Shown one piece after another: positions 1 to 64,000 of a stretch of DNA of 64,000 nt (positions within the stretch are counted from its first letter, which is position 1; each line of letters begins with the position of its first letter). The translations under genes were made by a program, and so were the position numbers. A model generated the notes under the pieces. The model had not been told where the DNA came from. It did no database searches and was given only the letters and a program-made list of their open reading frames with translations. The DNA comes from Candidatus Diapherotrites archaeon (lineage in GTDB: Archaea; Iainarchaeota; Iainarchaeia; Iainarchaeales; 1-14-0-10-31-34), in the NCBI GenBank assembly GCA_040755695.1, contig JBFMAK010000001.1, positions 510,637-574,636 on the forward strand, read 5' to 3'.

Positions 1-1635
1 ATAATCACTTTTATTATTTTAGGGAAATGGTTTGAGGCAATAACAAAAGGCCGAGCTTCAGAGGCAATAAAAAAATTGGTTGGCCTTCAACCAAAAATTG
101 CGACAGTAATCAGGAACGGCAAGGAGTTGCAGATTGCAATCAGGGAGGTTGAAGTAGGAGACATTGTGTTAGTTAAGCCTGGCCAGAAAATTCCAGTGGA
201 CGGAATTGTAATTGAAGGATTTTCTTCAGTGGACGAATCAATGGTCACAGGGGAAAGCATTCCAGTAGAAAAAAATAAGGGAGACACAGTAATAGGGGCA
301 ACAATAAACAAGCATGGAAGCTTCAAGTTCAAGGCAACAAAAGTCGGCAAGGACACAGTTCTGAGCCAGATAATTAAATTAGTGGAAGAAGCCCAAGGAA
401 GCAAGGCTCCAATCCAAAGGCTTGCAGACAAGGTCTCCTCAATCTTTGTTCCAGCAGTAATAATAATTGCAATAATTTCCTTTCTCTTATGGTTTCTTGT
501 TTTCTCCCAGACATTTGTTTTCTCTTTAAGCATCTTTATTGCAGTCCTCATAATCGCCTGCCCGTGCGCCTTAGGCCTTGCGACTCCAACAGCAATAATG
601 GTAGGAACAGGAAAGGCAGCAGAGAATGGAATCCTGATCAAGACTGCTGAGGCATTAGAGAACGCAAAAAGGATTACAACAATTGTATTCGACAAGACAG
701 GCACTCTCACAAAAGGAAGCCCAAGCGTCACAGACATTATCCCAACAGGAAAAATTGAAAGGAAAGAGCTCTTAAGTTATGCTGCAATTGCAGAGAAGAA
801 TTCAGAACATCCACTCGCAGAAGCAATTATCTCAAAGGCAAAAGAAGAAAAAATAAAAGTTCCTGAAGCGCAATCATTCCAAGCAATCCCAGGCCACGGA
901 ATAATTGCAAAATACAGCAAGAAAGAAATTTTGTTTGGAAACAGGAACTTAATGAAAAAATACAGGATTAATTTCTCGGGCTCAGAAGAAAAAATAATAG
1001 CATTAGAGAACGAAGGAAAGACTGTAATGTTTCTTGCATTAAACAAAAAAATTATCGGGCTCATAGCTGTAGCTGACACCCTGAAAGAATTCTCAAAAGA
1101 AACTGTCCGGAAACTGCATGAAATGGGAAAAGAGGTAATAATGATTACAGGAGACAATAAAAGGACAGCAAACGCAATAGCAAAGCAATTAGGGCTTAAT
1201 GATGTCCTTGCTGAAGTCCTGCCTCAGGAGAAAGAGAAAGAGATAGCAAAACTGCAGAAGAAAGGAAGGATTGTTGCAATGATAGGAGACGGAATAAATG
1301 ATGCTCCTGCCCTCGCAAAGGCAGACATTGGAATTGCAATAGGCGCAGGAACAGATGTTGCACTAGAAACAGGCCAGATTGTCCTGATAAAAAATGATTT
1401 AAGGGATGTCATTACAGCAATAGACTTAAGCAATTACACACTCAAGAAAATAAAACAGAACCTCTTCTGGGCTTTCTTCTATAATTCAATTGGCATTCCA
1501 GTTGCTGCAGGCGCATTGTATGCTTTTGGCATTCTTCTTAATCCAATGATTGCCGGGGCTGCAATGGCTTTTTCTTCTGTTTCAGTTGTCTCAAACTCTC
1601 TTCTAATGAAAAGATATAAAAAAATTAAAATATAA
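1..1635 (+). CDS. copA: Copper-exporting P1B-type ATPase, 5' truncated
   Basis: The frame is open from base 1, so the N-terminal metal-binding domain and first helices lie outside the window; 544 codons are visible. In order one sees the actuator motif MVTGES, the membrane CPC motif ([12 protein letters not shown]), the phosphorylation site DKTGTLT, the nucleotide-domain HP motif (SEHPLAEAI), the hinge [10 protein letters not shown], and two last helices with [12 protein letters not shown] and [16 protein letters not shown] plus these YN and MxxSS helices is the pattern of P1B-1 enzymes, which pump Cu(I) out across the cytoplasmic membrane using ATP. A superoxide dismutase gene starts 25 bases downstream, so the pair may serve metal and oxidative stress; that link is inference. 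Confidence 0.93.
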
Positions 1636-1660
1636 TTAATTAACAGGAGGCGATAAAAAA

Positions 1661-2275
1661 ATGGAGCAAAATAAATTATTAGTTCTGCCGAAATTGAATT
1701 ACGGCTTCAAGGACTTGGAGCCTTACATTTCAGAACAGCAATTGAAAATTCATTACGAGAAACACCACCAAGCTTATGTCAATGCAGCAAACGCAGTATT
1801 CGAGAAACTAGATAAAGCAAGAAAGGAAGGCACAGACCTGGACATGAAGGCCACACTCAAAGAGCTTTCATTCAACATTGGAGGGCACTTGCTGCACTCA
1901 TTATTCTGGGGGAATCTTACACCAGTGGGAAAAGGAGGAGAAAAACCAACAGGCACATTGGCTGAAGCAATAGAGAAGGAATTCGGAAGCTTTGAGAGAT
2001 TCAAGAAGGAATTCACTCAGGCAGCATCTTCAGTTGAAGGCTCAGGCTGGGCGGCACTCTCTTACCACAAGCAAACCCAAAGGCCAATAATAATGCAGAT
2101 AGAAAAGCATAACGTGAACGTGATTCCGTCATTCAAAATTTTATTGGTCTTGGACGTCTTCGAGCACGCCTATTACTTAGACTACAAGAATGAAAGGCCG
2201 AAATTCATTGAAGCCTTCTGGAACATAGTGAACTGGAATGAAGCCAACAAGAGAATGGAAGAGCTGAAGAAATAA
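1661..2275 (+). CDS. sod: Fe/Mn superoxide dismutase
   Basis: A 204-residue protein of normal family length that disproportionates superoxide to oxygen and peroxide in the cytoplasm. By alignment from memory with E. coli SodB, the four metal ligands are H31 ([10 protein letters not shown]), H79 (LHSLFW), D165 and H169 (LDVFEHAYY). No signal peptide is present. The start is supported by a strong ribosome binding site (AGGAGG) 12 bases upstream. Whether the metal is iron or manganese cannot be told safely from sequence. It follows the copper ATPase and precedes a cupin on the same strand with 14 bases between, so co-transcription is likely. Confidence 0.95.
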
Positions 2276-2289
2276 AAAGAGAGACCAAA

Positions 2290-2604
2290 ATGATTAAAGG
2301 CTGGAAGAACATTAGAGATTTAATTGAATACCCGAGGGAAGGCATTCTGAGCAAGGAGTTAATTAAAGGAAAGAAGATTGATTTAACCTTATTCTGCATG
2401 GCTAAAGGCTCTCGAATTTCAGAGCACACCTCCGCAAGAGAAGGCTTTGTTTTCGTGCTTGAAGGCAAAGGTTCATTCAAGCTCAAAGCAAAAAATATTT
2501 CAATGCTTCCGGGCGTTCTGATTTTTCTTCCAAAGAATGCGGCCCACGCGCTCAAAGCCAGAGAGAATACTTCATTCTTTCTTTCGTTGTATGGAGAAAA
2601 GTGA
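2290..2604 (+). CDS. Small cupin-domain protein
   Basis: A 104-residue single-domain protein with the cupin_2 pattern: a first motif around SEHTSAREGFVFVLEGKG and a second around LPGVLIFLPKNAAHAL. Such proteins form a small beta barrel that usually holds a metal through His and Glu residues; here H46 and E51 of motif 1 and H86 of motif 2 are candidates. The substrate cannot be inferred. It lies between sod and a broken NUDIX gene, 14 and 6 bases from its neighbours, so it is probably part of the same transcription unit. Confidence 0.75.
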   Translation: MIKGWKNIRDLIEYPREGILSKELIKGKKIDLTLFCMAKGSRISEHTSAREGFVFVLEGKGSFKLKAKNISMLPGVLIFLPKNAAHALKARENTSFFLSLYGEK

Positions 2605-2610
2605 TGGAAT

Positions 2611-3039
2611 ATGCCTGAACAAAAATATCCTGAGCCAGTGGTTGGAGCGTTTATCTTTAATCCGCAGGGAAAAGTTTTCCTGATGAAATCTTTTAAGTGG
2701 AAAGGCGATTACACATTTCCAGGAGGCCACATAAAATCAGGGGAAAAACTTGAAGATGCAGTAAAGCGCGAAGTAAAAGAGGAAACAGGATTGAATGTTT
2801 ATAACATTAAATTCGTTCGTTTTTGAGAATACATTTTCGAAAAGCACTTTTATAAGAAAAAGCATTTCATATTCTTTCATTTCTCATGCAAGACAAAATC
2901 CAGAAAAGTAAAATTAAGCCCTGAAGGCCAAGAACATGTTTGGATTTCATTGAAAGATTCATTGAAGCTTAATCTTACACCTCCTGCAAGGCAAACTATC
3001 AAGGAATACCTTCTGAAGAAAAAATTCAAAAGGCAATAA
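2611..3039 (+). pseudogene. NUDIX hydrolase interrupted by in-frame TGA
   Basis: The first 71 codons carry a complete NUDIX box (GGHIKSGEKLEDAVKREVKE then ETGL) and would hydrolyse a nucleoside-diphosphate-linked substrate. Codon 72 (2824-2826) is TGA, yet the same frame continues for 70 more codons to a TAA at 3037. The continuation reads like a normal NUDIX C-terminus: KKHFIFFHFSC, then EGQEHVWISLKDSLKLNL and a final ARQTIKEYLLKK helix. Because the frame is unchanged on both sides, a substitution (for example CGA to TGA) explains it better than an indel. It could be a recent pseudogene, a sequencing error or a readthrough site. TGA is used as an ordinary stop by neighbours, including the cupin gene. 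Confidence 0.8.
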
Positions 3040-3040
3040 A

Positions 3041-3715
3041 ATGAATTCGCCTGAAATACTGAAAAAATTAAGGTCTTTGGGCAACCCCAAGAATGTTGAG
3101 GGAATGGCTCGCTTTGGAATCAACCCAAAGAATACTTATGGTGTAACAATTCCTGATTTAAGAAAGCTGGCTAAAGAAATTGGAAGAAACCATGAATTGG
3201 CTCAAGAGCTCTGGGATTCAGGGATTCACGAAGCAAGGATTCTTGCTTCAATGATTGAAGAAAAAGAAAAACTAACAGAAAAGCAGATGGATTCTTGGGT
3301 GAAAGCATTTGATTCCTGGGATGTCTGCGACCAAGTTTGCATGAACCTCTTCGACAAAACAGAATTTGCGTTTAACAAGGCAGTCGAATGGAGTTCAAGA
3401 AAAGAGGAGTTCATAAAAAGAGCAGGATTTGCTTTAATGGCCTGCATGGCAGTGCATTGCAAACAATTAAATGATGAACACTTCATTAAATTTCTGCCAT
3501 TAATCAAAAAACAGTCAACAGATGAAAGGAATTATGTAAAGAAGGCAGTCAGCTGGGCTTTAAGGCAGATAGGCAAAAGAAACAAGAAACTAAACAAGGA
3601 GGCAATAAATACTGCAAAGGAAATTCTTAAAATCAATTCCAAGAGCGCCAAATGGATTGCTTCTGATGCAATAAAAGAGTTGACTGGAAAGGCAGTGCAA
3701 AAAAGGTTGAGGTGA
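3041..3715 (+). CDS. AlkD-like DNA alkylation repair protein
   Basis: A 224-residue all-helical protein with the DNA_alkylation_repair (HEAT-repeat) pattern, including GVTIPDLRKLAKEIG, the HEARILASMIEEKEKLT region, the WVKAFDSWDVCDQVC helix and VKKAVSWALRQIGKRN. In AlkD these helices wrap damaged DNA so that 3- or 7-alkylated purines are lost without base flipping. The WD of SWDVCD corresponds to the family's catalytic region. It starts 1 base after the stop of the broken NUDIX gene. Activity is inferred from family membership; some members have no shown glycosylase activity. Confidence 0.82.
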   Translation: MNSPEILKKLRSLGNPKNVEGMARFGINPKNTYGVTIPDLRKLAKEIGRNHELAQELWDSGIHEARILASMIEEKEKLTEKQMDSWVKAFDSWDVCDQVCMNLFDKTEFAFNKAVEWSSRKEEFIKRAGFALMACMAVHCKQLNDEHFIKFLPLIKKQSTDERNYVKKAVSWALRQIGKRNKKLNKEAINTAKEILKINSKSAKWIASDAIKELTGKAVQKRLR

Positions 3716-3720
3716 AGTAA

Positions 3721-3903
3721 ATGGGATTTTTCGGTTCAGGAAAAAAAGAAGAGCAAAAAGATGAAGCAGGAGAACAAGAAGGAAAATACTCTGAAACATG
3801 CTCTCTGTGCGGAGGCACAGGAACAGACAAGAAGTGGGCAGGAAAATACTGGCACAAACGTTGTTATAGGTCTGCTAGGAAAGCCAGTAAAAAATTTATA
3901 TAA
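3721..3903 (+). CDS. Small zinc-finger-like protein (60 aa)
   Basis: A 60-residue protein with a charged Lys/Glu-rich N-terminus and a C-terminal CSLCGGTG ... WHKRCYRSARK segment. The CxxC and HxxC pairs look like one four-ligand zinc site. It begins 5 bases after the alkylation repair gene and ends just before a T-rich stretch (3901-3930) that may terminate this plus-strand unit; it is convergent with carB. No family is recognised. Confidence 0.6.
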   Translation: MGFFGSGKKEEQKDEAGEQEGKYSETCSLCGGTGTDKKWAGKYWHKRCYRSARKASKKFI

Positions 3904-3927
3904 TTTTTTTAAATTATTTTTTTTGAT

Positions 3928-6900
3928 TTATTTCCCTAATTCAATCTTTTTTATTACTTCGTAGTCTTTGATTATGTTTACTGTGGCTTTGGGGGAAATC
4001 CTTGCTATCTTCTGGATTTCTTTCTGCGAGAGAACCTTTCCTTCAATTTTCAGCATGTCTTTCACTCCAAATTTCTTGCTGTGAATGTTTGTAACCATGC
4101 TGATTGTAGAATTTGGATACTTTCTCTTAATGTTTAAGGCTTCAATGATGTCCAAGGCCCTGTTCTGTGCTATATGGTCTATTACTGTACCATTCTCGAT
4201 CTTGTTTATTTTGTATTCTTTCTCCATTCCAGACAACCTCCAGTATTCTTTCAAGCTTTTCGGGTTAAGAGAGGGTTTTGCCTCTAAGCTCTTCACAAAG
4301 GCTTCAGCTGTATTGAATTCTGAAATTACTGGAATGCCGTACTCTGCAGCCTTCTTTCTTATAGAGCTTTCTTTCTCTAAGTCAATTACAATTTCAGGCA
4401 TTCTTTCAGCATCAAATTCTTTTGTTGAATTAAAGCCAATTCCTTTAATTCTTTCAATAAATTTTTCTTCAACACCTTTTATGAACACGGTTCCTTTGGC
4501 TTTGCCTTCAAGAGAGAAAGGAAAGCTCTGCTCTATTGCAATCAATGCTTTCAGGAAGGCTTCCTCAAAGCTTTCTCCTAAGCAGGCAATTTCCCCTGTT
4601 GAATTCATTTCAACTGAAAGTTTGGGGTCTATTCCCCCTAACCTTGACCACGAAAACATTGGAACCTTGATTGAGCACACGCCTGCAATTTTAGGTTCAG
4701 TTTCATGCAGTGCTTCCCCTAACATGCATTTTGTTGCTAATTTGATTAAATTCACTCCAATTGTCTTGCTAGTGAAAGGCATTGACCTTGAAGCCCTCAA
4801 ATTGCATTCAATAACAAATATTTCTCTGTCCTTCACTAAATACTGCATGTTGAATGGGCCTTTTATGCCCAAAGACTGTGCAATCCTTTTAGTGTAATCC
4901 CTTATTTTTTCTTGTATTTCCTCTGAAAGACTTTGGGGCGGAATAACCATGCTTGCATCTCCTGAATGCACTCCTGCTCTCTCTATGTGCTCTATTATTG
5001 CTCCAATGAATACATTCTTTCCGTCAGATACTCCATCAACCTCGCACTCCATTGCAGTCAAGAATTTTGAAATCACAATAGGGCAGTCTTTTGAAACAAT
5101 TACAGCGCCCTTAACGTATTCTTTTAGTTCCTTCTGGTTGAATGCAACCTTCATCGCAGACCCTGAAAGGACATAGCTCGGCCTCACAATTACAGGAAAG
5201 CCTATTTTTTTCGAGAAGGCCTTGATTTCCTTTAGTGAAGCAAGGCTCTTCCACTCAGGCTGTGCAATGCCCAATTCATCAAGTAAAGAAGAAAACTTCT
5301 GCCTGTTCTCTGCTGAATCAATGTCCCTTCCAAATGTCCCAAGGATGTGGATGCCTCTCTTTGCGAGAGAGAATGCAAGGTTGTTTGATGTCTGGCCTCC
5401 AACTGAAACAACTACCCCAAAAGGATTCTCTTTTTCAATTATGTCAAGCACCCTCTCCAAAGTAATTTCCTCAAAATAAAGCTTGTCTGACATGTCATAG
5501 TCTGTGGAAACAGTCTCCGGGTTGCAGTTCAGCACGATTGCCTTCAGTCCTTTTTCTTTTAGGCCCCACACGCAGTTCATTGTGCACCAGTCGAATTCAA
5601 CGCTCGAGCCAATCCTTATAGGGCCTGCACCTAACACCAATGCTTTAGCGCTGTCAGAAAAATCAATGTCGTTCTCTGTTCCATTATAAGTGAAATAAAG
5701 GTAATTGGTTTTCGCAGGCCATTCTGCTGCAAGTGTGTCAATCTGTTTTACTACAGGAATTATCCCGTAATGCTTTCTGAGCTCTCTTATCTTTTCCTGG
5801 GATGCATTCAGCATTCCTGCAATCTTTTTGTCCGAGAAACCTAATTTTTTTGCCTGTGAAAGAACTTCAGGAAAATCTTCATTGGAGAAATTCAGTTTCT
5901 TTAATTTACTGTGCATTGAAGCAATATTTTTTATTTTATGCAAAAACCATTCATCCACCCCTGATAGTTCATGGATTCTTTCAATTTTCATTCCCTGCCT
6001 TACTGCCTGAACAATTGCAAAAAGCCTTTGGTCTGTAGGATGCCTTAATTCTTCCTCCAGTTTTCTTATTTCAATTTTCTCTTCCTCAATTAATTCCCTT
6101 CCTATTTCAAGCATTCTCACTGCCTTCTGTAATGCCTCCTCGAAATTCCTGCCAATGGCCATTACCTCTCCTATTGCCTTCATCTGGCTCCCAATCCTCC
6201 TGTTCACTCCAGAAAATTTCTGGAACTCCCATCTCGGAATCTTTACTACAATGTAATCCAGTGCAGGCTCAAAGCAGGCTTTTGTTGCTCCAGTCACCTT
6301 GTTCAATAATTCAGGGAGAGTGAATCCCACTGCAAGCTTTGCTGCAATGTAAGCTAAAGGGTAACCAGTAGCCTTGCTTGCAAGAGCAGAGCTCCTGCTC
6401 AGCCTTGCATTGACTTCAATTGCATAATACTGCTGGCTTTTAGGATCCAATGCAAACTGAATATTGCACTCCCCCACAATTTTTAATGACCTTATAACCC
6501 TTATTGCAGCGCTCCTGAGCAGATGATATTCCTTGTTTGTTAAAGTCTGCGATGGAGCAACAACAATTGAGTCTCCAGTATGAATGCCTAAAGGGTCAAG
6601 GTTCTCCATATTGCAGACAGTAATGCAGTTGTCGCTCGAGTCCCTTACTACCTCGTACTCCAATTCCTTCCAGTGAAAAAGATATTTTTCTATTAGGACT
6701 TGGCCTATCATTGAATGCTTTAATCCAATCCCTGCAATCTTCTCTAATTCTTCTTCATTCCATGCAATGTCCGACCCTAACCCACCCAAAGTATAAGCAG
6801 GCCTTACAATTACCGGATACCCAATCTTTCCTGCTGCCTCCAATGCGCTCTTGACAGAAATTGCAGTCCTGCTCTCAGGGACAGAAACATCAGCTTCCTT

Positions 6901-7293
6901 CATTGCCTTCTTGAATTCCTCCCTGTCCTCTGTTTTCTTAATTACTTCAATCCCTGTGCCTAAAACCTTCACTCCATGCTTCTTCAGAATTCCTTTCTCC
7001 TCTAATTTCACTCCAGCATTCAATGCTGTCTGGCCTCCAAAACTCAAGAGAATTCCATCAGGCTTCTCCAATTCAATTATTTTCTCTAGAAATTCAGGGG
7101 TAATAGGCTCAAGATAAACCTTGTCTGCAAGCTCTGATGTTTGAATTGTAGCAATATTAGGGTTCACCAATACAGTCTCAATGCCTTCCTCTTTTAATGC
7201 CTTTAATGCCTGCGAGCCAGAATAATCAAATTCTGCCGCCTGGCCAATTCTAATGCCTCCAGAGCCTAAAAGTAAAACTTTGGCTGGTTTCAC
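3928..7293 (-). CDS. carB: Carbamoyl-phosphate synthase large subunit fused to PyrI-like effector domain
   Basis: A 1121-residue protein with both CarB ATP-grasp halves: N-terminal SGGIRIGQAAEFDYSG and a second copy GAGPIRIGSSVEFDWC near residue 560, each followed by ATP-grasp motifs (RPAYTLGGLG, RPSYVLSGSAM). It makes carbamoyl phosphate from bicarbonate, ammonia and two ATP. A shortened MGS-like region follows to about residue 1010. Residues 1027-1121 then match the N-terminal allosteric domain of PyrI, the aspartate carbamoyltransferase regulatory chain: NGTVIDH, GVKDMLKIEGKVLS, SPKATVNIIKDYEV. The PyrI zinc domain is absent. The start is GTG at 7293, with AAAGGAGG upstream inside the endonuclease gene, whose TGA overlaps it as GTGA. 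Confidence 0.93.
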   Translation of the reverse strand: MKPAKVLLLGSGGIRIGQAAEFDYSGSQALKALKEEGIETVLVNPNIATIQTSELADKVYLEPITPEFLEKIIELEKPDGILLSFGGQTALNAGVKLEEKGILKKHGVKVLGTGIEVIKKTEDREEFKKAMKEADVSVPESRTAISVKSALEAAGKIGYPVIVRPAYTLGGLGSDIAWNEEELEKIAGIGLKHSMIGQVLIEKYLFHWKELEYEVVRDSSDNCITVCNMENLDPLGIHTGDSIVVAPSQTLTNKEYHLLRSAAIRVIRSLKIVGECNIQFALDPKSQQYYAIEVNARLSRSSALASKATGYPLAYIAAKLAVGFTLPELLNKVTGATKACFEPALDYIVVKIPRWEFQKFSGVNRRIGSQMKAIGEVMAIGRNFEEALQKAVRMLEIGRELIEEEKIEIRKLEEELRHPTDQRLFAIVQAVRQGMKIERIHELSGVDEWFLHKIKNIASMHSKLKKLNFSNEDFPEVLSQAKKLGFSDKKIAGMLNASQEKIRELRKHYGIIPVVKQIDTLAAEWPAKTNYLYFTYNGTENDIDFSDSAKALVLGAGPIRIGSSVEFDWCTMNCVWGLKEKGLKAIVLNCNPETVSTDYDMSDKLYFEEITLERVLDIIEKENPFGVVVSVGGQTSNNLAFSLAKRGIHILGTFGRDIDSAENRQKFSSLLDELGIAQPEWKSLASLKEIKAFSKKIGFPVIVRPSYVLSGSAMKVAFNQKELKEYVKGAVIVSKDCPIVISKFLTAMECEVDGVSDGKNVFIGAIIEHIERAGVHSGDASMVIPPQSLSEEIQEKIRDYTKRIAQSLGIKGPFNMQYLVKDREIFVIECNLRASRSMPFTSKTIGVNLIKLATKCMLGEALHETEPKIAGVCSIKVPMFSWSRLGGIDPKLSVEMNSTGEIACLGESFEEAFLKALIAIEQSFPFSLEGKAKGTVFIKGVEEKFIERIKGIGFNSTKEFDAERMPEIVIDLEKESSIRKKAAEYGIPVISEFNTAEAFVKSLEAKPSLNPKSLKEYWRLSGMEKEYKINKIENGTVIDHIAQNRALDIIEALNIKRKYPNSTISMVTNIHSKKFGVKDMLKIEGKVLSQKEIQKIARISPKATVNIIKDYEVIKKIELGK

Positions 7294-8717
7294 AGACCAA
7301 ATGCCTCCTTTCTGTTTGGTAAAAATGGTTGAATTCTTTTTTTATTGTATAATCCATTTAAAAATTTAAAATTACGTTTTTTATGTAGGTTAAATAGTTT
7401 ATGGTTAAAAACATTGAGTAGGTTTTGCTGACGCTGTATTTTTATTGATTTATACTTTAAGTTTGAGTTTATAGTAATGCCCAACTTTTTTAAGGCTTGT
7501 GAATACAAATCTATTTCCTTCTGGTTTTCAATTCTAATTTGTATATAATCCAAATTACTATTTGAGATTATTGGTGAGCCATCTGCTGCCAAAACTCCTT
7601 GCATAAACCATTTAGAATAATCGATCTTCTTCGTTAAAAAAAGGGTAATATTATTTAAGATACTAAACCAAACTTCTCTGAAAACAACATCTGGCAAATA
7701 TAAGTGCAGAGAACCACACTCAGCAATTGGGTTACCTACAAATAACTTTGTTTTGGTGAAATTAACAAATGGAATATTAATCTGTTTGCTCCATATTTTC
7801 TTAAACTTTTTTTCTTTTTGAAGTGATTTTTTTAAGTTTGTATAAATTATTTTTGCCCTCCATTTAACTCGTGGTGCTAAAAAGTTTTCTTCAAAGCATT
7901 CCAAAAATAAATTTATTAAGTTAAAATCTGAATTTACAATTTCAACTCGCCTTAAATTGTTTTTACTTCCTTCTCCTTGAAAAAGTCCTAGTGATTGAAC
8001 TAATTTTTCATTCAATTTGATATAACGTGGTAATTCAACATGGGTTCCGACTCGCCCGGACCACACCCACAACTTGCCTGCATTTAAAAATGCTTTAATT
8101 CTATTAGTGCTTTTTAATTTAAGAACATACAGGTCAATGAAAATATCGCCCCCTTTTTCAATTAAGGGCTCTAAATTCGGATTACTATAATCCTCAATTT
8201 TTTTAAGGAATATTACTTTTTCTTCTGCTTGATCAGAGTTAGATTGCAACAGCCCATATGGGATATAAAATTTAAAATAATCATTATTTCTATCTTTTCT
8301 TTCAGTTTTTTTTATTTTTGAAACAAACGTTATCCCTTTTAATTTGCAAATAATAATATCTTTATCTTTTAAGCAAACTTTTTTTGCAAGCTCAATAGGA
8401 AAATACGCAGGGCTATACCCCGCATGAATTTTTCTTTTTTTTACTTTTATATAAAAAGTAGTTTCATCAATTAGTTTTTTGGGTATCTTAAATATTTTTA
8501 ATTTTTGTCTTTTTTTCTTTACACCGCCTTGAGAAAAGTTTTTATTAAATTTAATGGAAAGCTCATTAGCTATTTTTTTATCAGTCACGCCATTTTCGGA
8601 CAAACATTTTAATTCTTTAATATGCTCTTCAATCCAAATATTCATCTCTGATCTAATAAATAAAAAAGTTGCTTGTATTTTAAAATCGTTTTCAAAGAGC
8701 ACATCTCCCATGAACAT
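7290..8717 (-). CDS. LAGLIDADG-family homing endonuclease between carA and carB
   Basis: A 475-residue protein with two LAGLIDADG-type helices about 130 residues apart: QSLGLFQGEGS (240-251) and WFMQGVLAADGS (370-381), with acidic residues E249 and D379 in the catalytic positions. The N-terminus has a helix-turn-helix-like stretch (residues 30-58, SENGVTDKKIANELSIKFN). Members cleave long asymmetric DNA sites and promote their own spread. It is free-standing, not an intein or intron: carA is complete before it and carB complete after it. Its first ATG is 1 base after the carA stop and its stop overlaps the carB start. It is visibly more AT-rich than its neighbours, suggesting transfer. The true start may be M25. 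Confidence 0.85.
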   Translation of the reverse strand: MFMGDVLFENDFKIQATFLFIRSEMNIWIEEHIKELKCLSENGVTDKKIANELSIKFNKNFSQGGVKKKRQKLKIFKIPKKLIDETTFYIKVKKRKIHAGYSPAYFPIELAKKVCLKDKDIIICKLKGITFVSKIKKTERKDRNNDYFKFYIPYGLLQSNSDQAEEKVIFLKKIEDYSNPNLEPLIEKGGDIFIDLYVLKLKSTNRIKAFLNAGKLWVWSGRVGTHVELPRYIKLNEKLVQSLGLFQGEGSKNNLRRVEIVNSDFNLINLFLECFEENFLAPRVKWRAKIIYTNLKKSLQKEKKFKKIWSKQINIPFVNFTKTKLFVGNPIAECGSLHLYLPDVVFREVWFSILNNITLFLTKKIDYSKWFMQGVLAADGSPIISNSNLDYIQIRIENQKEIDLYSQALKKLGITINSNLKYKSIKIQRQQNLLNVFNHKLFNLHKKRNFKFLNGLYNKKRIQPFLPNRKEAFGL

Positions 8718-8718
8718 C

Positions 8719-9843
8719 TTACTTCCCTCTTATAATTTTAACAAATTTGTCAAAAAGAAACTCAGTATCAGTGGGGCCAGGACAAAATTCTGGATGAAAT
8801 TGCACTCCAAACAATTTCTTTTTTTTGTTCTCAATCCCTTCCACTGTCCCGTCATTTGCATTCAAGTAAGTTACCTCAGCTTTTCCTTCAAGGGATTCAG
8901 CTTTTACAGCAAAGCCGTGGTTTTGGGAAGTAATATGGCATTTTCCTCCATTCAATTCAATTACAGGATGATTCTGGCCCCTGTGCCCAAACTTTAGCTT
9001 GAAAGTGTCAGCACCCAAAGCCCTTGCAAGCACCTGGTTGCCCAAGCATATTCCAAACAAAGGCACTTTATATTCAATCAGTTTTCCCGCTGTTTCCACA
9101 ACGTAATTAATTTTTTTTGGGTCTCCTGGGCCATTGGAAATTAATATTCCATCAGGATTGAAAGACAAAATTTTTTCTGCTGAAAAATTTGCAGGAACCC
9201 TAATTACCTTCACATCCCTCTTCTGCAGATTCCTGATTATATTCTCCTTGCAGCCGCAGTCAATTACCACAATCCTTTTCCCTTTGCCCTCATAAAATAT
9301 TTCCTTTTTTATTGTCACTTCTGCAACCAAATCCCTTTCATTCGGGTCCTCAATTCTTGCTGCCTCTTTCAGGAGCTCTTCTTCATCCACTTCCTTTCCC
9401 GCACTTAAAATTCCAAGCATTGTGCCTTTCTCCCTTAAAGCCTTTGTTAACTGCCTTGTGTCAATGCCTTGAATTCCAGGAATTCTTTCCTTCTTCAGCC
9501 ATTCACTCAAATTCATTTCAGAGGAATAATGCGACGGCCTTTCGCACAATTCTCTTACAATGTATCCGGCAATTTTTGGTGCATCAGACTCAAAGTCTTT
9601 ACTGCTTACACCATAATTTCCTATTAGAGGGTAGGTCTGGCACAGAATCTGCCCGTAATATGAAGGGTCAGTTATTGCTTCAGTGTATCCTACCATTCCT
9701 GTATTGAACACTATTTCCCCTGAAGCCCTTGAATTAGAGCCGAATGCTTTCCCGTAATAAATGCTACCGTCTTCAAGAACAAGAATCGCAATTTCTTTTG
9801 CTTTCTTTCGGGCTTCCTCTCGCGAAAAAATAAAAACCCACAA
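8719..9843 (-). CDS. carA: Carbamoyl-phosphate synthase small subunit (glutaminase)
   Basis: The small subunit hydrolyses glutamine and channels ammonia to CarB. The N-terminal CarA-specific domain (EDGSIYYGKAFG, NTGMVGYTEAITDPSY) is followed by a class I glutamine amidotransferase domain with the nucleophile Cys in FGICLGNQ and the His-Glu pair in QFHPEFCPG. At up to 374 residues it has normal length. The longest start is TTG at 9843, but the conserved protein begins at about IAILVLEDG and no clear Shine-Dalgarno precedes TTG. With a TATA-like box at 9861-9870 transcription should begin near 9840, so the true start may be further in. The stop is 1 base before the endonuclease ATG. Confidence 0.95.
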   Translation of the reverse strand: MWVFIFSREEARKKAKEIAILVLEDGSIYYGKAFGSNSRASGEIVFNTGMVGYTEAITDPSYYGQILCQTYPLIGNYGVSSKDFESDAPKIAGYIVRELCERPSHYSSEMNLSEWLKKERIPGIQGIDTRQLTKALREKGTMLGILSAGKEVDEEELLKEAARIEDPNERDLVAEVTIKKEIFYEGKGKRIVVIDCGCKENIIRNLQKRDVKVIRVPANFSAEKILSFNPDGILISNGPGDPKKINYVVETAGKLIEYKVPLFGICLGNQVLARALGADTFKLKFGHRGQNHPVIELNGGKCHITSQNHGFAVKAESLEGKAEVTYLNANDGTVEGIENKKKKLFGVQFHPEFCPGPTDTEFLFDKFVKIIRGK

Positions 9844-9860
9844 GGAACTTGTAGAAAAAA

Positions 9861-9870
9861 CTATTTAAAC
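9861..9870 (-). promoter_or_regulatory. TATA-like promoter of the car operon
   Basis: On the minus strand the sequence reads GTTTAAATAG, a good archaeal TATA box, in the 35-base gap between the tRNA-Leu 3' end and carA. Transcription would start about 25 bases downstream, near 9840, almost at the annotated start of carA, so the transcript may be leaderless or nearly so. This also shows that carA need not depend on tRNA readthrough. Confidence 0.5.
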
Positions 9871-9878
9871 TTTCTGCA

Positions 9879-10030
9879 TGCAGGGGGGAGGATTCGAACC
9901 CCCGAAGGCACTAAGCCGCCAGATCTCCCAATTCTTTTTCTTTCTTTTCATAAACGTTTTCTTTTCTTTTTCTAAAAAGAAAGAAAAGGTTTCTTGAGTC
10001 TGGTCCCGTAGGCCGCTTGGGTACCCCTGC
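9879..10030 (-). tRNA. tRNA-Leu(CAA) with a 68-base intron
   Basis: The minus strand folds as a complete tRNA once an intron is removed. Acceptor stem GCAGGGG (10030-10024) pairs perfectly with CCCCTGC, the discriminator is A at 9879, and no CCA is encoded. Anticodon stem CCAGA pairs with TCTGG, the loop reads CT-CAA-G-A, the long variable arm is typical of leucine, and the T-loop is TTCGAAT. The exons are 10030-9993 and 9924-9879 (84 bases together). The intron lies at the canonical 37/38 position. CTCAA of the anticodon loop can pair with TTGGG at the intron end, as in a bulge-helix-bulge. The intron is mostly a polypyrimidine/polypurine hairpin. Confidence 0.93.
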
Positions 10031-10091
10031 ATGGAAAAATCTTTGCAGTGAAAAGTATAAAAATATAAACCGCAAGGCAGTTAATTCTATT

Positions 10092-10229
10092 ATGATAAAA
10101 AAACCAAAGCTTCCTGCTCCAGACCTGAATAGAATTATTTTTAGCAAGCCTGACAAAAAACACATCAATTTTCTTGCGAGAATAATAAAGAAAGGAGACC
10201 AATTAGAGAAAAGAAGAGACAAAAAATAA
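10092..10229 (+). CDS. Small basic protein (45 aa)
   Basis: A 45-residue Lys-rich protein beginning MIKKPKLPAPDLNRIIF and ending EKRRDKK. A TATA-like box (AGTATAAAAATATAA, about 10048-10062) lies roughly 30 bases upstream, which fits a leaderless transcript. The gene sits divergently next to tRNA-Leu and is convergent with the FKBP gene, whose stop codon is adjacent. The frame stays open further upstream into the tRNA gene, but that longer version is not credible. Function unknown; a nucleic-acid-binding role would fit the charge but is a guess. Confidence 0.45.
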   Translation: MIKKPKLPAPDLNRIIFSKPDKKHINFLARIIKKGDQLEKRRDKK

Positions 10230-10787
10230 TTATTTCTTTGCTTTTGTTATTCCAACTAATTTGATCTTGAATACCAGGGTTTTTCCTGCTAGTGCTGGAT
10301 TCATGTCCACTTTGGTGATGTTTTCGTCTGTTGCAATCACTGTCCCGGGCCTTCCTTCAACCTTCAGTATCATCCCAATCTTTGGCTTTATCATTACATC
10401 ATTCAATTCCTTTGTGCTGATGCTCCAAATCAAGTCAGGGTCATATTCTCCGTAAGCGTCCTTTGGCTCCAAAGTAATTGTCTTTTGTTTATTCAATTTC
10501 ATTCCAATTACTGCTGCCTCAAATCCTTTTATTAGCTGGCCTGCACCTAAAACGAATTCCAAAGGCTTTCCTGGAGCGCTCTTGTCAAAGACATTCCCGT
10601 CCGGAAAACTGCCTTCATATTCCACTTTCACTGTGTCGCCAACAAAAGCCTGCGATGCAAGAGGGTCAAATTTATTTTCGTCTGTTGTTTTGTTCGCATC
10701 AGAAGGATTATTGTTTCCTTGAGTGCACCCCACTGAAAGAATCAGCAGCACCAAAGCAAGAAATACAAAATACTTTTTTTGCCTCAT
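10230..10787 (-). CDS. FKBP-type peptidyl-prolyl isomerase lipoprotein
   Basis: A lipoprotein of about 185 residues. The N-terminus MRQKKYFVFLALVLLILSVGCTQ is a signal peptide with lipobox SVGC, so the enzyme is probably anchored outside the cytoplasmic membrane. After an Asn/Asp-rich linker the FKBP domain reads VGDTVKVEYEGSFPDGNVFDKS, QLIKGFEAAVIGMK and TITLEPKDAYGEYDPDL. It is followed by an insert-in-flap-like section and NPALAGKTLVFKIKLV, the arrangement of SlyD and archaeal long FKBPs, which speed cis-trans proline isomerisation and assist folding. An upstream ATG at 10805 is possible, but the TATA-like TTTAATATA at 10808-10818 places the transcript start near the chosen ATG. Confidence 0.88.
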   Translation of the reverse strand: MRQKKYFVFLALVLLILSVGCTQGNNNPSDANKTTDENKFDPLASQAFVGDTVKVEYEGSFPDGNVFDKSAPGKPLEFVLGAGQLIKGFEAAVIGMKLNKQKTITLEPKDAYGEYDPDLIWSISTKELNDVMIKPKIGMILKVEGRPGTVIATDENITKVDMNPALAGKTLVFKIKLVGITKAKK

Positions 10788-10837
10788 ACAATTAATTTTG
10801 GGCATAATATATTAAAAAGAAAAGACATTTTATTAGT

Positions 10838-10990
10838 ATGCCCCCTAAATTCAGCAGAAAATTAAACCCAACACAGATGGGCAAACTTGCAGACCACATA
10901 ATCAATACAGCGCCTTCAGAAAAGCATGCAAGTGTTTTTGGTAAAATTATAAAATTGGGGAATTGGCTTCCACCTAAAAAGAAAAAATAA
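10838..10990 (+). CDS. Small basic protein (50 aa)
   Basis: A 50-residue protein too short for most gene callers: MPPKFSRKLNPTQMGKLADH at the start, a middle that looks helical, and a Lys-rich PPKKKK end. It is divergent from the FKBP gene and convergent with the next lipoprotein gene, 13 bases away. Composition and charge resemble those of small ribosome- or DNA-associated archaeal proteins, but no family is recognised. The uninterrupted frame, clear ATG and plausible composition support a real gene. Confidence 0.5.
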   Translation: MPPKFSRKLNPTQMGKLADHIINTAPSEKHASVFGKIIKLGNWLPPKKKK

Positions 10991-11003
10991 AGCAAAATTT
11001 TTT

Positions 11004-11638
11004 TCAGGCCCTCCTCTTAGCTAACTTAAACTGAAAGTAGCCGGTTACTTGAATTCTGGAATTATTTGCTGGGTATCCTATTTGAAGTTTGTTCTGCATC
11101 ATGTCCAGACAACTTTGTTTCTGGATGCTGCTCACTATTTTTTCCCAGTAAGTGGAATCACCAAAGCGCTGAGCCATGTTGAGATAACAATTGTCTTTAT
11201 TGCTGACATCCTTGATTTTCTCGCAGACTACAGCATCTCTTTTGTCTGTTGCGTATTGGTTATAGCATTGGTCTTCACTTAATTCTGCTTCTTTGCATAC
11301 AGCTGGATCGCCTTTCACTTCAGCAACTAATGCGTAGCAGGAAAGGCGTACATCCTTGCTTACTTTTTTGCACAGAGAAGTGTCCTTAAGTTTTGCTGCA
11401 AGGCCAACAATGCACAAGTCTTCAAGTGAGCCTCCTTGAGCCGAAGGCATGCCAGTGCAAACACTCAATTGCGTCTCAACACTTAGATCTTCTGCTTTAG
11501 GTTCAGGTTCAGTAACAGGGCACAAGGCTTTATTTAGAACAACTGTCCCGTCAGAGCAGACGTACTGAAATGCAGAGCTTCCTGAGCTGTTTGCTGCTGC
11601 GTGCAGCCAAGCAAAATAATGCTCGCACCCAACAACAT
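11004..11638 (-). pseudogene. Cys-rich lipoprotein gene with a frameshift after the lipobox
   Basis: From ATG 11638 one frame gives MLLGASIILLGCTQQQ, a short signal peptide with lipobox LLGC, and then soon stops. The rest of the protein is in another frame from about 11590: NSSGSSAFQYVCSDGTVV, then a Cys-rich domain with repeated CYALVAEVKGDPAVC-like units and a final NNSRIQVTGYFQFKL. Adding one A to the AAA run at 11592-11590 joins both parts into one 211-codon reading frame (CTQQQNSSGSS). So it is a single-base deletion in the gene, a sequencing error, or a phase-variable switch. A TATA-like TTTATAAATA about 25 bases upstream of the ATG fits a leaderless transcript. Function unknown. Confidence 0.72.
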
Positions 11639-11685
11639 AGCCAAATAAAGTTTATTTATAAAAGGTTATCATAAAAAAAAGGGAA

Positions 11686-11865
11686 CGCGGAGGGCGAGAT
11701 TCGAACTCGCGCGGGCTTTCGCCCAAGAGCTAACTGCTTACCATTTTTCTTTTTTGGGCAACCTGCCGTTTCTTTTCTTCCGGCAACTTGCAGCTTCTTT
11801 TCTTTCCTAAAGAAAAGAAGGGGCAGTAGCAGGCTCTCGCCGTAACCAGACTGGGCCACCTCCGC
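11686..11865 (-). tRNA. tRNA-Ser(GCT) with a 95-base intron
   Basis: On the minus strand acceptor GCGGAGG pairs with CCTCCGC, with discriminator G at 11686 and no encoded CCA. The D-arm is GCC...GGC, anticodon stem AGAGC/GCTCT, loop CT-GCT-A-A, serine-type long variable arm TGGGCGAAAGCCCGC and T-loop TTCGAAT closed by GCGAG/CTCGC. Exons are 11865-11827 (39 bases) and 11731-11686 (46 bases), with the intron at position 37/38. CTGCT of the anticodon loop pairs with AGCAG near the intron 3' end, as expected for a bulge-helix-bulge. Inside the intron is a perfect 12-bp hairpin CTTCTTTTCTTT-AGG-AAAGAAAAGAAG. Confidence 0.93.
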
Positions 11866-11870
11866 AAATC

Positions 11871-11945
11871 AGAACCTTGCGGTTCCAATACCTCCCTCAC
11901 GCCGGTTGACGTGCGGGCACTATCTTCGCATTCGCTCGATAGTGC
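11871..11945 (-). ncRNA. Structured RNA candidate: three consecutive hairpins upstream of tRNA-Ser
   Basis: No protein frame occupies this GC-richer stretch. It contains three adjacent inverted repeats: GAACC/GGTTC (11872-11885), CCCTCACG/CGTGCGGG with one mismatch (11894-11917), and a perfect GCACTATC/GATAGTGC (11917-11945). Read on the minus strand the first loop is GCAA, a GNRA tetraloop, which favours that strand. The element would then end 6 bases before the tRNA-Ser 5' end, perhaps in one transcript. It could be a small RNA, a leader processed from the tRNA precursor, or a terminator for the converging strand. No known family is recognised. Confidence 0.4.
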
Positions 11946-11986
11946 TGTTTCGCTTTAGAATTATTTTGGTTGAAAATGTTTTTTAT

Positions 11987-12700
11987 TCAGTTGGTTTGAA
12001 AGCGCTTTCTTTCTGAGATGTGGGCATAGAGGTCAAGCACGATTTTGCCTATGACAAGTATGAGGACTGGAGCGCTTATAATTGCACCGAAAATGAGCGC
12101 TGCCTGCATTACAATTATTCTCGGGTAAGGGGAAAACATTAATGTTGTTGGACTGGCTTTCTCGTATTCTTTTCTCCCCACATAATTTGTAATGAAAGAG
12201 ATTCCATGGCTTATGAACAGGAAAACAAATGCAATGAGCACATTAAAGAAAATTGTTTCAAAGCCGTGAATGCTTGCCCTTAAATTGAAAAAAAAGCTGA
12301 AGAATGCCCTGAATATTACTAAAAATAATATGGCAAATAGGTGAGCTGCCATGAATATGCCGTAGTGAATGCAGAAGAAAACCACCAAAAAAATTTTAAT
12401 TATGAAAGATTTTTTTTCTGCTGTTTCTTCAGGGGTTGCCCCAGCTAAGTTTATTTTTATTACAGGCTTTCCGTCTGCCTGCTGAAGATTCTGAAGGTTT
12501 ATGGCACCTTTTGCTAGGAGCATTTTCAGTATTGTGTAGAAGCCGATTATTGCGCTTTCACTCCAGTACAGTAAAAGTATTTCTGTTGTATTCCAGCCGT
12601 AAAATAGCACTCCAAACAATGGAATTAGATTGAATATGATTAGGACTATGGCTGAAGGATAAAAGGAAATGTCCTTGAAGTTACTCAAATTCACATTCAT
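11987..12700 (-). CDS. DUF6498-like multi-pass membrane protein
   Basis: A 237-residue protein with about six hydrophobic segments. The region GWNTTEILLLYWSESAIIGF and the following helix ending TILKMLLAKG resemble DUF6498 membrane proteins. A large hydrophobic region FFCIHYGIFMAAHLFAILF follows, then FVFLFISHGISFITNYVGR and a short charged tail. It has no signal peptide cleavage site and would sit in the cytoplasmic membrane. Function unknown. It is monocistronic, divergent from the next membrane protein gene across a 54-base gap. Confidence 0.7.
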   Translation of the reverse strand: MNVNLSNFKDISFYPSAIVLIIFNLIPLFGVLFYGWNTTEILLLYWSESAIIGFYTILKMLLAKGAINLQNLQQADGKPVIKINLAGATPEETAEKKSFIIKIFLVVFFCIHYGIFMAAHLFAILFLVIFRAFFSFFFNLRASIHGFETIFFNVLIAFVFLFISHGISFITNYVGRKEYEKASPTTLMFSPYPRIIVMQAALIFGAIISAPVLILVIGKIVLDLYAHISERKRFQTN

Positions 12701-12754
12701 TTGCTAATAATACACTTTTTCCCTTAAAAAGTTTAACCCTCTAATAGATAGTGA

Positions 12755-13129
12755 ATGTATCTCAAAAGGCTTTTCAAGCCAAACAAGATCAAGATTGCAT
12801 TGTTCATTGTGTTAATGCTTCCAATGATTGTTGCAGGCATTGAAATACTTCTTGGAGTAAATTTTGATGTCCTGCCCTTAATTGTATTTTATGTTATAGT
12901 GACTGCCCCAGGAATTGCAGCATATTACGCCCTCAAGATATTCTTCTGCGGGACAGGATTTTACTGCACTGCGGCAAGGGCTTTAGGTCTTTTTTTGATT
13001 GCATTCAATGCATACCTTCTTGCTTGCTCTTATCAAATTTACTGGGACTTCTACCAGAAATACTTCAAAAAATACTTTGACGTTGAAAAACACTTTAAGA
13101 AATTCATTGAAAAAAAAGAAAAGAATTAA
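12755..13129 (+). CDS. Small membrane protein of unknown function (124 aa)
   Basis: Three to four hydrophobic stretches can be seen: residues 13-32 (KIALFIVLMLPMIVAG), 40-65 and 76-98 (ARALGLFLIAFNAYLLACSY). They are followed by a charged C-terminal tail rich in Lys, Phe and Tyr (KYFKKYFDVEKHFKKF). No family is recognised. The stop codon overlaps the stop of threonine synthase on the other strand. The gene lies divergently next to another membrane protein gene. Confidence 0.65.
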   Translation: MYLKRLFKPNKIKIALFIVLMLPMIVAGIEILLGVNFDVLPLIVFYVIVTAPGIAAYYALKIFFCGTGFYCTAARALGLFLIAFNAYLLACSYQIYWDFYQKYFKKYFDVEKHFKKFIEKKEKN

Positions 13130-14241
13130 GAGTATTTTTTTGTGTCTTTGAGGCCGTGGCCTGTTACAATGCAGGCAACCCTTCCCTTTAGTCCCAATTT
13201 CTTTGCTCCTGCAAAAGAGACTGCACCTGAAGGCTCTGCGTAAAGGCCTTCTTTTCCTAATTCTTTTTGGGCTGAAAGGATTTCTTTTTCTGTCACTTCT
13301 TCGGCCAAGCCTTTTGAGGCTTTTATTGCGTGCAATGCTTCTAGTCCGTCAACAGGGTTACCGCAGGCAATTGCAGTAGCAATAGTGGAGAAATTCTTTA
13401 TTACTAGAATTTCTTTCAAATTGTTCTTCCATGCTTTTACTACTGGAGAGCACTTGTTCACTTGCACTCCGACAATTCTAGGAATTTTTTTTATTAGTCC
13501 TGCTTTCCTGAATTCATTCAATCCCTTGAATACTGAGTAAATTAGGGTGCCGTTTCCGATGGGAGAGACAATGAAGTCTGGAACCTCGTAATTCAATTGC
13601 TCTATTACCTCGAATGCAATGCTTTTCTCTCCTTCTCCTCTGAAGGGATAGTCTCCCATCAAATAAACATTTCTTTTTTTCTTCAATTGCTTTGTTTTCT
13701 TCACTGCGTCATCGTAAGAGCCTTTCACTCTAACAATTCTTGCTCCGTGAGCTGAAATCTGGGCAAACTTCTCTTTTGTAGCAAAGCCTGGCACAAAGAT
13801 TGTTGCATTAATTCCTGCTTTCGCAGAATAAGCTGCAATTGATGCCCCCATGTTCCCTGTTGAAGCGCAAGCAATCTCTTTCACTCCCAACTCCAATGCT
13901 TTTGATACCTCAACTGTTGACCCTCGATCCTTGAAAGAGCCAGTAGGATTAGAGCCTTCAAACTTGAAGTGATAATCCCTTATTTTGTTAGAGTGAATTA
14001 ATGGCGTGCCCCCCTCCTGCAGTGACACTATCTTTGACAAGTCTTTTATTGGGTAGAACATCCAGTACTTCCAGTGCCTTATTTGATCATTGAGGAATTC
14101 ATATCTCTTCACCAGCTTCCTTAACTCAGAGTAATTGTATTCAATGTCCAGGGAATAATTGCAGGAAGGGCACTCAAAGAGCACGGGCTCCATTGAATAC
14201 TCTCTCCCGCACTTAAAGCAGACGAAGTTTTTTGCGTGCAT
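13126..14241 (-). CDS. thrC: Threonine synthase
   Basis: A PLP enzyme that converts O-phosphohomoserine to threonine. It starts with a zinc-ribbon-like segment (C8, C11, C24, C27) often seen in archaeal ThrC. The PLP lysine lies in SNPTGSFKDRG, the phosphate-binding loop in ASTGNMGASIAAY, and the C-terminal glycine-rich motifs are PIGNGTLIYSVFKG and EPSGAVSFAGAKKLG. At 371 residues it is of normal length for the short archaeal type. It is downstream of tmk and a small basic gene on the same strand, 6 bases after the latter. No other threonine pathway gene is in the window. Confidence 0.92.
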   Translation of the reverse strand: MHAKNFVCFKCGREYSMEPVLFECPSCNYSLDIEYNYSELRKLVKRYEFLNDQIRHWKYWMFYPIKDLSKIVSLQEGGTPLIHSNKIRDYHFKFEGSNPTGSFKDRGSTVEVSKALELGVKEIACASTGNMGASIAAYSAKAGINATIFVPGFATKEKFAQISAHGARIVRVKGSYDDAVKKTKQLKKKRNVYLMGDYPFRGEGEKSIAFEVIEQLNYEVPDFIVSPIGNGTLIYSVFKGLNEFRKAGLIKKIPRIVGVQVNKCSPVVKAWKNNLKEILVIKNFSTIATAIACGNPVDGLEALHAIKASKGLAEEVTEKEILSAQKELGKEGLYAEPSGAVSFAGAKKLGLKGRVACIVTGHGLKDTKKYS

Positions 14242-14247
14242 TAAGAT

Positions 14248-14529
14248 TCACTTCTTTTTTCCTTTTTTTATTAGCCGATCATAATCCACAGGAATTCCTT
14301 TTTCCTGCATTTCCTTCAAGAATTCTTCTGTAAACTGTCCAGGCATTTTCCTTTTTCCTTTGCTTTCAGGCCTTTTTTGGCCTGACGAAATCAGCAGTTG
14401 TAATTCCCTTGTTGTAGTGTGCCTTAGCGCCCTGTATCTGTGCGAGCCTTTGAATTTTTTTCCTTTTATTATAGGCCTTAACTTTCTCACAATTTCTTTC
14501 ACTTCAAAATCTTTTGTGCTTTCTTCCAC
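14248..14529 (-). CDS. Small basic protein between tmk and thrC
   Basis: Up to 93 residues, Lys/Arg-rich, containing HRYRALRHTTTRELQLLI and a final FLKEMQEKGIPVDYDRLIKK. GTG at 14529 lies inside tmk; a second GTG at 14502 overlaps the tmk TGA as GTGA, a common coupled arrangement, and may be the real start (MKEIVRKLRPIIKGKK). It is probably co-transcribed and translationally coupled with thymidylate kinase. No family recognised. Confidence 0.55.
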   Translation of the reverse strand: MEESTKDFEVKEIVRKLRPIIKGKKFKGSHRYRALRHTTTRELQLLISSGQKRPESKGKRKMPGQFTEEFLKEMQEKGIPVDYDRLIKKGKKK

Positions 14530-15170
14530 ACTTCAGAGTGGATTTCTTCCCTTGACTTCAGCTTGTTTCCTCTCACACAATTAATTCTACTCCAATTCTT
14601 TTCTTTCCTGCACAAATGCAGAAACATCGCTCGCACTTTGTTCTGGTAAGCAATATCACTTTCATAAATGTCTTTCTTTCTGCCCTTCCTGTACGCTTTT
14701 TCCCTGTCTTTTCCTTTCATGAGCTTCCGGGAAATTTGCGGGAGCACATCAAGGAAGAACACCAAGTCAGGCTGGGGCATCCTTGACTCAAGGGCCTTCA
14801 TCCATTGAAAGAATTCTTCTCTCTGCTTTTTGCCCTTGAATTTTGCTGGCTGGAAGCCATAATTTGCAGTGAAGTACCTGTCAAAAACAAGAATTGTTCC
14901 TTTCTTTAATTTTTCTTGGATTTCTTTTTTTGCGTGATATCTGTCCAGAGAGTATAAAAGAGAACAGAATTCAGGAGGCAATTCTTCTTTTGAACCAAAT
15001 TCTCCAGCCAAATATCTTCCTACAAGAGAGCCAAAGAATTCGTTGTAGCGCGGGAAAGAGCTTAGCTCTGCTTTCTTTCCTGCCTTTTTTATTCTCTCAA
15101 AGAATAATTTTGCTTGCGTTGCTTTGCCTGAAGCATCCACTCCCTCGAAAACCACAATCCTGCCTTTCAT
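14499..15170 (-). CDS. tmk: Thymidylate kinase
   Basis: A 223-residue kinase that phosphorylates dTMP to dTDP. The P-loop is GVDASGKAT (residues 10-18), the DR(Y/H) motif is in ILVFDRYFTANYGFQ, and the LID-side region is rich in basic residues (KDREKAYRKGRKKDIYES). A DLVFFLDVLP strand precedes it, as in Tmk. ThyX, encoded about 1 kb away on the other strand, makes its dTMP substrate. The start ATG sits in a 74-base divergent promoter region shared with the next gene. Confidence 0.9.
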   Translation of the reverse strand: MKGRIVVFEGVDASGKATQAKLFFERIKKAGKKAELSSFPRYNEFFGSLVGRYLAGEFGSKEELPPEFCSLLYSLDRYHAKKEIQEKLKKGTILVFDRYFTANYGFQPAKFKGKKQREEFFQWMKALESRMPQPDLVFFLDVLPQISRKLMKGKDREKAYRKGRKKDIYESDIAYQNKVRAMFLHLCRKEKNWSRINCVRGNKLKSREEIHSEVWKKAQKILK

Positions 15171-15244
15171 TCTTTCTTTCCCCTGTTCTATTAAATATTC
15201 AATCAGTTTTTTAATTTTTCTTTAGATTAATACTTTTGATTGAA

Positions 15245-16060
15245 ATGGCTGTAAATCCTTACAAAGTTAGGTTCTGGGAATTAAAAAGGCATTTGGTGAG
15301 GGGCAGAACAAAAAAAAAGTGGCTGACAAAAAAGAAATATTGGGAGATAATTGAAAGGCTTCAAAAGTCACCTAAGTCAGGTGAGCATAAGTCAAGATTC
15401 ATTGCAAGGTTTACTGTATCATATTTCTGCAATAAATACGGGATTACAGGCAGAAAAAGAGCAGAATTTGAGAAGGTTATGAAAGGATTGACAAATTGTT
15501 CCATTTTGCATCCCAAAACATTAATTGAAAAGCGAGAAAAAGAAATGAAAATGGACAAATTAGTTAGCGAGCTTAAAAAAATTCTGACAAAAGAAGAGCA
15601 ACTTGCCTTTAATTTGCATACAGAAATATTTAAGAAGTGGGTTAAAAGTCCGCCCTTATTCTGGAAAGAAACAGGCATTGACAGAATAACATATAATAAA
15701 ATAAAAAAAAGATTACTCAACAGGATAACACAAAAGAAAGGATTGAAAGGGATATTGACAGGTGAAGTTAATTTTATAGTTAATGATTTTATAGAACGAA
15801 TTATAAAAAGAGAAGCATTCAGGAGAGCCAAGTTTCTCGCCCCTGCAGAGAAAAAAGAATTATACAAACTTGAAGTATTACATTCAAGAATGGGAAAAAA
15901 AGTTTTTCAAAAAGAGATATCAGAAGGAGAATACAATAAGTGGTTAGAAGAACTTAATGAAAAAACAAAAAAAATTGTAGGAGAAGAAAAATTTGAAAAA
16001 TTAGGTCAGCTCATGGCTTTGATTCTGGAAGAAATTGAAGAGATGGGCGGAGGAAATTGA
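15245..16060 (+). CDS. Uncharacterised protein, basic and helical
   Basis: A 271-residue protein beginning MAVNPYKVRFWELKRHLVRG. It is highly charged with a Lys/Arg-rich first third and mostly predicted helix. A helix-turn-helix-like stretch is visible near LFWKETGIDRITYNKIKKRL. It ends ILEEIEEMGGGN, 19 bases before the thyX start, so the two are likely co-transcribed. An upstream TTG at 15236 is possible. I do not recognise a family; a nucleic-acid-binding role would fit but is unproven. Confidence 0.6.
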   Translation: MAVNPYKVRFWELKRHLVRGRTKKKWLTKKKYWEIIERLQKSPKSGEHKSRFIARFTVSYFCNKYGITGRKRAEFEKVMKGLTNCSILHPKTLIEKREKEMKMDKLVSELKKILTKEEQLAFNLHTEIFKKWVKSPPLFWKETGIDRITYNKIKKRLLNRITQKKGLKGILTGEVNFIVNDFIERIIKREAFRRAKFLAPAEKKELYKLEVLHSRMGKKVFQKEISEGEYNKWLEELNEKTKKIVGEEKFEKLGQLMALILEEIEEMGGGN

Positions 16061-16079
16061 ACAAAAAAAAGGTGGGGAA

Positions 16080-16790
16080 ATGCCTGAAACAAAACTGAAT
16101 GTAAAACTTTTAAGGTATACTTTTGAGCCTGAGATTGCCGCTGCCCTCGGGGCAAAGATGTGCTATAATAAGGTGGGAATAGATGAATTGGTTGAAGGAA
16201 TGACAAAAGAGAAGGCAGAAAAATTATTGAATCACATTATTGACGTGGGCCATCATTCTGTCTTAGAGCACGCAAGCTTCACTTTTGCAGTTGAAGGCAT
16301 CAGCAGGGCCTGCTCCCACCAATTAGTAAGGCACAGAATAGCTTCTTATTCACAGCAAAGCCAGAGATATGTCGACTTAAGTTCTTTCAATTTCATTGTG
16401 CCGCCGAGCATTAAAGGAAACCAGAAAGCATTGCAGAAATTCAATGAGGCATTAGAGAAAACAAAAGAGGCTTACGGCGAGTTAGTGAAAGATGCCCCAA
16501 AAGAGGACGCAAGATTCATTCTTCCTAATGCAATAGAAACAAAAATTGTAATCACAATGAACACGCGTTCTCTCTATAATTTCTTTGAGAAAAGGTTGTG
16601 CACTAGAGCCCAATGGGAGATTAGGGCTTTAGCGCAAAAAATGCTTGAAGAAGTAATGAAGGTTGCTCCGCTTTTATTCAAGGAGTGCGGGCCTTCCTGC
16701 AAGACAATAGGCTTGTGCAGGGAAGGAAAGAATGCCTGCAATTTGTATAAAGTATATGGCGCAAGGCTGAAGGAAATAAGGCAGCTTTAA
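16080..16790 (+). CDS. thyX: Flavin-dependent thymidylate synthase
   Basis: A 236-residue ThyX that makes dTMP from dUMP using methylene-THF as carbon donor and FAD/NADPH for reduction. The signature RHRIASYSQQSQR is complete and SVLEHASFTF precedes it, with the conserved Arg in RAQWEIR. The C-terminus has a Cys-containing tail (ECGPSCKTIGLCREG). ATG 16080 is chosen because GGTGGGG lies just upstream; the frame extends back to 16035. It is followed 25 bases later by folC, so a folate-linked operon is likely. Confidence 0.94.
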   Translation: MPETKLNVKLLRYTFEPEIAAALGAKMCYNKVGIDELVEGMTKEKAEKLLNHIIDVGHHSVLEHASFTFAVEGISRACSHQLVRHRIASYSQQSQRYVDLSSFNFIVPPSIKGNQKALQKFNEALEKTKEAYGELVKDAPKEDARFILPNAIETKIVITMNTRSLYNFFEKRLCTRAQWEIRALAQKMLEEVMKVAPLLFKECGPSCKTIGLCREGKNACNLYKVYGARLKEIRQL

Positions 16791-16815
16791 AATAAAATTT
16801 TTCCATAAACTTTTT

Positions 16816-18114
16816 ATGCTTGAATCAAATGCATTAAATTACCTGAATTCCCTTGACAAATTCGGCACTGTTTTTGGGCTGGAGAGAATCCAGAGGCTAA
16901 CTGAATTATTGAATTTCCCCCAGAATTCCTTTTCTTCAGTTCACGTTGCAGGAACAAACGGCAAAGGCTCAACATGTTCCTTTATTGCCTCAATATTAAG
17001 GGAAGCAGGCTTCAATGCAGGGCTGTACACTTCGCCTCATCTTGTGTCCTTCACTGAAAGAATTCAGGTGAATGGAAAAAAGATTAATGAAAAGGAATTG
17101 AAGACAGGAATAAATAAAATAAGAAAATTAATTGCAGAAGAGCAGGAAAAAAACAAAAAATTCCAGCCAACCCAGTTTGAAGTGCTTACAGCTCTTGCAT
17201 TCAATTATTTTGCAGAAAAGAAAATAGATTTTGCTGTAATAGAAACAGGCTTGGGAGGAAGGCTTGACGCAACAAATGTCCTAAAACCCGAGGTTGCGGT
17301 AATCACAAACATTTCCTTGGAGCACACAAAGGAGCTGGGGAACACAATAAAAAAAATTGTGCATGAGAAGGCAGGAATAATAAAGCAAAATTATGTTGTG
17401 GTGACAGCAGAGACAAAAAAAGATGCATTGAAAGAAATAAGAGAGAAGTGCGTTCAAGAGAAAGCAAAATTATTTGAATTAAGAAAGCACTGCACTTGGA
17501 AGAGAAAATCATTCAGCCTGAAAGGCCAGAAATTCCAGGCAAAAATTCTTGGAAAGAAATACAATTTATTCATTCCGTTTTTAGGAGAACACCAATTGCA
17601 GAACGCCTGCACTGCAGTCCTTGCAGTAAAACTGCTCAAACAAAAAATCCCATATAAAGCAATTACTGAAGGCCTGCAAAAAACCAGGTGGCCTGCGAGA
17701 TTTGAAGTGAAAAGAAAAAATCCTTTGCTTGTGCTTGATGCAGCCCATAACCCTGCATGCTTTAAGGCTCTCGCACGAACAGTAAAAGAAGTGAAAAAGA
17801 AAATTAAAGCCCAAAAACTGATTCTTGTTTTAGGTGTTGCAGGTGACAAGGACATCAAAGGCATCTGCAGGCGCATAATCCCTCCTGCTGATAAAATAAT
17901 TGTAACTCAGGCAAAGTACAGGGGCATGAAAGCAGAAAGAATTGCAGCAGAAGTAAAAAAATACAAGAAAAATTTTGTTGTAATAAGAAGTGTGCCGAAA
18001 GCAGTGAAGAAGGCAATTAATTCTGCTTCAGAAAAAGATTTTGTGCTTGTGGCAGGAAGCCATTATGTTTTAGGCGAAGCTTGCGGGCATCATTACACCA
18101 ACAGCTTTAAATAG
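16816..18114 (+). CDS. folC: Folylpolyglutamate / dihydrofolate synthase
   Basis: A 432-residue Mur-ligase-family enzyme that adds glutamate to (dihydro)folates, ATP-dependently. Visible are the P-loop VAGTNGKGST (44-53), the SPHLVSFTERI folate-binding loop, ETGLGGRLDATN, NISLEHTKELG and the C-terminal LVLDAAHNPACF. Length is normal. It sits directly downstream of thyX. Its presence with GlyA, FolD, PurN and PurH shows that this archaeon uses tetrahydrofolate rather than only methanopterin. Confidence 0.93.
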   Translation: MLESNALNYLNSLDKFGTVFGLERIQRLTELLNFPQNSFSSVHVAGTNGKGSTCSFIASILREAGFNAGLYTSPHLVSFTERIQVNGKKINEKELKTGINKIRKLIAEEQEKNKKFQPTQFEVLTALAFNYFAEKKIDFAVIETGLGGRLDATNVLKPEVAVITNISLEHTKELGNTIKKIVHEKAGIIKQNYVVVTAETKKDALKEIREKCVQEKAKLFELRKHCTWKRKSFSLKGQKFQAKILGKKYNLFIPFLGEHQLQNACTAVLAVKLLKQKIPYKAITEGLQKTRWPARFEVKRKNPLLVLDAAHNPACFKALARTVKEVKKKIKAQKLILVLGVAGDKDIKGICRRIIPPADKIIVTQAKYRGMKAERIAAEVKKYKKNFVVIRSVPKAVKKAINSASEKDFVLVAGSHYVLGEACGHHYTNSFK

Positions 18115-18183
18115 CAGATTTTATAATTATTACGCCCATCAAACAAATAAACGCTTCTTCAATTCAAGGAATAAAGTGATTAA

Positions 18184-19128
18184 ATGGTTTTTTACCAGTT
18201 GCTCATTATTATTTTTGGTTTTGTGTTAATTGCCAAAAGCGCTAATGAAATCATAAAAAGCCTGATAAGGGTTGCAGGGTATTTGGGCTTTACAGAGTTT
18301 GCAATTAGTTTTCTTCTTGTTGGGGTTATCTCTGTAATGCCGGAGCTTGTGATTGGAGTAATGTCTGCAGTTGAAGGAACGCCTTCATTCGGGCTTGGAA
18401 TAATATTTGGTTCAAATATTGCAGATCTTACATTAATAATTGGAACTGTCGCCCTGTTGTCAAAGAGCATTAAACTGCATTCTTCAACAATAAAGCAGGC
18501 AAAGTTTCTTGTTTTGCTCATTGCCTTGCCTGTGCTCTTGCTGTGGGATTCAGAGCTCTCCCGCTTGGATGGCTTAATCCTTCTGCTGGCATTCCTTTTT
18601 TACATTTATAGGGTTGTCAAGTTGCATGGCCCTTCAGTGCAGCCTTTCATAAAGAAAAAGCCTGATATCTTCTTTGAATTCACTGTTCTTTTAGTATGCC
18701 TTATAGTCGTTTTTATTTCAGGAAACATGATCACTCACGCCGGCAAAGAATTGAGTTCAATCCTTTTTCTGCCTCTCTTTTTTGTGGGAATAATTCTCGC
18801 TGTAGGCACATGCATCCCTGAGCTGGCAATGGCAGTGCAGGCCTCAAGAAAAAAGCACGCTGAACTGGGTTTCGGCGACATCATAGGCAACGTGTTTGCT
18901 GACTGCACAGGCACTATTGGAATTATTGCTTTGATTTCGCCAATAAGGCCAGAATACCCTCAATTGACAGTTCTTACAGGAATAATTATGGTAGGCTCGC
19001 TGATGGCCCTTTTATTCATATTCGGCTCAAACAAAAAGATTTCAAAGAGAGAAGGCGTTTACTTAATCTTAATGTACATTCTATTGCTGATGTTCCAGTT
19101 TATTGTGGAGAAAATGACTGTAGTGTGA
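18184..19128 (+). CDS. Ca2+/Na+ antiporter-like membrane protein (CaCA family)
   Basis: A 314-residue protein with about ten hydrophobic segments and the two inverted alpha repeats of the CaCA superfamily: GVISVMPELVIGVMSA with FGSNIADLTLIIG in the first half, and AVGTCIPELAMAVQAS with IIGNVFADCTGTIG in the second. In NCX_Mj these repeats form the ion sites, and the paired Glu residues (in MPEL and IPEL) are kept. It probably exports Ca2+ against Na+ or H+. The YrbG-type length fits. Ribosome binding site AAGTGAT precedes the ATG. Confidence 0.88.
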   Translation: MVFYQLLIIIFGFVLIAKSANEIIKSLIRVAGYLGFTEFAISFLLVGVISVMPELVIGVMSAVEGTPSFGLGIIFGSNIADLTLIIGTVALLSKSIKLHSSTIKQAKFLVLLIALPVLLLWDSELSRLDGLILLLAFLFYIYRVVKLHGPSVQPFIKKKPDIFFEFTVLLVCLIVVFISGNMITHAGKELSSILFLPLFFVGIILAVGTCIPELAMAVQASRKKHAELGFGDIIGNVFADCTGTIGIIALISPIRPEYPQLTVLTGIIMVGSLMALLFIFGSNKKISKREGVYLILMYILLLMFQFIVEKMTVV

Positions 19129-19196
19129 ATCCAGCAAAACAAATAAAAAATGTTCCTGGATTAATTAATAGAATTAAAATGGATTGGCGGAATTAA

Positions 19197-19913
19197 ATGG
19201 ATTCAAGGAAAATGATTACAAAAAAAAGAATCTTCTTTATTGGATTGTTTGTTTTATTGGTTTTAATTGCAAACCAGATAAACTTCTCCAAGGTAATAGG
19301 CTCGGACAAGCAGTACTTCACTTTCTTCCAGTTCTTTGGGCCTATCGCTGGTGCTTTTTTGGGCCCAGTATTTGGGGCAGTCTCAGTGCTTGGAGCCCAG
19401 TTAATTGAATTCACTGCATCAGGCAAAGCCTTTGATTTCATCAACTTGTTCAGGCTGGCTCCAATGATTTTCGCTGCATACTACTTTGGTAAATTTGGGG
19501 TTAAGTCATTAAAAGGAGCCTTGATTCCTATTGTCCCATTAATCTGCATGGCATTATTCATTTTGCACCCGATTGGGGGCCAGGTATGGTATTACAGCTT
19601 ATACTGGTTAATTCCATTGATTGCATTCCTGTTCTTCAAGAAAAGATTGTTTGCCAGAAGCCTTGGCGCGACTTTTACAGCGCACGCAATAGGCTCGACA
19701 GTATGGCTTTACACTATCCCCATGGCTGCAAGCCAATGGCAGATGCTCATACCAATTGTAGCATATGAAAGGATTCTCTTTGCTGCAGGCATTTCAGTTT
19801 CTTTCATTGCATTCAATTCAGTGCTGGCAAAACTAGAGCGCTTGCTGCCCTCAGAAATAATAAGCATTGACGCAAGGTATGTGCTATTCAAGACAGCAAA
19901 AATCAAGGCGTAA
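19197..19913 (+). CDS. ECF transporter S-component-like membrane protein
   Basis: A 238-residue protein with about six hydrophobic helices. FQFFGPIAGAFLGPVFGAV followed by SVLGAQLIEF resembles the Gly/Ala-rich helices of ECF-transporter substrate-binding (S) subunits, and the C-terminal half has FTAHAIGSTVWLYTIP. No ATPase or T-subunit genes are adjacent, so transport activity would depend on a shared energy module elsewhere. The substrate cannot be inferred. The family assignment is tentative. Confidence 0.55.
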   Translation: MDSRKMITKKRIFFIGLFVLLVLIANQINFSKVIGSDKQYFTFFQFFGPIAGAFLGPVFGAVSVLGAQLIEFTASGKAFDFINLFRLAPMIFAAYYFGKFGVKSLKGALIPIVPLICMALFILHPIGGQVWYYSLYWLIPLIAFLFFKKRLFARSLGATFTAHAIGSTVWLYTIPMAASQWQMLIPIVAYERILFAAGISVSFIAFNSVLAKLERLLPSEIISIDARYVLFKTAKIKA

Positions 19914-19916
19914 ACA

Positions 19917-19928
19917 ATAAATATTTAT
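19917..19928. promoter_or_regulatory. Palindrome upstream of RHH/MazF-like module
   Basis: ATAAATATTTAT is a perfect 12-bp palindrome 33 bases upstream of the antitoxin ATG. It is followed by an ACTTATTATACTTATT direct repeat. Position and symmetry suit a binding site for the ribbon-helix-helix antitoxin overlapping the TATA box. In so AT-rich a region a palindrome can arise by chance. Confidence 0.4.
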
Positions 19929-19961
19929 ATTTTACTTATTATACTTATTTAAGGTGATTTA

Positions 19962-20165
19962 ATGGTTAATATGACTTTGGCTATCCCTGAACAATTACAT
20001 AAAATCATGAAGAAGCATTCTGATATTAAATGGACTGAGGTGGCAAGAAAAGCAATTGAGAGAAAAACCAAAGAACTTGAATTAAAAAATGATTCGTGGA
20101 GAAAATATGCTTTAAAGCATGCCTTAGAAAACTGGGATGAAGCTGATGAACTCATCCGATATTAA
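19962..20165 (+). CDS. Ribbon-helix-helix-type antitoxin
   Basis: A 67-residue protein starting VNMTLAIPEQLHKIMKKH, the beta strand of a ribbon-helix-helix DNA-binding domain, followed by DIKWTEVARKAIERKTKEL and an acidic tail likely to wrap the toxin. The pattern is that of archaeal VapB-type antitoxins; the VapB at 31667 has the same layout. GGTGATT precedes its ATG. It overlaps the next gene by 29 bases, as is usual for toxin-antitoxin pairs. Confidence 0.75.
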   Translation: MVNMTLAIPEQLHKIMKKHSDIKWTEVARKAIERKTKELELKNDSWRKYALKHALENWDEADELIRY

Positions 20166-20496
20166 ACAAGGCGAATTAGTTGTAGCAGATATTCTTTTTG
20201 CAGAACAAATAGGGGTTAAAAGAAGATTAGCTTTGGTTGTAAGCAGCACAGAATTCAACAAAAAATCTTTGGATATTATTGTTTTAAAAGTGACATCACA
20301 AGGAAGCAAAACACAATTTGATGTTAAACTTTTAAACGAAAACACTTTTGGCAAAACATTAAATAAAGAAAGCTCAATAATGGTTGATTTCCCGGTAGTT
20401 ATTATGAAAGAAAAAATTATAGCAAGGCCTGATAAAATCAAAGACGAAAAACTGAAAGAAATAAAACAAAAAATAAAGCAGTTGTATGAACTGTGA
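20137..20496 (+). CDS. MazF/PemK-like toxin
   Basis: A 119-residue protein with the PemK/MazF fold pattern: KQGELVVADILFAEQIGVKRRLALVVSS, where the first strand and the basic turn match MazF KRGDIV...RPAVVV, then IIVLKVTSQG and a final VDFPVVIMKEKII. MazF-type toxins are ribonucleases. It is paired with an upstream RHH antitoxin rather than an AbrB-type MazE. The ATG may be at 20137 or 20146 (MNSSDIKQGEL). It differs clearly from the MazF at 33065. Confidence 0.7.
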   Translation: MKLMNSSDIKQGELVVADILFAEQIGVKRRLALVVSSTEFNKKSLDIIVLKVTSQGSKTQFDVKLLNENTFGKTLNKESSIMVDFPVVIMKEKIIARPDKIKDEKLKEIKQKIKQLYEL

Positions 20497-20508
20497 ATTC
20501 CTTTCAAT

Positions 20509-21285
20509 TCACCTGAAGAAACGGAATTTCTTTTTTTGCCTTTTAAGAAGGAATTTGGCTTCAGCTTTCTTTCCTTCGCTGCGCAAGTCCCTTATCCTGC
20601 GCGCCAGTTTTCCTCTTTGTTCAAGGATTGCTTGAGCCCTGAACCTTTCCCTGGCTTGTTTTAAGGGGTCCTTCCTGTAAGGCTTTTCAGTATTAAACAT
20701 AAGGTTTGAATAGCCCTTTTCACGGATTAATTTGTTTAATGCTTCTTCCAAGCCAAAGCCTTTCACTGCCTCAATCCATTTTGCTTTTCTTCTGAACAAG
20801 GGCTCTAAAGCCTGAATCCTGAATGCCCTCTGCTCGCTGGACTCCCTTATATAGAATTGCATGCCTTCATTTTGTAATGCGGTAAGCATGTTCACCTTTC
20901 TTTCCTTTAATTCCAAGGCAAGCCTTGTTACCTGTATCGGTTTAAGCCTTATTATGTCTGCGTCTAGGGTGACAAGAATTGAGGAATTGTTCTGCTTTGC
21001 GTGAATTGCCCCTGCAAGGAATGCCTGGCCTTTTCCTAAATGTTTTCCTTTTATTGGGTCTGAGTGAATAACTTTCACTCCAGTTCTTCCTGCAATCTCT
21101 CTTGTCCTGTCCTTGCTGCCGTCATCTATTTCATCTATTAATACAACCTCCCTTCTTGCAGGGTCCTGTTTCTGCCATGACTTCAAAGGATTTAATACTC
21201 TGCCAATTAATTTTTCTTCGTTCCAGGCGGGAACAATTACAGTAATTTTTTCTGACCTTAAATTTTCAGGTGTTCTTGCAGGCAT
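20509..21285 (-). CDS. Family 2 glycosyltransferase
   Basis: A 258-residue cytoplasmic GT-A enzyme: ITVIVPAWNEEKLIGRVL at the N-terminus, the EIDDGSKDRTREIA nucleotide loop and the DxD-like LVTLDADIIRL. It transfers a sugar from an NDP donor to an unknown acceptor. After residue 150 it is very basic (QARERFRAQAILEQRGK, LKRQKKKFRFFR), unlike typical GT2 proteins, and could bind a membrane or RNA. No transmembrane segment is seen. ATG 21285 (MPARTPENLR) fits better than the longer frame to 21342. It is divergent from the ATPase gene with 55 bases between. Confidence 0.82.
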   Translation of the reverse strand: MPARTPENLRSEKITVIVPAWNEEKLIGRVLNPLKSWQKQDPARREVVLIDEIDDGSKDRTREIAGRTGVKVIHSDPIKGKHLGKGQAFLAGAIHAKQNNSSILVTLDADIIRLKPIQVTRLALELKERKVNMLTALQNEGMQFYIRESSEQRAFRIQALEPLFRRKAKWIEAVKGFGLEEALNKLIREKGYSNLMFNTEKPYRKDPLKQARERFRAQAILEQRGKLARRIRDLRSEGKKAEAKFLLKRQKKKFRFFR

Positions 21286-21340
21286 ACAGAAATTAATATT
21301 AAAATAAATCATTATTAATTTATTCTTCCATCTATTTAGC

Positions 21341-23971
21341 ATGCCTGAATTTTATGAGGTTCCAGCAGAAAAGGCTGTAAGCGAGCTGAATTCCAGTGAA
21401 GCAGAGGGATTGAGCGAGAGAGAAGCAGCAGCAAGGCTGCAGGAATACGGCTTCAACAGGCTCAAGGAAGAAAAACCCAAGTCAAAGCTTTACATCTTCC
21501 TGTCCCAGTTCAATAACGTTCTCATCTGGGTCTTGATTGCTGCAACAGTAATTGCACTCCTCTTGAACGAAACAATTGATGCAATTGCAATTACTGCAAT
21601 AATCCTCTTGAATGCTTTCATTGGCTTCTACCAGGAAAACAAGGCAGACAAATCAATCCAGGAATTAAAGAAGTTAATGAGCTTAAAGGCAACAGTGATA
21701 AGGGAAGGCAAAAGAAAGCATATTGAATCAGAGCTTTTGGTGCCAGGAGACATTGTATTAATACAGGAAGGAGAAAGAATTCCAGCAGACATAAGGCTCT
21801 TGGAAGCATTCGAGCTCAAAACACAAGAGGCATCGCTTACGGGGGAAAGCACTCCAGTAAAAAAGAAGGCAGAAGCAATTAAAGGAAAAACCATAATTGC
21901 AGACCAATCAAACATGCTTTTCTCAGGCACTGTTATTGTGACAGGGGAAGGCAAGGGCATTATAGCAAGAACAGGAATGAACACTGAAATAGGAAAGATT
22001 GCAGGATTAATTGAAACAATAAAAGAAGAGCCTACCCCACTGCAATTAAAATTGAATGAGCTAGCAAAAAAGATTGCAGTATTTATACTGCTCATCTGCG
22101 CTTTTATTTTCTTCATGCAGTTCTTCTTCCTGAGAATTGAAAGCACTTCATTAATTCAGAGAATAACTGACTCATTGCTTGAATCCATAAGCCTTGCTGT
22201 AGCAGCAATACCTGAAGGACTGCCTGCAGTAGTGACAATTTCTTTGGCTTTAAGCATAAGGAGAATGATTAAAAGGAATGCATTAATAAGAAGGCTGCCT
22301 GCAGTAGAAACCTTAGGCTCAATTACTGTAATCTGCTCTGACAAGACAGGCACCTTAACAAAAAACGAAATGAATATAACTAACATTTATTATAACGGCA
22401 AATTCTTTGGCGTAACAGAAAAAGGATTCAAAGAAAAAAACACTGAAGTAAACCCCCAAGAATTTGAACTGCTTTTCAGGACAGCAGTATTATGCAACAA
22501 CGCCTCAATAGAAGAGGGCACTCTATTAGGAGACCCAACTGAAACAGCCTTGCTTTCGGTTGCATTAAAGGCAGGCACTAATGAAAAAAAGCTTAAGGCA
22601 GAATGGAAGAGATTGAATGAAGTGCCATTCTCTTCAGAGAAGAAGTTCATGGTCACACTAAACCAGTTTGAAGGAAGAAAATATGCTTTCATGAAAGGTG
22701 CAGCAGAAAAAGTTCTTGAAAAATGCTCCAAGATTTACTTGAATGACAGCACAAGGCTTATCTCCTATGGAGACAAGCAGGAAATAACCAGGGCAGAAGA
22801 AGAAATGGCGTCAAACGCCCTTCGCGTATTGGGCTTTGCCTTCAAAGAGATGTCAACTGAAAAAGAAGGCATTGAAGAAGGCTTTACTTTCTTGGGCCTG
22901 CAGGGAATGATTGATGCCCCAAGGCCTGAAGCATTCAAGTCAATCCAGTTATGCAAGAAAGCAGGAATAAAGGTGATAATGATTACTGGGGACCATCTCC
23001 TTACAGCACAGGCAATAGCAAAACAGCTTGACTTAGAGGGAATTGCTGTAACAGGAAAGGAATTGGATGAAATGAACGAGGAGAAATTAAAGGAAATAAT
23101 TGCTGAAGCAACTGTTTTTGCTAGAGTTAATCCAGAGCACAAGCTCAGAATAATTAATGCATTGAAAGAGAAAGGCCATATTGTTGCAATGACAGGAGAC
23201 GGAGTAAATGACGCTCCCGCCCTCAAAAAGGCAGACATTGGAATTGCAATGGGCATTACAGGAACAGACGTAGCCAAAGAGTCAAGCGAAATAATTCTAA
23301 CAGACGACAACTTTGCAAGCATTGTTTCTGCAGTAGAAGAAGGAAGAGGAATTTACGACAACATAGTGAAATCAATTGCATATCTTCTCTCAGGAAACAT
23401 TGCAGAAGTTCTAATAATCCTGATTGCAGTGCTCTTATTCAAGCCCTTGCCATTGCTTGCAACCCAACTGCTGTGGATCAATATTGTATCTGACGGCCTT
23501 CCTGCTTTGGCCCTGTCATTTGACCCAGCAGAAAGAGGCATAATGCACAAGAAGCCTCGCAATCCAAAAGAAGGCATAATGTCAAAAAACATAATTTTCA
23601 CAATTGCTGCAATGAACATACTGATTGCAGCTTCAGTGCTTTTATTGTTCAATTCTTATTTGAATGAAAGCACCCAGAAAGCCCAGACAGTAGCATTCAC
23701 TGCCGTAGTGCTTTACGAGCTGTTGATGGCCTACATTATAAGGACACAGTATAAGCTGAACCTTTTCTCCAATAAATGGCTGCAGACTGCAGTGGCAACA
23801 GCATTCCTGCTGCAGTTAATAATAATTTATTCTCCATTGAACATATTCTTCCATTCAGTGCCATTGAATTTAATTGACTGGGCGAAGATAGCAGCCTGCG
23901 GTGCAGTAATATTCATTGGAGGCATTGCATTAAACAAGACCGGAATGAAAATAAAAAAAGAATTACCTTAA
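21341..23971 (+). CDS. P2-type cation (Ca2+)-transporting ATPase
   Basis: An 876-residue P-type pump. The N-terminal cation-ATPase domain ([17 protein letters not shown]) is followed by helices, the actuator SLTGESTPV, the M4 ion-site motif [15 protein letters not shown] (PEGL is typical of Ca2+ pumps), the phosphorylation site [13 protein letters not shown], the hinge [13 protein letters not shown] and a six-helix C-terminal module with [20 protein letters not shown]. These are the SERCA/PMCA-like P2 signatures. It probably exports Ca2+, as may the CaCA protein encoded 2 kb upstream. All catalytic motifs are intact. Confidence 0.93.
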
Positions 23972-24268
23972 CAGAATTTTCAGGCAGTCTTTTTCTTTGA
24001 GCATTAAGGCATGTTTTCCTGGAATTATGCCTAATCCTTTGCCCAAGGTTTTTGGGATTCTCACTGCAATGGAATTTCCCCATTTGGAGAACTTCACCTT
24101 CTCTGCCTTTTTGAGTTCGCGATATTTTTCAGCTAATTCATTCAGCTGCTTCATGTCCATTAGTTCTTCCCCGCATTTAGGGCACTTGAAGGTCCGGAAT
24201 TTAATTCCATCCTCTTCCATAAGCCTTTCTTCTTCAACCATTTTGTTCTTGCATTTCTGGCACTTCAT
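23963..24268 (-). CDS. Zinc-ribbon + AbrB-domain antitoxin (module 1)
   Basis: A 101-residue protein with an N-terminal YgiT/MqsA-like zinc ribbon (CQKCKNK ... CPKCGEEL) and a C-terminal AbrB/SpoVT swapped-hairpin domain (FSKWGNSIAVRIPKTLGKGL, then KHALMLKEKDCLKIL). The zinc ribbon would bind the partner toxin and the AbrB domain DNA. It follows the DUF4258 gene by 5 bases. Its last 9 bases overlap the convergent P-type ATPase gene. A longer start at 24286 would run into the toxin gene and is less likely. Confidence 0.78.
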   Translation of the reverse strand: MKCQKCKNKMVEEERLMEEDGIKFRTFKCPKCGEELMDMKQLNELAEKYRELKKAEKVKFSKWGNSIAVRIPKTLGKGLGIIPGKHALMLKEKDCLKILLR

Positions 24269-24273
24269 AAAAA

Positions 24274-24501
24274 TCAATGCTTCCATTCAATTGTTTTAAT
24301 TATAATGCACTCCTTTTCTTCAACTCCAATGCACACAACCTTTCCTTTCCTGTAATCTTTAACAAATCTGATTTGATTGCAGCCAAACCTTTCAATTCTT
24401 CCCCCGTCAATTGATGCTTTGACCATGTCAGGGAAAATTCTCCTCTGCCTTGCCCTAACAACTGCATGCGTGCTGAACAAAATTCTCTTGTTCAAACCCA
24501 A
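24274..24501 (-). CDS. DUF4258 toxin-like protein (module 1)
   Basis: A 75-residue protein with the DUF4258 pattern HAVVRARQRRIFPDMVKASI followed by a Gly-rich turn and three beta strands (CNQIRFVKDY, KVVCIGVEEKEC, IIIKTIEW). These small RelE/MqsR-like proteins are commonly toxins beside zinc-ribbon antitoxins. The TTG start at 24501 has GAGAGGG upstream. The order toxin-then-antitoxin matches mqsRA and the second module at 25913. A 16-bp palindrome lies 14 bases upstream. Confidence 0.72.
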   Translation of the reverse strand: MGLNKRILFSTHAVVRARQRRIFPDMVKASIDGGRIERFGCNQIRFVKDYRKGKVVCIGVEEKECIIIKTIEWKH

Positions 24502-24514
24502 TCCAACCCTCTCA

Positions 24515-24530
24515 GATATACATGTATATC
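24515..24530. promoter_or_regulatory. Perfect 16-bp palindromic operator GATATACATGTATATC
   Basis: The sequence is its own reverse complement and lies 14 bases upstream of the DUF4258 start and about 90 bases before glyA. Its core TATAC-AT-GTATA recurs with spacers of 6 and 3 bases before two other modules (25885 and 27353) that encode AbrB-like domains. I infer that it is the autoregulatory site of the AbrB-domain antitoxin. Confidence 0.6.
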
Positions 24531-24621
24531 CATAAGATATTAAAATCTTTCTCTACGTCAATCGCCAGAACAAAAAGCAAAACAATTAATTTAATAATAA
24601 TTTCTTTATCCTTTACTTATC

Positions 24622-25851
24622 ATGTTCCTAGAAAAAACTGATTCTGAAATAACAAGGGCTTTAGAGAACGAGAAGAAGAGGCAGATGGAAGGCCTTGAAC
24701 TCATAGCCTCAGAGAATTATGTTTCTAAGGCAGTATTAGAAGCAATGGGCTCAATCTTCACCAACAAATATTCTGAGGGATATCCCCACAAGAGATATTA
24801 TGGAGGCAATGAATTCATAGATGTAATAGAAGACCTGGCAATTGAGAGAGCAAAAAAATTATTCAATGCAGAACACGTGAATGTACAGCCTTATTCTGGC
24901 TCTCCAGCAAACCACGCAGTATTCTTTGCGCTCCTTGAATTGAAAGACAAGTTCATGGGCATGAGCCTTGCAATGGGAGGCCACCTAACCCACGGAAGCG
25001 CAGTCAATTTCTCAGGAAAGCATTATACTGCAGTGCCTTACGGAGTCTCAAAAGAAGATGAAAGAATAGACTATGACGAAATAAGAAAGATTGCCCTGCA
25101 GGAAAAACCCAAATTAATCCTTTCAGGCTATACAGCCTATCCAAGGGAAATAGACTTCAAGGAATTCAAGAAGATTGCAGAAGAGGTTGGGGCAATAAGC
25201 TTTGCTGACATTTCTCATATTTCAGGCTTGTGCGCTGCAGGAGTGCACGAAAACCCTGTCCCATACTTTGACGTTGTTTCTACTACCACCCATAAAACCT
25301 TAAGGGGCCCAAGAGGCGCAATAATAATGTGCAAAGAGGGATTAGCACAAAAAATTGATAAGGCTGTCTTCCCAGGCCTGCAGGGAGGCCCTCACGACCA
25401 TATCAACGCAGCAAAAGCCGTTGCATTCAGGGAAGCACTCAAGCCTGAATTCAAGGAATACGCAAGACAGATTGAAAGGAATGCAAAAGCCTTGGGAGAA
25501 GAACTTCAAGCCCAAGGCTTCAGGCTTGTTTCAGGAGGCACAGACAACCATTTGCTGCTCGTTGACCTGACACCAAAAAATATTACTGGAAAAGAAGCAG
25601 AAACCCTATTGGATGAAGCAGGCATTTACTGCAACAAGAACATGATTCCCTTTGATTCAAGAAAGCCAATGGACCCTTCAGGGATAAGGATAGGCACGCC
25701 TGCCCTTACAACAAGAGGAATGAAAGAAAAAGAAATGAAGGAAGTTGGAATGCTCATAGCAAAAACAATTGAACACAGAACAGACGAGGCAATGAAGAAA
25801 AAGATAAGGGAAGAAGTAAAAGAGCTCTGCAAAGGCTTTGTGATATACTAA
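24622..25851 (+). CDS. glyA: Serine hydroxymethyltransferase
   Basis: A 409-residue PLP enzyme that converts serine plus tetrahydrofolate to glycine plus methylene-THF, the main one-carbon entry. The PLP lysine is K225 in [12 protein letters not shown]. Other GlyA signatures are [29 protein letters not shown], the QPYSGSPAN cofactor loop and LQGGPHDH. Length is normal. Methylene-THF feeds ThyX and FolD, both encoded nearby. It is flanked on each side by a DUF4258/zinc-ribbon-AbrB module. Confidence 0.95.
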
Positions 25852-25884
25852 GTAGCTAATTTTTTATAAAAGGATAATTTTAAA

Positions 25885-25900
25885 TATACTTCCTTGTATA
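25885..25900. promoter_or_regulatory. TATAC-N6-GTATA operator of module 2
   Basis: TATACTTCCTTGTATA lies 12 bases upstream of the second DUF4258 start and is followed at once by TATTGGTATATT, a further partial half-site. It shares TATAC/GTATA half-sites with operators at 24515 and 27353. The TATA box TTTAAATA (25879-25886) overlaps its left edge, so binding would block transcription. Confidence 0.5.
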
Positions 25901-25912
25901 TATTGGTATATT

Positions 25913-26131
25913 ATGGTAAGTCCTGAGAAATGCAAGTTTCGCCCTTCAGCTCACGCAAAAGACAAGATGATTGAAACAGGAATATCTAAGTTTGAAATTT
26001 TTGATGCTATTTTAAGGGGGGCAAAAAGAGCTTTCGGAAACAAAATATTATCCACGTTTGGCGGATTTGAAGTAATCTACAAGCAGTTTCCTTGCAATTA
26101 TTTTATTATAACAGTTTACTGGAAAAGGTGA
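25913..26131 (+). CDS. DUF4258 toxin-like protein (module 2)
   Basis: A 72-residue protein with the DUF4258 signature SAHAKDKMIETGISKFEIFDAIL and a Gly-rich turn, then beta strands FGGFEVIYKQF and CNYFIITVYWK. It resembles the protein at 24274 in layout (HA at the start of helix 1, G after helix 2, final aromatic strand) but is diverged. It begins 61 bases after glyA with its own promoter and operator, and 6 bases separate it from its antitoxin. Confidence 0.72.
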   Translation: MVSPEKCKFRPSAHAKDKMIETGISKFEIFDAILRGAKRAFGNKILSTFGGFEVIYKQFPCNYFIITVYWKR

Positions 26132-26137
26132 TAAAAA

Positions 26138-26461
26138 ATGAAGTGTCCGGTATGCAATGGAGAAATGAAAAAATCAAGAGAACCATATTGTTTTGGCGAG
26201 GTAAAAATCGGGGAATTTGAAGCAGAAAAATGCACTAAATGCAAAGAAGTATTCTTTACAGAAGAATCTTCAGACAAAATTGACAAAAAAGCAAAACAGT
26301 TGGGCTTATGGGGCATAGGGCAAGAGGGAACTTTAGGTTATAGCGGGAACAGCATAATAGTAAGAGTGCCAAAGAAGATAGTGGAATTCCTGAACTTCAA
26401 AGAAGGAAAAAAAGTCTTCATTCGTCCAGAAGGCAAGAAAAAATTGGTTATAGAAGCATAA
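26138..26461 (+). CDS. Zinc-ribbon + AbrB-domain antitoxin (module 2)
   Basis: A 107-residue protein: zinc ribbon MKCPVCNGEM ... EKCTKCKEVFFTEE (two CxxC pairs, YgiT type), a linker helix, and an AbrB-like domain GYSGNSIIVRVPKKIVEFLN with KVFIRPEGKKKLVIEA. The domain order equals that of the protein at 23963. It would neutralise the DUF4258 protein and repress its own promoter. Ribosome binding site AAAAGGTGAT precedes the ATG. Confidence 0.78.
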   Translation: MKCPVCNGEMKKSREPYCFGEVKIGEFEAEKCTKCKEVFFTEESSDKIDKKAKQLGLWGIGQEGTLGYSGNSIIVRVPKKIVEFLNFKEGKKVFIRPEGKKKLVIEA

Positions 26462-26491
26462 AAAATTATAATAAAATGGAGTTAATTATTC

Positions 26492-27346
26492 ATGCCCGCG
26501 AAAATCCTTTCAGGCGAAGAATTAGCAAAAAAAATAAGGGAAAAAGTAAAAAAGGAAATTTCAGAATTAAAGATTGCCCCAGCCCTTGCCATTGTAATGG
26601 TCGGAGATAATGAAGCATCAAAGCTTTACGTGAAAAAGAAAGAGGACGCCTGCAGTGAAACAGGAATTAAAACAAAAAACCATTTCCTGGAAGAAAAAAC
26701 AAGCCAAAAACAATTAATTGAATTAATACAAAAATTGAACGAAGACAGGGAGGTTAACGGAATTCTGGTTCAATTGCCTCTCCCAAAACACCTTAATATA
26801 TTACATATAATGAATAATATAGCACTGGAAAAGGACGTTGACGGCTTTCACCCGCAAAATTTCGGTTCAATAGCCTTGGGATTGAAAGGATTTGAGTGCT
26901 GCACACCAAAAGGCGTAATGCTATTGCTCAAAGAAACTGGAATTGAATTGAAAGGAAAGAATGCGGTCCTTGTAGGGGCAAGCAATATTGTAGGAAAACC
27001 ATTAGGATTAATGCTATTGAATGAAGGCTGCACTGTAACCTACTGCCACAAGCACACAAAAAACCTGAGTGAACACACAAAGAAAGCAGACATACTGATT
27101 TCTGCTGCAGGAAAACCGAATTTAATCACAAAAGAAATGGTGAAAGAAGGCGCAATAGTAATAGACGTAGGCACCAACCGCTTAGAGAGCGGAAAACTTG
27201 TTGGGGATGTAATATTTGAAGAAGTAAAAGAGATTGCTTCTTATATTACTCCAGTCCCACACGGGGTAGGCCCAATGACAGTTGCCTGCCTTCTTGAAAA
27301 CACTCTGCAGGCAGCAAAAAACCAATTGAAAGGGCAAAGCTTTTAA
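26492..27346 (+). CDS. folD: Methylene-THF dehydrogenase / methenyl-THF cyclohydrolase
   Basis: A 284-residue bifunctional enzyme that oxidises 5,10-methylene-THF with NAD(P)+ and hydrolyses the product to 10-formyl-THF. The catalytic pair Y46/K50 lies in ASKLYVKKK; folate loop GILVQLPLPKHL, KDVDGFHPQNFG, the nucleotide site VGASNIVGKPLGLML and the end motif VPHGVGPMTVACL are present. Its 10-formyl-THF is used by PurN and PurH, encoded 1.6-4 kb downstream. Confidence 0.95.
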   Translation: MPAKILSGEELAKKIREKVKKEISELKIAPALAIVMVGDNEASKLYVKKKEDACSETGIKTKNHFLEEKTSQKQLIELIQKLNEDREVNGILVQLPLPKHLNILHIMNNIALEKDVDGFHPQNFGSIALGLKGFECCTPKGVMLLLKETGIELKGKNAVLVGASNIVGKPLGLMLLNEGCTVTYCHKHTKNLSEHTKKADILISAAGKPNLITKEMVKEGAIVIDVGTNRLESGKLVGDVIFEEVKEIASYITPVPHGVGPMTVACLLENTLQAAKNQLKGQSF

Positions 27347-27352
27347 TTTTTT

Positions 27353-27371
27353 GTATATACATTGTATATAC
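27353..27371. promoter_or_regulatory. GTATATAC-ATT-GTATATAC operator
   Basis: Two copies of the self-palindromic octamer GTATATAC, 3 bases apart, end 1 base before the next ATG. The centre reads TATAC-ATT-GTATA, like the operators at 24515 and 25885. The distance to the start codon leaves no room for a Shine-Dalgarno sequence, so any transcript from here must be leaderless or start upstream. Confidence 0.55.
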
Positions 27372-27372
27372 T

Positions 27373-28218
27373 ATGAATTATTCAAATATTGAAGTTAAAG
27401 AGCAGTTGGTGAAGAGGGCTATGGCTTTCGGCAACGGAAGCATTGTGTTTACACCCAAAGCCTGGAGGGGGCGGGAGGTAATTGTAATCCTGCCTAAAAG
27501 GAGCCTTTCGGTTGAGGAAAGCGCTCTGCAGCTAATCCAGCCTTCCCTGAAAAATATTGTGGGGGCATTTTTTGTCGGCTCTTATGCAAGGAACGAGATG
27601 GAGAAAGACTCTGATGTCGACCTTATAATTGTATCAGACAAAAAAATGAAAATAAAAGAAAAAGAGAACTTTCATGTTCAATGCATTGAATTACAGCAGT
27701 TAAAGAATTCACTGAAAGAAAACCCTATTGAGTTCTACCCAATGCTTTTGGAGGCAAAATCTTTAATCAATGAAAAATTGCTGCAGGAATTGAAAGAAAC
27801 AGAAATCAATTTCAAAAAATTCAATTGGTTCATTGAAACAACTGAAAGCGCTTTAAAGGTTGTAAGAGAATTAATTAAAATGGAAAAAACTGAGGGGAAA
27901 AAGTTTTCCGATAGTACGGCAAGCGTTTACTCTTTAATTCTAAGGCTCAGAGGCATCTATCTCATTAAATGCATTCTGAACAAAAGACCTTACTCAAACA
28001 AGTCTTTCAAGGAATTCATCAAAAAGGAAAGCGGAATAAAAGAAAATTCAGTGAAACAATTCTATGAGGTTTACAGAAAGGAGAGAGACGAAAAGAAAGC
28101 CAAGGCATTAATTTCAATAGAAGAATTAGAAAAACTTTTTTATTTTGCCCAAAAAAAATTAATGGAATTAAAGGAGAAACTGCATGAAAGACAAGAAAAA
28201 ACTAAAGAAGAGCATTGA
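27373..28218 (+). CDS. AbrB-like/DUF2080 + nucleotidyltransferase protein with helical C-terminus
   Basis: A 281-residue protein. Residues 1-45 (MAFGNGSIVFTPKAWRGREV with VIVILPKRS) look like the DUF2080 AbrB-type DNA-binding hairpin. Residues 61-90 hold a MNT-type nucleotidyltransferase core, FVGSYARNEMEKDSDVDLII, with GS at 69-70 and D81/D83 as metal ligands. Residues 130-275 are helical and resemble a HEPN-like four-helix region, though no RxxxxH motif is clear. It may be a one-gene version of a MNT/HEPN toxin-antitoxin pair with built-in autoregulator; this is inference. The operator at 27353 abuts its ATG. Confidence 0.6.
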   Translation: MNYSNIEVKEQLVKRAMAFGNGSIVFTPKAWRGREVIVILPKRSLSVEESALQLIQPSLKNIVGAFFVGSYARNEMEKDSDVDLIIVSDKKMKIKEKENFHVQCIELQQLKNSLKENPIEFYPMLLEAKSLINEKLLQELKETEINFKKFNWFIETTESALKVVRELIKMEKTEGKKFSDSTASVYSLILRLRGIYLIKCILNKRPYSNKSFKEFIKKESGIKENSVKQFYEVYRKERDEKKAKALISIEELEKLFYFAQKKLMELKEKLHERQEKTKEEH

Positions 28219-28369
28219 ATCATTTGAACGCCTTCTCAAAGAACACGAAGAAAAACTAAGGAAAGCGCAAAAGAACGGCAGATGGGATTTAACGGCCTAT
28301 TACCCCAAAGAAATAAGCAAATTCAGGAAAGAAATGCAAAAGAAAGCCAAAAAGCTGGAAAAGAATTAA
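28184..28369 (+). CDS. Small coiled-coil protein (61 aa)
   Basis: A 61-residue Lys/Glu-rich helical protein (KSIESFERLLKEHEEKL, RKEMQKKAKKLEKN) with a GRWDLTAYYPKEISKF break in the middle. It overlaps the end of the nucleotidyltransferase gene by 35 bases, so the two are likely translated together, and it may be the partner protein of that module. No family recognised. Confidence 0.55.
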   Translation: MKDKKKLKKSIESFERLLKEHEEKLRKAQKNGRWDLTAYYPKEISKFRKEMQKKAKKLEKN

Positions 28370-28417
28370 AAACAGCTTAAATTTTAAAGCAGTTTGTTTT
28401 ATTAATACATTCAGTGA

Positions 28418-28681
28418 TTGTGTGTGGATAAAGAATTATTTTTGACTGCAGTATTCAAAGAAGAGAAGAAGGGTTATTCTGTTTTCTGCCCAGAGCTTGG
28501 AATTGCTTCACAAGGAGAAACTTTTGAAGAAGCAAAAAAGAACATCAAGGAAGCTGCAGAATTGTACCTAGAAACAGCAAAAGAAATTCAGGAAGCAAAA
28601 GAAATTGTTGGCCTCCTTAAGGGGTCAAAAAAGCGCTCCAAAATTGTAGCAACAAATATCCCAATCAAATTGAAGGCATAA
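28418..28681 (+). CDS. hicB: HicB-family antitoxin
   Basis: An 87-residue protein with the HicB partial RNase H-like fold: FLTAVFKEEKKGYSVFCPEL followed by GIASQGETFEEAKKNIKEAAELYLE. The signature PELGIASQGETFEEA is typical. No DNA-binding domain is seen at the C-terminus. The start is a non-ATG codon (TTG 28418, or GTG 28424). Followed 3 bases later by hicA. HicB binds and masks HicA. Confidence 0.88.
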   Translation: MCVDKELFLTAVFKEEKKGYSVFCPELGIASQGETFEEAKKNIKEAAELYLETAKEIQEAKEIVGLLKGSKKRSKIVATNIPIKLKA

Positions 28682-28684
28682 GGC

Positions 28685-28912
28685 ATGAAGTTGCCTGTTG
28701 TTTCAGGAAAAGAAATGATTAAATTCCTTCAATCCAAAGGCTTCTCTATTGCAAGGCAAAAAGGAAGCCATGTATCATTATACAAAAAAACAAGTGAAGG
28801 AAACCTGATTGTAGTTGTTCCGATAAAAAAAGCAATAAAGCCGGGAACATTATTGAGCATACTGAAACAATCAAAAACAATAAGAAAAGAATTAATTGAA
28901 CACCTGAGATGA
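28685..28912 (+). CDS. hicA: HicA-family toxin
   Basis: A 75-residue double-stranded-RNA-binding-like toxin. The active-site His lies in ARQKGSHVSLYKK, preceded by the helix GKEMIKFLQSKGFS and followed by VVPIKKAIKPGTLLSILKQS, all HicA hallmarks. HicA cleaves mRNA. The order is hicB-hicA. Only 4 bases separate it from purN, so readthrough into the purine gene is likely. Confidence 0.88.
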   Translation: MKLPVVSGKEMIKFLQSKGFSIARQKGSHVSLYKKTSEGNLIVVVPIKKAIKPGTLLSILKQSKTIRKELIEHLR

Positions 28913-28916
28913 AAAG

Positions 28917-29537
28917 ATGAAAACCTTAAGCATTGCGGTCCTGGCCTCCACCCGTGCAACAGACTTAACTGGAATAATGCAGGCAATAAAAAAGAAAGAA
29001 TTGAATGCTCAAGTGAAGCTCCTAATCTCAGACAGGGAAGACGCAGGCGCCCTAGAAAAAGCAAAAGCCTATGGGATTCCTTCACTTTACCTGAACCCGA
29101 AAGATTTCCCCTCAAAAGAAGCCTTTGACGAAAGGATTGCCGAAGCATTAGAAAAAGAAGAAATTGAATTAGTCCTGCTCATAGGATTCATGCGCTTCCT
29201 GAGCAAGGAATTCGTGCATAAATTCGAGAACAAGATAATGAACATTCATCCCTCCCTCCTCCCGGCTTTTGCCGGAGGCATGGACAAGAATGTCCATCAG
29301 GCAGTATTAGACTCAGGAGTGAAAGTAACAGGCTGCACACTGCACTTTGCAACAGAAGACATTGACTCAGGCCCAATAATAATGCAGAAGGCAGTGGAAA
29401 TTTCAGAGAATGAAAGCGTTGACTCGCTCAAAGAGAAAGTGCAGGAAGCAGAACAGAGGGTTTTAGTGAAAGCAATTAAATTGTTTTCTAAAGGAAAAAT
29501 TAAAGTAGAAGGAAAGAAAGTAAAGATAATGGATTGA
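28917..29537 (+). CDS. purN: Phosphoribosylglycinamide formyltransferase
   Basis: A 206-residue GAR transformylase that uses 10-formyl-THF to formylate glycinamide ribonucleotide in step 3 of purine synthesis. Signatures: SIAVLASTRATDLTGI at the N-terminus, IMNIHPSLLPAFAGG with the catalytic Asn and His, VTGCTLHFATEDIDSGPII with the catalytic Asp, and a C-terminal helix. Length fits PurN. It follows HicA by 4 bases and precedes a short gene and purH. Confidence 0.92.
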   Translation: MKTLSIAVLASTRATDLTGIMQAIKKKELNAQVKLLISDREDAGALEKAKAYGIPSLYLNPKDFPSKEAFDERIAEALEKEEIELVLLIGFMRFLSKEFVHKFENKIMNIHPSLLPAFAGGMDKNVHQAVLDSGVKVTGCTLHFATEDIDSGPIIMQKAVEISENESVDSLKEKVQEAEQRVLVKAIKLFSKGKIKVEGKKVKIMD

Positions 29538-29541
29538 TTTT

Positions 29542-30057
29542 ATGGGCAGAGCTAAAAAATTTAAGGTTGAAAAAGGCAGTCCAGTTAGTTTTACTGTAGC
29601 AAAAACTCAAATTGGAAGAAAAGCAAAAGGTGCTCATGGCTATATAACGAAAGGAAAGGTTTATTTTGGTAAAACCCCTGTTCTTTATGTTGCAAAAATT
29701 TATTATAAAAGGCATCCGCCAGACCAGGCAGTAAAAGATTTCAGAATGCTTTCAAGACTAAAAGCAATTGGCTGCAAGGTAATTCCAGCATTTATGGTCG
29801 TCAGACCTGAGGGAAGAAATCCAATCCTGCTTTTAACTGACTTGAGGAGAGAAGGAAGATTTGAAGTTCAGAAAATGGTTGAAATGAAAAATGTTGCAAA
29901 CAAAGAAGAAATAAGGAAAATTGTCGAAGAAAACTTTAAATTGGCTGCAAAACACAAAATATTTCTTCCAAGAGACTCATGGATTGTGGCAATAGACAAA
30001 AAGACAAGAATTGGAAAACCTTACATTTCAGACGTAGTTTTGTGCTTTGAACATTAA
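29542..30057 (+). CDS. Uncharacterised protein between purN and purH (possibly kinase-like)
   Basis: A 171-residue protein that begins MGRAKKFKVEKGSPVSF and has VLYVAKIYYKRHPPDQAVKDF and FRMLSRLKAIGCKVIPAFMVV. The end reads AAKHKIFLPRDSWIVAIDK, then IGKPYISDVVL. The Lys in a beta strand, the LxxLxxxG helix and the H-x4-RD ... D layout faintly recall a protein-kinase or lipopolysaccharide-kinase fold, but the catalytic Asn and DFG are not evident. It lies 4 bases after purN and 12 before purH, so it is in the purine unit. Function not recognised. Confidence 0.5.
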   Translation: MGRAKKFKVEKGSPVSFTVAKTQIGRKAKGAHGYITKGKVYFGKTPVLYVAKIYYKRHPPDQAVKDFRMLSRLKAIGCKVIPAFMVVRPEGRNPILLLTDLRREGRFEVQKMVEMKNVANKEEIRKIVEENFKLAAKHKIFLPRDSWIVAIDKKTRIGKPYISDVVLCFEH

Positions 30058-30069
30058 GGGGGCATAAAA

Positions 30070-31611
30070 TTGAATGAAATAAAAAATGCATTGATTTCTG
30101 TTTCAGACAAGAAAGGAATAGAAGAATTCGCGCTGGAATTAACTGAACTGGGAATCAAAATTATTTCAACTGGAGGCACCTACAAGAAACTAAAGGAAGC
30201 AGGCATAAAGGTAATTCCAATAGAAGAATTCACAGGCTTCCCTGAAATAATGGATGGAAGAGTGAAGACACTGCACCCCAAAATACATGGAGGCATTCTT
30301 GCAGTAAGAAAGAACGCCCTCCACCAAAAGCAAATGAAAGAAAACTCAATTGAAGGAATAGACATAGTGGCAGTAAACCTTTATCCCTTCAAGGAAACAA
30401 TTGAAAGAAATGCTCCCTTGGAGGAATGCATTGAAAACATTGACATTGGGGGGCCTACATTAATAAGGGCCGCAGCAAAAAACTATGAAGACGTAACAGT
30501 AATAGTTGACCCGCAGGATTACGGAAAAGTATTAAGCGAACTTAAAGACAAAAGAATGGTGTCAATCGAATTAAAGAAAGAATTAGCAGCAAAAGCCTTC
30601 CAGCTCATAGCAGAATACGATGCACTGATTGCACAATACCTGAACAGGGAATTCCTGCAAGAGCAATTCCCTGAAAGGATTGCCTTAAGCTATGAGAAAA
30701 TGCAGGAGTGCAGGTACGGCGAAAACCCGCACCAGAAAGGATTTGTATACAAAGAGCCCATCACAATAGAATCAGACATAGTGAACGCAAAAATCTTGTG
30801 GGGCAAAGAAATGTCCTTCAACAACTTTTTGGACGCGCACTCTTCGGTTGAATTGCTCAAAGAATTTGAAGAGCCCACAGCAGTAATAGTAAAACACAAT
30901 AACCCGTGTGGGGTTGCATCCTCAAAAGAATTAAGCGAGGCATTCCAGAAAGCATACGAATGCGACCCAGTATCGGCTTTTGGAGGAATAATTGCATTGA
31001 ACAGGCCTTTGGACTTAAAGACAGCAGAAAAGATTGTTTCATTCTTCAACGAAGCAGTAATTGCCCCTTCCTTTGAAGAAAAAGCACTCGAACTAATAAA
31101 AACAAAAAAGAATTTGAGGATACTGGAACTAAAATTGAATGCAGAAAAAAAGAAAGGAATGGAGTTCAAGAAGATTTCAGGAGGCCTTCTGCTCGAAGAA
31201 AAAGACGAACACGAAATGAGAAGAGAAGAACTTCAATTCGTCTCAGAGAAAAAGCCTTCAGAGAAAGAAATTGATGAACTTCTCTATGCATGGAAGATAG
31301 TAAAGCACATTAAAAGCAATGCAATTGTAGTCACAAAAGACAAGGCAGCAATAGGCATTGGAATAGGCCAGACAAACAGGGTTTTATCAGCAAGGATTGC
31401 ACTAGAGCAGGCAGGAGAGAAAGCAAGGAATGCAGTCATAGCATCTGACGGCTTCTTCCCCTTCAAGGACTCAATTGAACTGGCAGGAAAGTTTGGAATT
31501 AAAGCAGTAATAGAGCCTGGAGGCTCATTGAACGACAATGAAGTAATAGAAGAATCAAACAAGCAAGGCATAGCATTAGTGTTCACAGGCATAAGGCACT
31601 TCAAGCACTGA
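30070..31611 (+). CDS. purH: Bifunctional AICAR transformylase / IMP cyclohydrolase
   Basis: A 513-residue enzyme for the last two steps of IMP synthesis. The N-terminal MGS-type cyclohydrolase domain reads ALISVSDKKGIEEFA, ISTGGTYKKLKEAG and GRVKTLHPKIHGGIL. The C-terminal transformylase has the catalytic Lys-His in VIVKHNNPCGVAS and ends FTGIRHFKH. The TTG start has GGGGG (AAGGGGGCAT) upstream. Full two-domain PurH is uncommon in archaea, many of which use PurP/PurO, so this supports a folate-dependent pathway. Confidence 0.95.
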   Translation: MNEIKNALISVSDKKGIEEFALELTELGIKIISTGGTYKKLKEAGIKVIPIEEFTGFPEIMDGRVKTLHPKIHGGILAVRKNALHQKQMKENSIEGIDIVAVNLYPFKETIERNAPLEECIENIDIGGPTLIRAAAKNYEDVTVIVDPQDYGKVLSELKDKRMVSIELKKELAAKAFQLIAEYDALIAQYLNREFLQEQFPERIALSYEKMQECRYGENPHQKGFVYKEPITIESDIVNAKILWGKEMSFNNFLDAHSSVELLKEFEEPTAVIVKHNNPCGVASSKELSEAFQKAYECDPVSAFGGIIALNRPLDLKTAEKIVSFFNEAVIAPSFEEKALELIKTKKNLRILELKLNAEKKKGMEFKKISGGLLLEEKDEHEMRREELQFVSEKKPSEKEIDELLYAWKIVKHIKSNAIVVTKDKAAIGIGIGQTNRVLSARIALEQAGEKARNAVIASDGFFPFKDSIELAGKFGIKAVIEPGGSLNDNEVIEESNKQGIALVFTGIRHFKH

Positions 31612-31613
31612 AT

Positions 31614-31643
31614 TTAAATATATTATGTGCATTAAATATATTA
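31614..31643. promoter_or_regulatory. Direct repeats TTAAATATATTA upstream of vapB
   Basis: The 12-mer TTAAATATATTA occurs at 31614-31625 and 31632-31643, 18 bases apart, just upstream of the vapB ribosome binding site. It contains the TATA box and probably serves as operator for the VapBC complex. AT-rich composition lowers certainty. Confidence 0.45.
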
Positions 31644-31666
31644 AATACATTTAGTGAGGTGATTTA

Positions 31667-31903
31667 ATGCCGACGATAACTTTGTCTGTGCCGCAGGATT
31701 TAAAGCAGGAAATGGATAAGGCCAAGTTTATAAACTGGTCTGAGGTTGCCAGAACTGCAATTAAGGAGAAAATCTCCCAGTTGAAGATACTTAGTTTAAT
31801 AACCTCCAAGTCGAAGTTGACTGAGAAAGATTCTTTGGAATTAGGCAGGGAAATAAACAAGTCACTGCATGAAAAGCACAAAAAAAGTAATGGTGCCTGC
31901 TGA
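31667..31903 (+). CDS. vapB: VapB-type ribbon-helix-helix antitoxin
   Basis: A 78-residue protein with MPTITLSVPQDLKQEMDK as the DNA-binding strand and helix, FINWSEVARTAIKEKISQL as the second helix, and an acidic/basic tail ending SLHEKHKKSNGAC. AGGTGATTTA precedes the ATG. It overlaps the toxin start by 1 base (TGATG arrangement), typical of vapBC. The partner toxin is frameshifted, so the antitoxin may now be an orphan. Confidence 0.8.
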   Translation: MPTITLSVPQDLKQEMDKAKFINWSEVARTAIKEKISQLKILSLITSKSKLTEKDSLELGREINKSLHEKHKKSNGAC

Positions 31904-32312
31904 TGGAGCTTGTTGTAGACTCAAATGTCTTGATTTCAGCATTGATTGCAGGGGAAGGCAAAACCAGAATTCTAATATTTTTAGATGATATAACTTTGTA
32001 TGCCCAGAGTTTTTATTGGAAGAAATTGAGAAACACAAGCAGGAAATTCTCAGAAAATCAAAACTTTCTGGAGCAGGGTTTGATTTGGCTGTTTCTTTAA
32101 TAGCTTCAAGAATAAAACTTGTTCCACTGCAAGAATTCAGGCGGTTTATTCCAAAAGCAGAAAAAATTACGCCGGACATTAATGACACAGAATTTTTTGC
32201 CTTGGCTTTATCAAAAAACATTCCTATTTGGTCCAATGATAAAGCATTAAAGCAACAGGCAATAGTAAAAATAATTTCTACAGCGGAATTACTTAAAAAA
32301 ATTGAGCAATAA
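31903..32312 (+). pseudogene. vapC: VapC-type PIN-domain toxin with a frameshift
   Basis: The first frame gives LVVDSNVLISALIAGEGKTR with the first PIN Asp (D6) and stops at 32100. The remainder is in another frame from about 32005: PEFLLEEIEKHKQEILRK with the conserved Glu, DINDTEFFALALS with the second Asp, and IWSNDKAL. Adding one C to the CCC run at 32003-32005 restores a 136-residue VapC. PIN toxins cleave tRNA or rRNA. The break removes the toxin if real; a base-calling error in a short homopolymer is equally possible. Confidence 0.8.
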
Positions 32313-32315
32313 GCA

Positions 32316-32348
32316 AGGTGACCACAAGAAAATAAGCGGTGGTCACCT
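32316..32348. terminator. 10-bp perfect inverted repeat between convergent genes
   Basis: AGGTGACCAC (32316-32325) and GTGGTCACCT (32339-32348) pair perfectly around a 13-base loop in the 44-base gap between vapC and the convergent small basic gene. It would fold on both strands and could act as a bidirectional terminator or RNA-stabilising hairpin. A T-rich run follows on the plus strand only after some 15 bases. Confidence 0.5.
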
Positions 32349-32356
32349 AGCAAACA

Positions 32357-32647
32357 TCAAAAATATTTTTTCCTGATTTCTGCAAGAATTCCTTCAATCA
32401 TTTTTTTTCTATTCTTGTAAAGTCTAAGCAGGTGCTTTGTTTCTTCCATTAACTTCAAGTTCTCAGGGTTCTTCAAAGAACTCAATTTATCCTCGTAATA
32501 AACTATTCTTCCCGTTGCTTCCCCGAGCTGCGCGCGGAAATACCTGTATTTTTTGGTTTGCCTCATGCTTTTCTTTGATCTTTTAAGCCTTTTCTCGGTG
32601 TGCCTGACTTTTCTGGCGTACTTCTGCGGCGGCTTTTTTTTTGTCAT
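32357..32647 (-). CDS. Basic coiled-coil protein (96 aa)
   Basis: A 96-residue Lys/Arg-rich helical protein: MTKKKPPQKYARKVRHTEKR at the start, then QTKKYRYFRAQLGEATGRI and a C-terminal helix LLRLYKNRKKMIEGILAEI. ATG 32647 is chosen because the upstream frame back to 32749 has no archaeal-looking start or conserved content. Charge suggests nucleic-acid binding. No family recognised. It lies between two toxin-antitoxin modules. Confidence 0.55.
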   Translation of the reverse strand: MTKKKPPQKYARKVRHTEKRLKRSKKSMRQTKKYRYFRAQLGEATGRIVYYEDKLSSLKNPENLKLMEETKHLLRLYKNRKKMIEGILAEIRKKYF

Positions 32648-32770
32648 AACACAAAAAGAATGCAAAAAATTTAAAGACCTTCTGGCAATCGACGAACGAA
32701 AAAGAATTAAAGCATTTCTATTTTCAATCTGCTTTAATGAATGAAACAAAAAAACTTAAATATGTTTTGG

Positions 32771-32800
32771 GTATGAATTAGTATGAATAAAGTATGTAAT
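32771..32800. promoter_or_regulatory. Tandem GTATG repeats upstream of mazE
   Basis: GTATGAAT occurs at 32771 and 32781 and a variant GTATGTAAT at 32792, a spacing of 10-11 bases, that is one turn of DNA. The array ends 15 bases before the mazE ATG at 32816. Such phased direct repeats suit cooperative binding by an AbrB-type antitoxin. They differ from the TATAC-GTATA motif of the other AbrB modules. Confidence 0.5.
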
Positions 32801-32815
32801 GTTTTAGGTGGTCTT

Positions 32816-33064
32816 ATGTATGAAAGTATTAGCGTTGTAGGGGAGAGGGGCCAGATAACTATACCCAAATTGATAAGGAAGCTCAACGGCTTGAAGGCAA
32901 AAGACAAGGTTATAGTGAAAATTGAAGACAGCCGGATTGTTATCGAGAAGGCCTTAAACAAAAAGCAGAAAGAAGAGCTAATGAGGGAATACTACACAAA
33001 GTACTCCAAAGAAAATGAAGAGCTCAGCGAAGAAATGATTTCTGCAAGCTCTGAAGTGGTTTGA
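32816..33064 (+). CDS. mazE: MazE-like AbrB-family antitoxin
   Basis: An 82-residue protein starting YESISVVGERGQITIPKLIR, the classic AbrB/SpoVT beta hairpin with the GQITIP turn, followed by GLKAKDKVIVKIEDSRIVI and an acidic helical tail (SEEMISASSEVV) that would bind the toxin. ATG 32816 has TAGGTGG upstream; the frame extends back to 32783 but that would run through the operator repeats. Its stop is adjacent to the mazF start. Confidence 0.85.
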   Translation: MYESISVVGERGQITIPKLIRKLNGLKAKDKVIVKIEDSRIVIEKALNKKQKEELMREYYTKYSKENEELSEEMISASSEVV

Positions 33065-33412
33065 ATGATTATTAAAAGAGGGGACATTCTTTTAGTTGAC
33101 TTTAATCCAGTGAAGGGTTCAGAGCAGGGAAAAATAAGGCCTGCTGTTGTAGTGCAGAATGATGTTGGAAACATTTATGCTGGCACTACAATAGTTGTTC
33201 CAATAACAAGCAGCAAGCCTGAAAAAATTTATCCGACAGATGTTTTTGCTTCAGCAGAAGAATTAGGCCTTAAAAAAGAGTGGTCAATCAATTGTTCCCA
33301 GATTGCAACAGTTTCAATAAAACACAGGGTAATCAAAAAGCTTGGTTCACTCAATCCCGAAACAAGGAATAAAGTAAATGAAGCCCTCAAGACAAGCCTT
33401 GCATTAGACTGA
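33065..33412 (+). CDS. mazF: MazF endoribonuclease toxin
   Basis: A 115-residue MazF/PemK protein: KRGDILLVDFNPVKGSEQGK then IRPAVVVQND with the catalytic Arg, TTIVVPITSS with the Thr/Ser motif, and CSQIATVSIKHRVIKKLGSL. All conserved MazF elements are present, so an active mRNA interferase is expected. It immediately follows mazE. It is clearly separate from the more divergent PemK-like protein at 20137. Confidence 0.9.
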   Translation: MIIKRGDILLVDFNPVKGSEQGKIRPAVVVQNDVGNIYAGTTIVVPITSSKPEKIYPTDVFASAEELGLKKEWSINCSQIATVSIKHRVIKKLGSLNPETRNKVNEALKTSLALD

Positions 33413-33498
33413 TTTTTTTGTTTTACTTAGACAATTGACGGACGCAAACCCTTTTATTTAATTCTGTTTTTTTAGTTTGCTTTAGAGGGCTGGTTTAA

Positions 33499-34500
33499 TT
33501 GAAGGTTTCAGACGAATTGAATGACGGGGAAGGTTTTGACGAATTATTGTGTGAAAACTTTTCCATTGAAAGAGACTTGAATAAAGAGAAGTTGAAGGAT
33601 TTCTTGCTTAAAGCCGGAATGCCTTTGGATTTAATTGCTGAAGAAGCCTTGTGGCAGTTGGGATTAATTAAAGAATTCAATAAAGAAATGCACGTAAACA
33701 ATGCATACATCCTATTCTTTGCCTTAGAACCCCAAAAGTTTGTTGAGCAATCCTGTATTACTTGCGTTCGCTATCAAGGAAATTCAATGGCTTCAGTTAT
33801 TGATAGGAAAGCCTTGCAGGGAGACCTTCTCGCTTTAGTGGATGAAGCTGAATCATTCGTTAAAAGGCACACTCGCTTGGCTTACAGGTTCAACGGATTT
33901 AAGAGGATTGATGTTGAAGAGTATCCTTTTAATGCAGTGAGAGAAGCAATAATTAATGCTGTCTGCCACAGAAAATATTTCTTGAAGAATAATGTTTTCG
34001 TTAACGTTTTTGATGACAGAATTGAAGTGATTTCCCCTGGAAGTATTCCAAACAATCTGAGCTTAAAAGAGGTTTATGGGACAAGCAATCCAAGAAACTT
34101 TAAGGTAGTGGAATTATTCAAGAAAGTTCATTACATTGAAAGGCTTGGCTCTGGACTGAAAAGAATGGATGAATTAATGTTATTGCATGGACTAAAGAAA
34201 CCTTTATATGAAGCAAACAAGGCTTTTTTTAAGGCAACCTTTTTTGGACCAAAAGAAAAAATTTTGGGGTTAGTGAAGTCTTCTAATGAAACAGACTTAA
34301 GAGAACTTGGCTTGAATGAAAGGCAAATCAAGGCATTGAATTACCTGCAAAAACAAGCCTTTACCACAAGAAGCGATTACCAAAAACAATTCAAGGTTTC
34401 AAAAATGACTGCCTTCAGAGACTTGCTGTTCTTGATTGAAAAAGGCATGATAAAATCCGAAGGCAAAAGCGTTTCAGCAAAATACTTTCTGAGCAAATGA
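33499..34500 (+). CDS. HATPase_c_4 / winged-helix transcriptional regulator-like protein, N-terminally short
   Basis: A 333-residue protein matching the C-terminal part of AlbA_2 (Schlafen-like)/HATPase_c_4 proteins: PFNAVREAIINAVCHRKYF (GHKL-type ATP site), RIEVISPGSIPNNL, VHYIERLGSGLKRMDEL, and a C-terminal winged helix with TTRSDYQKQFKVSKMTAFRDL. The usual AlbA_2 domain of about 110 residues that precedes this is missing. The TTG start at 33499 follows GAGGG, and nothing resembling AlbA_2 is seen upstream, where mazF lies. It may be a short natural variant or a truncated gene. Its role in defence or regulation is unproven. Confidence 0.7.
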   Translation: MKVSDELNDGEGFDELLCENFSIERDLNKEKLKDFLLKAGMPLDLIAEEALWQLGLIKEFNKEMHVNNAYILFFALEPQKFVEQSCITCVRYQGNSMASVIDRKALQGDLLALVDEAESFVKRHTRLAYRFNGFKRIDVEEYPFNAVREAIINAVCHRKYFLKNNVFVNVFDDRIEVISPGSIPNNLSLKEVYGTSNPRNFKVVELFKKVHYIERLGSGLKRMDELMLLHGLKKPLYEANKAFFKATFFGPKEKILGLVKSSNETDLRELGLNERQIKALNYLQKQAFTTRSDYQKQFKVSKMTAFRDLLFLIEKGMIKSEGKSVSAKYFLSK

Positions 34501-34783
34501 TACGTGTTCAGAGAAAAAGATACGTTCTTGATACTGATTTCTCGCCAAACAAAGAAGGGCAAGCAGGTACGATAAAACAAAAAATGATACGCAAATGAAA
34601 CGCAAAAAACAAACATTTTCCTTTTGTTTCCACCCAATTCTTTTTTTGTTCCTCTCCAATGACAATTCCTTGCTACATAATCGAACTTAAGTTTTTAAAG
34701 ATTTCTGCTTCCAAGATGACTTACATCTAATAATTTTACTCAGATTTACTTGAATAAATAAAAAATTGGGGGGTAGTGGTAAA
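34501..34783. other. Intergenic AT-rich stretch with GATACG repeats
   Basis: No credible gene was seen in these 283 bases. Near the left end GATACG recurs at about 34499, 34520 and 34590, with GATACT and GTACGATA variants between. The right part (34730-34783) carries the promoter and the GGGGGTAGTGG ribosome binding site of the large surface protein gene. Confidence 0.45.
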
Positions 34784-37700
34784 ATGAGTATAAATAATAA
34801 CGTAATAAAATTCACTCTAATTCTCTTTTTATTCACCATCTTTGCTTCAACTGCTTCTGCTTTGCATACAAGCACTGCTGAACTTCAACCTGAATGGTCT
34901 CCGGCAGGAGAACCCGTTAATTACACTGTTACTTTTTGTAATGATGGAACTAGTACACATGACGTAGATGAAGTTAGAATCTACAGAAACATGTCTTACA
35001 CGAATTTTGTGTGTGATGATAAAGCAGGATGGGAAAAATATTTTATTTCTGCAAAGCAGGCTTGCCAATATGTTGCAATTGATAGCAGTTCTGGCAATTA
35101 TATAAGCCCTGGCGAATGTGAAGACTTTACTTTTTCCGCAACAACCCCTCAAAGTGGATGTGAATTTACTTGGGACTTTGAAACAAGAGATTTAACTTTC
35201 CCTAACACTGGTTCAATACAGTATCTTAGTGATACAACTAGTGTTGATGACATGAAGCCCATGTTAATCAAAACATTGGGCGACCCGAAAATTCAAAACG
35301 AAGAAACTTGGATTACACAACAAACCCCCATACACATAGAAGCATATGATCAAGGAGAGTGTGGTATCAGCGGCCTGAATTATTGTGAATACAGATATGA
35401 TGTTGATGGAGTGGAAGTATTGCCTTGGACACAAATTCAATGGCAAAAAGTTCAACTCGGGCAACCACCTCATTATCATTACACTTTCAACTATCAAGAA
35501 GATTCAAATCACTATTTAGAAATAAGATGTTATGATATTGCAGGGAATATGGCTTACCATGAACAATGGGAAAAGGTAGATGACACCCCCCCAGTAACAA
35601 CAAAGCAATTTACTGGCCCCCAAAAAATTGATGGTTTAGTTGAATGGATTGACGGAATAACTACTGTAACTTTAAATCCTACAGACCCAGACCCAACAAC
35701 TTATGACTGTAATATTGGGGTGGACAAGACCTGGTATAGAAATGACTGGTATGTAGAAGGCGAAGGAACAGCTGGTTGTTATGACCCACAAAATTATTGT
35801 AATGAACAATGGTATAGTATAGTAAGCCCTTACACAATGGAAGAATATCCTGGCTGTATTGATTATTGGCAAGAACAATGTCTTGAAGCAGGTTCCCATG
35901 GTTCAACTGAATGGTTTGATTGTATGGACTATTGGTTGTACGAGGACTGTAGCATCACAAACTGGAAACTTTACAGAGGCAACCCAATCCAAAAAGAAGA
36001 AGAATCTTGCCATATCATGTCATTTTTCAGTGTAGATTACTTGGGAAATAAAGAAGACCTTAATATGAATTGCTTCTTTGTTGACAAAACGCCTCCAATG
36101 GTTATTAAAGACAATGGAAATGCAATTCCAGGCACTGGAGAAAAAATGTTTGTAACAGACGATAATCCAAACGGAGACTTCCACTGGATTACCACAGAAA
36201 TGCCTGTAACCTTCACTTGTGATGACAGCTGGGGTAAAGAAGCACCACATCCATCAGGAGACGAAGAACTTTGCTATAAGGTTTCATATGATTATCCTGA
36301 ATGGGATTACATTACAGAGGATTATTGTAGCACTGAATTAAATAAAGACGGCTACTGCTGTGTTCCGGCAACAGTAAAAGACCCATTCGAATTTTATTTC
36401 AATGAAGAATCAATGCACAATCTGGAGTACTACTGTATTGATGCAGTAGAAAAGAAGAGCGATGTACATGTACAATATTATAAAGTAGATGACACGCCCC
36501 CACTCATAGAAAAATATATGATTGGTGATTATAATGGAGATTGTCCTTATGGAACAGATTTAGAACACGGGGACTGTTTTGTTGCGGATAATGGTTCAAG
36601 TGGTGTAGAGATTTATGCATATGATCCGGAGCCACACCCAGTAGGTGTCGATGTAGAAAAATGCAGATATGCACTTTGGTGGCACACAACTGAACAAGAA
36701 TGTTATGATGCGGGTTATAACGAATATGATCCAATAAATGGAAGATGTGCAGTTGAAGCAGGCTCTATTGATGGTTCCCAAGAGATATTCTTCCAAGAAG
36801 ATTCTACGCATGACTTAGTCATTTATTGTTATGACAGGTTAGGAAACCTAGCTCAGGATGAAGAAGTATTTCTCGTTGACTCAACTCCTCCAGTTACAAC
36901 CAAATGGTATGAAGGACCACAATACCCAAATCCAATACTTGAAGGCGAAACACCTTACCCTCACTGGATTAATTCTTCAACTTTAGTGCACTTAGAAGCA
37001 GAAGACGAAAAAGTTGGAGTGGGCAAGATTTACTGGAGAAACACACTTGTGGACAACATATATTGTTTCACTGAATTCAGTGGATGCCAAAACGCAGAAG
37101 GCTTAGGATTATTCCAGGAATACCTTGAGCCATTCAATAAGCCAGAGGAATCATGCCACCTAATAGAATATTATGCAGTAGACAAGTTAGGGAACGAAGA
37201 GCAAATAAAGAAACAGTGTGTATTCGTTGATAATACAGAGCCAATTGTTTCAAAAACAGTTGGAGACCCAAAAGTTGAATGCGGTGGAACAATTGTGCTG
37301 GACTTTGAGGACCTCCCTGGTCAAGGACAACTGCCATCAAACTATGCTGGTCTTACATGGAGTCCAGATTGGTGGCACTATGATTGGCCGCAACCACCTT
37401 ACACACCGCATTCAGGAGTGGTAATATTATATGACTTCGACCCTAACGCATATATAATTTTCCCACAACCAACCACATTCGAAGGCGCATGGTTTGCAGG
37501 GGGATATAACCCAGACTATTTTGTAATGGATGACTTCACATATAAAACGGGTGGTAATGCAGAATGCGATTACTATGTAACGCAGCAGACCCCAATATAC
37601 TTGAACTGTGAGGACACAGGAAATCATCCAGTGAACAATGTAAAGGCATTTTACAGAACTTATTTCTGCGATCAGGAACCGCCAGCAGAATGGACTGAAT

Positions 37701-39502
37701 ACCCAATTGACACAATATACTTCGGAGAAGACTCATGCCACAAGTTGGACTACTATTGTGAGGATGCATTAGGCAACAAGACAGATACCTACACAGAAAC
37801 AGACTTTGTTGATAGTGTGGCACCAGACATAAATAAAATAATAATTGGACCACAATACGGACAGTGCCCGCCAAGACCAGATAGCGATGATGAATGCTAT
37901 ATTGACACAGCAACAGAAATTCACGTGAATGCAATTGACCCAGAATCACACCCAGTAAATGATGTTACATGCAATTGGAGTTATGAGGTAATAGATGATG
38001 ACAAGAGTGACGGAGAGCAAGGAGTAAAACCTCCTTTCATAATAAAATTGCCTGAAGAATCAAGGCACGCTCTCTACATTGAGTGCTGGGATGCTTTAGG
38101 CAATAGAGCAAGAGACTACGAAGAGTTTATAGTAGACAAGACTCCCCCAGTGACAACAAAGAGATATGGAGAACCATTTTACCCAAACCAGATAAGTGAC
38201 TGGATTAGTTCTCTAACACCAATATACTTCAGTGCCTATGACCCAGAACCTCATCCATCAGGAGTTAAAGCAACGTATTACAGGATAAGCCTTGTAGACG
38301 ACACCTATTGTGACGGCATAAACGAAGATAAAAACTATGACCTGTCATGTGAAGACGCTCCAACACCAGACAGCTTCTTTGATGTCTTTATTGAACTAAG
38401 CCCGCCAACAATACCAGAGGAGTCATGCCATCTAATAGAATACTACAGTGTTGATAACGTTGACAAGACAGAAGAACCAAAAAGGCAGTGTGTCTTTGTG
38501 GACAATACTGCTCCAATTCCAGACAAGAATGTAGGAGAGCCAAAATCAAAGTGGGATGGCAGTGATTCAGTCTATTATCCAGAAGAAACAGAATACTGTT
38601 GGGCAACAGAGAATGGCATTGAGTGCTGGAAGATAACCTTGCTTACGCCAGTAAAACTTGGCTGCGTTGACCAAGCGCCGCATCCAGTAGACAATGAAGG
38701 CGTATGCTTTAGGGTTGAATGGGATAAAGAAGATATGACAGAAAATTATTGTGAACAGTACCAAGGAGACATGAAAGAAAACGGTTTCTGTTGCGTGAAC
38801 AAGGAAATAGAATTCATGTTCAATAAGACAAGCGAGCATGAATTAGAATACTACTGCGTTGACGCGTTAGGCAATAGTAACGAACAGAATTTAGATGTAG
38901 AGAAATTCAAGGTAGAAGACACTAAGTTTGAAATACAGATAAACAAGAAATGGAATTTAATTTCAGTGCCTGTAGTGCTTTTGGATGACGATCCAGAAGT
39001 AGTGTTCAGTAATATAAGTGAATGTATTGAATCAGTGTGGGCATATGATGGCGAGAGCGAAGAATGGTATGTCTTCACTCCAAATGATGCGCCAGATAAC
39101 CTAGAAAGCATTACTCCGGGCTGGGGCTACTGGGTATTAGGAAAAGATGATTGTACTTTAGTCATTGGAGGAAGCCTAATGAATCCAGGTCCAACACCTC
39201 AAGCAAGCAAGAAAATTGTTTCAGGGTGGAACTTGATTGGATACTATGGAGCAGATGGAATGGAAGGCTATTATGGGCCATATGGTAATGGAGGACAATC
39301 ATATTGTGAACTTTATTCTCTTGGAGAAGATTTATGGGATAAGGAGTTCACTGGATTATGGACTTATTGGGAGCCAGACAATCCAAATCAATGGAAGCCG
39401 TTAAGCAGATATAATAATATGGACCCAGGAGCAGGCTACTGGTTGGCAACACCACAAGAAGGCCTTTACACGTCATCAACTGACTGCGGATGGTGGGATT
39501 AA
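34784..39502 (+). CDS. Giant secreted surface protein with TPP/Cys-rich repeats
   Basis: A 1572-residue protein with a signal peptide (NVIKFTLILFLFTIFASTASA). About nine modules of 90-150 residues follow, each with a linker like VDDTPPVTTK, VDKTPPMVIK, VDSTPPVTTK or VDNTAPIPDK, paired cysteines and phrases such as EESCHLIEYYSVDNV or LEIRCYDIAGN, an Ig-like bacterial/archaeal surface pattern. The C-terminal 200 residues hold two copies of a WNLI ... PGWGYW / PGAGYW module. No C-terminal membrane anchor is present. The gene is long, rich in Cys and aromatic residues, and followed by another surface gene. It may form part of the cell envelope or mediate contact; function inferred only from architecture. 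Confidence 0.75.
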   Translation: MSINNNVIKFTLILFLFTIFASTASALHTSTAELQPEWSPAGEPVNYTVTFCNDGTSTHDVDEVRIYRNMSYTNFVCDDKAGWEKYFISAKQACQYVAIDSSSGNYISPGECEDFTFSATTPQSGCEFTWDFETRDLTFPNTGSIQYLSDTTSVDDMKPMLIKTLGDPKIQNEETWITQQTPIHIEAYDQGECGISGLNYCEYRYDVDGVEVLPWTQIQWQKVQLGQPPHYHYTFNYQEDSNHYLEIRCYDIAGNMAYHEQWEKVDDTPPVTTKQFTGPQKIDGLVEWIDGITTVTLNPTDPDPTTYDCNIGVDKTWYRNDWYVEGEGTAGCYDPQNYCNEQWYSIVSPYTMEEYPGCIDYWQEQCLEAGSHGSTEWFDCMDYWLYEDCSITNWKLYRGNPIQKEEESCHIMSFFSVDYLGNKEDLNMNCFFVDKTPPMVIKDNGNAIPGTGEKMFVTDDNPNGDFHWITTEMPVTFTCDDSWGKEAPHPSGDEELCYKVSYDYPEWDYITEDYCSTELNKDGYCCVPATVKDPFEFYFNEESMHNLEYYCIDAVEKKSDVHVQYYKVDDTPPLIEKYMIGDYNGDCPYGTDLEHGDCFVADNGSSGVEIYAYDPEPHPVGVDVEKCRYALWWHTTEQECYDAGYNEYDPINGRCAVEAGSIDGSQEIFFQEDSTHDLVIYCYDRLGNLAQDEEVFLVDSTPPVTTKWYEGPQYPNPILEGETPYPHWINSSTLVHLEAEDEKVGVGKIYWRNTLVDNIYCFTEFSGCQNAEGLGLFQEYLEPFNKPEESCHLIEYYAVDKLGNEEQIKKQCVFVDNTEPIVSKTVGDPKVECGGTIVLDFEDLPGQGQLPSNYAGLTWSPDWWHYDWPQPPYTPHSGVVILYDFDPNAYIIFPQPTTFEGAWFAGGYNPDYFVMDDFTYKTGGNAECDYYVTQQTPIYLNCEDTGNHPVNNVKAFYRTYFCDQEPPAEWTEYPIDTIYFGEDSCHKLDYYCEDALGNKTDTYTETDFVDSVAPDINKIIIGPQYGQCPPRPDSDDECYIDTATEIHVNAIDPESHPVNDVTCNWSYEVIDDDKSDGEQGVKPPFIIKLPEESRHALYIECWDALGNRARDYEEFIVDKTPPVTTKRYGEPFYPNQISDWISSLTPIYFSAYDPEPHPSGVKATYYRISLVDDTYCDGINEDKNYDLSCEDAPTPDSFFDVFIELSPPTIPEESCHLIEYYSVDNVDKTEEPKRQCVFVDNTAPIPDKNVGEPKSKWDGSDSVYYPEETEYCWATENGIECWKITLLTPVKLGCVDQAPHPVDNEGVCFRVEWDKEDMTENYCEQYQGDMKENGFCCVNKEIEFMFNKTSEHELEYYCVDALGNSNEQNLDVEKFKVEDTKFEIQINKKWNLISVPVVLLDDDPEVVFSNISECIESVWAYDGESEEWYVFTPNDAPDNLESITPGWGYWVLGKDDCTLVIGGSLMNPGPTPQASKKIVSGWNLIGYYGADGMEGYYGPYGNGGQSYCELYSLGEDLWDKEFTGLWTYWEPDNPNQWKPLSRYNNMDPGAGYWLATPQEGLYTSSTDCGWWD

Positions 39503-39514
39503 AAAAAATAATTT

Positions 39515-39558
39515 GGAGAAGTAATTTTTTCTCCTTTTTTTTCTTTTTTTTTTTTTTT
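39515..39558 (+). terminator. Hairpin plus long T-tract after the giant surface gene
   Basis: GGAGAA (39515-39520) and TTCTCC (39529-39534) form a short stem around GTAATTTT and are followed by 24 bases that are almost all T. Poly-T tracts are the usual archaeal termination signal, so this should end the long transcript. Confidence 0.7.
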
Positions 39559-39636
39559 GAAAAAGCATTTGAATTAAAAACTTAACTCAACACAAAATTA
39601 ATTCAACATAACAGAATTCGGGGGGAATGAAATAAA

Positions 39637-40503
39637 ATGAATTTGAAGATTTTACTTTTAGCTTGTTTTATTTTATTGTTTTCTGGAACTATTTTTGCTG
39701 CTGCTCCAGTGCCTCCACATCAATTTTATGGAACTGTTTCAATTGGAGGCAGTCCAGCAGCAAACGGAATCCCAATAATTGCAAAAATTACTGGAACAAT
39801 GGTTGCAAGCACTGTTACTTCTAATGGAAGATATGGTTATGATCCAGTATTTTTTGTATATGACCCTAACGGCGATAGAGCAGGAAAAAAAATTGAATTC
39901 TATATTCTTGAAATTAAAGTAGGAGAACAAACATTCATAAATGGCGGCATAACTCAATTGAATTTCACTATTGCAAATGCTGTTTGCAGTGATACTTTCT
40001 GTGACCCAAACGAAGAAACGTGTTCTAGTTGTTCACAAGACTGCGGCAATTGTCCTCCTTCCGACACCGGCGGTGGTGGCGGAGGTGGAGGAGGTGACGG
40101 CGGTGGCGGAGGCGGAAGCCCTCCTTGCACTCCAACATGGGAATGCACTGACTGGGGTGAATGCACTCTAGAAGGAAAACAAAGCAGGACATGCGTTAAA
40201 TCAAATAAATGCTCAAGCAATACAGGAAAGCCCATTGAAGTACAGTTATGCACTTATGTGCCCCCAGAGCCAGTGAAGGAAACAGAAGAAACAGCAAGCG
40301 GGACAGGAAATGAGAATGGGACAACAGGAGTAAACATTCCTTCAAATGATACAGGGAATAAGTCAACTTCAGCGAATTACATTGCAACAGGATTCTTCGG
40401 CTTGCCTCAGTTATGGTCTAATTTATTGATTGCAGCAATAGTCATAATAGTAATAATTGCAATAATTGCGTTCGCTTTGATTGCAAGGAAAAAGAAGAAG
40501 TAA
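39637..40503 (+). CDS. Membrane-anchored surface protein with TSP1-like domain
   Basis: A 288-residue secreted protein: signal peptide (LLLACFILLFSGTIFAAAP), a beta-rich Ig/transthyretin-like domain (FYGTVSIGGSPAANGIPI), a Cys-rich motif (CDPNEETCSSCSQDCGNC), a Gly-rich linker, then PTWECTDWGECTLEGKQSRTC. The last is close to a thrombospondin type 1 repeat core. A Thr/Asn-rich stalk leads to one C-terminal helix (LLIAAIVIIVIIAIIAFALI) and KKKK stop-transfer. Start has GGGGGGAAT upstream, like the giant gene before it. It could anchor other envelope proteins; binding partners are unknown. Confidence 0.8.
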   Translation: MNLKILLLACFILLFSGTIFAAAPVPPHQFYGTVSIGGSPAANGIPIIAKITGTMVASTVTSNGRYGYDPVFFVYDPNGDRAGKKIEFYILEIKVGEQTFINGGITQLNFTIANAVCSDTFCDPNEETCSSCSQDCGNCPPSDTGGGGGGGGGDGGGGGGSPPCTPTWECTDWGECTLEGKQSRTCVKSNKCSSNTGKPIEVQLCTYVPPEPVKETEETASGTGNENGTTGVNIPSNDTGNKSTSANYIATGFFGLPQLWSNLLIAAIVIIVIIAIIAFALIARKKKK

Positions 40504-40530
40504 TTTTTTTTTCTTTTTTTTCTTTTTTTT

Positions 40531-41148
40531 TTATTTTATTGATTTCATTGCTTGCTGCACTATCTGCCTTCTCATTCTGTCATAATATGTGAATTCTGTT
40601 TTCAGGTTTGCTCTCAGGACTTTTTCGTTCAAAAGATCCAATGTTTTTATCAATTGCAGAAAATTAGGGCTGAATTCTCCGATTATATCTTTTAATCTTG
40701 ATACAGATTCAGCTATATCATTAAAGTCTCTTCCCAGTTTTGCATAAAAATCGCTGTGGTCTTTGTCAAGCCCTGATTTTTTTATGAATTCTAGCTGGCT
40801 TTGCCCTGCATTGATTACTTTAATTAGAATATCCTTTTCTATTTTCCGCTTGTTCATCATTTCAGATTCAAGTTGGCTTATGTAAAGGCTTTGGGCCGTA
40901 AGCTCTGCAATCCTGCGCCTTTTTCTTTCAGGGACTTTAAGCAATTTTATCATGTCGCCAATAGCGCAGCTTATTACAAACAGTCTTTTTTTCTGGAGGC
41001 CTATCCCTTCTGGGGCTTTGCCTGCCCATTTTTTTACAAATTCAGGAAGCAGGGCTTCCCTTGCTATTTCTTTATTTTGTTTTTTAAGCATTCTTTTGGT
41101 TTTTTTCCGGGAACGCCTTCCTTCAGGTCCCTTTCTTTTCATCGGCAT
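40531..41148 (-). CDS. Uncharacterised helical protein overlapping the cyclo-ligase gene
   Basis: A 205-residue protein with a very basic N-terminus (MKRKGPEGRRSRKKTKRMLK) and an otherwise helical sequence (LLKVPERKRRRIAELTAQSL, QSQLEFIKKSGLDKDH). No signal or membrane segment. Its start overlaps the end of the 5-formyl-THF cyclo-ligase gene by 10 bases, so translation is coupled. No family recognised. A poly-T/poly-A region at 40503-40530 separates it from the convergent surface gene. Confidence 0.6.
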   Translation of the reverse strand: MPMKRKGPEGRRSRKKTKRMLKKQNKEIAREALLPEFVKKWAGKAPEGIGLQKKRLFVISCAIGDMIKLLKVPERKRRRIAELTAQSLYISQLESEMMNKRKIEKDILIKVINAGQSQLEFIKKSGLDKDHSDFYAKLGRDFNDIAESVSRLKDIIGEFSPNFLQLIKTLDLLNEKVLRANLKTEFTYYDRMRRQIVQQAMKSIK

Positions 41149-41708
41149 TCAACCACCCTTTCTTCTGTTATTATTTTTTCTACTTTCATGTCGTGGCATT
41201 CGCAGGGAATTTCTTTTGTTAACTGGGACTCAAAAGCCAGGGCAATCACAGGAATCTTTTTGGGCAGTTCGGAAAGAAACTTGTCGAAGAATCCTTTCCC
41301 TGAGCCTATCCTGTTGCCTTTTTCGTCAAAGGCAATGCCTGGAATGATGATTAAATCTAGTTCTTTTGCGTTCACAGGCCTCAGGAATTCTTTTTTGGGC
41401 TGGAACAATCCAATTAAAGTAGGTTCTAATTCTTTCTCGAAGTTTTTGATTTCGGACAAAAATATTTTGTTCTTCTTAAAGTCTGTGATTGGGATTACAA
41501 CCCTCTTCTTTTTCTTTAATGCCTCTTTTATTAGTTCATGAGTCCTTACCTCGCTCTTAAAGCTGATGTAAGAAAATAATGTTTTTGCTTTCCTGAATTC
41601 CTGCAACTCAAATAAATTCTTCTTTATTTCATTGCTTTTCTCTATTAGTTCCTCTTTTGAGAGCAGGTCTCTTTTGGCTTTGAATTCCTTGCGTAGCTTC
41701 TTCTTCAT
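41139..41708 (-). CDS. 5-formyltetrahydrofolate cyclo-ligase
   Basis: A 189-residue enzyme that converts 5-formyl-THF to 5,10-methenyl-THF with ATP, returning a stored or inhibitory folate to the active pool. Signatures: basic N-terminal helix MKKKLRKEFKAKRDLLSKEE, the LFSYISFKSEVRTHELI substrate region and the ATP/Mg motif PGIAFDEKGNRIGSGKGFFD. It completes the folate set with GlyA, FolD, PurN, PurH and ThyX in this window, though it lies about 10 kb away. Often named ygfA or MTHFS. Confidence 0.88.
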   Translation of the reverse strand: MKKKLRKEFKAKRDLLSKEELIEKSNEIKKNLFELQEFRKAKTLFSYISFKSEVRTHELIKEALKKKKRVVIPITDFKKNKIFLSEIKNFEKELEPTLIGLFQPKKEFLRPVNAKELDLIIIPGIAFDEKGNRIGSGKGFFDKFLSELPKKIPVIALAFESQLTKEIPCECHDMKVEKIITEERVVECR

Positions 41709-41821
41709 AACATCTAACTTTAAGAAAAGAAAAGCATTAAAAGCTAATCTTTGGCAAAAAAAAGGGTTTTTTATGCAAAGCTTTTTATTAGTTTAAAATT
41801 ATTTATTTAACGTGAATTAGA

Positions 41822-42412
41822 ATGGAAGGAAACAAGCTGGTTCTTTCTCTATCCAAGATGATAGACGAGGAAATAGGCAGGGTGTTCAATGAAATAAAGC
41901 TGAACATAAAAGACATAGGCTTCTGCCCTCCAAGCGAAATAGTGAAAAAGGAGTTCAGTTCATTAAAGCCTGTTGTAGGCATTTACTGTGATGTAAGCTC
42001 AAGCGCTTTCACTGGAAAATCAGGAGACTTAAAGGGAAGCCTTGTTGCAGCAATGCAGTCAAACCACGCATTCCTTCTTGTTGATTTAATTGAAGGAAAG
42101 GAGCTCAATTCAACCAAATTCATTTCCGAAAGGGAAGGCCTTAAAGTAAAAAACTTGTACGGCAACCTGTTCAAGGCATTCATTGACGCCTTAAGCGATT
42201 TCTTTAATGAAAAGCTTTCTTTCTCTGAACCCCAGATTTTTGTAACCTTGGGCGATTACATTTATGAGTTCTGCGCAAAAGACTTTATGTCAAACAAGGA
42301 CGGCTTATGCATTAAAGGGGAGATAGAGGTGAGCGGCACTCCAATTAAAGGAGAGGTATTGCTTTATCTTTCAAGCGAGCAGCCTGAACTCCTGTACGAA
42401 AAAATAAAGTGA
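41822..42412 (+). CDS. CheC-like protein of unknown function
   Basis: A 196-residue protein. FTGKSGDLKGSLVAAMQSNH, then LVDLIEGKELN, EREGLKVKNLYGNLFKAFID and LSFSEPQIFV resemble the two-layer CheC/CheX/FliN-type fold (a GxxxG strand, the E...N helix and a sxP strand). In CheC the E-x2-N motif carries phosphatase activity; here E-G-L-K-V-K-N differs, so catalysis is doubtful. No che or archaellum genes are near. It is 6 bases upstream of the RecA-fold-like gene and probably cotranscribed. Confidence 0.5.
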   Translation: MEGNKLVLSLSKMIDEEIGRVFNEIKLNIKDIGFCPPSEIVKKEFSSLKPVVGIYCDVSSSAFTGKSGDLKGSLVAAMQSNHAFLLVDLIEGKELNSTKFISEREGLKVKNLYGNLFKAFIDALSDFFNEKLSFSEPQIFVTLGDYIYEFCAKDFMSNKDGLCIKGEIEVSGTPIKGEVLLYLSSEQPELLYEKIK

Positions 42413-42418
42413 TTTTTT

Positions 42419-43612
42419 ATGGGCATACAGCAGGAACTAGAAAGGATGATAAACGAAATAAAGGCCTTGAAGAGGGATGTGGAGGCAGCCTCTGCGCCGC
42501 AGGAGCCAATAGAAAAAAAAGAGGAAAAACCAATTGAAGAAACAGGAGAGAAGATTGAAGAAAGATCAAAGCCTGCAAAGCAGATGAATTTCTCTTTGAT
42601 TTCTGTTTCAGTTAAACAGTACAGGAACGCCCTGCCTTTAATAATAAAGGAGGCAATGGAAAGAAACAATAAAGCCTGCCTTGTGAATTTATTGAGGCTT
42701 AATGAATTCCTGAAAAAGGAACTGAAAGCGAATAAAGTTGGAACAGAAGAAATGTTTTTTGTTGACGGCATTACAAGGCCTCTCTCAAAATCAGTTGAAT
42801 TCGACCAGAAAACAGAATTCATGCTGTCCCAGCGCTCTTTAGGCGAGCTCATAGATGCAATAGAAAGGACAGTGGAAGAAAACAGTTTGAATGCAATTGT
42901 TTTTGACTCAATTTCAATCCTCACAATCTACTTCAAGAAAGAAGACCTGAATGAATTCCTCTTCAAGCTCAAAGAGAAACTGAATGAATTAGGCTGCAAC
43001 GGCTTCTTTATTGTATTAGAAGAGGAAACAAGCCTGGAGTTCTACAACCAGTTAATGGAGATATTAGGAGAAAAAATTACTGCAGAAACTTTTGTCCACA
43101 AGATGATTCCAGCGAAGGCAATAAAAGAATTAATTGAAGAAAAGCCTCCTGAAATAAAGCCTGCTGGAGAAGAAATTGCAATGGAGGAACTGCCCAAGCC
43201 TGAAATAAAAAAAGGAATAGAGGAATTAAAGGCCATAGCCCTTGAAACACTCAAAGAGGAAAAAGAAGAGAAAGATAAAATTAGAGCCCCAAAGCCAGCA
43301 AAATTAAGGCACATCAAAAAAATAAAAATCAAGAGGAAATTGAAGCCAAAACCAAAGAAAATTAGATTGAAAGCAAAAAAGGTTTCCAAGAAAAGGATTG
43401 CATTAAAGCCCAAGAAAACTGCCAAGAAAATTGCAATAAAGAAAGAAGCCAGAAAGCCAGTGAAAATAAGAAAGCCCAAATTGGGCGATGAAGAAAGACT
43501 GAAGCTAATAAAAAAGCTTTCCCTGCTTGAAAGGTCCCTTGACTTGGGCATTATAAGCAGGGATTCCTTCATTGCAGGCAAAAAAGAAATAGAGAAATTA
43601 ATGAAAAAATAA
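42419..43612 (+). CDS. RecA/DUF835-like protein with Lys-rich linker and SHOCT-like tail
   Basis: A 397-residue protein: N-terminal coiled coil (MGIQQELERMINEIKALKRD), Glu-rich linker, then a domain from about 55 to 235 with VSVKQYRNALPLIIKEAMER, LNAIVFDSISILTIYFKKED and CNGFFIVLEEETSLEF. This is a RecA/KaiC-like strand order seen in DUF835, but lacks a Walker A loop. Residues 290-365 are almost all Lys, Arg, Ala and Pro, likely nucleic-acid or membrane binding. The end SLDLGIISRDSFIAGKKEI resembles SHOCT. Together with the preceding CheC-like gene it may form a sensory module; this is inference. Confidence 0.5.
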   Translation: MGIQQELERMINEIKALKRDVEAASAPQEPIEKKEEKPIEETGEKIEERSKPAKQMNFSLISVSVKQYRNALPLIIKEAMERNNKACLVNLLRLNEFLKKELKANKVGTEEMFFVDGITRPLSKSVEFDQKTEFMLSQRSLGELIDAIERTVEENSLNAIVFDSISILTIYFKKEDLNEFLFKLKEKLNELGCNGFFIVLEEETSLEFYNQLMEILGEKITAETFVHKMIPAKAIKELIEEKPPEIKPAGEEIAMEELPKPEIKKGIEELKAIALETLKEEKEEKDKIRAPKPAKLRHIKKIKIKRKLKPKPKKIRLKAKKVSKKRIALKPKKTAKKIAIKKEARKPVKIRKPKLGDEERLKLIKKLSLLERSLDLGIISRDSFIAGKKEIEKLMKK

Positions 43613-44149
43613 TTATAAGAACTTCTCCAATTCCTTCACTGAAGGAATATATGTTATTGGGATTTCCTCTTCTATCTCTTCAGGAATTTTTCTGGATAAA
43701 GTGTTCTTAAACCAGAGCACTTTTGTTTTGCATTTAAGGTACTTGTAATGGTATTTGAGGACAGCAATTTCCCTTATTACCCCAGGAGACAACCCGAACA
43801 CAATGCACAACTTTCCTGCTGCGGCTATTTCGCCGTCAACGTCATACCAATGATCTAACTCAATTCTCTCATCCACCAAGTAAAGGAAAGGCTTCAAGTG
43901 TTTTACTCCAAATTTTTTGTCTTTCACTGGAACAAGGCCGTAAACCTTTCTTCCTCCTTTTTCTTTGTAGATTCTTGCGACCTCAGAAGGAATGCCTTTG
44001 TCAGGCACTATAACTAATTCATGGCCTTTGCGTGCAATCAATTCCGCTGTGCCCTTAATCAATTCCCTTAATTCTCTTTCTTTTATTTTCGTATGCCTTG
44101 GAATTTTGGTTATATCGCCAGTACCCAAAACGCTTACTCTCATTTGCAA
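43613..44149 (-). CDS. SLOG/LOG-like Rossmann protein
   Basis: A 178-residue protein beginning MRVSVLGTGDITKIPRH, then GTAELIARKGHELVIVPDKG, KGGRKVYGLVPVKDK and AAAGKLCIVFGLSPGVIREI. The order of strands and glycine turns resembles the SLOG (LOG/DprA-like) nucleotide-binding superfamily, for which nucleotide-derived ligands are known. The classical GGGxGT motif of LOG is not obvious. Probably the real start is MRVSVLG at 44143. Convergent with the preceding gene, with adjacent stops. Confidence 0.55.
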   Translation of the reverse strand: MQMRVSVLGTGDITKIPRHTKIKERELRELIKGTAELIARKGHELVIVPDKGIPSEVARIYKEKGGRKVYGLVPVKDKKFGVKHLKPFLYLVDERIELDHWYDVDGEIAAAGKLCIVFGLSPGVIREIAVLKYHYKYLKCKTKVLWFKNTLSRKIPEEIEEEIPITYIPSVKELEKFL

Positions 44150-44242
44150 TCCGCTCTGCTATAATACAATAAAAAAACATTAAATTTATAAACGAGAACA
44201 ATTATACTATTTCATTAATGCAATAAATCTGAGGTGAACTTA

Positions 44243-44536
44243 TTGGCTGAAGGGAAACAGAAGGTTCTGTCTGCTGCACTCAAAGAAATAGAAAGCGAAA
44301 TAAAGAAATTGAAGACAACAAAAGACGACTTGGAGAGAAAGCTTTCAAGGCTGGCTAAAACCTTGACTGACACGCAGAACATGGAAGTAATACTCAGAAA
44401 CAAGATTTCTGCTTTATTAGAGAAAGAGACAAACCTCAACTCAAGAAGAGAGAAAATAAAAGAAGAATTAATTCAACTGAAAGAAAAGCTCTCAAAGGTC
44501 TCAAGGATAGATGCAGAAATGAAGGAATTAGACTGA
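44243..44536 (+). CDS. Coiled-coil protein (97 aa)
   Basis: Almost the whole protein is an alpha-helical coiled coil: LSAALKEIESEIKKLKTTKD, DLERKLSRLAKTLTDTQN and REKIKEELIQLKEKLSKVS. TTG 44243 is chosen since GAGGTGA lies 6 bases upstream; a GTG at 44234 would place the ribosome binding site inside the gene. It ends 9 bases inside the convergent DHH gene. Structural or adaptor role possible; no family recognised. Confidence 0.6.
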   Translation: MAEGKQKVLSAALKEIESEIKKLKTTKDDLERKLSRLAKTLTDTQNMEVILRNKISALLEKETNLNSRREKIKEELIQLKEKLSKVSRIDAEMKELD

Positions 44537-45616
44537 ATAATTTTTCTTTATGAAGTTCATTGCATTCTGCTTGAACTTCCCTAAATCTTTTTTTCTTATC
44601 CTGCCTCCTGCGGCAGGGATATGGCCTCCACCCAATGCTTGTGGAAGGTCTTTGGTTGCATGTTCAAGCATTTCATTCACTGGCAGCCTGAAGTCCTGCC
44701 TCCTGGCGCTCAATTCAAGGAAATTCTTTTTCTCCTGCAATACAATTATTGTATTGTGCGGGAATTTTTGTGCCATTAAATTAATGAGATGGCTTTTCAC
44801 AGGATATAAAGGCTTGAACACGTAAAATATTAATTCAAGTTCAGGAAAAAATTCTGCCCTGCTTTTTGCCTTCTTCTCCCAAAATCTTACCTCCCCCCTG
44901 AATTCCTTTACAAGGGCATGGAATTTTGATTTCAGTAATTCATTTGGATTCCTTGTTTCAGCCGAAATTTTAACCAGCTCAGGAATCTTTTTTGGCTTTA
45001 TTGTTTCAACTGCACCAAAGAGTTCCTTTGCCTCAACAAAGAATTTACTGCAGTCCCTTATGCGGTTTTCCTTGCATGTCTTCCTTATGAAAGGCCTCCA
45101 TGAGCCTTGCGCGAAGTCGCCGTACAATCCAATGCACGCAATCCATTTCTCTTTCCTTAAATCAATTACTTCAGAAAAAAGGTCAAAGCAGAGCTTTGCT
45201 GTTGGGTACTTGCTTCCGTCAATCTTCTTCAGGAACTGGCTTTTAATGAATAATATTTTCTTTGAATTTGAGTCCTTGAATATTTTATGGTGGTCCAAAA
45301 TCAGGATTGATTGCACGCCCTTCAATTTCTTGAGCTTGTAAGAATGCTGGTCTATGTTCAAATCCAAAATGATTAGCTTGTTTACCTTTTTTCTCTTTAG
45401 GAATTTAAGGACCTTTTTTCCCAGCATGGATTCACCGTAATTCTGCTGCAAAAGGAAAGGCCTTCTTCCAGTGAGCTTCTGTATTGCCTTGAATGCGATT
45501 GCTGCAGAGCTTATGCCGTCAGCGTCAGTATGATGGATTACTGCAATACTGTCCTTTGAATTCAAATTCAAGGCGAATTCCCTGAATTTCTTCTTTAATT
45601 GAGGGCCTGAAATCAT
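44528..45616 (-). CDS. DHH-family phosphoesterase (RecJ-like)
   Basis: A 362-residue protein with DHH-domain motifs in order: AVIHHTDADGISSAAIA, the ILDLNID strand, LILDHHKIF, and a C-terminal DHHA1 motif ALGGGHIPAAGGRI. These bind two metal ions and cleave phosphodiesters; archaeal members include GAN/RecJ-type nucleases and nano-RNases. The exact substrate (single-stranded DNA, short RNA or cyclic dinucleotide) cannot be told. ATG 45616 chosen over GTG 45625. Confidence 0.85.
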   Translation of the reverse strand: MISGPQLKKKFREFALNLNSKDSIAVIHHTDADGISSAAIAFKAIQKLTGRRPFLLQQNYGESMLGKKVLKFLKRKKVNKLIILDLNIDQHSYKLKKLKGVQSILILDHHKIFKDSNSKKILFIKSQFLKKIDGSKYPTAKLCFDLFSEVIDLRKEKWIACIGLYGDFAQGSWRPFIRKTCKENRIRDCSKFFVEAKELFGAVETIKPKKIPELVKISAETRNPNELLKSKFHALVKEFRGEVRFWEKKAKSRAEFFPELELIFYVFKPLYPVKSHLINLMAQKFPHNTIIVLQEKKNFLELSARRQDFRLPVNEMLEHATKDLPQALGGGHIPAAGGRIRKKDLGKFKQNAMNFIKKNYSV

Positions 45617-45698
45617 GCAATTCACGATATTAATGTATTATTTGTTAAATCAAAAAGCTTAAAAATAAGCTAAACATTTATTATGGTGGAAGATATTT

Positions 45699-45977
45699 AT
45701 GGGATTGGAAGGGGCAATGCTGAGTTTTTTTCTTCCAGGATTAGGGCAGACCTATTACGGGAAATACTTAAAAGGCATAATATTCTTTACTTCTGCTGTA
45801 ATTGTAGGAGTTATAGGAGAAGTTTTTTTTAAGTTTCCCTACATTGTATTGATTGTAACCCTCACAGCAGTAATTGATGCTTTTTCTTACGACAGAAAAA
45901 ATGAAGAATTCAAGAAACACCAAGAAGAACACAGGAGTGAATTAAGCGAGGCAATGAAGAAGGCTGGCTATACTTAA
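45699..45977 (+). CDS. Small TM2-like membrane protein
   Basis: A 92-residue protein: AMLSFFLPGLGQTYYGKYLKG is the polar-turn motif of TM2/DUF5683-like proteins (proline-glycine-glycine before the Tyr/Gly turn). Two hydrophobic helices (IIFFTSAVIVGVIGEVFF, YIVLIVTLTAVIDAF) follow, and a charged tail (NEEFKKHQEEHRSELS). Located in the cytoplasmic membrane; function unknown. Short gap to the small gene downstream suggests one unit. Confidence 0.65.
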   Translation: MGLEGAMLSFFLPGLGQTYYGKYLKGIIFFTSAVIVGVIGEVFFKFPYIVLIVTLTAVIDAFSYDRKNEEFKKHQEEHRSELSEAMKKAGYT

Positions 45978-46010
45978 ATTTTTATAAAAATAAAAAAGGA
46001 AGTGATTGCA

Positions 46011-46175
46011 ATGGTTTACTCCCATAAAAACAGCAAAGGTGACACCTATTACCTGCACAGCAGAGGTCACCTAAGGTATTTCTCGAAGGACCCGAAAGGA
46101 GCAATAGATTTGCCTCCAGAATTAACTGTAATAGAGAACGATAGGACAAAGCTGCCGATAGTCAAAAAAAAGTGA
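46011..46175 (+). CDS. Small conserved-looking protein (54 aa)
   Basis: A 54-residue protein with a good ribosome binding site (GGAAGTGATTGCA before ATG): MVYSHKNSKGDTYYLHSRGH, then RYFSKDPKGAIDLPPELTVI and a KLPIVKKK end. The aromatic SKGDTYYLHS and YFSKDPKGAIDLP segments look like two beta strands of a small compact domain; I recall similar short archaeal proteins, but the match is from memory. It ends 4 bases before the M24 peptidase gene. Confidence 0.65.
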   Translation: MVYSHKNSKGDTYYLHSRGHLRYFSKDPKGAIDLPPELTVIENDRTKLPIVKKK

Positions 46176-46179
46176 AAAA

Positions 46180-47265
46180 ATGATTGAAGGCAGAAAATTA
46201 AAGGAATTGTTTGAAGAAGCAAAAGCTGACTCAATCCTGCTGAGAAACTTCCCCTCTTTTTCAGACCAGAATTTTTATTACTTCACAGGATTGTACAGGG
46301 AGAGCTTTGCAAACAATTTCCTTGTTCTCAGCAAAAACAAGAAGCCTTTAATTCTGACAACAAAATTAGAGTATGGTTCAATTCCCAAGACAAAGGCTTA
46401 TGCAGCGAAAATTTATGATAACGAAAAGCAGTTGAATGAACTGCTTCAAAAAAACCTGAAGGCAAAAAGGATTGGACTGAACTTCAATATTTACCCGGTA
46501 AATTCATTCAAAAAATTAAAGAAAATCCTGAAAGGAAAGAAATTTGTTGATGTTTCAGAAGAACTAGGAAAAATTCGCGAGACAAAGACAGGGGAAGAAA
46601 TCAAAAAAATAAGAGAGGCCATTAAAATAACGCGGGAAGGAATAGAGAAAATAAAAGAAAAAATTATGGCTGGGGCAAAAGAATCAGATTTGGTAAACGA
46701 ACTGGAGTATTACTTCAAGAAATCCGGCGCAGAGGGAACTGCCTTTCCCTCCATAATTGCTTCAGGCAGGAATTCTGCTGTCCCGCATTACAATACCTCA
46801 AGCGAGAAAATAAAAAGGAATGAATTGATTTTGATTGATGCAGGGGCAAGATTCCAAGGCTACTGCGCTGACATCACAAGAAACTTCGTTCTCGGAAAAG
46901 CAAGCCAAAAGCAGAAAGAAGTTTATGAAGCAGTATTCAGGGCGCAGAAGAATGCAACGGAGAAAATTAAGAATGGAGTGAAGGCAAAAGAATTGTTTAA
47001 TGCAGGCAATGCAATAATAAAAAAAGAATTAAATGAAGAATTAATGCACTCTTTAGGCCACGGCTTGGGCATAGAGGTCCACGATTTTCCAGGCAAAATC
47101 AACGACAAGGCAGAATGGAAGCTGAAGCAAGGAATGGTTTTGGCAATAGAGCCAGGCTTTTACGATAAGCGCTTTGGAGGCATAAGAATTGAAGACGACC
47201 TCCTCGTAACAAAAAATTCTTTTACTGCATTATCCAAGTCGCCGAAAGAATTAATAGAATTATGA
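46180..47265 (+). CDS. M24B Xaa-Pro aminopeptidase
   Basis: A 361-residue peptidase that removes N-terminal residues ahead of proline. The creatinase-like N-terminal domain (residues 1-130) is followed by a pita-bread domain with five metal ligands in order: D in LILIDAGAR, D in GYCADITRNF, H in MHSLGHGLG, E in VLAIEPGF and E in IRIEDDLLV. The catalytic-site His-containing stretch GRNSAVPHYN is also present. It is cytoplasmic, with no signal. Length matches PepQ-type archaeal enzymes. Confidence 0.92.
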   Translation: MIEGRKLKELFEEAKADSILLRNFPSFSDQNFYYFTGLYRESFANNFLVLSKNKKPLILTTKLEYGSIPKTKAYAAKIYDNEKQLNELLQKNLKAKRIGLNFNIYPVNSFKKLKKILKGKKFVDVSEELGKIRETKTGEEIKKIREAIKITREGIEKIKEKIMAGAKESDLVNELEYYFKKSGAEGTAFPSIIASGRNSAVPHYNTSSEKIKRNELILIDAGARFQGYCADITRNFVLGKASQKQKEVYEAVFRAQKNATEKIKNGVKAKELFNAGNAIIKKELNEELMHSLGHGLGIEVHDFPGKINDKAEWKLKQGMVLAIEPGFYDKRFGGIRIEDDLLVTKNSFTALSKSPKELIEL

Positions 47266-47288
47266 GAAATGCCGTATTAAACTGAATT

Positions 47289-47320
47289 AACCAAACATAT
47301 GTTTTTTTATAAGTTTGGTT
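47289..47320. promoter_or_regulatory. Inverted repeat AACCAAAC/GTTTGGTT around a TATA box
   Basis: AACCAAAC (47289-47296) and GTTTGGTT (47313-47320) flank a TTTTTATAA box, 13 bases before the AbiEii-like ATG. In known AbiE systems the AbiEi antitoxin represses the operon by binding inverted repeats in the promoter, so this is the likely operator here. Confidence 0.6.
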
Positions 47321-47333
47321 TATTTATATTATT

Positions 47334-47981
47334 ATGAGGATTCCTTTATACAACAGGCTAAAAAAAGGGGCGCATAAAGAAATAGCAATGCTTCAGGACG
47401 AGGTAGTGGACATTATATACTTTCTTTCGCCGAAAGCAGTGCTGCACGGCGGCACAGCAATCTGGAGGTGCTATGAAGGCAACAGGTTTTCAGAAGACCT
47501 AGACTTCTATCTTTCGACTAGCAATGGCTTTAAGCAGTCTTTTGCAGAACAGCTTAAATCAAAAGGGCTAATTCTGATAAAATACAAGGAAACAGGCAAT
47601 ACAATCTTTTCCAAGGTTTCAAACATAAACAGCGAAATAAGATTTGAGGCAAGCTTAAGGAAAATAAAAAAATATGAAGTAAAACCCTACGAAAAAACCA
47701 ACGGCACTTACATTGATGTTTTGACTCTTTCCCCTGAAGACTTGCTGCTGGAAAAAGCAAATGCATACGCCAACAGAAAATTGATAAGGGATTTTTATGA
47801 CGTTTACTGGCTCAGCAGATACCTGCCTGAAAACATTACAGTTAATGAAGAGCTGGGAAAATTTCTTAAAAAGGCTGGAAAGCCCCAGGATGAAAAAACC
47901 CTTAAAGCATTGGTTTACTCTGGGGCAATACCTTCTTTTTACCAAATGCTTGTTTCTTTAAAAGGAAGGTTTAGGCAATGA
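47334..47981 (+). CDS. AbiEii-like nucleotidyltransferase toxin
   Basis: A 215-residue protein with the AbiEii/AbiGii nucleotidyltransferase pattern: VLHGGTAIWRCYEGNRFSED then DLDFYL, with the GG-T and D-x-D metal site, the later EIRFEAS strand, and IDVLTLSPEDLLLEKANAY and RDFYDVYWL. AbiEii-type toxins transfer nucleotides to tRNA or similar targets. Here the toxin gene comes first and overlaps the antitoxin by ATGA, the reverse of the common abiEi-abiEii order. Confidence 0.82.
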   Translation: MRIPLYNRLKKGAHKEIAMLQDEVVDIIYFLSPKAVLHGGTAIWRCYEGNRFSEDLDFYLSTSNGFKQSFAEQLKSKGLILIKYKETGNTIFSKVSNINSEIRFEASLRKIKKYEVKPYEKTNGTYIDVLTLSPEDLLLEKANAYANRKLIRDFYDVYWLSRYLPENITVNEELGKFLKKAGKPQDEKTLKALVYSGAIPSFYQMLVSLKGRFRQ

Positions 47982-48553
47982 ATTATGCAAACCAAGTAAG
48001 AGAACATTTCAAGGAAAGGCAAATCTTTTCTGTTGCTGACTTAAAGGCATTTTTAGGCAAAGCAAAAATAAACAAAAATTATTTCTATTTATTGCTGCAT
48101 AATTTAATGAAAAAAAAAGAGATTTATAGGATAACCAGGGGCTTTTATACCTTTCAAGAAGACATAACTGTTGCAGGCTTTGCTTTTTCTCCTTTTTATT
48201 ACGGCCTGCAGGAAGCGCTTTCCATAAGAAATTTATGGGAACAGGAATCAAACCCAATAATAATAACGCCAAGAAAAGTGAGAAGCGGAGTAAGAAAAAT
48301 AATGGATGCAAATGTTGTTGTAAGAAGAATTGACAGAAGAATGTTTTTTGGATTTGAATTCATAAAGTATTCCAGCTATTGGATTCCTGTTTCAGACATA
48401 GAAAAAACATTCATTGATTTCATTTACTTTAAAGAATCCTTACCTAAAGAAACGCTAAAAGAAATGAAGAAGAGAATCAAAAAAAAGCTTTTATTTGAAT
48501 ACCTCAAGAAATGCCCGCCTTACATTAGAAAGCAGGCAAAAAAATACTTTTAA
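47978..48553 (+). CDS. AbiEi-like antitoxin
   Basis: A 191-residue protein with a winged-helix N-terminus (FSVADLKAFLGKAKINKNYF, LLLHNLMKKKEIYRITRGFY) and a C-terminal domain with GFAFSPFYYGLQEALSIRNL and VSDIEKTFIDFIYF. This matches AbiEi, which represses the operon through its N-terminal domain and counters the toxin with the rest. ATGA overlap with the toxin gene. Confidence 0.78.
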   Translation: MNYANQVREHFKERQIFSVADLKAFLGKAKINKNYFYLLLHNLMKKKEIYRITRGFYTFQEDITVAGFAFSPFYYGLQEALSIRNLWEQESNPIIITPRKVRSGVRKIMDANVVVRRIDRRMFFGFEFIKYSSYWIPVSDIEKTFIDFIYFKESLPKETLKEMKKRIKKKLLFEYLKKCPPYIRKQAKKYF

Positions 48554-48615
48554 TTATTTGATTTTTCATTTTCTGCGAAAGAATTAATAGAACTTTGAGG
48601 CATTCTATTTTAGTT

Positions 48616-49371
48616 ATGGAGTTAGGGCAGGCTTTAGAGCTAATTAAAGAGGCAGTGCACAGAAAAGAAATGCTATTGGTTATAGGGGAATGCTTTGTGC
48701 AGTACCAGGGCAGGGCAGGATCAAAGCTTCCAAAAGGAAAGAGGATGCTTTTAATTAAAGGCGACGGCTCTTTCGCTGTACACCAGAACAGGTTTTTGAA
48801 TCCTGTGAACTACATGGTTAACAGCGATATTTCAAGCGAATTAAGCCCTGAAGGGGCCATAATAATAAGCGCAAGAAAAAGAAAGCCAAAGGAATTATTG
48901 GAAGTATTCTTTTATGGCATTGACTTCATAAAAAATTTTGACATTGAAGGAGACAAGGACTTAAGGCTTTTCGGCTCAGAGAAAGAATTAAGCCAATTAT
49001 TAATGCAGGACCTTTCATTCATTGAGCCAGGCCTCAAGGCAGTGAATCAGGAAATTCCATTGCGCAAGGGAATAATTGACATCCTTGCAGAAGACGAGAA
49101 AGGCAGACTTGTGGTAATTGAAGTTAAAAGAAGGAAGGCAGACTTGAAGGCAGTGAGCCAGCTCCAGCTTTACGTTAAACAGGTGGAGAAAATTAAAGGG
49201 AAAGAAACAAGAGGCATATTGTGCGCTCCAGACATTGCTAGGCCTCCTTACGAACTGCTCGAAAGATATGGCCTTGAATTCTATAAACTGGACTACGAGA
49301 TAAGTAATCCTAAAGCCCAAATAAAAGGCCTGCAGAAGAAGCAGAAAGGAATAATGGAATTCGTTGAATAA
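48616..49371 (+). CDS. nucS: NucS/EndoMS endonuclease
   Basis: A 251-residue protein: an N-terminal OB-like half (LLVIGECFVQYQGRAGSKL, MLLIKGDGSFAVHQ) and a C-terminal RecB-like nuclease with GIIDILAEDEKGRLVVIEVK, giving D-x10-13-E-x-K, then LKAVSQLQLYV. NucS/EndoMS cleaves mismatched or branched DNA and acts in non-canonical mismatch repair in many archaea. ATG 48616 is preferred over TTG 48595. All catalytic residues appear present. Confidence 0.9.
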   Translation: MELGQALELIKEAVHRKEMLLVIGECFVQYQGRAGSKLPKGKRMLLIKGDGSFAVHQNRFLNPVNYMVNSDISSELSPEGAIIISARKRKPKELLEVFFYGIDFIKNFDIEGDKDLRLFGSEKELSQLLMQDLSFIEPGLKAVNQEIPLRKGIIDILAEDEKGRLVVIEVKRRKADLKAVSQLQLYVKQVEKIKGKETRGILCAPDIARPPYELLERYGLEFYKLDYEISNPKAQIKGLQKKQKGIMEFVE

Positions 49372-49446
49372 TTTTTGAAGGAGATTTCATTGAACGCATA
49401 GATTTTAATTATTTTCAGGTAATAATTGGTTTAGCATGGTGGTTTT

Positions 49447-49638
49447 TTGGTAAGAGGTATATGCAGAAAATGTAACAGGAAAGAGGACTTAAGAGGCGGC
49501 TTGTGCGAGGACTGTGCAAGCGAGGAAGAAGCAAAAAGAAATCCATTAAATGAAACAAGAGAGAAGCTGACAAAAGAAGAATTAGAAAAACAGATGGCTG
49601 AAAAAAGGCATGACAAAAGGTTCTGGACCAGCGGCTGA
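49447..49638 (+). CDS. Small zinc-ribbon protein (63 aa)
   Basis: A 63-residue protein with one zinc ribbon: CRKCNRKEDLRGGLCEDCAS (C6, C9, C20, C23) and a highly charged tail with EKLTKEELEKQMAEKRHDKR. TTG start at 49447 is supported by GGTGG 6 bases upstream, the spacing used by many genes here. Probably binds nucleic acid or another protein. No family recognised. Confidence 0.6.
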   Translation: MVRGICRKCNRKEDLRGGLCEDCASEEEAKRNPLNETREKLTKEELEKQMAEKRHDKRFWTSG

Positions 49639-49692
49639 ACAAAAAAACAAAAAAAGGAAGACCAAATACTCTTTTATTGCGGATTGATTAAT

Positions 49693-49845
49693 TTATTTTG
49701 ATTTGGTTTTGGTGAACCTGCCGTTCTCCATTCTGCTCAGCCTGACATTCAATTCTATCTGTTCGTTCTGGATTTTCCTTATGTCGTCCTGAATTCTCTC
49801 TATTTGTTCCTGCACCCTGTTCTGCTGTTTAATTATTCCTTCCAT
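49693..49845 (-). CDS. Small coiled-coil protein (50 aa)
   Basis: A 50-residue heptad-like helix: MEGIIKQQNRVQEQIERIQD, then DIRKIQNEQIELNVRLSRME and a NGRFTKTKSK end. GGTGGGGC precedes the ATG, typical of this genome, and a TATA-like TTTAAATTT is about 40 bases upstream. Its start is divergent from the acidic small gene at 50020. Too short for usual callers but well supported. Confidence 0.6.
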   Translation of the reverse strand: MEGIIKQQNRVQEQIERIQDDIRKIQNEQIELNVRLSRMENGRFTKTKSK

Positions 49846-50019
49846 TAATGCCCCACCACAAAAAACTATTATGTAGAAAAATTTAAATAATGTTTTTGCC
49901 CTACTTTAAGGCAAAGGTTTTTATATTCTTCCCTGAAAAGAAATGGTAATGGAAAATTTAGGCTTTGATTTCAGGCCTTTTTTCCTTTAAGCTCTCAATA
50001 AACCAAAGGTGATTTTTTA

Positions 50020-50154
50020 ATGGCAGAAAAAAAGAAGAAACCAGAAAAGAAGAAGTTCGAGGAAGAAGAACAGGAAGAAGACGACTGGAGCACAGACGAG
50101 GACTCAGAAGACACAGAAGACTATGATTATGAGGAATCAGACGAAGAATTCTAA
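50020..50154 (+). CDS. Small, extremely acidic protein (44 aa)
   Basis: A 44-residue protein with a Lys-rich head (MAEKKKKPEKKKFEEEE) and a run of Asp, Glu, Tyr and Ser to the end (TEDYDYEESDEEF). GGTGATTTTTTA precedes the ATG and a TATA-like TTTTTATATT lies at 49918-49927. The whole protein is likely disordered; it could be a histone/nucleic-acid mimic or a chaperone tail, but nothing shows which. The downstream 113 bases to enolase are a T-rich terminator-like region. Confidence 0.5.
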   Translation: MAEKKKKPEKKKFEEEEQEEDDWSTDEDSEDTEDYDYEESDEEF

Positions 50155-50267
50155 ATAACCCCTTTAAAAAAATTCTTTTTCTAAAATTTTTCAGGTTCTT
50201 TTCCTCTACTTTTCTATTTTTTTATTTTATGTTTTTTATTTTATGATTACTGTTAATTAGGATTAAA

Positions 50268-51539
50268 TTAGAAATGGATGCCTGCGTATAAGGCTTTATT
50301 GTGCGCTGTGAGCTCTTCCTCTATTCTCAGTAATTGATTGAATTTTGCTGTCCTTTCGCCCCTGCATGGAGCCCCTGTCTTTATAAGGCCTGAATTAATG
50401 CCTACTGCTAAGTCTGCAATGAATGAGTCCTCTGTTTCTCCGCTCCTGTGGCTTACCATTACCCTCCATTTGCCGTTGAATGCTGTCTGGGCTGACTCTA
50501 ATGCCTCGCTTAAAGTGCCTACCTGGTTCACCTTAAGCAGGAGGGCATTGCATGCCTTTAAGTCAACTGCTTTCTTTATCCTGTCAGCCCTGGAGACAAA
50601 CAGGTCGTCCCCTATGACAAGGATTTTTTCTCCTGTCTTCTTGTTCAATTCAATGAACGAATTCCAGTCCTCCTCCGCGAAGGGGTCTTCAAAGGAAAGC
50701 ATTGGGTAAGCCTTCTTTAATTCAAGATAGTAATGCACTAATTCCTCGCTCTTAAGCTTCATTCCTTCAATTACATAGCGCTTGTTCTTGTAGAACTGCG
50801 AGGCAGCAGCATCTATGCCTAACTTCACCTTTTTCTCGTATCCCAGTTCCCTTGCTGCTTCAAGGATTAATTCAAAGGCGTCTGTTGTCTTCCTTAAATT
50901 TGGGGCAAAGCCTCCTTCATCACCGTAATTGGCATCGCTTTTGCCGTGCTTTTTTATTATAATCTTCTTTAATTCATGGTGTATTTCTGAACCGCACCTT
51001 AAAGCATCAGAAAAGGACTTGAAGTCTATTGGATACAACAAGAATTCCTGGATGCTCAAATTATTTGATGCGTGAGCTCCCCCATTAATCATATTGAATG
51101 CAGGCACAGGAAGAGAAAAAAGCTTGTTCTTGATTAATTCAGCCAAGTATTCAAACAAGGGCATTTCAGAGCATAATGCTCCATTCCTTGCGACAGCAAG
51201 GCTTACAGCAAGTATTGCATTGGCCCCTAACTTGGATTTATTTGGGGTGCCATCCAATTCAATCATTGCCCTGTCAATGCGCTTTTGCTCTTTTACGTCC
51301 ATTCCAATCAACTTTTGTGCTATAACCTTGTTCACATTGCTTACAGCCTTCAATACACTCTGCCCTAAATAGTCTTTCTCGTTGTCTCTAAGCTCTAATG
51401 CCTCCAGGCTTCCTCTTGATGCACCGCTTGGAACAATTGCGCAGGAAATAAATCTCTTGGTGTGCACTTCAGCTTCAATTGTTGGATTGCCCCTTGAGTC
51501 CAAAACCTGCCTTGCCTTGATTTTCACGATTTTGCTCAT
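50268..51539 (-). CDS. eno: Enolase
   Basis: A 423-residue enzyme that interconverts 2-phosphoglycerate and phosphoenolpyruvate. Signatures: ARQVLDSRGNPTIEAEV, the loop VPSGASRGSLEALELRD, NMINGGAHASNNLSIQEF, GDEGGFAPNL, the metal residues in LSFEDPF and GDDLFVS, the catalytic Lys in ALLLKVNQVG and HRSGETEDSF. Normal length. It stands alone in this region with no other glycolytic genes nearby. Confidence 0.95.
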   Translation of the reverse strand: MSKIVKIKARQVLDSRGNPTIEAEVHTKRFISCAIVPSGASRGSLEALELRDNEKDYLGQSVLKAVSNVNKVIAQKLIGMDVKEQKRIDRAMIELDGTPNKSKLGANAILAVSLAVARNGALCSEMPLFEYLAELIKNKLFSLPVPAFNMINGGAHASNNLSIQEFLLYPIDFKSFSDALRCGSEIHHELKKIIIKKHGKSDANYGDEGGFAPNLRKTTDAFELILEAARELGYEKKVKLGIDAAASQFYKNKRYVIEGMKLKSEELVHYYLELKKAYPMLSFEDPFAEEDWNSFIELNKKTGEKILVIGDDLFVSRADRIKKAVDLKACNALLLKVNQVGTLSEALESAQTAFNGKWRVMVSHRSGETEDSFIADLAVGINSGLIKTGAPCRGERTAKFNQLLRIEEELTAHNKALYAGIHF

Positions 51540-51628
51540 TTTTATTTCACTTCTATTACAACTAAAACAAAAATATTTAAATTAGGTAGCCCTAATTATT
51601 TCATTAGGCCTGAAAGGAGGAATAATTA

Positions 51629-51751
51629 ATGCCTTTAACCCCGCTTGACGCCCAAAAAAAAGAAGAAAAAAGAAAGCAATTAATTGCAGGCGTAAGGAGA
51701 ACGCCAAACAAGGGAATAATGATTTCTTTCGTGAAAGCAAAAAAAGATTAA
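51629..51751 (+). CDS. Small basic protein (40 aa)
   Basis: A 40-residue protein, MPLTPLDAQKKEEKRKQLIA, then GVRRTPNKGIMISFVKAKKD. A strong AAAGGAGG lies 9 bases upstream of ATG, much better than chance. It is 29 bases upstream of the PRPP synthetase gene and is probably in the same transcript, beginning in the divergent region with enolase. Function unknown. Confidence 0.55.
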   Translation: MPLTPLDAQKKEEKRKQLIAGVRRTPNKGIMISFVKAKKD

Positions 51752-51780
51752 AGAAAAAAGAATAATTCGGTGCTTTGCAA

Positions 51781-52761
51781 ATGGACAACTTTGACTTGAA
51801 GCTTTTCTCAGGAAACTCTAACAGGAAATTGGCTGAAGCTATCGCCTTTGAACTGAATTTAGGCTTGAGCGACTGCTTTGCAGGCAAATTCAGCGACGGG
51901 GAAGTCAACCTGAAAATAAACGAATCCATCAGGGGAAAAGATGTTTTCTTCATTCAATCGCTTTGTGCGCCCCAGAACGACAGTTTAATGGAGCTCCTTG
52001 TTTTTTTGGATGCAGCCAAAAGGGCTTCAGCCGGAAGAATCACTGCAGTAGTTCCATATTACGGCTATGGAAGGCAGGACCACAAGATTGGCGCAAGAGA
52101 CCCTATATCAGCAAAGCTTGTTGCAGACCTGATTTCTGTTGCTGGAGCCCAAAGAATGCTTTCAATTGACCTGCATTCAGCCCCAATCCAAGGATTCTTT
52201 GATATTCCTGTTGATAACTTAGATTCTGCTTACATTGTAGCTGATTTTATTCACAAGCACAGGAAAGAATTGCTTAAAGACCTTGTAATAATAAGCCCTG
52301 ACACAGGAGGCGTCAGAAGGGCAAGGGCTTTCTCAAGGCTTCTTCCAGGGGCAGGAATTGCAATTGTTGACAAAATGAGGCCCAAAGAAAATGTAGCTGA
52401 AGTATTCAATGTGATTGGGGAAGTTAAGGGAAAGACCTGCATTATGTTCGACGACATGGTTGACACAGCAGGCTCTCTCACTCTAGGGTCCAAGGCCTTG
52501 AAGGACAACGGGGCAAAAAAGATTTTCGCTTACTGCACTCACGGCGTCCTCTCAGGCAAGGCAATAGAAAACATTAATGCTTCACCCATAGAGAAATTGT
52601 TTGTTTCTGATTCAATTCCCTTGAACGGCAAGGAAAGCAGCAAAATAGAGCAGATAACAATTGCCCCCCTACTCGCCAAAGCAATAAAGAACATCCACAA
52701 AAACCTTTCAGTCAGCGAATTATTCGAAACAGAAAAAGCCAGGCAGGAAAAAATTGTTTAA
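51781..52761 (+). CDS. prs: Ribose-phosphate pyrophosphokinase (PRPP synthetase)
   Basis: A 326-residue enzyme that makes PRPP from ribose 5-phosphate and ATP, feeding purine, pyrimidine and NAD synthesis. Signatures: FSGNSNRKLAEAIA, VVPYYGYGRQDHK with the flexible-loop Arg, the metal-binding DLHSAPIQGFF (D/H), and the PRPP loop MFDDMVDTAGSL. Start ATG 51781; TTG 51775 is possible. Supplies PurN/PurH and CarAB-linked pathways encoded in the window. Confidence 0.94.
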   Translation: MDNFDLKLFSGNSNRKLAEAIAFELNLGLSDCFAGKFSDGEVNLKINESIRGKDVFFIQSLCAPQNDSLMELLVFLDAAKRASAGRITAVVPYYGYGRQDHKIGARDPISAKLVADLISVAGAQRMLSIDLHSAPIQGFFDIPVDNLDSAYIVADFIHKHRKELLKDLVIISPDTGGVRRARAFSRLLPGAGIAIVDKMRPKENVAEVFNVIGEVKGKTCIMFDDMVDTAGSLTLGSKALKDNGAKKIFAYCTHGVLSGKAIENINASPIEKLFVSDSIPLNGKESSKIEQITIAPLLAKAIKNIHKNLSVSELFETEKARQEKIV

Positions 52762-52768
52762 AAATTAA

Positions 52769-53439
52769 TTATTTGCAGTCAGCCGGGCAATTGCACTTGT
52801 TCTCTCTTGCATCGCATACTCCGTCACCGCATTTAGTGCAATAGGATGCCCCAACGCATGCCGGAGGGCAATTATTGTTTGCATCAGGCTTACTGCAGCC
52901 AATTGCAGTTAATCCTTCGCAACAGGGCTTTGCTCCAGGAACAACAGCATAGCTTTCGCCTTCAGGAATGCATATTGGAAGCTTTTTGCATATTTTATCA
53001 ATACATCTTGCCTCGTAATTGTCATTAATTAATTTTATCGGGCAGCCTGGGTCAGGACCGCAGTCTGAAGGCCTGAATCCTGCCTGCTGTAATTTGAATG
53101 TTTCAAAAGAGTTTTTGTTTACCGCAATCCATTTGTCTAAAGAATAATCAACTTCTAGACAGGCAACAGGCCAACAAGCCTTAAAATTCACGTCCCTATC
53201 TATGAGAAGGCAGTCATTATCTGTACTGCACTGAATGCTTAAATTGTTTATTGGCACTTTAGGGCATTCATCAAATTCACGGTTTTTTGCTGGATTCCTG
53301 CCCACTGCTGTGCCGTCAGGGCAGAGCTTTGCTTCCATTGTGCAGGATTTATTGGGGGTACGCTTTGAGTGCAGCCGCTCAAAACAAGTCCAGCAATAAT
53401 TAAACCAAAAACTGCATACAAATAGTATTTTGGTTTCAT
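52769..53439 (-). pseudogene. Cys-rich lipoprotein gene with a frameshift after the lipobox
   Basis: From ATG 53439 the first frame gives a signal peptide, YLYAVFGLIIAGLVLSGCTQ, lipobox LSGC, then runs on without relation to the rest. The main part is in another frame: NKSCTMEAKLCPDG, then CSTDNDCLLIDRDVNFKACW, CIDKICKKLPICIPEG, CGDGVCDARENKC. Adding one C to the CCCCC run (53358-53354 on the minus strand) joins them into one 224-codon frame, reading GCTQSVPPNKSCTMEAK. As at 11592, the loss lies a few codons beyond the lipid-carrying Cys. Likely a surface lipoprotein with disulfides; function unknown. Confidence 0.75.
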
Positions 53440-53524
53440 TCAATAATAATTGGAATTCAGCTGTTAATAAGGCTTTCTTTTTTGGAAGGTTTTTTTATTT
53501 CTTTGCCTTCATTTAATTCTAATT

Positions 53525-54247
53525 ATGCGCTACCTGATTATTTCTGACATTCACGCAAACTCGGAGGCATTGAATGCAGTGCTTGAATCAGCCAAAAGAT
53601 ATTATTGCGACAGACTCCTCTGCCTTGGAGACATTGTGTCTTACGGCGCTGAACCAAACGAATGCATTGAAGTGCTCAGGAAACAGGAAGGTCTGCTCTG
53701 CATTATGGGAAACTCTGATGCAGCCTCTGCTGGAATAATTGGCACTGAATTATTCACTGAAAATGCAGCGCAATGCGTTGAATGGACAAAAAAGCAATTG
53801 ACTGAAAGCAGCAGGAATTTTCTTTCTCATCTTCCAAAATTCTTTTCAATGCAGTTCATGCTTGCAGTGCACGGCACAAACAATGATCCTTTGCTCGAAT
53901 ACATGGATGAAGAAAAAGCAGAATTGTGCCTGAAGCAGGTAGTGGAAGATTTAGTTATTGTAGGCCACACGCATAAACCATTCTATTATGAAGCAAAAGC
54001 AAGAGACTTTATCCCAATTGTTGGAGACAGCACAATCAATTTTTCAGGGAAGAGAATGGTTGCAAGCATTCCTTCTGTAGGACAGCCACGCGACGAAAAC
54101 CCCAAAGCAGGTTACGCAGTGCTCGATTTCCAGAAAAGAAGCTTGGAAATAAGAAGGATTGAATACAACTATAAGTTAACCCAAGAAAAAATCAGGAAAG
54201 CAGGCCTCCCGGAAATAGAAGCAGAAAGGTTGGAGAAAGGGATTTAG
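53525..54247 (+). CDS. Metallophosphoesterase (YfcE-like)
   Basis: A 240-residue calcineurin-type phosphoesterase: MRYLIISDIHANSEALNAVL (DxH), CLGDIVSYG (GDxx), CIMGNSDAAS (GNxD in place of GNHD), LAVHGTNND, and IVGHTHKPFYY (GHTH). The dinuclear metal site is complete. The family splits phosphodiesters or phosphomonoesters of many kinds; this one's substrate is unknown. It runs into the next gene with 3 bases between. Confidence 0.85.
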   Translation: MRYLIISDIHANSEALNAVLESAKRYYCDRLLCLGDIVSYGAEPNECIEVLRKQEGLLCIMGNSDAASAGIIGTELFTENAAQCVEWTKKQLTESSRNFLSHLPKFFSMQFMLAVHGTNNDPLLEYMDEEKAELCLKQVVEDLVIVGHTHKPFYYEAKARDFIPIVGDSTINFSGKRMVASIPSVGQPRDENPKAGYAVLDFQKRSLEIRRIEYNYKLTQEKIRKAGLPEIEAERLEKGI

Positions 54248-54250
54248 CAA

Positions 54251-54994
54251 ATGCCAAAAAAACCTTTTAAACCAAAAGCCAGAGGCCCAGCTTATTACGT
54301 TGAAAGAGTCAAAAATAAAATAAACCTGCAAAGGGAAAAATTTGACGCCAATGTCAAATACCTTCAGAGAAAAAATATTACTTGGGTCAAGGACAGGAGT
54401 TATTTTGATTATAACAGCTTTTTTTATCAAGCTCTCGGAACAACTATTGTTGAAGCCCTTGCAAAGATGCAAAGAAAAAAAGGAAAACCCTTAATAATTT
54501 TAGAAGATGGCTCAGGCACTGGTCGGGCTCTAGAAGAATTAAAACTTAGGTTATTAGAAAAAAAAGTGCCTAACAAAACAATCGCGCTTTCTTTATTTCC
54601 TGATGATGCTTTAATGGCAAGAAAAGCAGGCGGGAAAATAGACGAGGTAATTATTGGGCCCGCAGAACATTATGTGCCAAAAAAGCCAGTTGACGCAATA
54701 ATCTCAACAAGAGGTTCTATTGCCTATACTGCACCTTTCATAAGAAAAGACCACCTGTTAAAGTTTGCTTATTCCCTGAAGAAAGGCGGGATAATGATGG
54801 TTAATTTTGAAGTCCCCAAAGAATTAAAACCAACCAAAAAAGAATCTTTCAGCATACAATTCAAAAAAATAGATTTTCAAAGTACCCTAAAAGGAATTGA
54901 AAGGGCTTTTGAAAAAAGAGGCTTTAAAGCAAAATTTTATCCACAGACAGAGACACTCAACACATACATACTAATTGTAAGAAGAATAAAATAA
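54251..54994 (+). CDS. SAM-dependent methyltransferase-like protein
   Basis: A 247-residue protein with a basic N-terminal helical part and a Rossmann domain: LIILEDGSGTGRALEELKLR as the putative SAM loop (E-D-G-S-G-T-G), VDAIISTRGSIAYTAPFIR as the motif IV region, and YSLKKGGIMMVNFEVPKEL. It resembles class I methyltransferases without a clear substrate motif. Immediately downstream of the metallophosphoesterase. Assignment moderate. Confidence 0.6.
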   Translation: MPKKPFKPKARGPAYYVERVKNKINLQREKFDANVKYLQRKNITWVKDRSYFDYNSFFYQALGTTIVEALAKMQRKKGKPLIILEDGSGTGRALEELKLRLLEKKVPNKTIALSLFPDDALMARKAGGKIDEVIIGPAEHYVPKKPVDAIISTRGSIAYTAPFIRKDHLLKFAYSLKKGGIMMVNFEVPKELKPTKKESFSIQFKKIDFQSTLKGIERAFEKRGFKAKFYPQTETLNTYILIVRRIK

Positions 54995-55088
54995 TTTAAG
55001 CAAATTTTTTCACTTTATCCATTTTTTTACGAAAGCTTTAAAAATAATTATGAATATATATTTATAATACATTTTGGAGGTGCAAAAT

Positions 55089-55319
55089 ATGCCTTTTAGA
55101 GACGGAACCGGCCCTCTTGGTCGCGGGACCCTTACTGGAAAAGGATTTGGGCCGTGCGGAAGAGGCTTTGCTTTTAGGAGGGGCTTAAGCAGATTTAGTT
55201 TTTCTGAACCAATAACTTTAACACAAGAAGAGCAAAAGAAAATCTTGGAAGAAGAAATTAAAGAAATTGAAGCAGAAAAAAAAGCAATCGAAAAAAAATT
55301 GGAAGAATTAAAAGAGTGA
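55089..55319 (+). CDS. DUF5320 protein
   Basis: A 76-residue protein with the DUF5320 pattern: MPFRDGTGPLGRGTLTGKGF, then GPCGRGFAFRRG and a coiled-coil tail (EEEIKEIEAEKKAIEKKL). ATG 55089 follows GGAGGTGCAAAAT; a longer start at 55074 is less likely. DUF5320 genes commonly lie beside DUF134 and dinitrogenase iron-molybdenum cofactor-type genes; here DUF134 follows 8 bases later. A strong TATA (TTTATAAT, about 55061) precedes it. Confidence 0.82.
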   Translation: MPFRDGTGPLGRGTLTGKGFGPCGRGFAFRRGLSRFSFSEPITLTQEEQKKILEEEIKEIEAEKKAIEKKLEELKE

Positions 55320-55327
55320 AATATTGA

Positions 55328-55624
55328 ATGCCCAGGCCAAGACTTTGCAGGAGGGTAAGTTTTCATCCAGATATAACTTACTTCAAGCCTGCGGGAATTA
55401 GGATGAAGCAACTGGAAGAATCAACCATATCATTTGATGAGTTTGAGGCTGTGAGATTAAAGGATTTATTAGGCTTGGAACAAGAGGAAGCAGCAAAAAA
55501 AATGAACATCTCGCAGCCAACCTTTCACAGGCTGGTGTTGTCAGCAAGAAAAAAGATAGCTGACGCCATTGTAAACGGAAAAGCAATAAAAATTGAAGGA
55601 GGCTTCTGCAAATTCAGTAAATAA
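55328..55624 (+). CDS. DUF134 helix-turn-helix protein
   Basis: A 98-residue sigma-70-region-4-like DNA-binding protein: MPRPRLCRRVSFHPDITYFK then PAGIRMKQLEESTISFDEFE, and the helix-turn-helix GLEQEEAAKKMNISQPTFHR. This matches DUF134 throughout. It may regulate the adjacent DUF5320 gene and Fe-S-related genes. Its last 11 bases overlap the convergent radical SAM gene. Confidence 0.9.
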   Translation: MPRPRLCRRVSFHPDITYFKPAGIRMKQLEESTISFDEFEAVRLKDLLGLEQEEAAKKMNISQPTFHRLVLSARKKIADAIVNGKAIKIEGGFCKFSK

Positions 55625-56498
55625 ACTCTAATCCTAATTCTTCTGCCAGTTTTAAGGCCTTGCTTAATTCTTCTGCTGTGATTCTTCTCCTGAGCTCAAA
55701 GAATTCATATGATTTATAGTCTGGATGGAATTGGTCCATGATGTTCACTACAGCCTTGTCCTTGAATTTTTCTGCGATGAATTTTAGGACTGGAGAAGTG
55801 CAGCACTCGAAATGCCCTGGCAGCATTAAATGCCTTACAACCATTTCAGAGTCATTGAATGCAAGCACATGATTCCTTTTCACTACATCAAGATAATTGG
55901 GGGCATTAGAGTACTTTAAAGCGCATTCATTGCTACCGTACTTGAAGTCCGAGAGAAAGACATCAATTGTTCCTTTCAGGAGCTCCATTGCTTTCTCGCT
56001 CATAAAAAAATTGGAATTCCATATTACAGGAACATTAAGGTCAATACGGTTCAATGCATCAAGAATAAATGGAAGCTGTGGTGTTGGGCTTCCTCCAACC
56101 AAGTTCAAGTTCCTGCAATTGTTTGCGTTCAAGAAGGTTTTTGCCAATTGCTCTACGCTTGATTCTTCTCCTTGGTCTAGCTGGCTTGCCTGAAAGTTTT
56201 GGCAGTAAACGCAATTCAGATTGCAGCCAGAAAAGAAGACAGTAAAGGAAGGCACAAAAAATGGCTCTTCCCCGAAATGCTCGAAAGCAGAATTCACTTT
56301 AGGGCCTAAAACCCTGCAATAGCCTTTTTTTCCTTCCATCCTCTTTGCATTGCATTTTCTCTCGCATAAAGTGCAGGAAGCCATTAGCTCGTAAGCCTGC
56401 TCCACCTTGCTCTGCAGTTTTCCCAAATCCTTTAAAGCCAGATACTTTGGCTTTGCCTTTCCTTCAAGTATTGCCTGATAGTTTTTGAGTGCGTACAT
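55614..56498 (-). CDS. Radical SAM protein
   Basis: A 294-residue protein. An N-terminal Cys cluster (LMASCTLCERKCNAKRMEGKK, GYCRV) precedes the radical SAM motif GCNLNCVYCQNFQASQ (CxxxCxxC). The rest follows the PflA-like TIM-barrel order: NLVGGSPTPQLPFIL, VIWNSNFFMSEKAMELL, DVFLSDFKYG and MVVRHLMLPGHFECC. It resembles archaeal/bacterial pyruvate-formate-lyase-activase-type radical SAM proteins; the target is unknown. It is convergent with DUF134 and is probably monocistronic. Confidence 0.85.
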   Translation of the reverse strand: MYALKNYQAILEGKAKPKYLALKDLGKLQSKVEQAYELMASCTLCERKCNAKRMEGKKGYCRVLGPKVNSAFEHFGEEPFFVPSFTVFFSGCNLNCVYCQNFQASQLDQGEESSVEQLAKTFLNANNCRNLNLVGGSPTPQLPFILDALNRIDLNVPVIWNSNFFMSEKAMELLKGTIDVFLSDFKYGSNECALKYSNAPNYLDVVKRNHVLAFNDSEMVVRHLMLPGHFECCTSPVLKFIAEKFKDKAVVNIMDQFHPDYKSYEFFELRRRITAEELSKALKLAEELGLEFIY

Positions 56499-56536
56499 AA
56501 AGTAATAAATACAAGTTAAGATTTATTTAATTTAAT

Positions 56537-57058
56537 ATGCTTAAAATTCCCAAAATCAAAATAAAAATATTCCCCAATAAAAAGACAATCAATTTTGTTG
56601 ACTTGGGCTGCGGAAAAGGAGATTTAATTAGGAGGTTTGGGAAAGACGGCAAAAGAGTTATTGGGGTTGACAATTGGTATTCAGTAAAATCTTCTGAAAA
56701 GATAAAAAAATCAGATATGTTCAAGTTTTTGAAAAAACAGAGAAGCAATTCAATAAAAGTAATTAATTCTGACATGTCTTTGGCTTTTGGAACTGATATT
56801 TATACTTACGGCAAAAAACGCGAGGTCTACAAGGAAATAAAAAGAGTGCTGGTAAAAAACGGAAGGCTGATACTAACTTGCCGTAAATTTCACGCAGAAA
56901 AAGAAATTGAATTATTGAAAGAAGCCGGATATGAAGTTTACTCCAGGCCATTAAAAGAAAAAGAAACAGAAAAAACACCTTGGATAAAATTCGAAAAATA
57001 TATGAGCTCTGATGACAGCTCTAAACCCCATATTATTTTTGCTGTAAAGCGCAAATGA
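56537..57058 (+). CDS. Class I SAM-dependent methyltransferase
   Basis: A 173-residue protein with the SAM loop INFVDLGCGKGDLIRRFG (motif I, D-x-G-x-G-x-G), the acidic strand VIGVDNW (motif II), the motif IV-like VINSDMSLAFGTDIY, and VLVKNGRLILTCRKFH. Substrate cannot be assigned. It is divergent from the radical SAM gene with 38 bases between. Confidence 0.75.
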   Translation: MLKIPKIKIKIFPNKKTINFVDLGCGKGDLIRRFGKDGKRVIGVDNWYSVKSSEKIKKSDMFKFLKKQRSNSIKVINSDMSLAFGTDIYTYGKKREVYKEIKRVLVKNGRLILTCRKFHAEKEIELLKEAGYEVYSRPLKEKETEKTPWIKFEKYMSSDDSSKPHIIFAVKRK

Positions 57059-57144
57059 AACTGATGCTTAGGTTTTCGCCTAACTATTTCTTCAAGTATT
57101 TAAAGACCCTTAAACATAATTTGTTTTAAAGGTGATTTTGTTCT

Positions 57145-58443
57145 ATGAAGGCAAAGAATTTATTGATTCTGTTACTCGTGCTAATATTAATTTTAAGCCC
57201 GCTTGTTTCAGCCAAAACTTCTTCTTCATACTTTCACTCGAACGACTATTATGTTGTGACTTTTGACGGAGAAGGGGATGCAATTGTTTCAGCTAAACTG
57301 GTTATAGATAATTTCACTGACTCTTCAATTAAAAAATTTGACTTGGAGATTCCGGGAAGGGCAAAGATATACAAGGCTGTACTAGAACCTTATGGTTATC
57401 CTTATCCTGTGCCATTATATGGCGCAGAACAAATTATTGAAAAGCCTGTGGCTCCTGACTACTATCCTTACCCGCAATACCAGAACCAGAAAATAGACTT
57501 CACTTACGATTATACCTCTGACTCAACTTTAGTACACTTGGAGCTCCCTTACAGCATTCAGCCTAACTCTCAGGCAGCAATTGTATTACTGTACAAGATT
57601 TTAGGCTACGCAGAAAAAGATTTTCTGGGAACATTCAATTTTGACTTCAAGACTGTTGTGGACAACAAGGCTGCATTGATTCAGAATGTAAGGGTTGCAG
57701 TGAACGTGCAGGAAGGCCTTTATCTTAAAGGAGGCCAGGCAAAGGTTGAATACAAGCCTGAATTCTTTGGCTCAGGTGCAGTAAGCAAAATGGCTTCAGC
57801 TGAGGTTTCTTCTTCTTATTACAGGGACTACTCTCAGGCAATAGAGTATTCTCAGGGAGAAATCGTGAAGACTGCCTCAAATCTTGATCCATTTGAGTCA
57901 TTTCACTTGAAAGGATCTTATTCAGACAACTGGCTGCTTTTATTTTTGGGCGACATAGCATTATGGATTATAATATTAATTGTGATTGGGTTCACTGCAA
58001 AGAATTTAATTTTAAGCAAGATTTTTTGGGGAAGAGAGGAAAAGCAGTTCTTTGAGCCTAAAAGGACTGCAAGAGAAAAAAGAGAATTAAGGGGAGAGGA
58101 AGAGAAGGGAATTGGCTTTATTGCGTTGGTTGGATTCCTTTCTGCTTTGGGCATAATTGCCTTCTGGTGGTTTTATGCAGTGATTGTTTCTGCCTTATTT
58201 TCAATTGTGGGCTACATGAATCCTGCTTTGATTGGATTGCTCTTTTTCCTGATTGGATTAATTGTGAGCGGGGCACTATTGATTGGCCTTCCAATATATT
58301 ACGGGAACAGGAAAGGCTTTGGGTTTGGAGCAATGATTCTGATGAGCACTGTTCTATGGCTTTTAGTGCTTGCAGTTGTTTCGCTGATAATTGTTGGAAT
58401 TCTTGCCCCTCCAATTTACGCGTACCCAGCCATGGCTGACTGA
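57145..58443 (+). CDS. Secreted/multi-pass membrane protein of unknown function
   Basis: A 432-residue protein: signal peptide (LLILLLVLILILSPLVSA), an extracellular beta-rich domain of about 230 residues with a Pro/Tyr-rich YGYPYPVPLYGAEQ and DYYPYPQYQ loop. A transmembrane helix (LLLFLGDIALWIIILIVIG) follows, then a charged cytoplasmic loop (EPKRTAREKRELRGEEEKGIG) and three or four further helices to the C-terminus. GGTGATTTTG precedes ATG. The layout resembles DUF4349/DUF2207-type membrane proteins but no confident match. A hairpin terminator follows. Confidence 0.65.
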   Translation: MKAKNLLILLLVLILILSPLVSAKTSSSYFHSNDYYVVTFDGEGDAIVSAKLVIDNFTDSSIKKFDLEIPGRAKIYKAVLEPYGYPYPVPLYGAEQIIEKPVAPDYYPYPQYQNQKIDFTYDYTSDSTLVHLELPYSIQPNSQAAIVLLYKILGYAEKDFLGTFNFDFKTVVDNKAALIQNVRVAVNVQEGLYLKGGQAKVEYKPEFFGSGAVSKMASAEVSSSYYRDYSQAIEYSQGEIVKTASNLDPFESFHLKGSYSDNWLLLFLGDIALWIIILIVIGFTAKNLILSKIFWGREEKQFFEPKRTAREKRELRGEEEKGIGFIALVGFLSALGIIAFWWFYAVIVSALFSIVGYMNPALIGLLFFLIGLIVSGALLIGLPIYYGNRKGFGFGAMILMSTVLWLLVLAVVSLIIVGILAPPIYAYPAMAD

Positions 58444-58463
58444 TGTTTTTCACCCCCCATTCC

Positions 58464-58497
58464 AGCCGGCTTTTTTTGAAGGCCGGCTATCTTTTTT
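58464..58497 (+). terminator. Intrinsic-type hairpin terminator
   Basis: AGCCGGC (58464-58470) and GCCGGCT (58482-58488) form a perfect 7-bp GC-rich stem with loop TTTTTTTGAAG, followed by ATCTTTTTT. In an AT-rich genome this stands out. It ends the membrane protein transcript 21 bases after its stop codon. Confidence 0.75.
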
Positions 58498-58528
58498 AAT
58501 TTTTTGGAATCCAAATTATTCTATCTGT

Positions 58529-59161
58529 ATGATTAGCTCTAATTATAGGCATAAGACAAAGGGCTTTACTGATTCAATTGGGGGAATGCTTGCAGGCATT
58601 GGGCTGAAGGCAAACCATGTCACAATGCTTTCAGTTGTTCTGGCTATAGTAACTGCTTTTGCCATAATTAAAGGCCAATGGCTTGCCGGAGGAATATTGA
58701 TCCTGGTTACTGGGGCAATGGATGCATTGGATGGGGCAGTTGCAAGGGCGACAAATTCTTCAACTAAATTTGGCTCTTATTTTGATGCTGTAACTGACAG
58801 GTATGTTGAGGCAGTAATTTTCTTTGCAATAGGCCTTTCATCTGGCTTATGGGTTCTTGTATTCATTGCATTCCTCGGTTCAATTATTACCTCTTATAAC
58901 AAGGCAAGGGCTGCAATTGAAGTTAAAGTGGAGAATGCCAACTGGCCTGAGCTCTTAGAGAGAACTGAAAGAATTCTGTTGTTAGGGATTGGGTTGATTG
59001 CTTTCGGAATTTACTCAAAAGAAATTTTTTCTTTCACCCTTCTTTTCTGGTTCCTGCTTGCACTGGCAATCCTTTCTAATTTGAGCGCTATCCAGAGGTT
59101 TTTCAGGGCAAAAAAATTAATTGAAAAGCCAAAAACAAAGAGGAAAGCAAAAGGGATTTAA
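58529..59161 (+). CDS. CDP-alcohol phosphatidyltransferase (archaetidylinositol-phosphate-synthase-like)
   Basis: A 210-residue integral membrane enzyme. The active-site motif D-G-x2-A-R-x8-G-x3-D-x3-D is complete: MDALDGAVARATNSSTKFGSYFDAVTD reading across residues 65-91. Five to six hydrophobic helices surround it. The LLERTERILLLGIGLIAFG region resembles archaetidylinositol phosphate synthase, which joins CDP-archaeol and inositol phosphate. The head-group assignment is inference. ATG 58529 is chosen; the frame extends upstream to 58391 but crosses the terminator. Confidence 0.82.
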   Translation: MISSNYRHKTKGFTDSIGGMLAGIGLKANHVTMLSVVLAIVTAFAIIKGQWLAGGILILVTGAMDALDGAVARATNSSTKFGSYFDAVTDRYVEAVIFFAIGLSSGLWVLVFIAFLGSIITSYNKARAAIEVKVENANWPELLERTERILLLGIGLIAFGIYSKEIFSFTLLFWFLLALAILSNLSAIQRFFRAKKLIEKPKTKRKAKGI

Positions 59162-59197
59162 ATAAGAAAAGATGTAATACTTTTAGGGTGATTATAT

Positions 59198-59521
59198 TTG
59201 GGTCTTTTTGGCAGAATTTTAGCAAAACAGGTAAAAAAGGAAGAAGGCTATACCAATAAAGCGAAATGGGCTACAAGCAATCCTGCGCCTGACTCCTATG
59301 AGGCAGAATTAAGGCAGAGGTTCTTGGAGAAGTTCAATGAAGCAAGGCTTAATCCATTCATTAAAGAAACAGTTTTAGAATCAATGGTGCGGGACCCTGT
59401 GTATGCAGAAAAGATTATACTCAAGTTAAGCAAGTACAGCAGCCATGCCCAAGAAAATTTTGCTGCAGACATCAGGAGAATGAACCAGGATCAGACAAGG
59501 AAATATCTTGAAAGACTTTAG
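59198..59521 (+). CDS. Tandem paralog A, uncharacterised helical protein
   Basis: A 107-residue protein starting MGLFGRILAKQVKKEEGY and ending YAEKIILKLSKYSSHAQENF then MNQDQTRKYLERL. Its C-terminal half aligns by eye with the next gene: a K-E/P-x-V-L-[ED]-[SA]-M-V helix, a P-x-[YF]-A-[EP]-[KE]-I-I helix, and the L-[SK]-[KR]-[YF]-S segment. TTG start at 59198 follows GGGTGATTATAT. No family recognised. Probably duplicated from the neighbouring gene. Confidence 0.6.
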   Translation: MGLFGRILAKQVKKEEGYTNKAKWATSNPAPDSYEAELRQRFLEKFNEARLNPFIKETVLESMVRDPVYAEKIILKLSKYSSHAQENFAADIRRMNQDQTRKYLERL

Positions 59522-59531
59522 AGTGAATTAA

Positions 59532-59867
59532 ATGGGAAAATTACTGGACGCATTATTCAAGGGAAAAAATCAGGACAAAGGAAAATTCGATGAATACTCA
59601 GAGGAAACAAAAAGGCTGTTATACGAGCAGAAAGTAAAAGAAATAAATGAAACAAGGAGAGCAGAATTAAGCACTATGCTTGAACACTCAGGCATTGACC
59701 TGTCAGTCAAGCCCATTGTATTGGATGCAATGGTGAAAGAGCCGGGCTTTGCACCGGAAATAATAGAAAAGTTGAGCAGGTTCTCTCCAATAGGCCAGAA
59801 GAGAATGGCAATGCCCTTAAAAGGCATGCCTAAAGAAAAGATAAGGGCATACATCGAAAGCCTCTGA
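59532..59867 (+). CDS. Tandem paralog B, uncharacterised helical protein
   Basis: A 111-residue protein beginning MGKLLDALFKGKNQDKGKFD, with VKPIVLDAMVKEPGFAPEII, KLSRFSPIGQKRM and MPKEKIRAYIESL. The pattern matches the preceding gene, so both are paralogs from a tandem duplication. They are 10 bases apart and co-transcribed. Small, helical, no signal peptide; function unknown. Confidence 0.6.
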   Translation: MGKLLDALFKGKNQDKGKFDEYSEETKRLLYEQKVKEINETRRAELSTMLEHSGIDLSVKPIVLDAMVKEPGFAPEIIEKLSRFSPIGQKRMAMPLKGMPKEKIRAYIESL

Positions 59868-59936
59868 TTCTAATTTTTTGGGAATAATTAACCATTTAAT
59901 CCTTTTTTTACAATTAATATTTACCGGCTGATTATT

Positions 59937-62534
59937 ATGATTGAATTCCAGGAGAAGAAATATTCTGACAAAGAAATTTATTCAATCCTGAATCCCTTGC
60001 TTGGGGAATGGTTCAAGGAGAGATTCGGCTCTTTCACTGAACCGCAAAGATATTCAATAATAAACATCCACAACCAGGAGAACACTCTAATTACTGCTGT
60101 AACTGGCTCAGGGAAAACCCTTTCAGCATTCACTGCAATATTAAATGAATTGGTTTCCCTTTCAGAGGCAGGGCAATTGGAAGACAGGGTTTACTGCATT
60201 TACATTTCACCCCTCCGGGCACTCAATAATGATATCTCAAGAAATCTGAGAGAGCCATTGGAAGAAATTGAAAAAAAGGCAGAAAAAAAAGCAAAGAAAA
60301 TCAATGTAAGGATTGGGGTGAGAACAGGGGACACAACGCCAAGCGAGAGAGCCTCAATGATGAGGAAGCCTGTACACATTTTAATTACAACTCCAGAGTC
60401 ATTGGCGATAATTCTTAATGCCCCGAAATTCAGGCTTCTTCTCTCCAAAGTGAAATGGTGCATTATAGATGAAATACACTCGCTTGCAGAATCAAAGAGA
60501 GGCGTTCACCTCTCCATTTCACTGGAAAGGCTGCAAAGGCTTTCGCCAGGATTATGCAGGATTGGATTGAGCGCTACAATTGCCCCAATAGATGAGGTAG
60601 CGGAATTTCTTGTAGGGGAAGAAAAAGGAAAGCCGAGAGACTGCAAGATTGTGGATGTTAAGTTAGAGAAGAAATTGAACATGAAGGTAATTTCTCCCCT
60701 TCCTAACATGGTTGATGTCACACAGGAGCAAGTGCATAATGCATTGTACAATTTGCTGGATGAATTGATTCAGGCACACAAGACAACACTTGTATTCACT
60801 AACACGAGAAGCGCAACAGAAAGGGTAGTGCACCACCTGAAAGAGAAGTTCCCAAAGAATTACACTGCAAACATTGGAGCCCATCATTCTTCCTTGAGCA
60901 GGGAGCTTAGATTGAATGTAGAGGAAAGGCTGAAGAAAGGAGAATTAAAGGTTGTTGTTTCTTCCACCTCGCTTGAATTGGGAATAGATATTGGATACAT
61001 TGACTTGGTTGTATTATTAGGCAGCCCTAAAAGCGTTGCAAGGGCGCTGCAAAGGATTGGAAGGTCTGGCCATAAACTGCACGACGAAATTAAAGGCAGG
61101 ATTATTGTGCTTGACAGGGACGACCTCATTGAATGCTCTGTCCTTCTCAAGAATGCTTTAGAGCACAAGATTGACAGGATTCAAATTCCAAAAAATTGTT
61201 TGGATGTACTTGCACAGCAATTGCTTGGAATTGCATTGGAAGGAAAACAGCACTCAGAGGAAGCATTCAAGCTCATAAGGCAGAGCTATTGCTACAAGAG
61301 CCTTGAAAGAAATGACTTTTATGAAGTGCTCTCTTATCTTGCAGGCGAATATTCTAGTTTGGAGGTAAGGCATGTTTACGGAAAGATCTGGTTTGATGAG
61401 AAAACAAAGATGTTCGGCAAAAAGGGAAAAATGACTAGAACTATTTACATGACAAATGTAGGCACTATTCCAGATGAAGCAAAGATTACAGTCAAATTAG
61501 GAGAACAAAAGATTGGAACAATAGATGAAGGCTTCCTTGAAAGGCTGCATAAAGGGGATGTCTTTGTGTTAGGAGGCCAAAGCTATGAATTTTTGTTTGC
61601 TAGAGGAATGACTGCGCAGGTGAAGAGCGCTTTCAAGAGGCCTCCTACAGTTCCAAGCTGGGTTTCGGAAATGCTTCCCTTATCCTTTGATCTTTCGCTG
61701 GAAATACAGAAGTTCAGGTGTTTGATGGAAGAAAAATTCCGTGCAAAAAAGACAAAAAAGGAAATACTGCAATTCATTCACTCTTATTTGTATGTTGAAG
61801 AGAATGCAGGGAACGCAATCTATGAATACTTTAAAGAGCAGTTTTTGTACGCTGAAATTCCAACTACAAAAAAATTATTGATTGAAGTGTACAAGGAAGC
61901 CAATTTGAGCCATATAATATTCCATTCGCTTTATGGGAGAAGAACAAATGATGCCCTGAGCAGGGCTTATGCTTTTGCCTTGAGCAGGCTAATCCATAAA
62001 GATGTCGAGATTTCAATGAATGACAATGGTTTTGTGCTTTCGGCTGACACAAAAATTCCATTAGAAAGGACACTTTCATTAGTAAAGAGCTCTGAGCTCA
62101 AGAGATTGCTTGAATCAGCAATTGAGAGGACTGAGGTTTTGGGAAGGAGGTTCAGGCACTGTGCTGTGCGTTCCCTTATGATTCTGCGCTCCTATAAAGG
62201 CTACGAAAAGAGCGCTGGAAAACAGCAGATGGCTTCAAGGCTTCTGTTGAGTGCAGTGAAAAGGATTTCAGAAGAATTTCCAATATTGAAGGAAGCCAGA
62301 AGGGAAGTGCTTGAAGATTTAATGGATTTGGATCATGCAACAAGAGTGATTAAGGGAATTGAAGACAAATTAATCAAAACCAAAATCATTCTCACTGAAA
62401 TTCCCTCTCCTTTTGCATTCAATCTTGCACTGCAGGGCTACATGGACTTAATGCGCATGGAATCCAAGCTCCAGTTCATCAAAAGGTTGCACGAGCAGAT
62501 ACAGCAGAAGATAAAGGAGAAAGAGGAAAAATGA
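59937..62534 (+). CDS. Lhr-like superfamily 2 helicase
   Basis: An 865-residue ATP-dependent helicase. Motifs: the Q-like FTEPQRYSIINIH, motif I AVTGSGKTLSAF, Ia YISPLRALNNDI, the DEIH box (IIDEIHSLAE), motif III GLSATIAP, motif V LEVVVSSTSLELGIDIGYID-like region (SSTSLELGIDIG) and motif VI QRIGRSGH. A long C-terminal region follows that matches Lhr-type proteins rather than RecQ or Hel308. Lhr helicases act in DNA repair, unwinding RNA-DNA or branched DNA. Convergent with the surface gene, with a 1-base gap. Confidence 0.88.
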   Translation: MIEFQEKKYSDKEIYSILNPLLGEWFKERFGSFTEPQRYSIINIHNQENTLITAVTGSGKTLSAFTAILNELVSLSEAGQLEDRVYCIYISPLRALNNDISRNLREPLEEIEKKAEKKAKKINVRIGVRTGDTTPSERASMMRKPVHILITTPESLAIILNAPKFRLLLSKVKWCIIDEIHSLAESKRGVHLSISLERLQRLSPGLCRIGLSATIAPIDEVAEFLVGEEKGKPRDCKIVDVKLEKKLNMKVISPLPNMVDVTQEQVHNALYNLLDELIQAHKTTLVFTNTRSATERVVHHLKEKFPKNYTANIGAHHSSLSRELRLNVEERLKKGELKVVVSSTSLELGIDIGYIDLVVLLGSPKSVARALQRIGRSGHKLHDEIKGRIIVLDRDDLIECSVLLKNALEHKIDRIQIPKNCLDVLAQQLLGIALEGKQHSEEAFKLIRQSYCYKSLERNDFYEVLSYLAGEYSSLEVRHVYGKIWFDEKTKMFGKKGKMTRTIYMTNVGTIPDEAKITVKLGEQKIGTIDEGFLERLHKGDVFVLGGQSYEFLFARGMTAQVKSAFKRPPTVPSWVSEMLPLSFDLSLEIQKFRCLMEEKFRAKKTKKEILQFIHSYLYVEENAGNAIYEYFKEQFLYAEIPTTKKLLIEVYKEANLSHIIFHSLYGRRTNDALSRAYAFALSRLIHKDVEISMNDNGFVLSADTKIPLERTLSLVKSSELKRLLESAIERTEVLGRRFRHCAVRSLMILRSYKGYEKSAGKQQMASRLLLSAVKRISEEFPILKEARREVLEDLMDLDHATRVIKGIEDKLIKTKIILTEIPSPFAFNLALQGYMDLMRMESKLQFIKRLHEQIQQKIKEKEEK

Positions 62535-62535
62535 T

Positions 62536-64000
62536 TTATTCCGATCTTCTTACTTTAAACACATTGTATGCTATTAAATCTTTTCCTGTGCTGTCCTTCA
62601 AAATATTTCCTTGAGTATTTGTTAATTCTACATATGCCCTATAAGCGCCTTCTGTATTAACAATAATGTTTGCATTATTCCAGAAGGAATCCAAAGCCAG
62701 ATTGTCCAGCATTGGGATTATCTGCTTTGATTTATTCAATATTATTTGCTTGTCAGTCCAGTTTCCTGCTGGATCTGCTTGCTGTAGTTTCATTGTCACG
62801 TAAACATTTGTGTCTTTTTCGTTTTCGCTTAAAATCTTTGATTCTGCTTTTGCCGGAACCTGGAAGGTGTATTGCAGGGAGTTCCCTGAATCATCTTTGG
62901 CTAGAATTTTTATTGAATACATTTTAGTGCTTGCAACTTCTATTGGAATATTCACTGAATTGACTGTTTTGTCTGCATTTAATTGCACTACAAGGTTCTT
63001 CCATCCGCTTCCAGTATTATAAGAAACATCAACTGAATTGATTATTCCTCCAATTGGGTCCAACTCAAAGTACAAGGTATTTACTTTTCCTTCATTCAAA
63101 TAGATGGTGTCAGTCAGCTTGTTGTTTGATTTAAGCTCAAAGTACTTGAAAGAAGGCGGGTCTTTATCATTTAAAGTAGTGTCAAATTCTGCTGCAACAT
63201 TTGAAGTAAATAAGTTTCCGTCAATCAAATAATTCCTGTCAATAGAAAAAGTATATTTTTCCCGGCCTCTAGGCAAATTAATATAAGTCTCGAAACTTAA
63301 ATAGCAATCATACCATTGCCCAACATAAATATTCCCATCTGATACTAATTCATTGTTTTGATATAATTTGAAAGGCAGATTTTTACTGTGCTCAAGATCA
63401 AGCGATTGAGTGAAATATAACGCCCCGCAAAAATTTTTGTAGTTTTTTAATACCATATCATAATCTGAATACTCATTAATAAATTGTCCATACCATACGA
63501 TTGGCTCTAAGCCAATGTTGATTTTATTGTTGTACAATGCAGGCCAACTTCCATAATCAATATATTGGCGGAATAATCTCTCAATACTGTTTGATTTTAT
63601 TATGTAATTTAAATAATCATATTTTGGGAGCACAAATTCATTGGTATCATATAAAGAAAATATATTCGAAAAATATGTTTCATTTTCAGGGAACGGTTTG
63701 TAATGAACTAGAGATTTGAATGGTTTAGTGATTCCTTGCCGAGACTCATAACTCACGCATATTCGGCCTGCATATCCCATAAAACAATTTGAATACTTGG
63801 GAAAACTCTTATTTGCTGTATTATTAGAGTGGTATTCGATAATAACATCCCTGAAGTCCGCTGGATTGTTTTCAAATAATGAGTTTCCATTTAATCCGTG
63901 CTTTATAAAATTTATGTAATATCCTTCAACTTTGTTAGATTCATTATAAGTCGGGTATGCAAATGGTTGAATATCATGGGCTTGATAAGCAAAAATATAA
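62536..64000 (-). CDS. Uncharacterised envelope protein, 5' end beyond the window
   Basis: The frame runs from the window edge to TAA at 62538-62536, 487 codons, with no start needed inside; a Met at 63780 is internal. The visible part has beta-rich segments (GNIYVGQWYDCYLSFETYIN, TIYLNEGKVNTLYFEL, IINSVDVSYNTGSGWKNLVV, QQADPAGNWTDKQIILNKSK) resembling Ig-like or sugar-binding surface modules. Few Cys. No C-terminal membrane helix: it ends LIAYNVFKVRRSE. The signal peptide, if any, lies upstream. The family is not recognised. Confidence 0.6.
   Translation of the reverse strand, partial: YIFAYQAHDIQPFAYPTYNESNKVEGYYINFIKHGLNGNSLFENNPADFRDVIIEYHSNNTANKSFPKYSNCFMGYAGRICVSYESRQGITKPFKSLVHYKPFPENETYFSNIFSLYDTNEFVLPKYDYLNYIIKSNSIERLFRQYIDYGSWPALYNNKINIGLEPIVWYGQFINEYSDYDMVLKNYKNFCGALYFTQSLDLEHSKNLPFKLYQNNELVSDGNIYVGQWYDCYLSFETYINLPRGREKYTFSIDRNYLIDGNLFTSNVAAEFDTTLNDKDPPSFKYFELKSNNKLTDTIYLNEGKVNTLYFELDPIGGIINSVDVSYNTGSGWKNLVVQLNADKTVNSVNIPIEVASTKMYSIKILAKDDSGNSLQYTFQVPAKAESKILSENEKDTNVYVTMKLQQADPAGNWTDKQIILNKSKQIIPMLDNLALDSFWNNANIIVNTEGAYRAYVELTNTQGNILKDSTGKDLIAYNVFKVRRSE

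Follow-up and report, generated by a model that had tools for sequence, protein, structure and literature searches.

The window, as we call the whole 64,000-nucleotide stretch of DNA analysed here, carries on its minus strand a gene whose product is a CarB without recognisable MGS domain joined to a PyrI allosteric domain without zinc domain. The features of the locus are:

8719-9843 (minus): carA, the glutaminase subunit of the same enzyme (PF00988 and PF00117), in operon orientation with carB
7290-8717 (minus): 475-aa ORF between carA and carB, without a family and outside the proposed function
3928-7293 (minus): carB-pyrI fused gene, a single open frame of 1121 codons plus stop
4519-7293 (minus): CarB catalytic core, residues 1-925, two ATP-grasp halves and the oligomerisation domain (TIGR01369, Foldseek)
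4249-4503 (minus): MGS remnant, about residues 931-1015, degenerate and shortened (alignment; no PF02142)
4228-4248 (minus): junction EYWRLSG, where the natural C-terminal EY motif of CarB runs straight into the PyrI start
4237-4241 (minus): GGAGG, a ribosome-binding-like motif within the frame, 9 nt ahead of an in-frame ATG
3928-4227 (minus): possible internal product, a putative free PyrI domain of 99 aa from the ATG of M1023
3937-4212 (minus): PyrI allosteric (nucleotide-binding) domain, residues 1028-1119 (PF01948, Foldseek)

The fused frame runs uninterrupted from 7293 to 3928 and encodes 1121 aa. It starts with GTG, preceded by GGAGG at a spacing of 10 nt. The CarB core scored 1459 bits against TIGR01369 over residues 2-925 (curated cut-off 1027), and the match covers model positions 5-937 of 1052. 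The predicted full-length structure (mean pLDDT 85, pTM 0.84) matched E. coli CPSase over the core with a TM-score of 0.86 (1a9x/1bxr, Foldseek) and also matched human CPS1. The 475-aa ORF between carA and carB has no relative in Pfam, NCBIfam, PHROG or PDB and is missing from the relatives' carA-carB operons examined. By eye it contains two LAGLIDADG-like stretches, LGLFQGEGS and GVLAADGSP, and it is possibly a free-standing homing endonuclease. An Rfam scan of the window gave no match.

A preliminary description of this DNA had assigned the C-terminal 95 residues to the nucleotide-binding domain of PyrI, the regulatory chain of aspartate carbamoyltransferase (ATCase). The profile search bears this out. 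PF01948 matched residues 1028-1119 of the full protein with 89.6 bits (E 1.6e-25; gathering cut-off 25) and the last 100 residues alone with 96.8 bits. The range given earlier, 3928-4215, was right within a few codons, the domain proper occupying 3937-4212. The PyrI zinc domain had been reported as missing, and PF02748 was indeed not found in the window's CarB-PyrI protein. The whole-PyrI model TIGR00240 scored 89.8 bits, below its cut-off of 148.55, with only positions 2-92 of 150 covered. A PDB sequence search with the fused domain returned ATCase regulatory chains only, the best of them archaeal (1pg5_B, E 2e-21; 2yww, E 7e-18). In an AlphaFold2 model of residues 921-1121 the PyrI part forms a block with pLDDT mostly 93-98, and it superimposes on 1pg5_B with an rmsd of 1.1 Å over 91 columns (Foldseek probability 1.00). 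The effector-domain fold on which the preliminary description had made its assignment depend is thus present. The linker at residues 1024-1031 has pLDDT below 50 in the monomer model, and the orientation of the PyrI part relative to the core is uncertain.

The preliminary description had proposed that DPANN genomes be surveyed for the same fusion, and further fused genes were found in Aenigmatarchaeota. Among 156 genomes of that group, three contain complete fusions of 1114-1126 aa (G196, G197 and G231), and a fourth (G198) contains a fusion truncated by the end of its contig just after the PyrI part begins. Two more genomes have the parts unfused. On the G087 contig (L064), which a scan of GTDB contigs revealed, carA and a carB with short MGS are accompanied by a PyrI-domain gene of 107 aa that stands on its own, 20 nt after carB and in a different frame; in G207 a PyrI-domain gene of the same length overlaps the end of carB. 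The total is five fused genes, that of the window included, and two unfused pairs. No other CarB-PyrI fusion was present among 87 genomes of the window's phylum, where the complete CarB proteins of the window's order reach TIGR01369 positions 1050-1052 and therefore have a full MGS domain. About 300 further archaeal genomes, a limited genomic sampling, yielded no fusion when searched with a fusion-specific profile; the next-best match, G521, has coordinates identical to those of G207 and is the same genome, related to the window genome only at the domain level. Two very divergent PyrI-like proteins on long branches (L110 and L111, from G204 and G210; 46-51 bits) perhaps represent another subfamily. 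In the two genomes with unfused pairs, a carbamoyltransferase gene with a weak match to the ATCase model adjoins a carbamate-kinase-like gene (L202 in G087, L203 in G207). This carbamoyltransferase is probably of the ornithine type, and the pair may provide a possible second route of carbamoyl phosphate.

The distribution bears on whether the fusion is an artefact, two genes having been joined by mistake in sequencing or assembly; a frame error of this kind had been named at the outset as something that would undo the fusion. Two relatives do have separate genes, but the in-frame junction recurs with a matching linker in four other, independent genomes, and we reject such an error as extremely improbable. 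Most normal CarB proteins end soon after a (D/E)-Y motif in the alignment. The fused junctions read (E/D)YWRLSG-M, or EYWREN-M in G231, and lead directly into the PyrI start. The carB of G207 ends EAYNEKAH, and within this end, preceded by GGAGG, lies the start of the PyrI gene. An overlapping carB/pyrI pair of this kind would become a fusion if the stop codon were lost or the frame slightly altered, and descent of the fused form from the two-gene arrangement is supported by these sequences.

The internal GGAGG and ATG raise the possibility that a free PyrI domain of 99 aa is released from the fused gene. In an in-phase overlapping arrangement, the fused protein and the free domain (ATG at 4227) would both be made, the free domain acting as a regulatory beta subunit that pairs with its fused counterpart; this reading would refine the best explanation given below. 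Regulatory subunits of this kind are known from B. subtilis aspartokinase II, where an in-phase overlapping gene has its internal start at the boundary of the C-terminal regulatory domain. That enzyme is unrelated, however, and the start within carB-pyrI is a candidate from sequence. Each of the five fused genes has an in-frame ATG 6-9 nt behind a GGAGG, and the motif precedes only 3 of the 242 internal in-frame ATG codons in the long frames of the window. The start of carB itself also lies behind GGAGG, as does that of the unfused PyrI gene in G207, whose GGAGG is inside the end of carB, and the internal start position corresponds to that of the separate 107-aa genes of G087 and G207. Against this, AGG is the commonest arginine codon in the fused genes (48-76%), and the conserved Trp-Arg would alone keep GGAGG in all five with a probability of about 0.1; codon use thus explains much of the motif, and we rejected its conservation as proof of internal initiation. 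GGAGG is perhaps a relic of the unfused state, and most starts in the window have no strong SD motif nearby. We consider synthesis of both products possible but less likely than not.

The MGS domain of the window's CarB had been called short. It has about 40 residues fewer than its relatives, and PF02142 found no match in it even at E 10. This profile was detected in none of the seven PyrI-linked CarB proteins vs. all three normal relatives tested. The MGS region, counted as alignment columns 941-1100 with the CarB tail and linker included, comprises 96-110 residues in linked CarB vs. 142-153 in nearly all relatives. The missing block of about 40 residues includes the ATxxT nucleotide loop, which is lost in all seven linked proteins and which aligns in our own alignment with E. 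coli Thr974/Thr977. Thr977 and Lys993 are UMP residues of E. coli CarB and are needed for UMP control of CPSase (PMC6245113). A short MGS region, 112 residues by the same count, was also seen in the CarB of another Aenigmatarchaeota genome (L128 in G105), which lies outside the clade of fused and unfused forms and has no PyrI match in its genome.

The residues of the E. coli effector site are retained in the added domain. D1039, H1040, K1082, N1106, I1108, Y1111, V1113 and K1116 had been named correctly in the preliminary description, and the equivalent of E. coli K56 is also kept, so that D19, H20, K56, K60, N84 and K94 all have their equivalents in the window domain. In the six complete CarB-linked PyrI domains D19, H20, K56, K60 and K94 are kept without exception, and N84 is kept in five (cysteine in G196). 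An allosteric role of Asp19, Lys56 and Lys60 in E. coli ATCase has been discussed (PMC6056424). As a separate observation, 30 of the 32 ATCase PyrI chains from the window's phylum have F, L or Y at the K60 position, that of the window genome itself (L002:1426-1944) having L. The position is K in all the other Aenigmatarchaeota PyrI (30/30), other archaeal PyrI (28/28) and Bacteroidales PyrI (8/8) examined. Nucleotide discrimination by ATCase may be altered across the window's phylum.

The CarB-linked PyrI domain is under purifying selection. Between G196 and G197 its dN is 0.169 and its dS 1.74, and the CarB core gives 0.166 and 1.83, with dN/dS about 0.1 in both; dN of the MGS remnant is 0.423. 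The similar dN of PyrI domain and core and the higher dN of the remnant indicate that the PyrI domain is strongly constrained and the old domain relaxed. These values bear on the idea that the attachment is structural or vestigial, aiding folding or oligomerisation and having no regulatory role. Stop loss between overlapping genes, arranged as in G207, can indeed yield a fusion. A dN/dS near 0.1, a rate equal to that of the core and the retention of charged effector residues over deep divergence speak against it, and we judge this idea quite unlikely.

We examined the descent of the gene in a tree of the CarB core, built without the MGS and PyrI parts. One clade (SH-aLRT 99) unites the CarB proteins of the five fused genes and of the two unfused pairs, and within it the fused five group together (SH-aLRT 92). 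The moderate support of the fused-only clade makes a single fusion event likely, not certain. In the PyrI tree the six complete CarB-linked domains form one clade at 100, apart from ATCase PyrI. The window genome has only one other PyrI, a normal regulatory chain of 172 aa encoded behind pyrB on a different contig, and this copy sits with its own family at 99. The tree thus rules out recent duplication of the local pyrI as the source of the fused domain. The window's CarB is placed inside an otherwise Aenigmatarchaeota group, and the CarB proteins of its own family (G002, G003) are distant and have a full MGS domain. Its CarA is closer to those of the fused Aenigmatarchaeota genomes, at 58-61%, than to those of its own family, at 46-48%. 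Vertical inheritance within the window's phylum is unsupported by these comparisons. The window lineage probably acquired carAB with the attached PyrI domain by transfer from another phylum.

The ATCase genes of these genomes provide a further context. The order in G196 is pyrB-pyrI-pyrE-like (L112:5515-7523). In G197 (L199:1477-3058) and G198 (L200:823-2481) pyrB lies beside the pyrE-like gene with no pyrI between them. A whole-genome search of G197 found only the fused PyrI domain and no ATCase PyrI; the same search of G198 found none, its fused copy being cut by the contig end. G231 and G087 have no pyrB above cut-off, in assemblies that may be incomplete. From these four genomes, the CarB-linked domain seems independent of an ATCase regulatory partner. 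This bears on a role as docking tag, in which the domain would tie CPSase to ATCase (PyrB/PyrI) and hand over carbamoyl phosphate, with no nucleotide sensing. Carbamoyl phosphate is unstable, and since PyrI dimerises in ATCase, the organisms of the window, G196 and G207 could conceivably form mixed dimers with the ATCase PyrI. However, the fused protein lacks the zinc domain, the part of PyrI in contact with PyrB, the linked clade retains the effector residues, and neither G197 and G198, where no ATCase PyrI was found, nor G231 and G087, as far as their assemblies go, would offer the partner. A docking role is in our view unlikely.

We consider it probable that CarB-PyrI is a CPSase with a decayed MGS domain, in which the PyrI domain serves as a substitute allosteric sensor of CTP, UTP and ATP. 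The domain would at first have been encoded by a small gene of its own, in translational coupling with carB, and would then have become covalently attached as allosteric sensor in place of MGS. Binding of CTP or UTP vs. ATP in the PyrI pocket would shift the state of the adjacent carbamoyl-phosphate ATP-grasp half, and pyrimidine feedback would so reach the pathway at its first step. The signal of the E. coli PyrI domain passes through the zinc domain, which is missing here, and another route must be assumed, probably via PyrI-PyrI dimer contacts and the MGS remnant. Nucleotide binding, the direction of the response, the dimer contacts and internal initiation are what we infer for CarB-PyrI. 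Against a regulated CPSase, the window organism also has an ATCase with its own PyrI, and control has therefore not moved completely there; the cysteine at the N84 position in G196 also counts against it. A wider proposal is that these proteins make up a new allosteric class of CPSase: the sensor would have moved to the first enzyme, CarB-PyrI and free PyrI would form mixed dimers, and the ATCase of G197 and G198 would then have lost PyrI as the control point moved. We put this forward tentatively, as a doubtful extension.

CarB-PyrI can be compared with several known systems. Like E. coli CarB (TIGR01369; 1bxr/1a9x), it has the full catalytic core, carA in the operon and an allosteric domain in C-terminal position; unlike it, the MGS domain is degenerate and a PyrI domain is added after it. 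With PyrI of ATCase (PF01948 and PF02748; 1pg5_B, 2yww, E. coli 1d09_B) it shares the N-terminal domain fold and the effector residues, but the CarB-linked domain lacks the zinc domain, is attached or adjacent to carB and forms a separate clade. In the fused PyrB-PyrI ATCases (NF009916 PRK13376; class B, PMC4581275) PyrI is likewise covalently joined to the enzyme that it regulates, but there it is attached to the catalytic chain of ATCase and retains its zinc domain. Animal CAD, too, joins CPSase to part of ATCase; that part is the catalytic domain, MGS-type regulation is kept and there is no PyrI. Known fusions involve either PyrI and PyrB or CPSase and the catalytic domain of ATCase (PMC4581275; PMC6022934). 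The preliminary description knew of no described example of a CPSase-PyrI fusion, and we found none in the literature searched, whose scope excluded subscription papers and preprints. As far as this literature goes, CarB-PyrI is a CarB variant with a substituted allosteric domain, newly described here.

ATCase with its PyrI chain is a textbook case of allostery, and we know of no PyrI described apart from ATCase. In CarB-PyrI the same sensor appears to serve a different enzyme. Living relatives still show the two-gene intermediate, an old domain in decay and an ATCase operon lacking pyrI. The CarB-PyrI family thus allows a direct test of the portability of allosteric domains and of the movement of control points in evolution. 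In a few tiny archaea, feedback control of pyrimidine synthesis has probably moved one step upstream.

Follow-up and report, generated by a model that had tools for sequence, protein, structure and literature searches.

The locus considered here raises a simple question: why should three hairpins follow one another immediately in front of a tRNA gene? It lies in a window of 64,000 nucleotides (the whole stretch of DNA that was analysed) from a Candidatus Diapherotrites archaeon, and the original prediction read the hairpins as a possible co-transcribed leader, a small RNA released by RNase P or a new structured family. Insertion of mobile elements proved a better reading than these. With a probability of roughly 0.88, the locus is a stack of two tiny non-coding mobile-element insertions at the 5' border of tRNA-Ser(GCT). 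Hairpins 1 and 2 (modules A and B) and hairpin 3 (module C) are copies of two mobile families and not a leader confined to a single locus, and relatives of the two display a covarying fold, dispersal, a defined docking end (that of B or C), long target duplications and, in one case, an empty site.

The computed fold contains the three successive inverted repeats that had been described, as consecutive hairpins on the minus strand at 11868-11945. Their minimum free energy was -35.7 kcal/mol versus -22.7 +/- 3.1 kcal/mol in 200 shuffles (z -4.2; 0/200 as good), and the plus strand folded much more weakly (z -1.55; 17/200 shuffles as good). All features of the locus given below are on the minus strand. 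The outer hairpin, module A (11917..11945), was delimited by the fold, the family alignment and covariation; its 8-bp stem, GCACTATC..GATAGTGC, carries a conserved GA/GAA internal loop around an inner GC-GC pair. The middle hairpin, CACGTC..GGCGTG, is a degenerate B that has lost its 3' strand at the start of C: comparison of the match with intact copies leaves, at 11898..11916, the pseudoknot spacer together with the 5' strand and loop of B (GTCAACCG-GCGTGA), the 3' strand CGGTTG being absent. Module C (AGGGAGGTATTGGAACC-GCAA-GGTTCTGAT-TT) occupies 11866..11897 and is assigned to the second mobile family by its R2 match and by flanking duplications at other copies. Its hairpin, ATTGGAACC-GCAA-GGTTCTGAT, does contain the expected GNRA (GCAA) loop.

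The neighbouring tRNA-Ser(GCT) is genuine, with the addition of a 95-nt intron: ARAGORN found it at c[11685,11866] when introns were allowed and found none when they were not, and the same run gives the 5' exon at 11827..11865, the intron at 11732..11826 and the 3' exon at 11685..11731. The distance of six bases from the hairpins to the tRNA, as first reported, holds for the inner GAACC/GGTTC stem and not for the last stem base, which, like the 3' end of C, is 2 nt from the tRNA (G1 at 11865). Another tRNA of the window, tRNA-Leu(CAA) at 9878-10031, also has an intron and was missed without the intron option. Upstream of A, at 11950..11975, there is an AT-rich stretch that, judged by eye, may hold a TATA-type promoter. 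From this putative promoter the hairpins would be transcribed into the 5' leader of pre-tRNA-Ser. Here, co-transcription as a leader is a plausible reading; the elements would now form such a leader and would probably be lost in 5' maturation.

In a comparison of 281 bases from the locus with the window's own 1.30-Mb genome (G000), 22 matches were obtained, and reading them locus by locus revealed three recurring modules: A, a hairpin with a GA/GAA internal loop around a GC-GC pair; B, a hairpin CAACYG..CRGTTG immediately after A; and C, of the form GGAGGTATCGGAACC-loop-GGTTCTGAT. The window has them in the order A, truncated B (3' strand missing), C. The A+B covariance model R1, built from five own-genome copies and matching the window at 11894-11945 (G000:C1:522530-522581), found 10-11 copies in this genome and, across the order, matches in 35/75 genomes, including 12/22 high-quality ones, with at most 19 copies per genome; 40/75 genomes were without the family at the threshold used. 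Searched with an exact pattern that fits one form of A, a named genome collection gave 39 matching stretches, mostly in records titled Diapherotrites, Altiarchaeota/Altiarchaeales, Woesearchaeota, Micrarchaeota, Aenigmatarchaeota and Pacearchaeota, while some bacterial-titled records look like chance or mislabelled bins. Twelve such records were searched with R1, and nine contained the A+B model, with five copies each in one Altiarchaeota- and one Woesearchaeota-titled record. One of the nine, titled Saprospiraceae, has a tandem hairpin array in place of A+B; on this contig (L077, 3076-3271) the hairpins share the A loop and B is missing. Among viral contigs, three stretches carried the A hairpin only, with an identical matched stretch, and none carried the exact C pattern; no vector was found there.

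The original prediction had proposed an Rfam search and a covariance analysis in relatives as checks, and both were made. Rfam 15 gave 0 matches in the window at the gathering threshold and chance-level matches only for 11600-12050 at E<=10, and among 20 relative loci it matched tRNA and rRNA only. The stems of A and B both covary. In 48 distinct copies, all 18 model pairs showed two-sided changes (153 such cells vs 40 in column shuffles), and 92.6% of cells paired vs 30-45% when partners were slid by 1-3 columns. A further 75 copies again had 18/18 pairs changed on both sides (283 two-sided cells vs 75), and 19 copies from other records had 15/18 (71 cells vs 21). Over the three sets together, 90-94% of cells were paired vs 28-50% in slid controls, percentages that lean towards the model, to which the alignments (A6, A7, A9, A10) had been fitted. 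Covariation was weakest in the two outermost pairs of B, which fits those outermost 3' bases being part of the target. The A+B fold is under selection, and extensive covariation together with the lack of an Rfam match supports the proposal of a new structured family.

The spacer between A and B also pairs with the loop of B over 3-4 bp, in the register s1-l5 to s4-l2, as in ACTG/CAGT, CCAG/CTGG, AAAA/TTTT, TCAC/GTGA, TCCG/CGGA, TTCG/CGAA and ACGC/GCGT. Watson-Crick cells made up 63.6% in this register vs 36% in permuted combinations (maximum 46% in 5000) and 24-30% in other registers, as counted on 104/146 copies with 88 distinct combinations, other spacer or loop lengths and the Saprospiraceae record being excluded. 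Most of the signal is in the three inner pairs, s1-l5 being optional. Such pairing makes an H-type pseudoknot. In the favoured reading, element 1 is a unit of about 54 nt, hairpin A followed by a pseudoknot of the A-B spacer with the B loop, and element 2 a shorter hairpin (C), which in the window replaces the last strand of B. The idea that the hairpins act only as a terminator of the plus strand fails because the conserved loops, which are strand-specific, and the pseudoknot are those of the opposite strand. By eye we also considered and dropped K-turns, a second split tRNA and guide RNAs of the box C/D and H/ACA types, as there was no C box, no ACA and a tandem GA without a 3-nt bulge.

The surroundings of the copies reveal a marked polarity. 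For this comparison we used 123 copies (125 matches, 50 + 75, minus two duplicates) rather than every match: 29 other genomes contributed their best locus each, the own genome its matches, and 60 further, top-listed stretches completed the set. A gene boundary was found at the B-end of 55/123 copies and at the A-end of 4/123; 68/123 had no recognised boundary at the B-end. The boundaries were a tRNA 5' end in sense within 5 nt (20/123), a tRNA 3' end in antisense within 5 nt (12/123), a stop codon, at an offset of -5..+2, ending an antisense open frame with 100 codons or more (12/123) and a T-loop-started tRNA 3' fragment within about 12 nt (4/123), and seven copies were inside tRNA introns (7/123). 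These contexts were assigned not from annotation but with ARAGORN with introns allowed, a T-loop motif near the B-end and an open-frame test, and ARAGORN in this mode mislabels some intron-bearing tRNAs (those of L022 and L024 were called Ser and look like Pro).

The 20 sense copies before tRNAs invite the supposition that the two-hairpin RNA is a functional leader module, kept by selection, that guides the folding or 5' processing of stable RNAs. Its covarying stems would agree with that, as would the A+B copies that precede 23S rRNA in G000 and G048, two families of the order. We nevertheless find this explanation unlikely: of the 55 boundary copies, 31 lie inside tRNA introns or, in antisense, behind tRNAs or protein genes, four more are at T-loop fragments, the family is missing from the 40 order genomes mentioned above, and the target duplications and the empty site described below also speak against it. 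A model of leaders only was dropped once the antisense, intron and stop-codon contexts had been found. Release by RNase P as a small RNA is likewise unsupported as a general function because those 31 copies stand against 20 in tRNA leaders. Recurrent placements, namely those before 23S rRNA and before tRNA-Ile(TAT), which a family copy precedes in G000, G005 and G041, could reflect a retained or a later function. In one 16S-23S spacer (L016), tandem C-like units stand directly behind 16S rRNA at 3740-3840, and an A+B copy stands before 23S rRNA.

Direct repeats scoring at least 13 flank 15/122 order-level copies vs 0.35% expected from swapped flanks. In ten of the 15 (L052, L035, L112, L153, L054, L169, L120, L136, L149 and L164), the right repeat begins at -2..+1 of the B-end and the repeats are 18-46 bp long; the other five comprise two neighbouring paralogous tRNAs, one case beside a masked run and two whose repeats begin at +4 and +32. 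In other records, 6/19 copies have repeats of 22-51 nt beginning at -2..+3 of the B-end; one of them, at L252, is a perfect 28-bp duplication complementary to the 5' end of a tRNA-Arg, and another, at L249, is a perfect 22-bp duplication with zero filler. The length of the duplication differs even within a genome (46 and 20 in G021; 30 and 20 in G024). Most repeat-flanked copies have 0-25 variable bases between the left repeat and A; in the others the distance is 37-89 bases, often with an extra hairpin.

The strongest single observation for mobility is L153, an insertion with a target duplication of about 43 bp. Compared with this locus of G054, the same-genus genome G056 has one copy of the target, with flanks overlapping by ~43 bp, and lacks the 56-bp insert. 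This empty-site comparison comes from a single locus; another genus (g12) gave alignments too poor to show such a site cleanly. Around the A+B copy of the window no target duplication could be detected, and its B is broken; for these reasons its mobility is inferred from its relatives; it is probably an old, stacked insertion.

Element C behaves as a second mobile family. Its model found 12-13 own-genome copies and, across 73 genomes, matches in 13/73, with 16 in G002. Flanking repeats scoring at least 14 were detected at 7/38 distinct copies, and six of the seven begin at -2..+4 of the C-end; two are perfect, of 29 and 27 bp, and one, at L206, may stem from paralogy, being a diverged tRNA 3' end. 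Eleven of the 38 copies run antisense within tRNA introns, which ARAGORN assigns to Pro, Glu, Gly, Leu, Ala and Arg; four are in sense before tRNAs and three are antisense behind tRNAs. Examined by eye, the Pro and Gly introns have the C-end at the border of the 5' exon, position 37/38, and the tRNA introns that hold C look like inserted elements. C is less variable than A+B, with compensating changes in seven cells of three pairs. Since A is directly followed by C in L023, L159 and L149, B and C may stand in for each other as the 3' domain.

How might such small units move? No mobilising enzyme emerged from the searches made for reverse transcriptase and Y1 transposase. A mobilising machinery would presumably recognise folded nucleic acid, and joining would begin at the 3' end (that of B or C), which docks at stop codons, at the ends of tRNAs and at the borders of their introns. 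The other side would be completed loosely, with variable 5' filler and duplications that differ in length, much as target-primed reverse transcription or single-strand insertion would leave it. A precise 3' end, a loose 5' end, long variable duplications and a pseudoknot appear closer to target-primed reverse transcription than to a cut-and-paste enzyme. Eukaryotic SINEs are structured non-coding units with a precise 3' end, a loose 5' end and target duplications of variable length. A+B has the same pattern of ends and the same variable duplications, but it lacks a poly(A) tail and is far smaller, and no reverse transcriptase partner was found: PF00078 was present in 5/73 genomes and in only 1/34 element-bearing ones. 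These tallies, like those for Y1 transposases, were counted by hand against the family. The one element-bearing genome is that of the window, and its PF00078 gene lies on a contig, G000:C5 (L172), whose GC-rich open frames are unlike the rest of the genome and which is probably a contaminant.

Hairpins with conserved unpaired bases are also what one would look for in REP/RAYT or IS200/IS605-type elements, whose single-stranded DNA is mobilised by a Y1 (HUH) transposase, and Y1 proteins do occur in 24/73 genomes, with five in that of the window. We nonetheless regard this origin as quite improbable, given that Y1 was found in 11/34 element-bearing vs 13/39 element-free genomes, with no link to the family, and is absent from the copy-rich G003, G004, G002 and G062. 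To our knowledge, IS200/IS605 insertion leaves no target duplication, whereas A+B insertions leave 18-51 bp; A+B thus displays neither co-occurrence with Y1 nor duplication-free insertion. It is very improbable that A+B is the scaffold of a TnpB element of the omega-RNA type, in which the flank would be the guide: an RNA with a pseudoknot and, next to its 3' end, variable flanking DNA would suit it, but the target duplications would not, and the open frames upstream of 66 copies, inspected by eye, included no recurrent gene, TnpB or other partner. Just as doubtful is a kinship with integron attC recombination sites, although these too are folded sites beside gene ends and integrons have been reported in archaea (excerpts of PMC9668308). 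A+B has two hairpins and a pseudoknot, not one long imperfect hairpin, and the copies that we read are single ones among ordinary genes and tRNAs with no cassette arrays around them. We also know of no tyrosine recombinase that makes such target duplications.

The nearest described kind to A+B is YPAL/RU-2 of Yersinia, an element that, according to the excerpts of PMC2229807 available to us, is non-coding, has no terminal TA and makes variable target duplications of 3-26 bp; its targets span or adjoin dyad symmetry, empty and filled sites were compared, and the movement of such elements is called an open question (PMC2229807). A+B is alike in all these traits, from the lack of coding and terminal TA to variable duplications, dyad-symmetry targets and empty and filled sites, but YPAL/RU-2 is bacterial and 168 bp long and A+B has about 54 nt and belongs to DPANN-type archaea (PMC2229807). 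The pseudoknot, the docking at tRNA boundaries and the single defined end are features of A+B that the same excerpts do not mention for YPAL/RU-2 (PMC2229807). As a palindromic unit without a gene and with variable target duplications, A+B is YPAL-like in description. The palindromic elements of Rickettsia are dispersed in a similar way but, in these excerpts, are long stem-loops of 105-146 bp with terminal inverted repeats, compared with the two hairpins and pseudoknot of A+B (PMC2229807). A further likeness to them is an A+B copy of G044 (L041, 1501-1557) that lies in frame, adding 19 codons, within an open frame that we take, by eye, to be an RtcB-like tRNA ligase. Classical MITEs, as portrayed in excerpts of PMC2229807 and PMC10969869, resemble A+B in being short, non-autonomous and dispersed and in making target duplications, but A+B has no terminal inverted repeats joining its ends, A and B being separate hairpins with unrelated ends, and its duplications are long (18-51 bp) and variable within a genome rather than short and of fixed length. 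By titles and abstract openings, we found no paper among the open-access ones searched that describes this family.

The age of archaeal tRNA introns (ancient or recently gained) and the manner of their gain are a long-standing question, and a review, in the excerpts consulted, asks for snapshots of intron insertion (PMC4033280). It also relates, citing Fujishima 2010, that tRNA introns of Thermoproteales spread by intron transposition (PMC4033280). The families described here likewise place repeated sequences inside tRNA introns, but, in contrast to what those excerpts report, what has been inserted here can be recognised as an element, copies of which lie outside introns too, with target duplications (PMC4033280). 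Repeat-flanked insertions at tRNA borders, further members of these families at the borders of introns and an empty site are material on intron gain. To the kinds of very small mobile DNA is also added one that has a covarying pseudoknot and is spread across several DPANN-type groups; the finding opens a test of the origins of tRNA leaders and introns. It is tempting, if decidedly tentative, to suppose that a pseudoknotted RNA of ~54 nt is the smallest retroposon-like element yet seen, and that a host or borrowed polymerase, starting at its 3' end, copies it into DNA at the tRNA genes of DPANN archaea; repeated insertions, including those of C and perhaps of the intron module described next, might then have built pre-tRNA leaders, 3' trailers and introns, and the tRNA introns there would be domesticated mobile elements.

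The intron of the window's tRNA-Ser, when compared with other introns, proved to contain a recurring module (module I; 11732-11826 of the window, and L009, L010, L013, L015, L016, L018 and L019), made of a pyrimidine/purine hairpin, a linker of the GGYAAGTTGCC type and a second purine tract. This second tract is an exact mirror image of the first, and the mirror is kept in 10/10 copies despite differing tracts (combined p 2e-10, the copies being related). Judged from its bases, the arrangement is the shape of a putative purine-motif triple helix. Elsewhere in the window, at 7290-8717, a 475-aa open frame resembles, by eye, a homing endonuclease of the LAGLIDADG type. Finally, at about 900-1700 of L198 (G022:C97), a toxin-antitoxin pair that we take, by eye, to be HicB/HicA-like lies between two copies of a tRNA-Leu 3' end, each followed by the same promoter-like sequence; this arrangement suggests the integration of a cassette at a tRNA.
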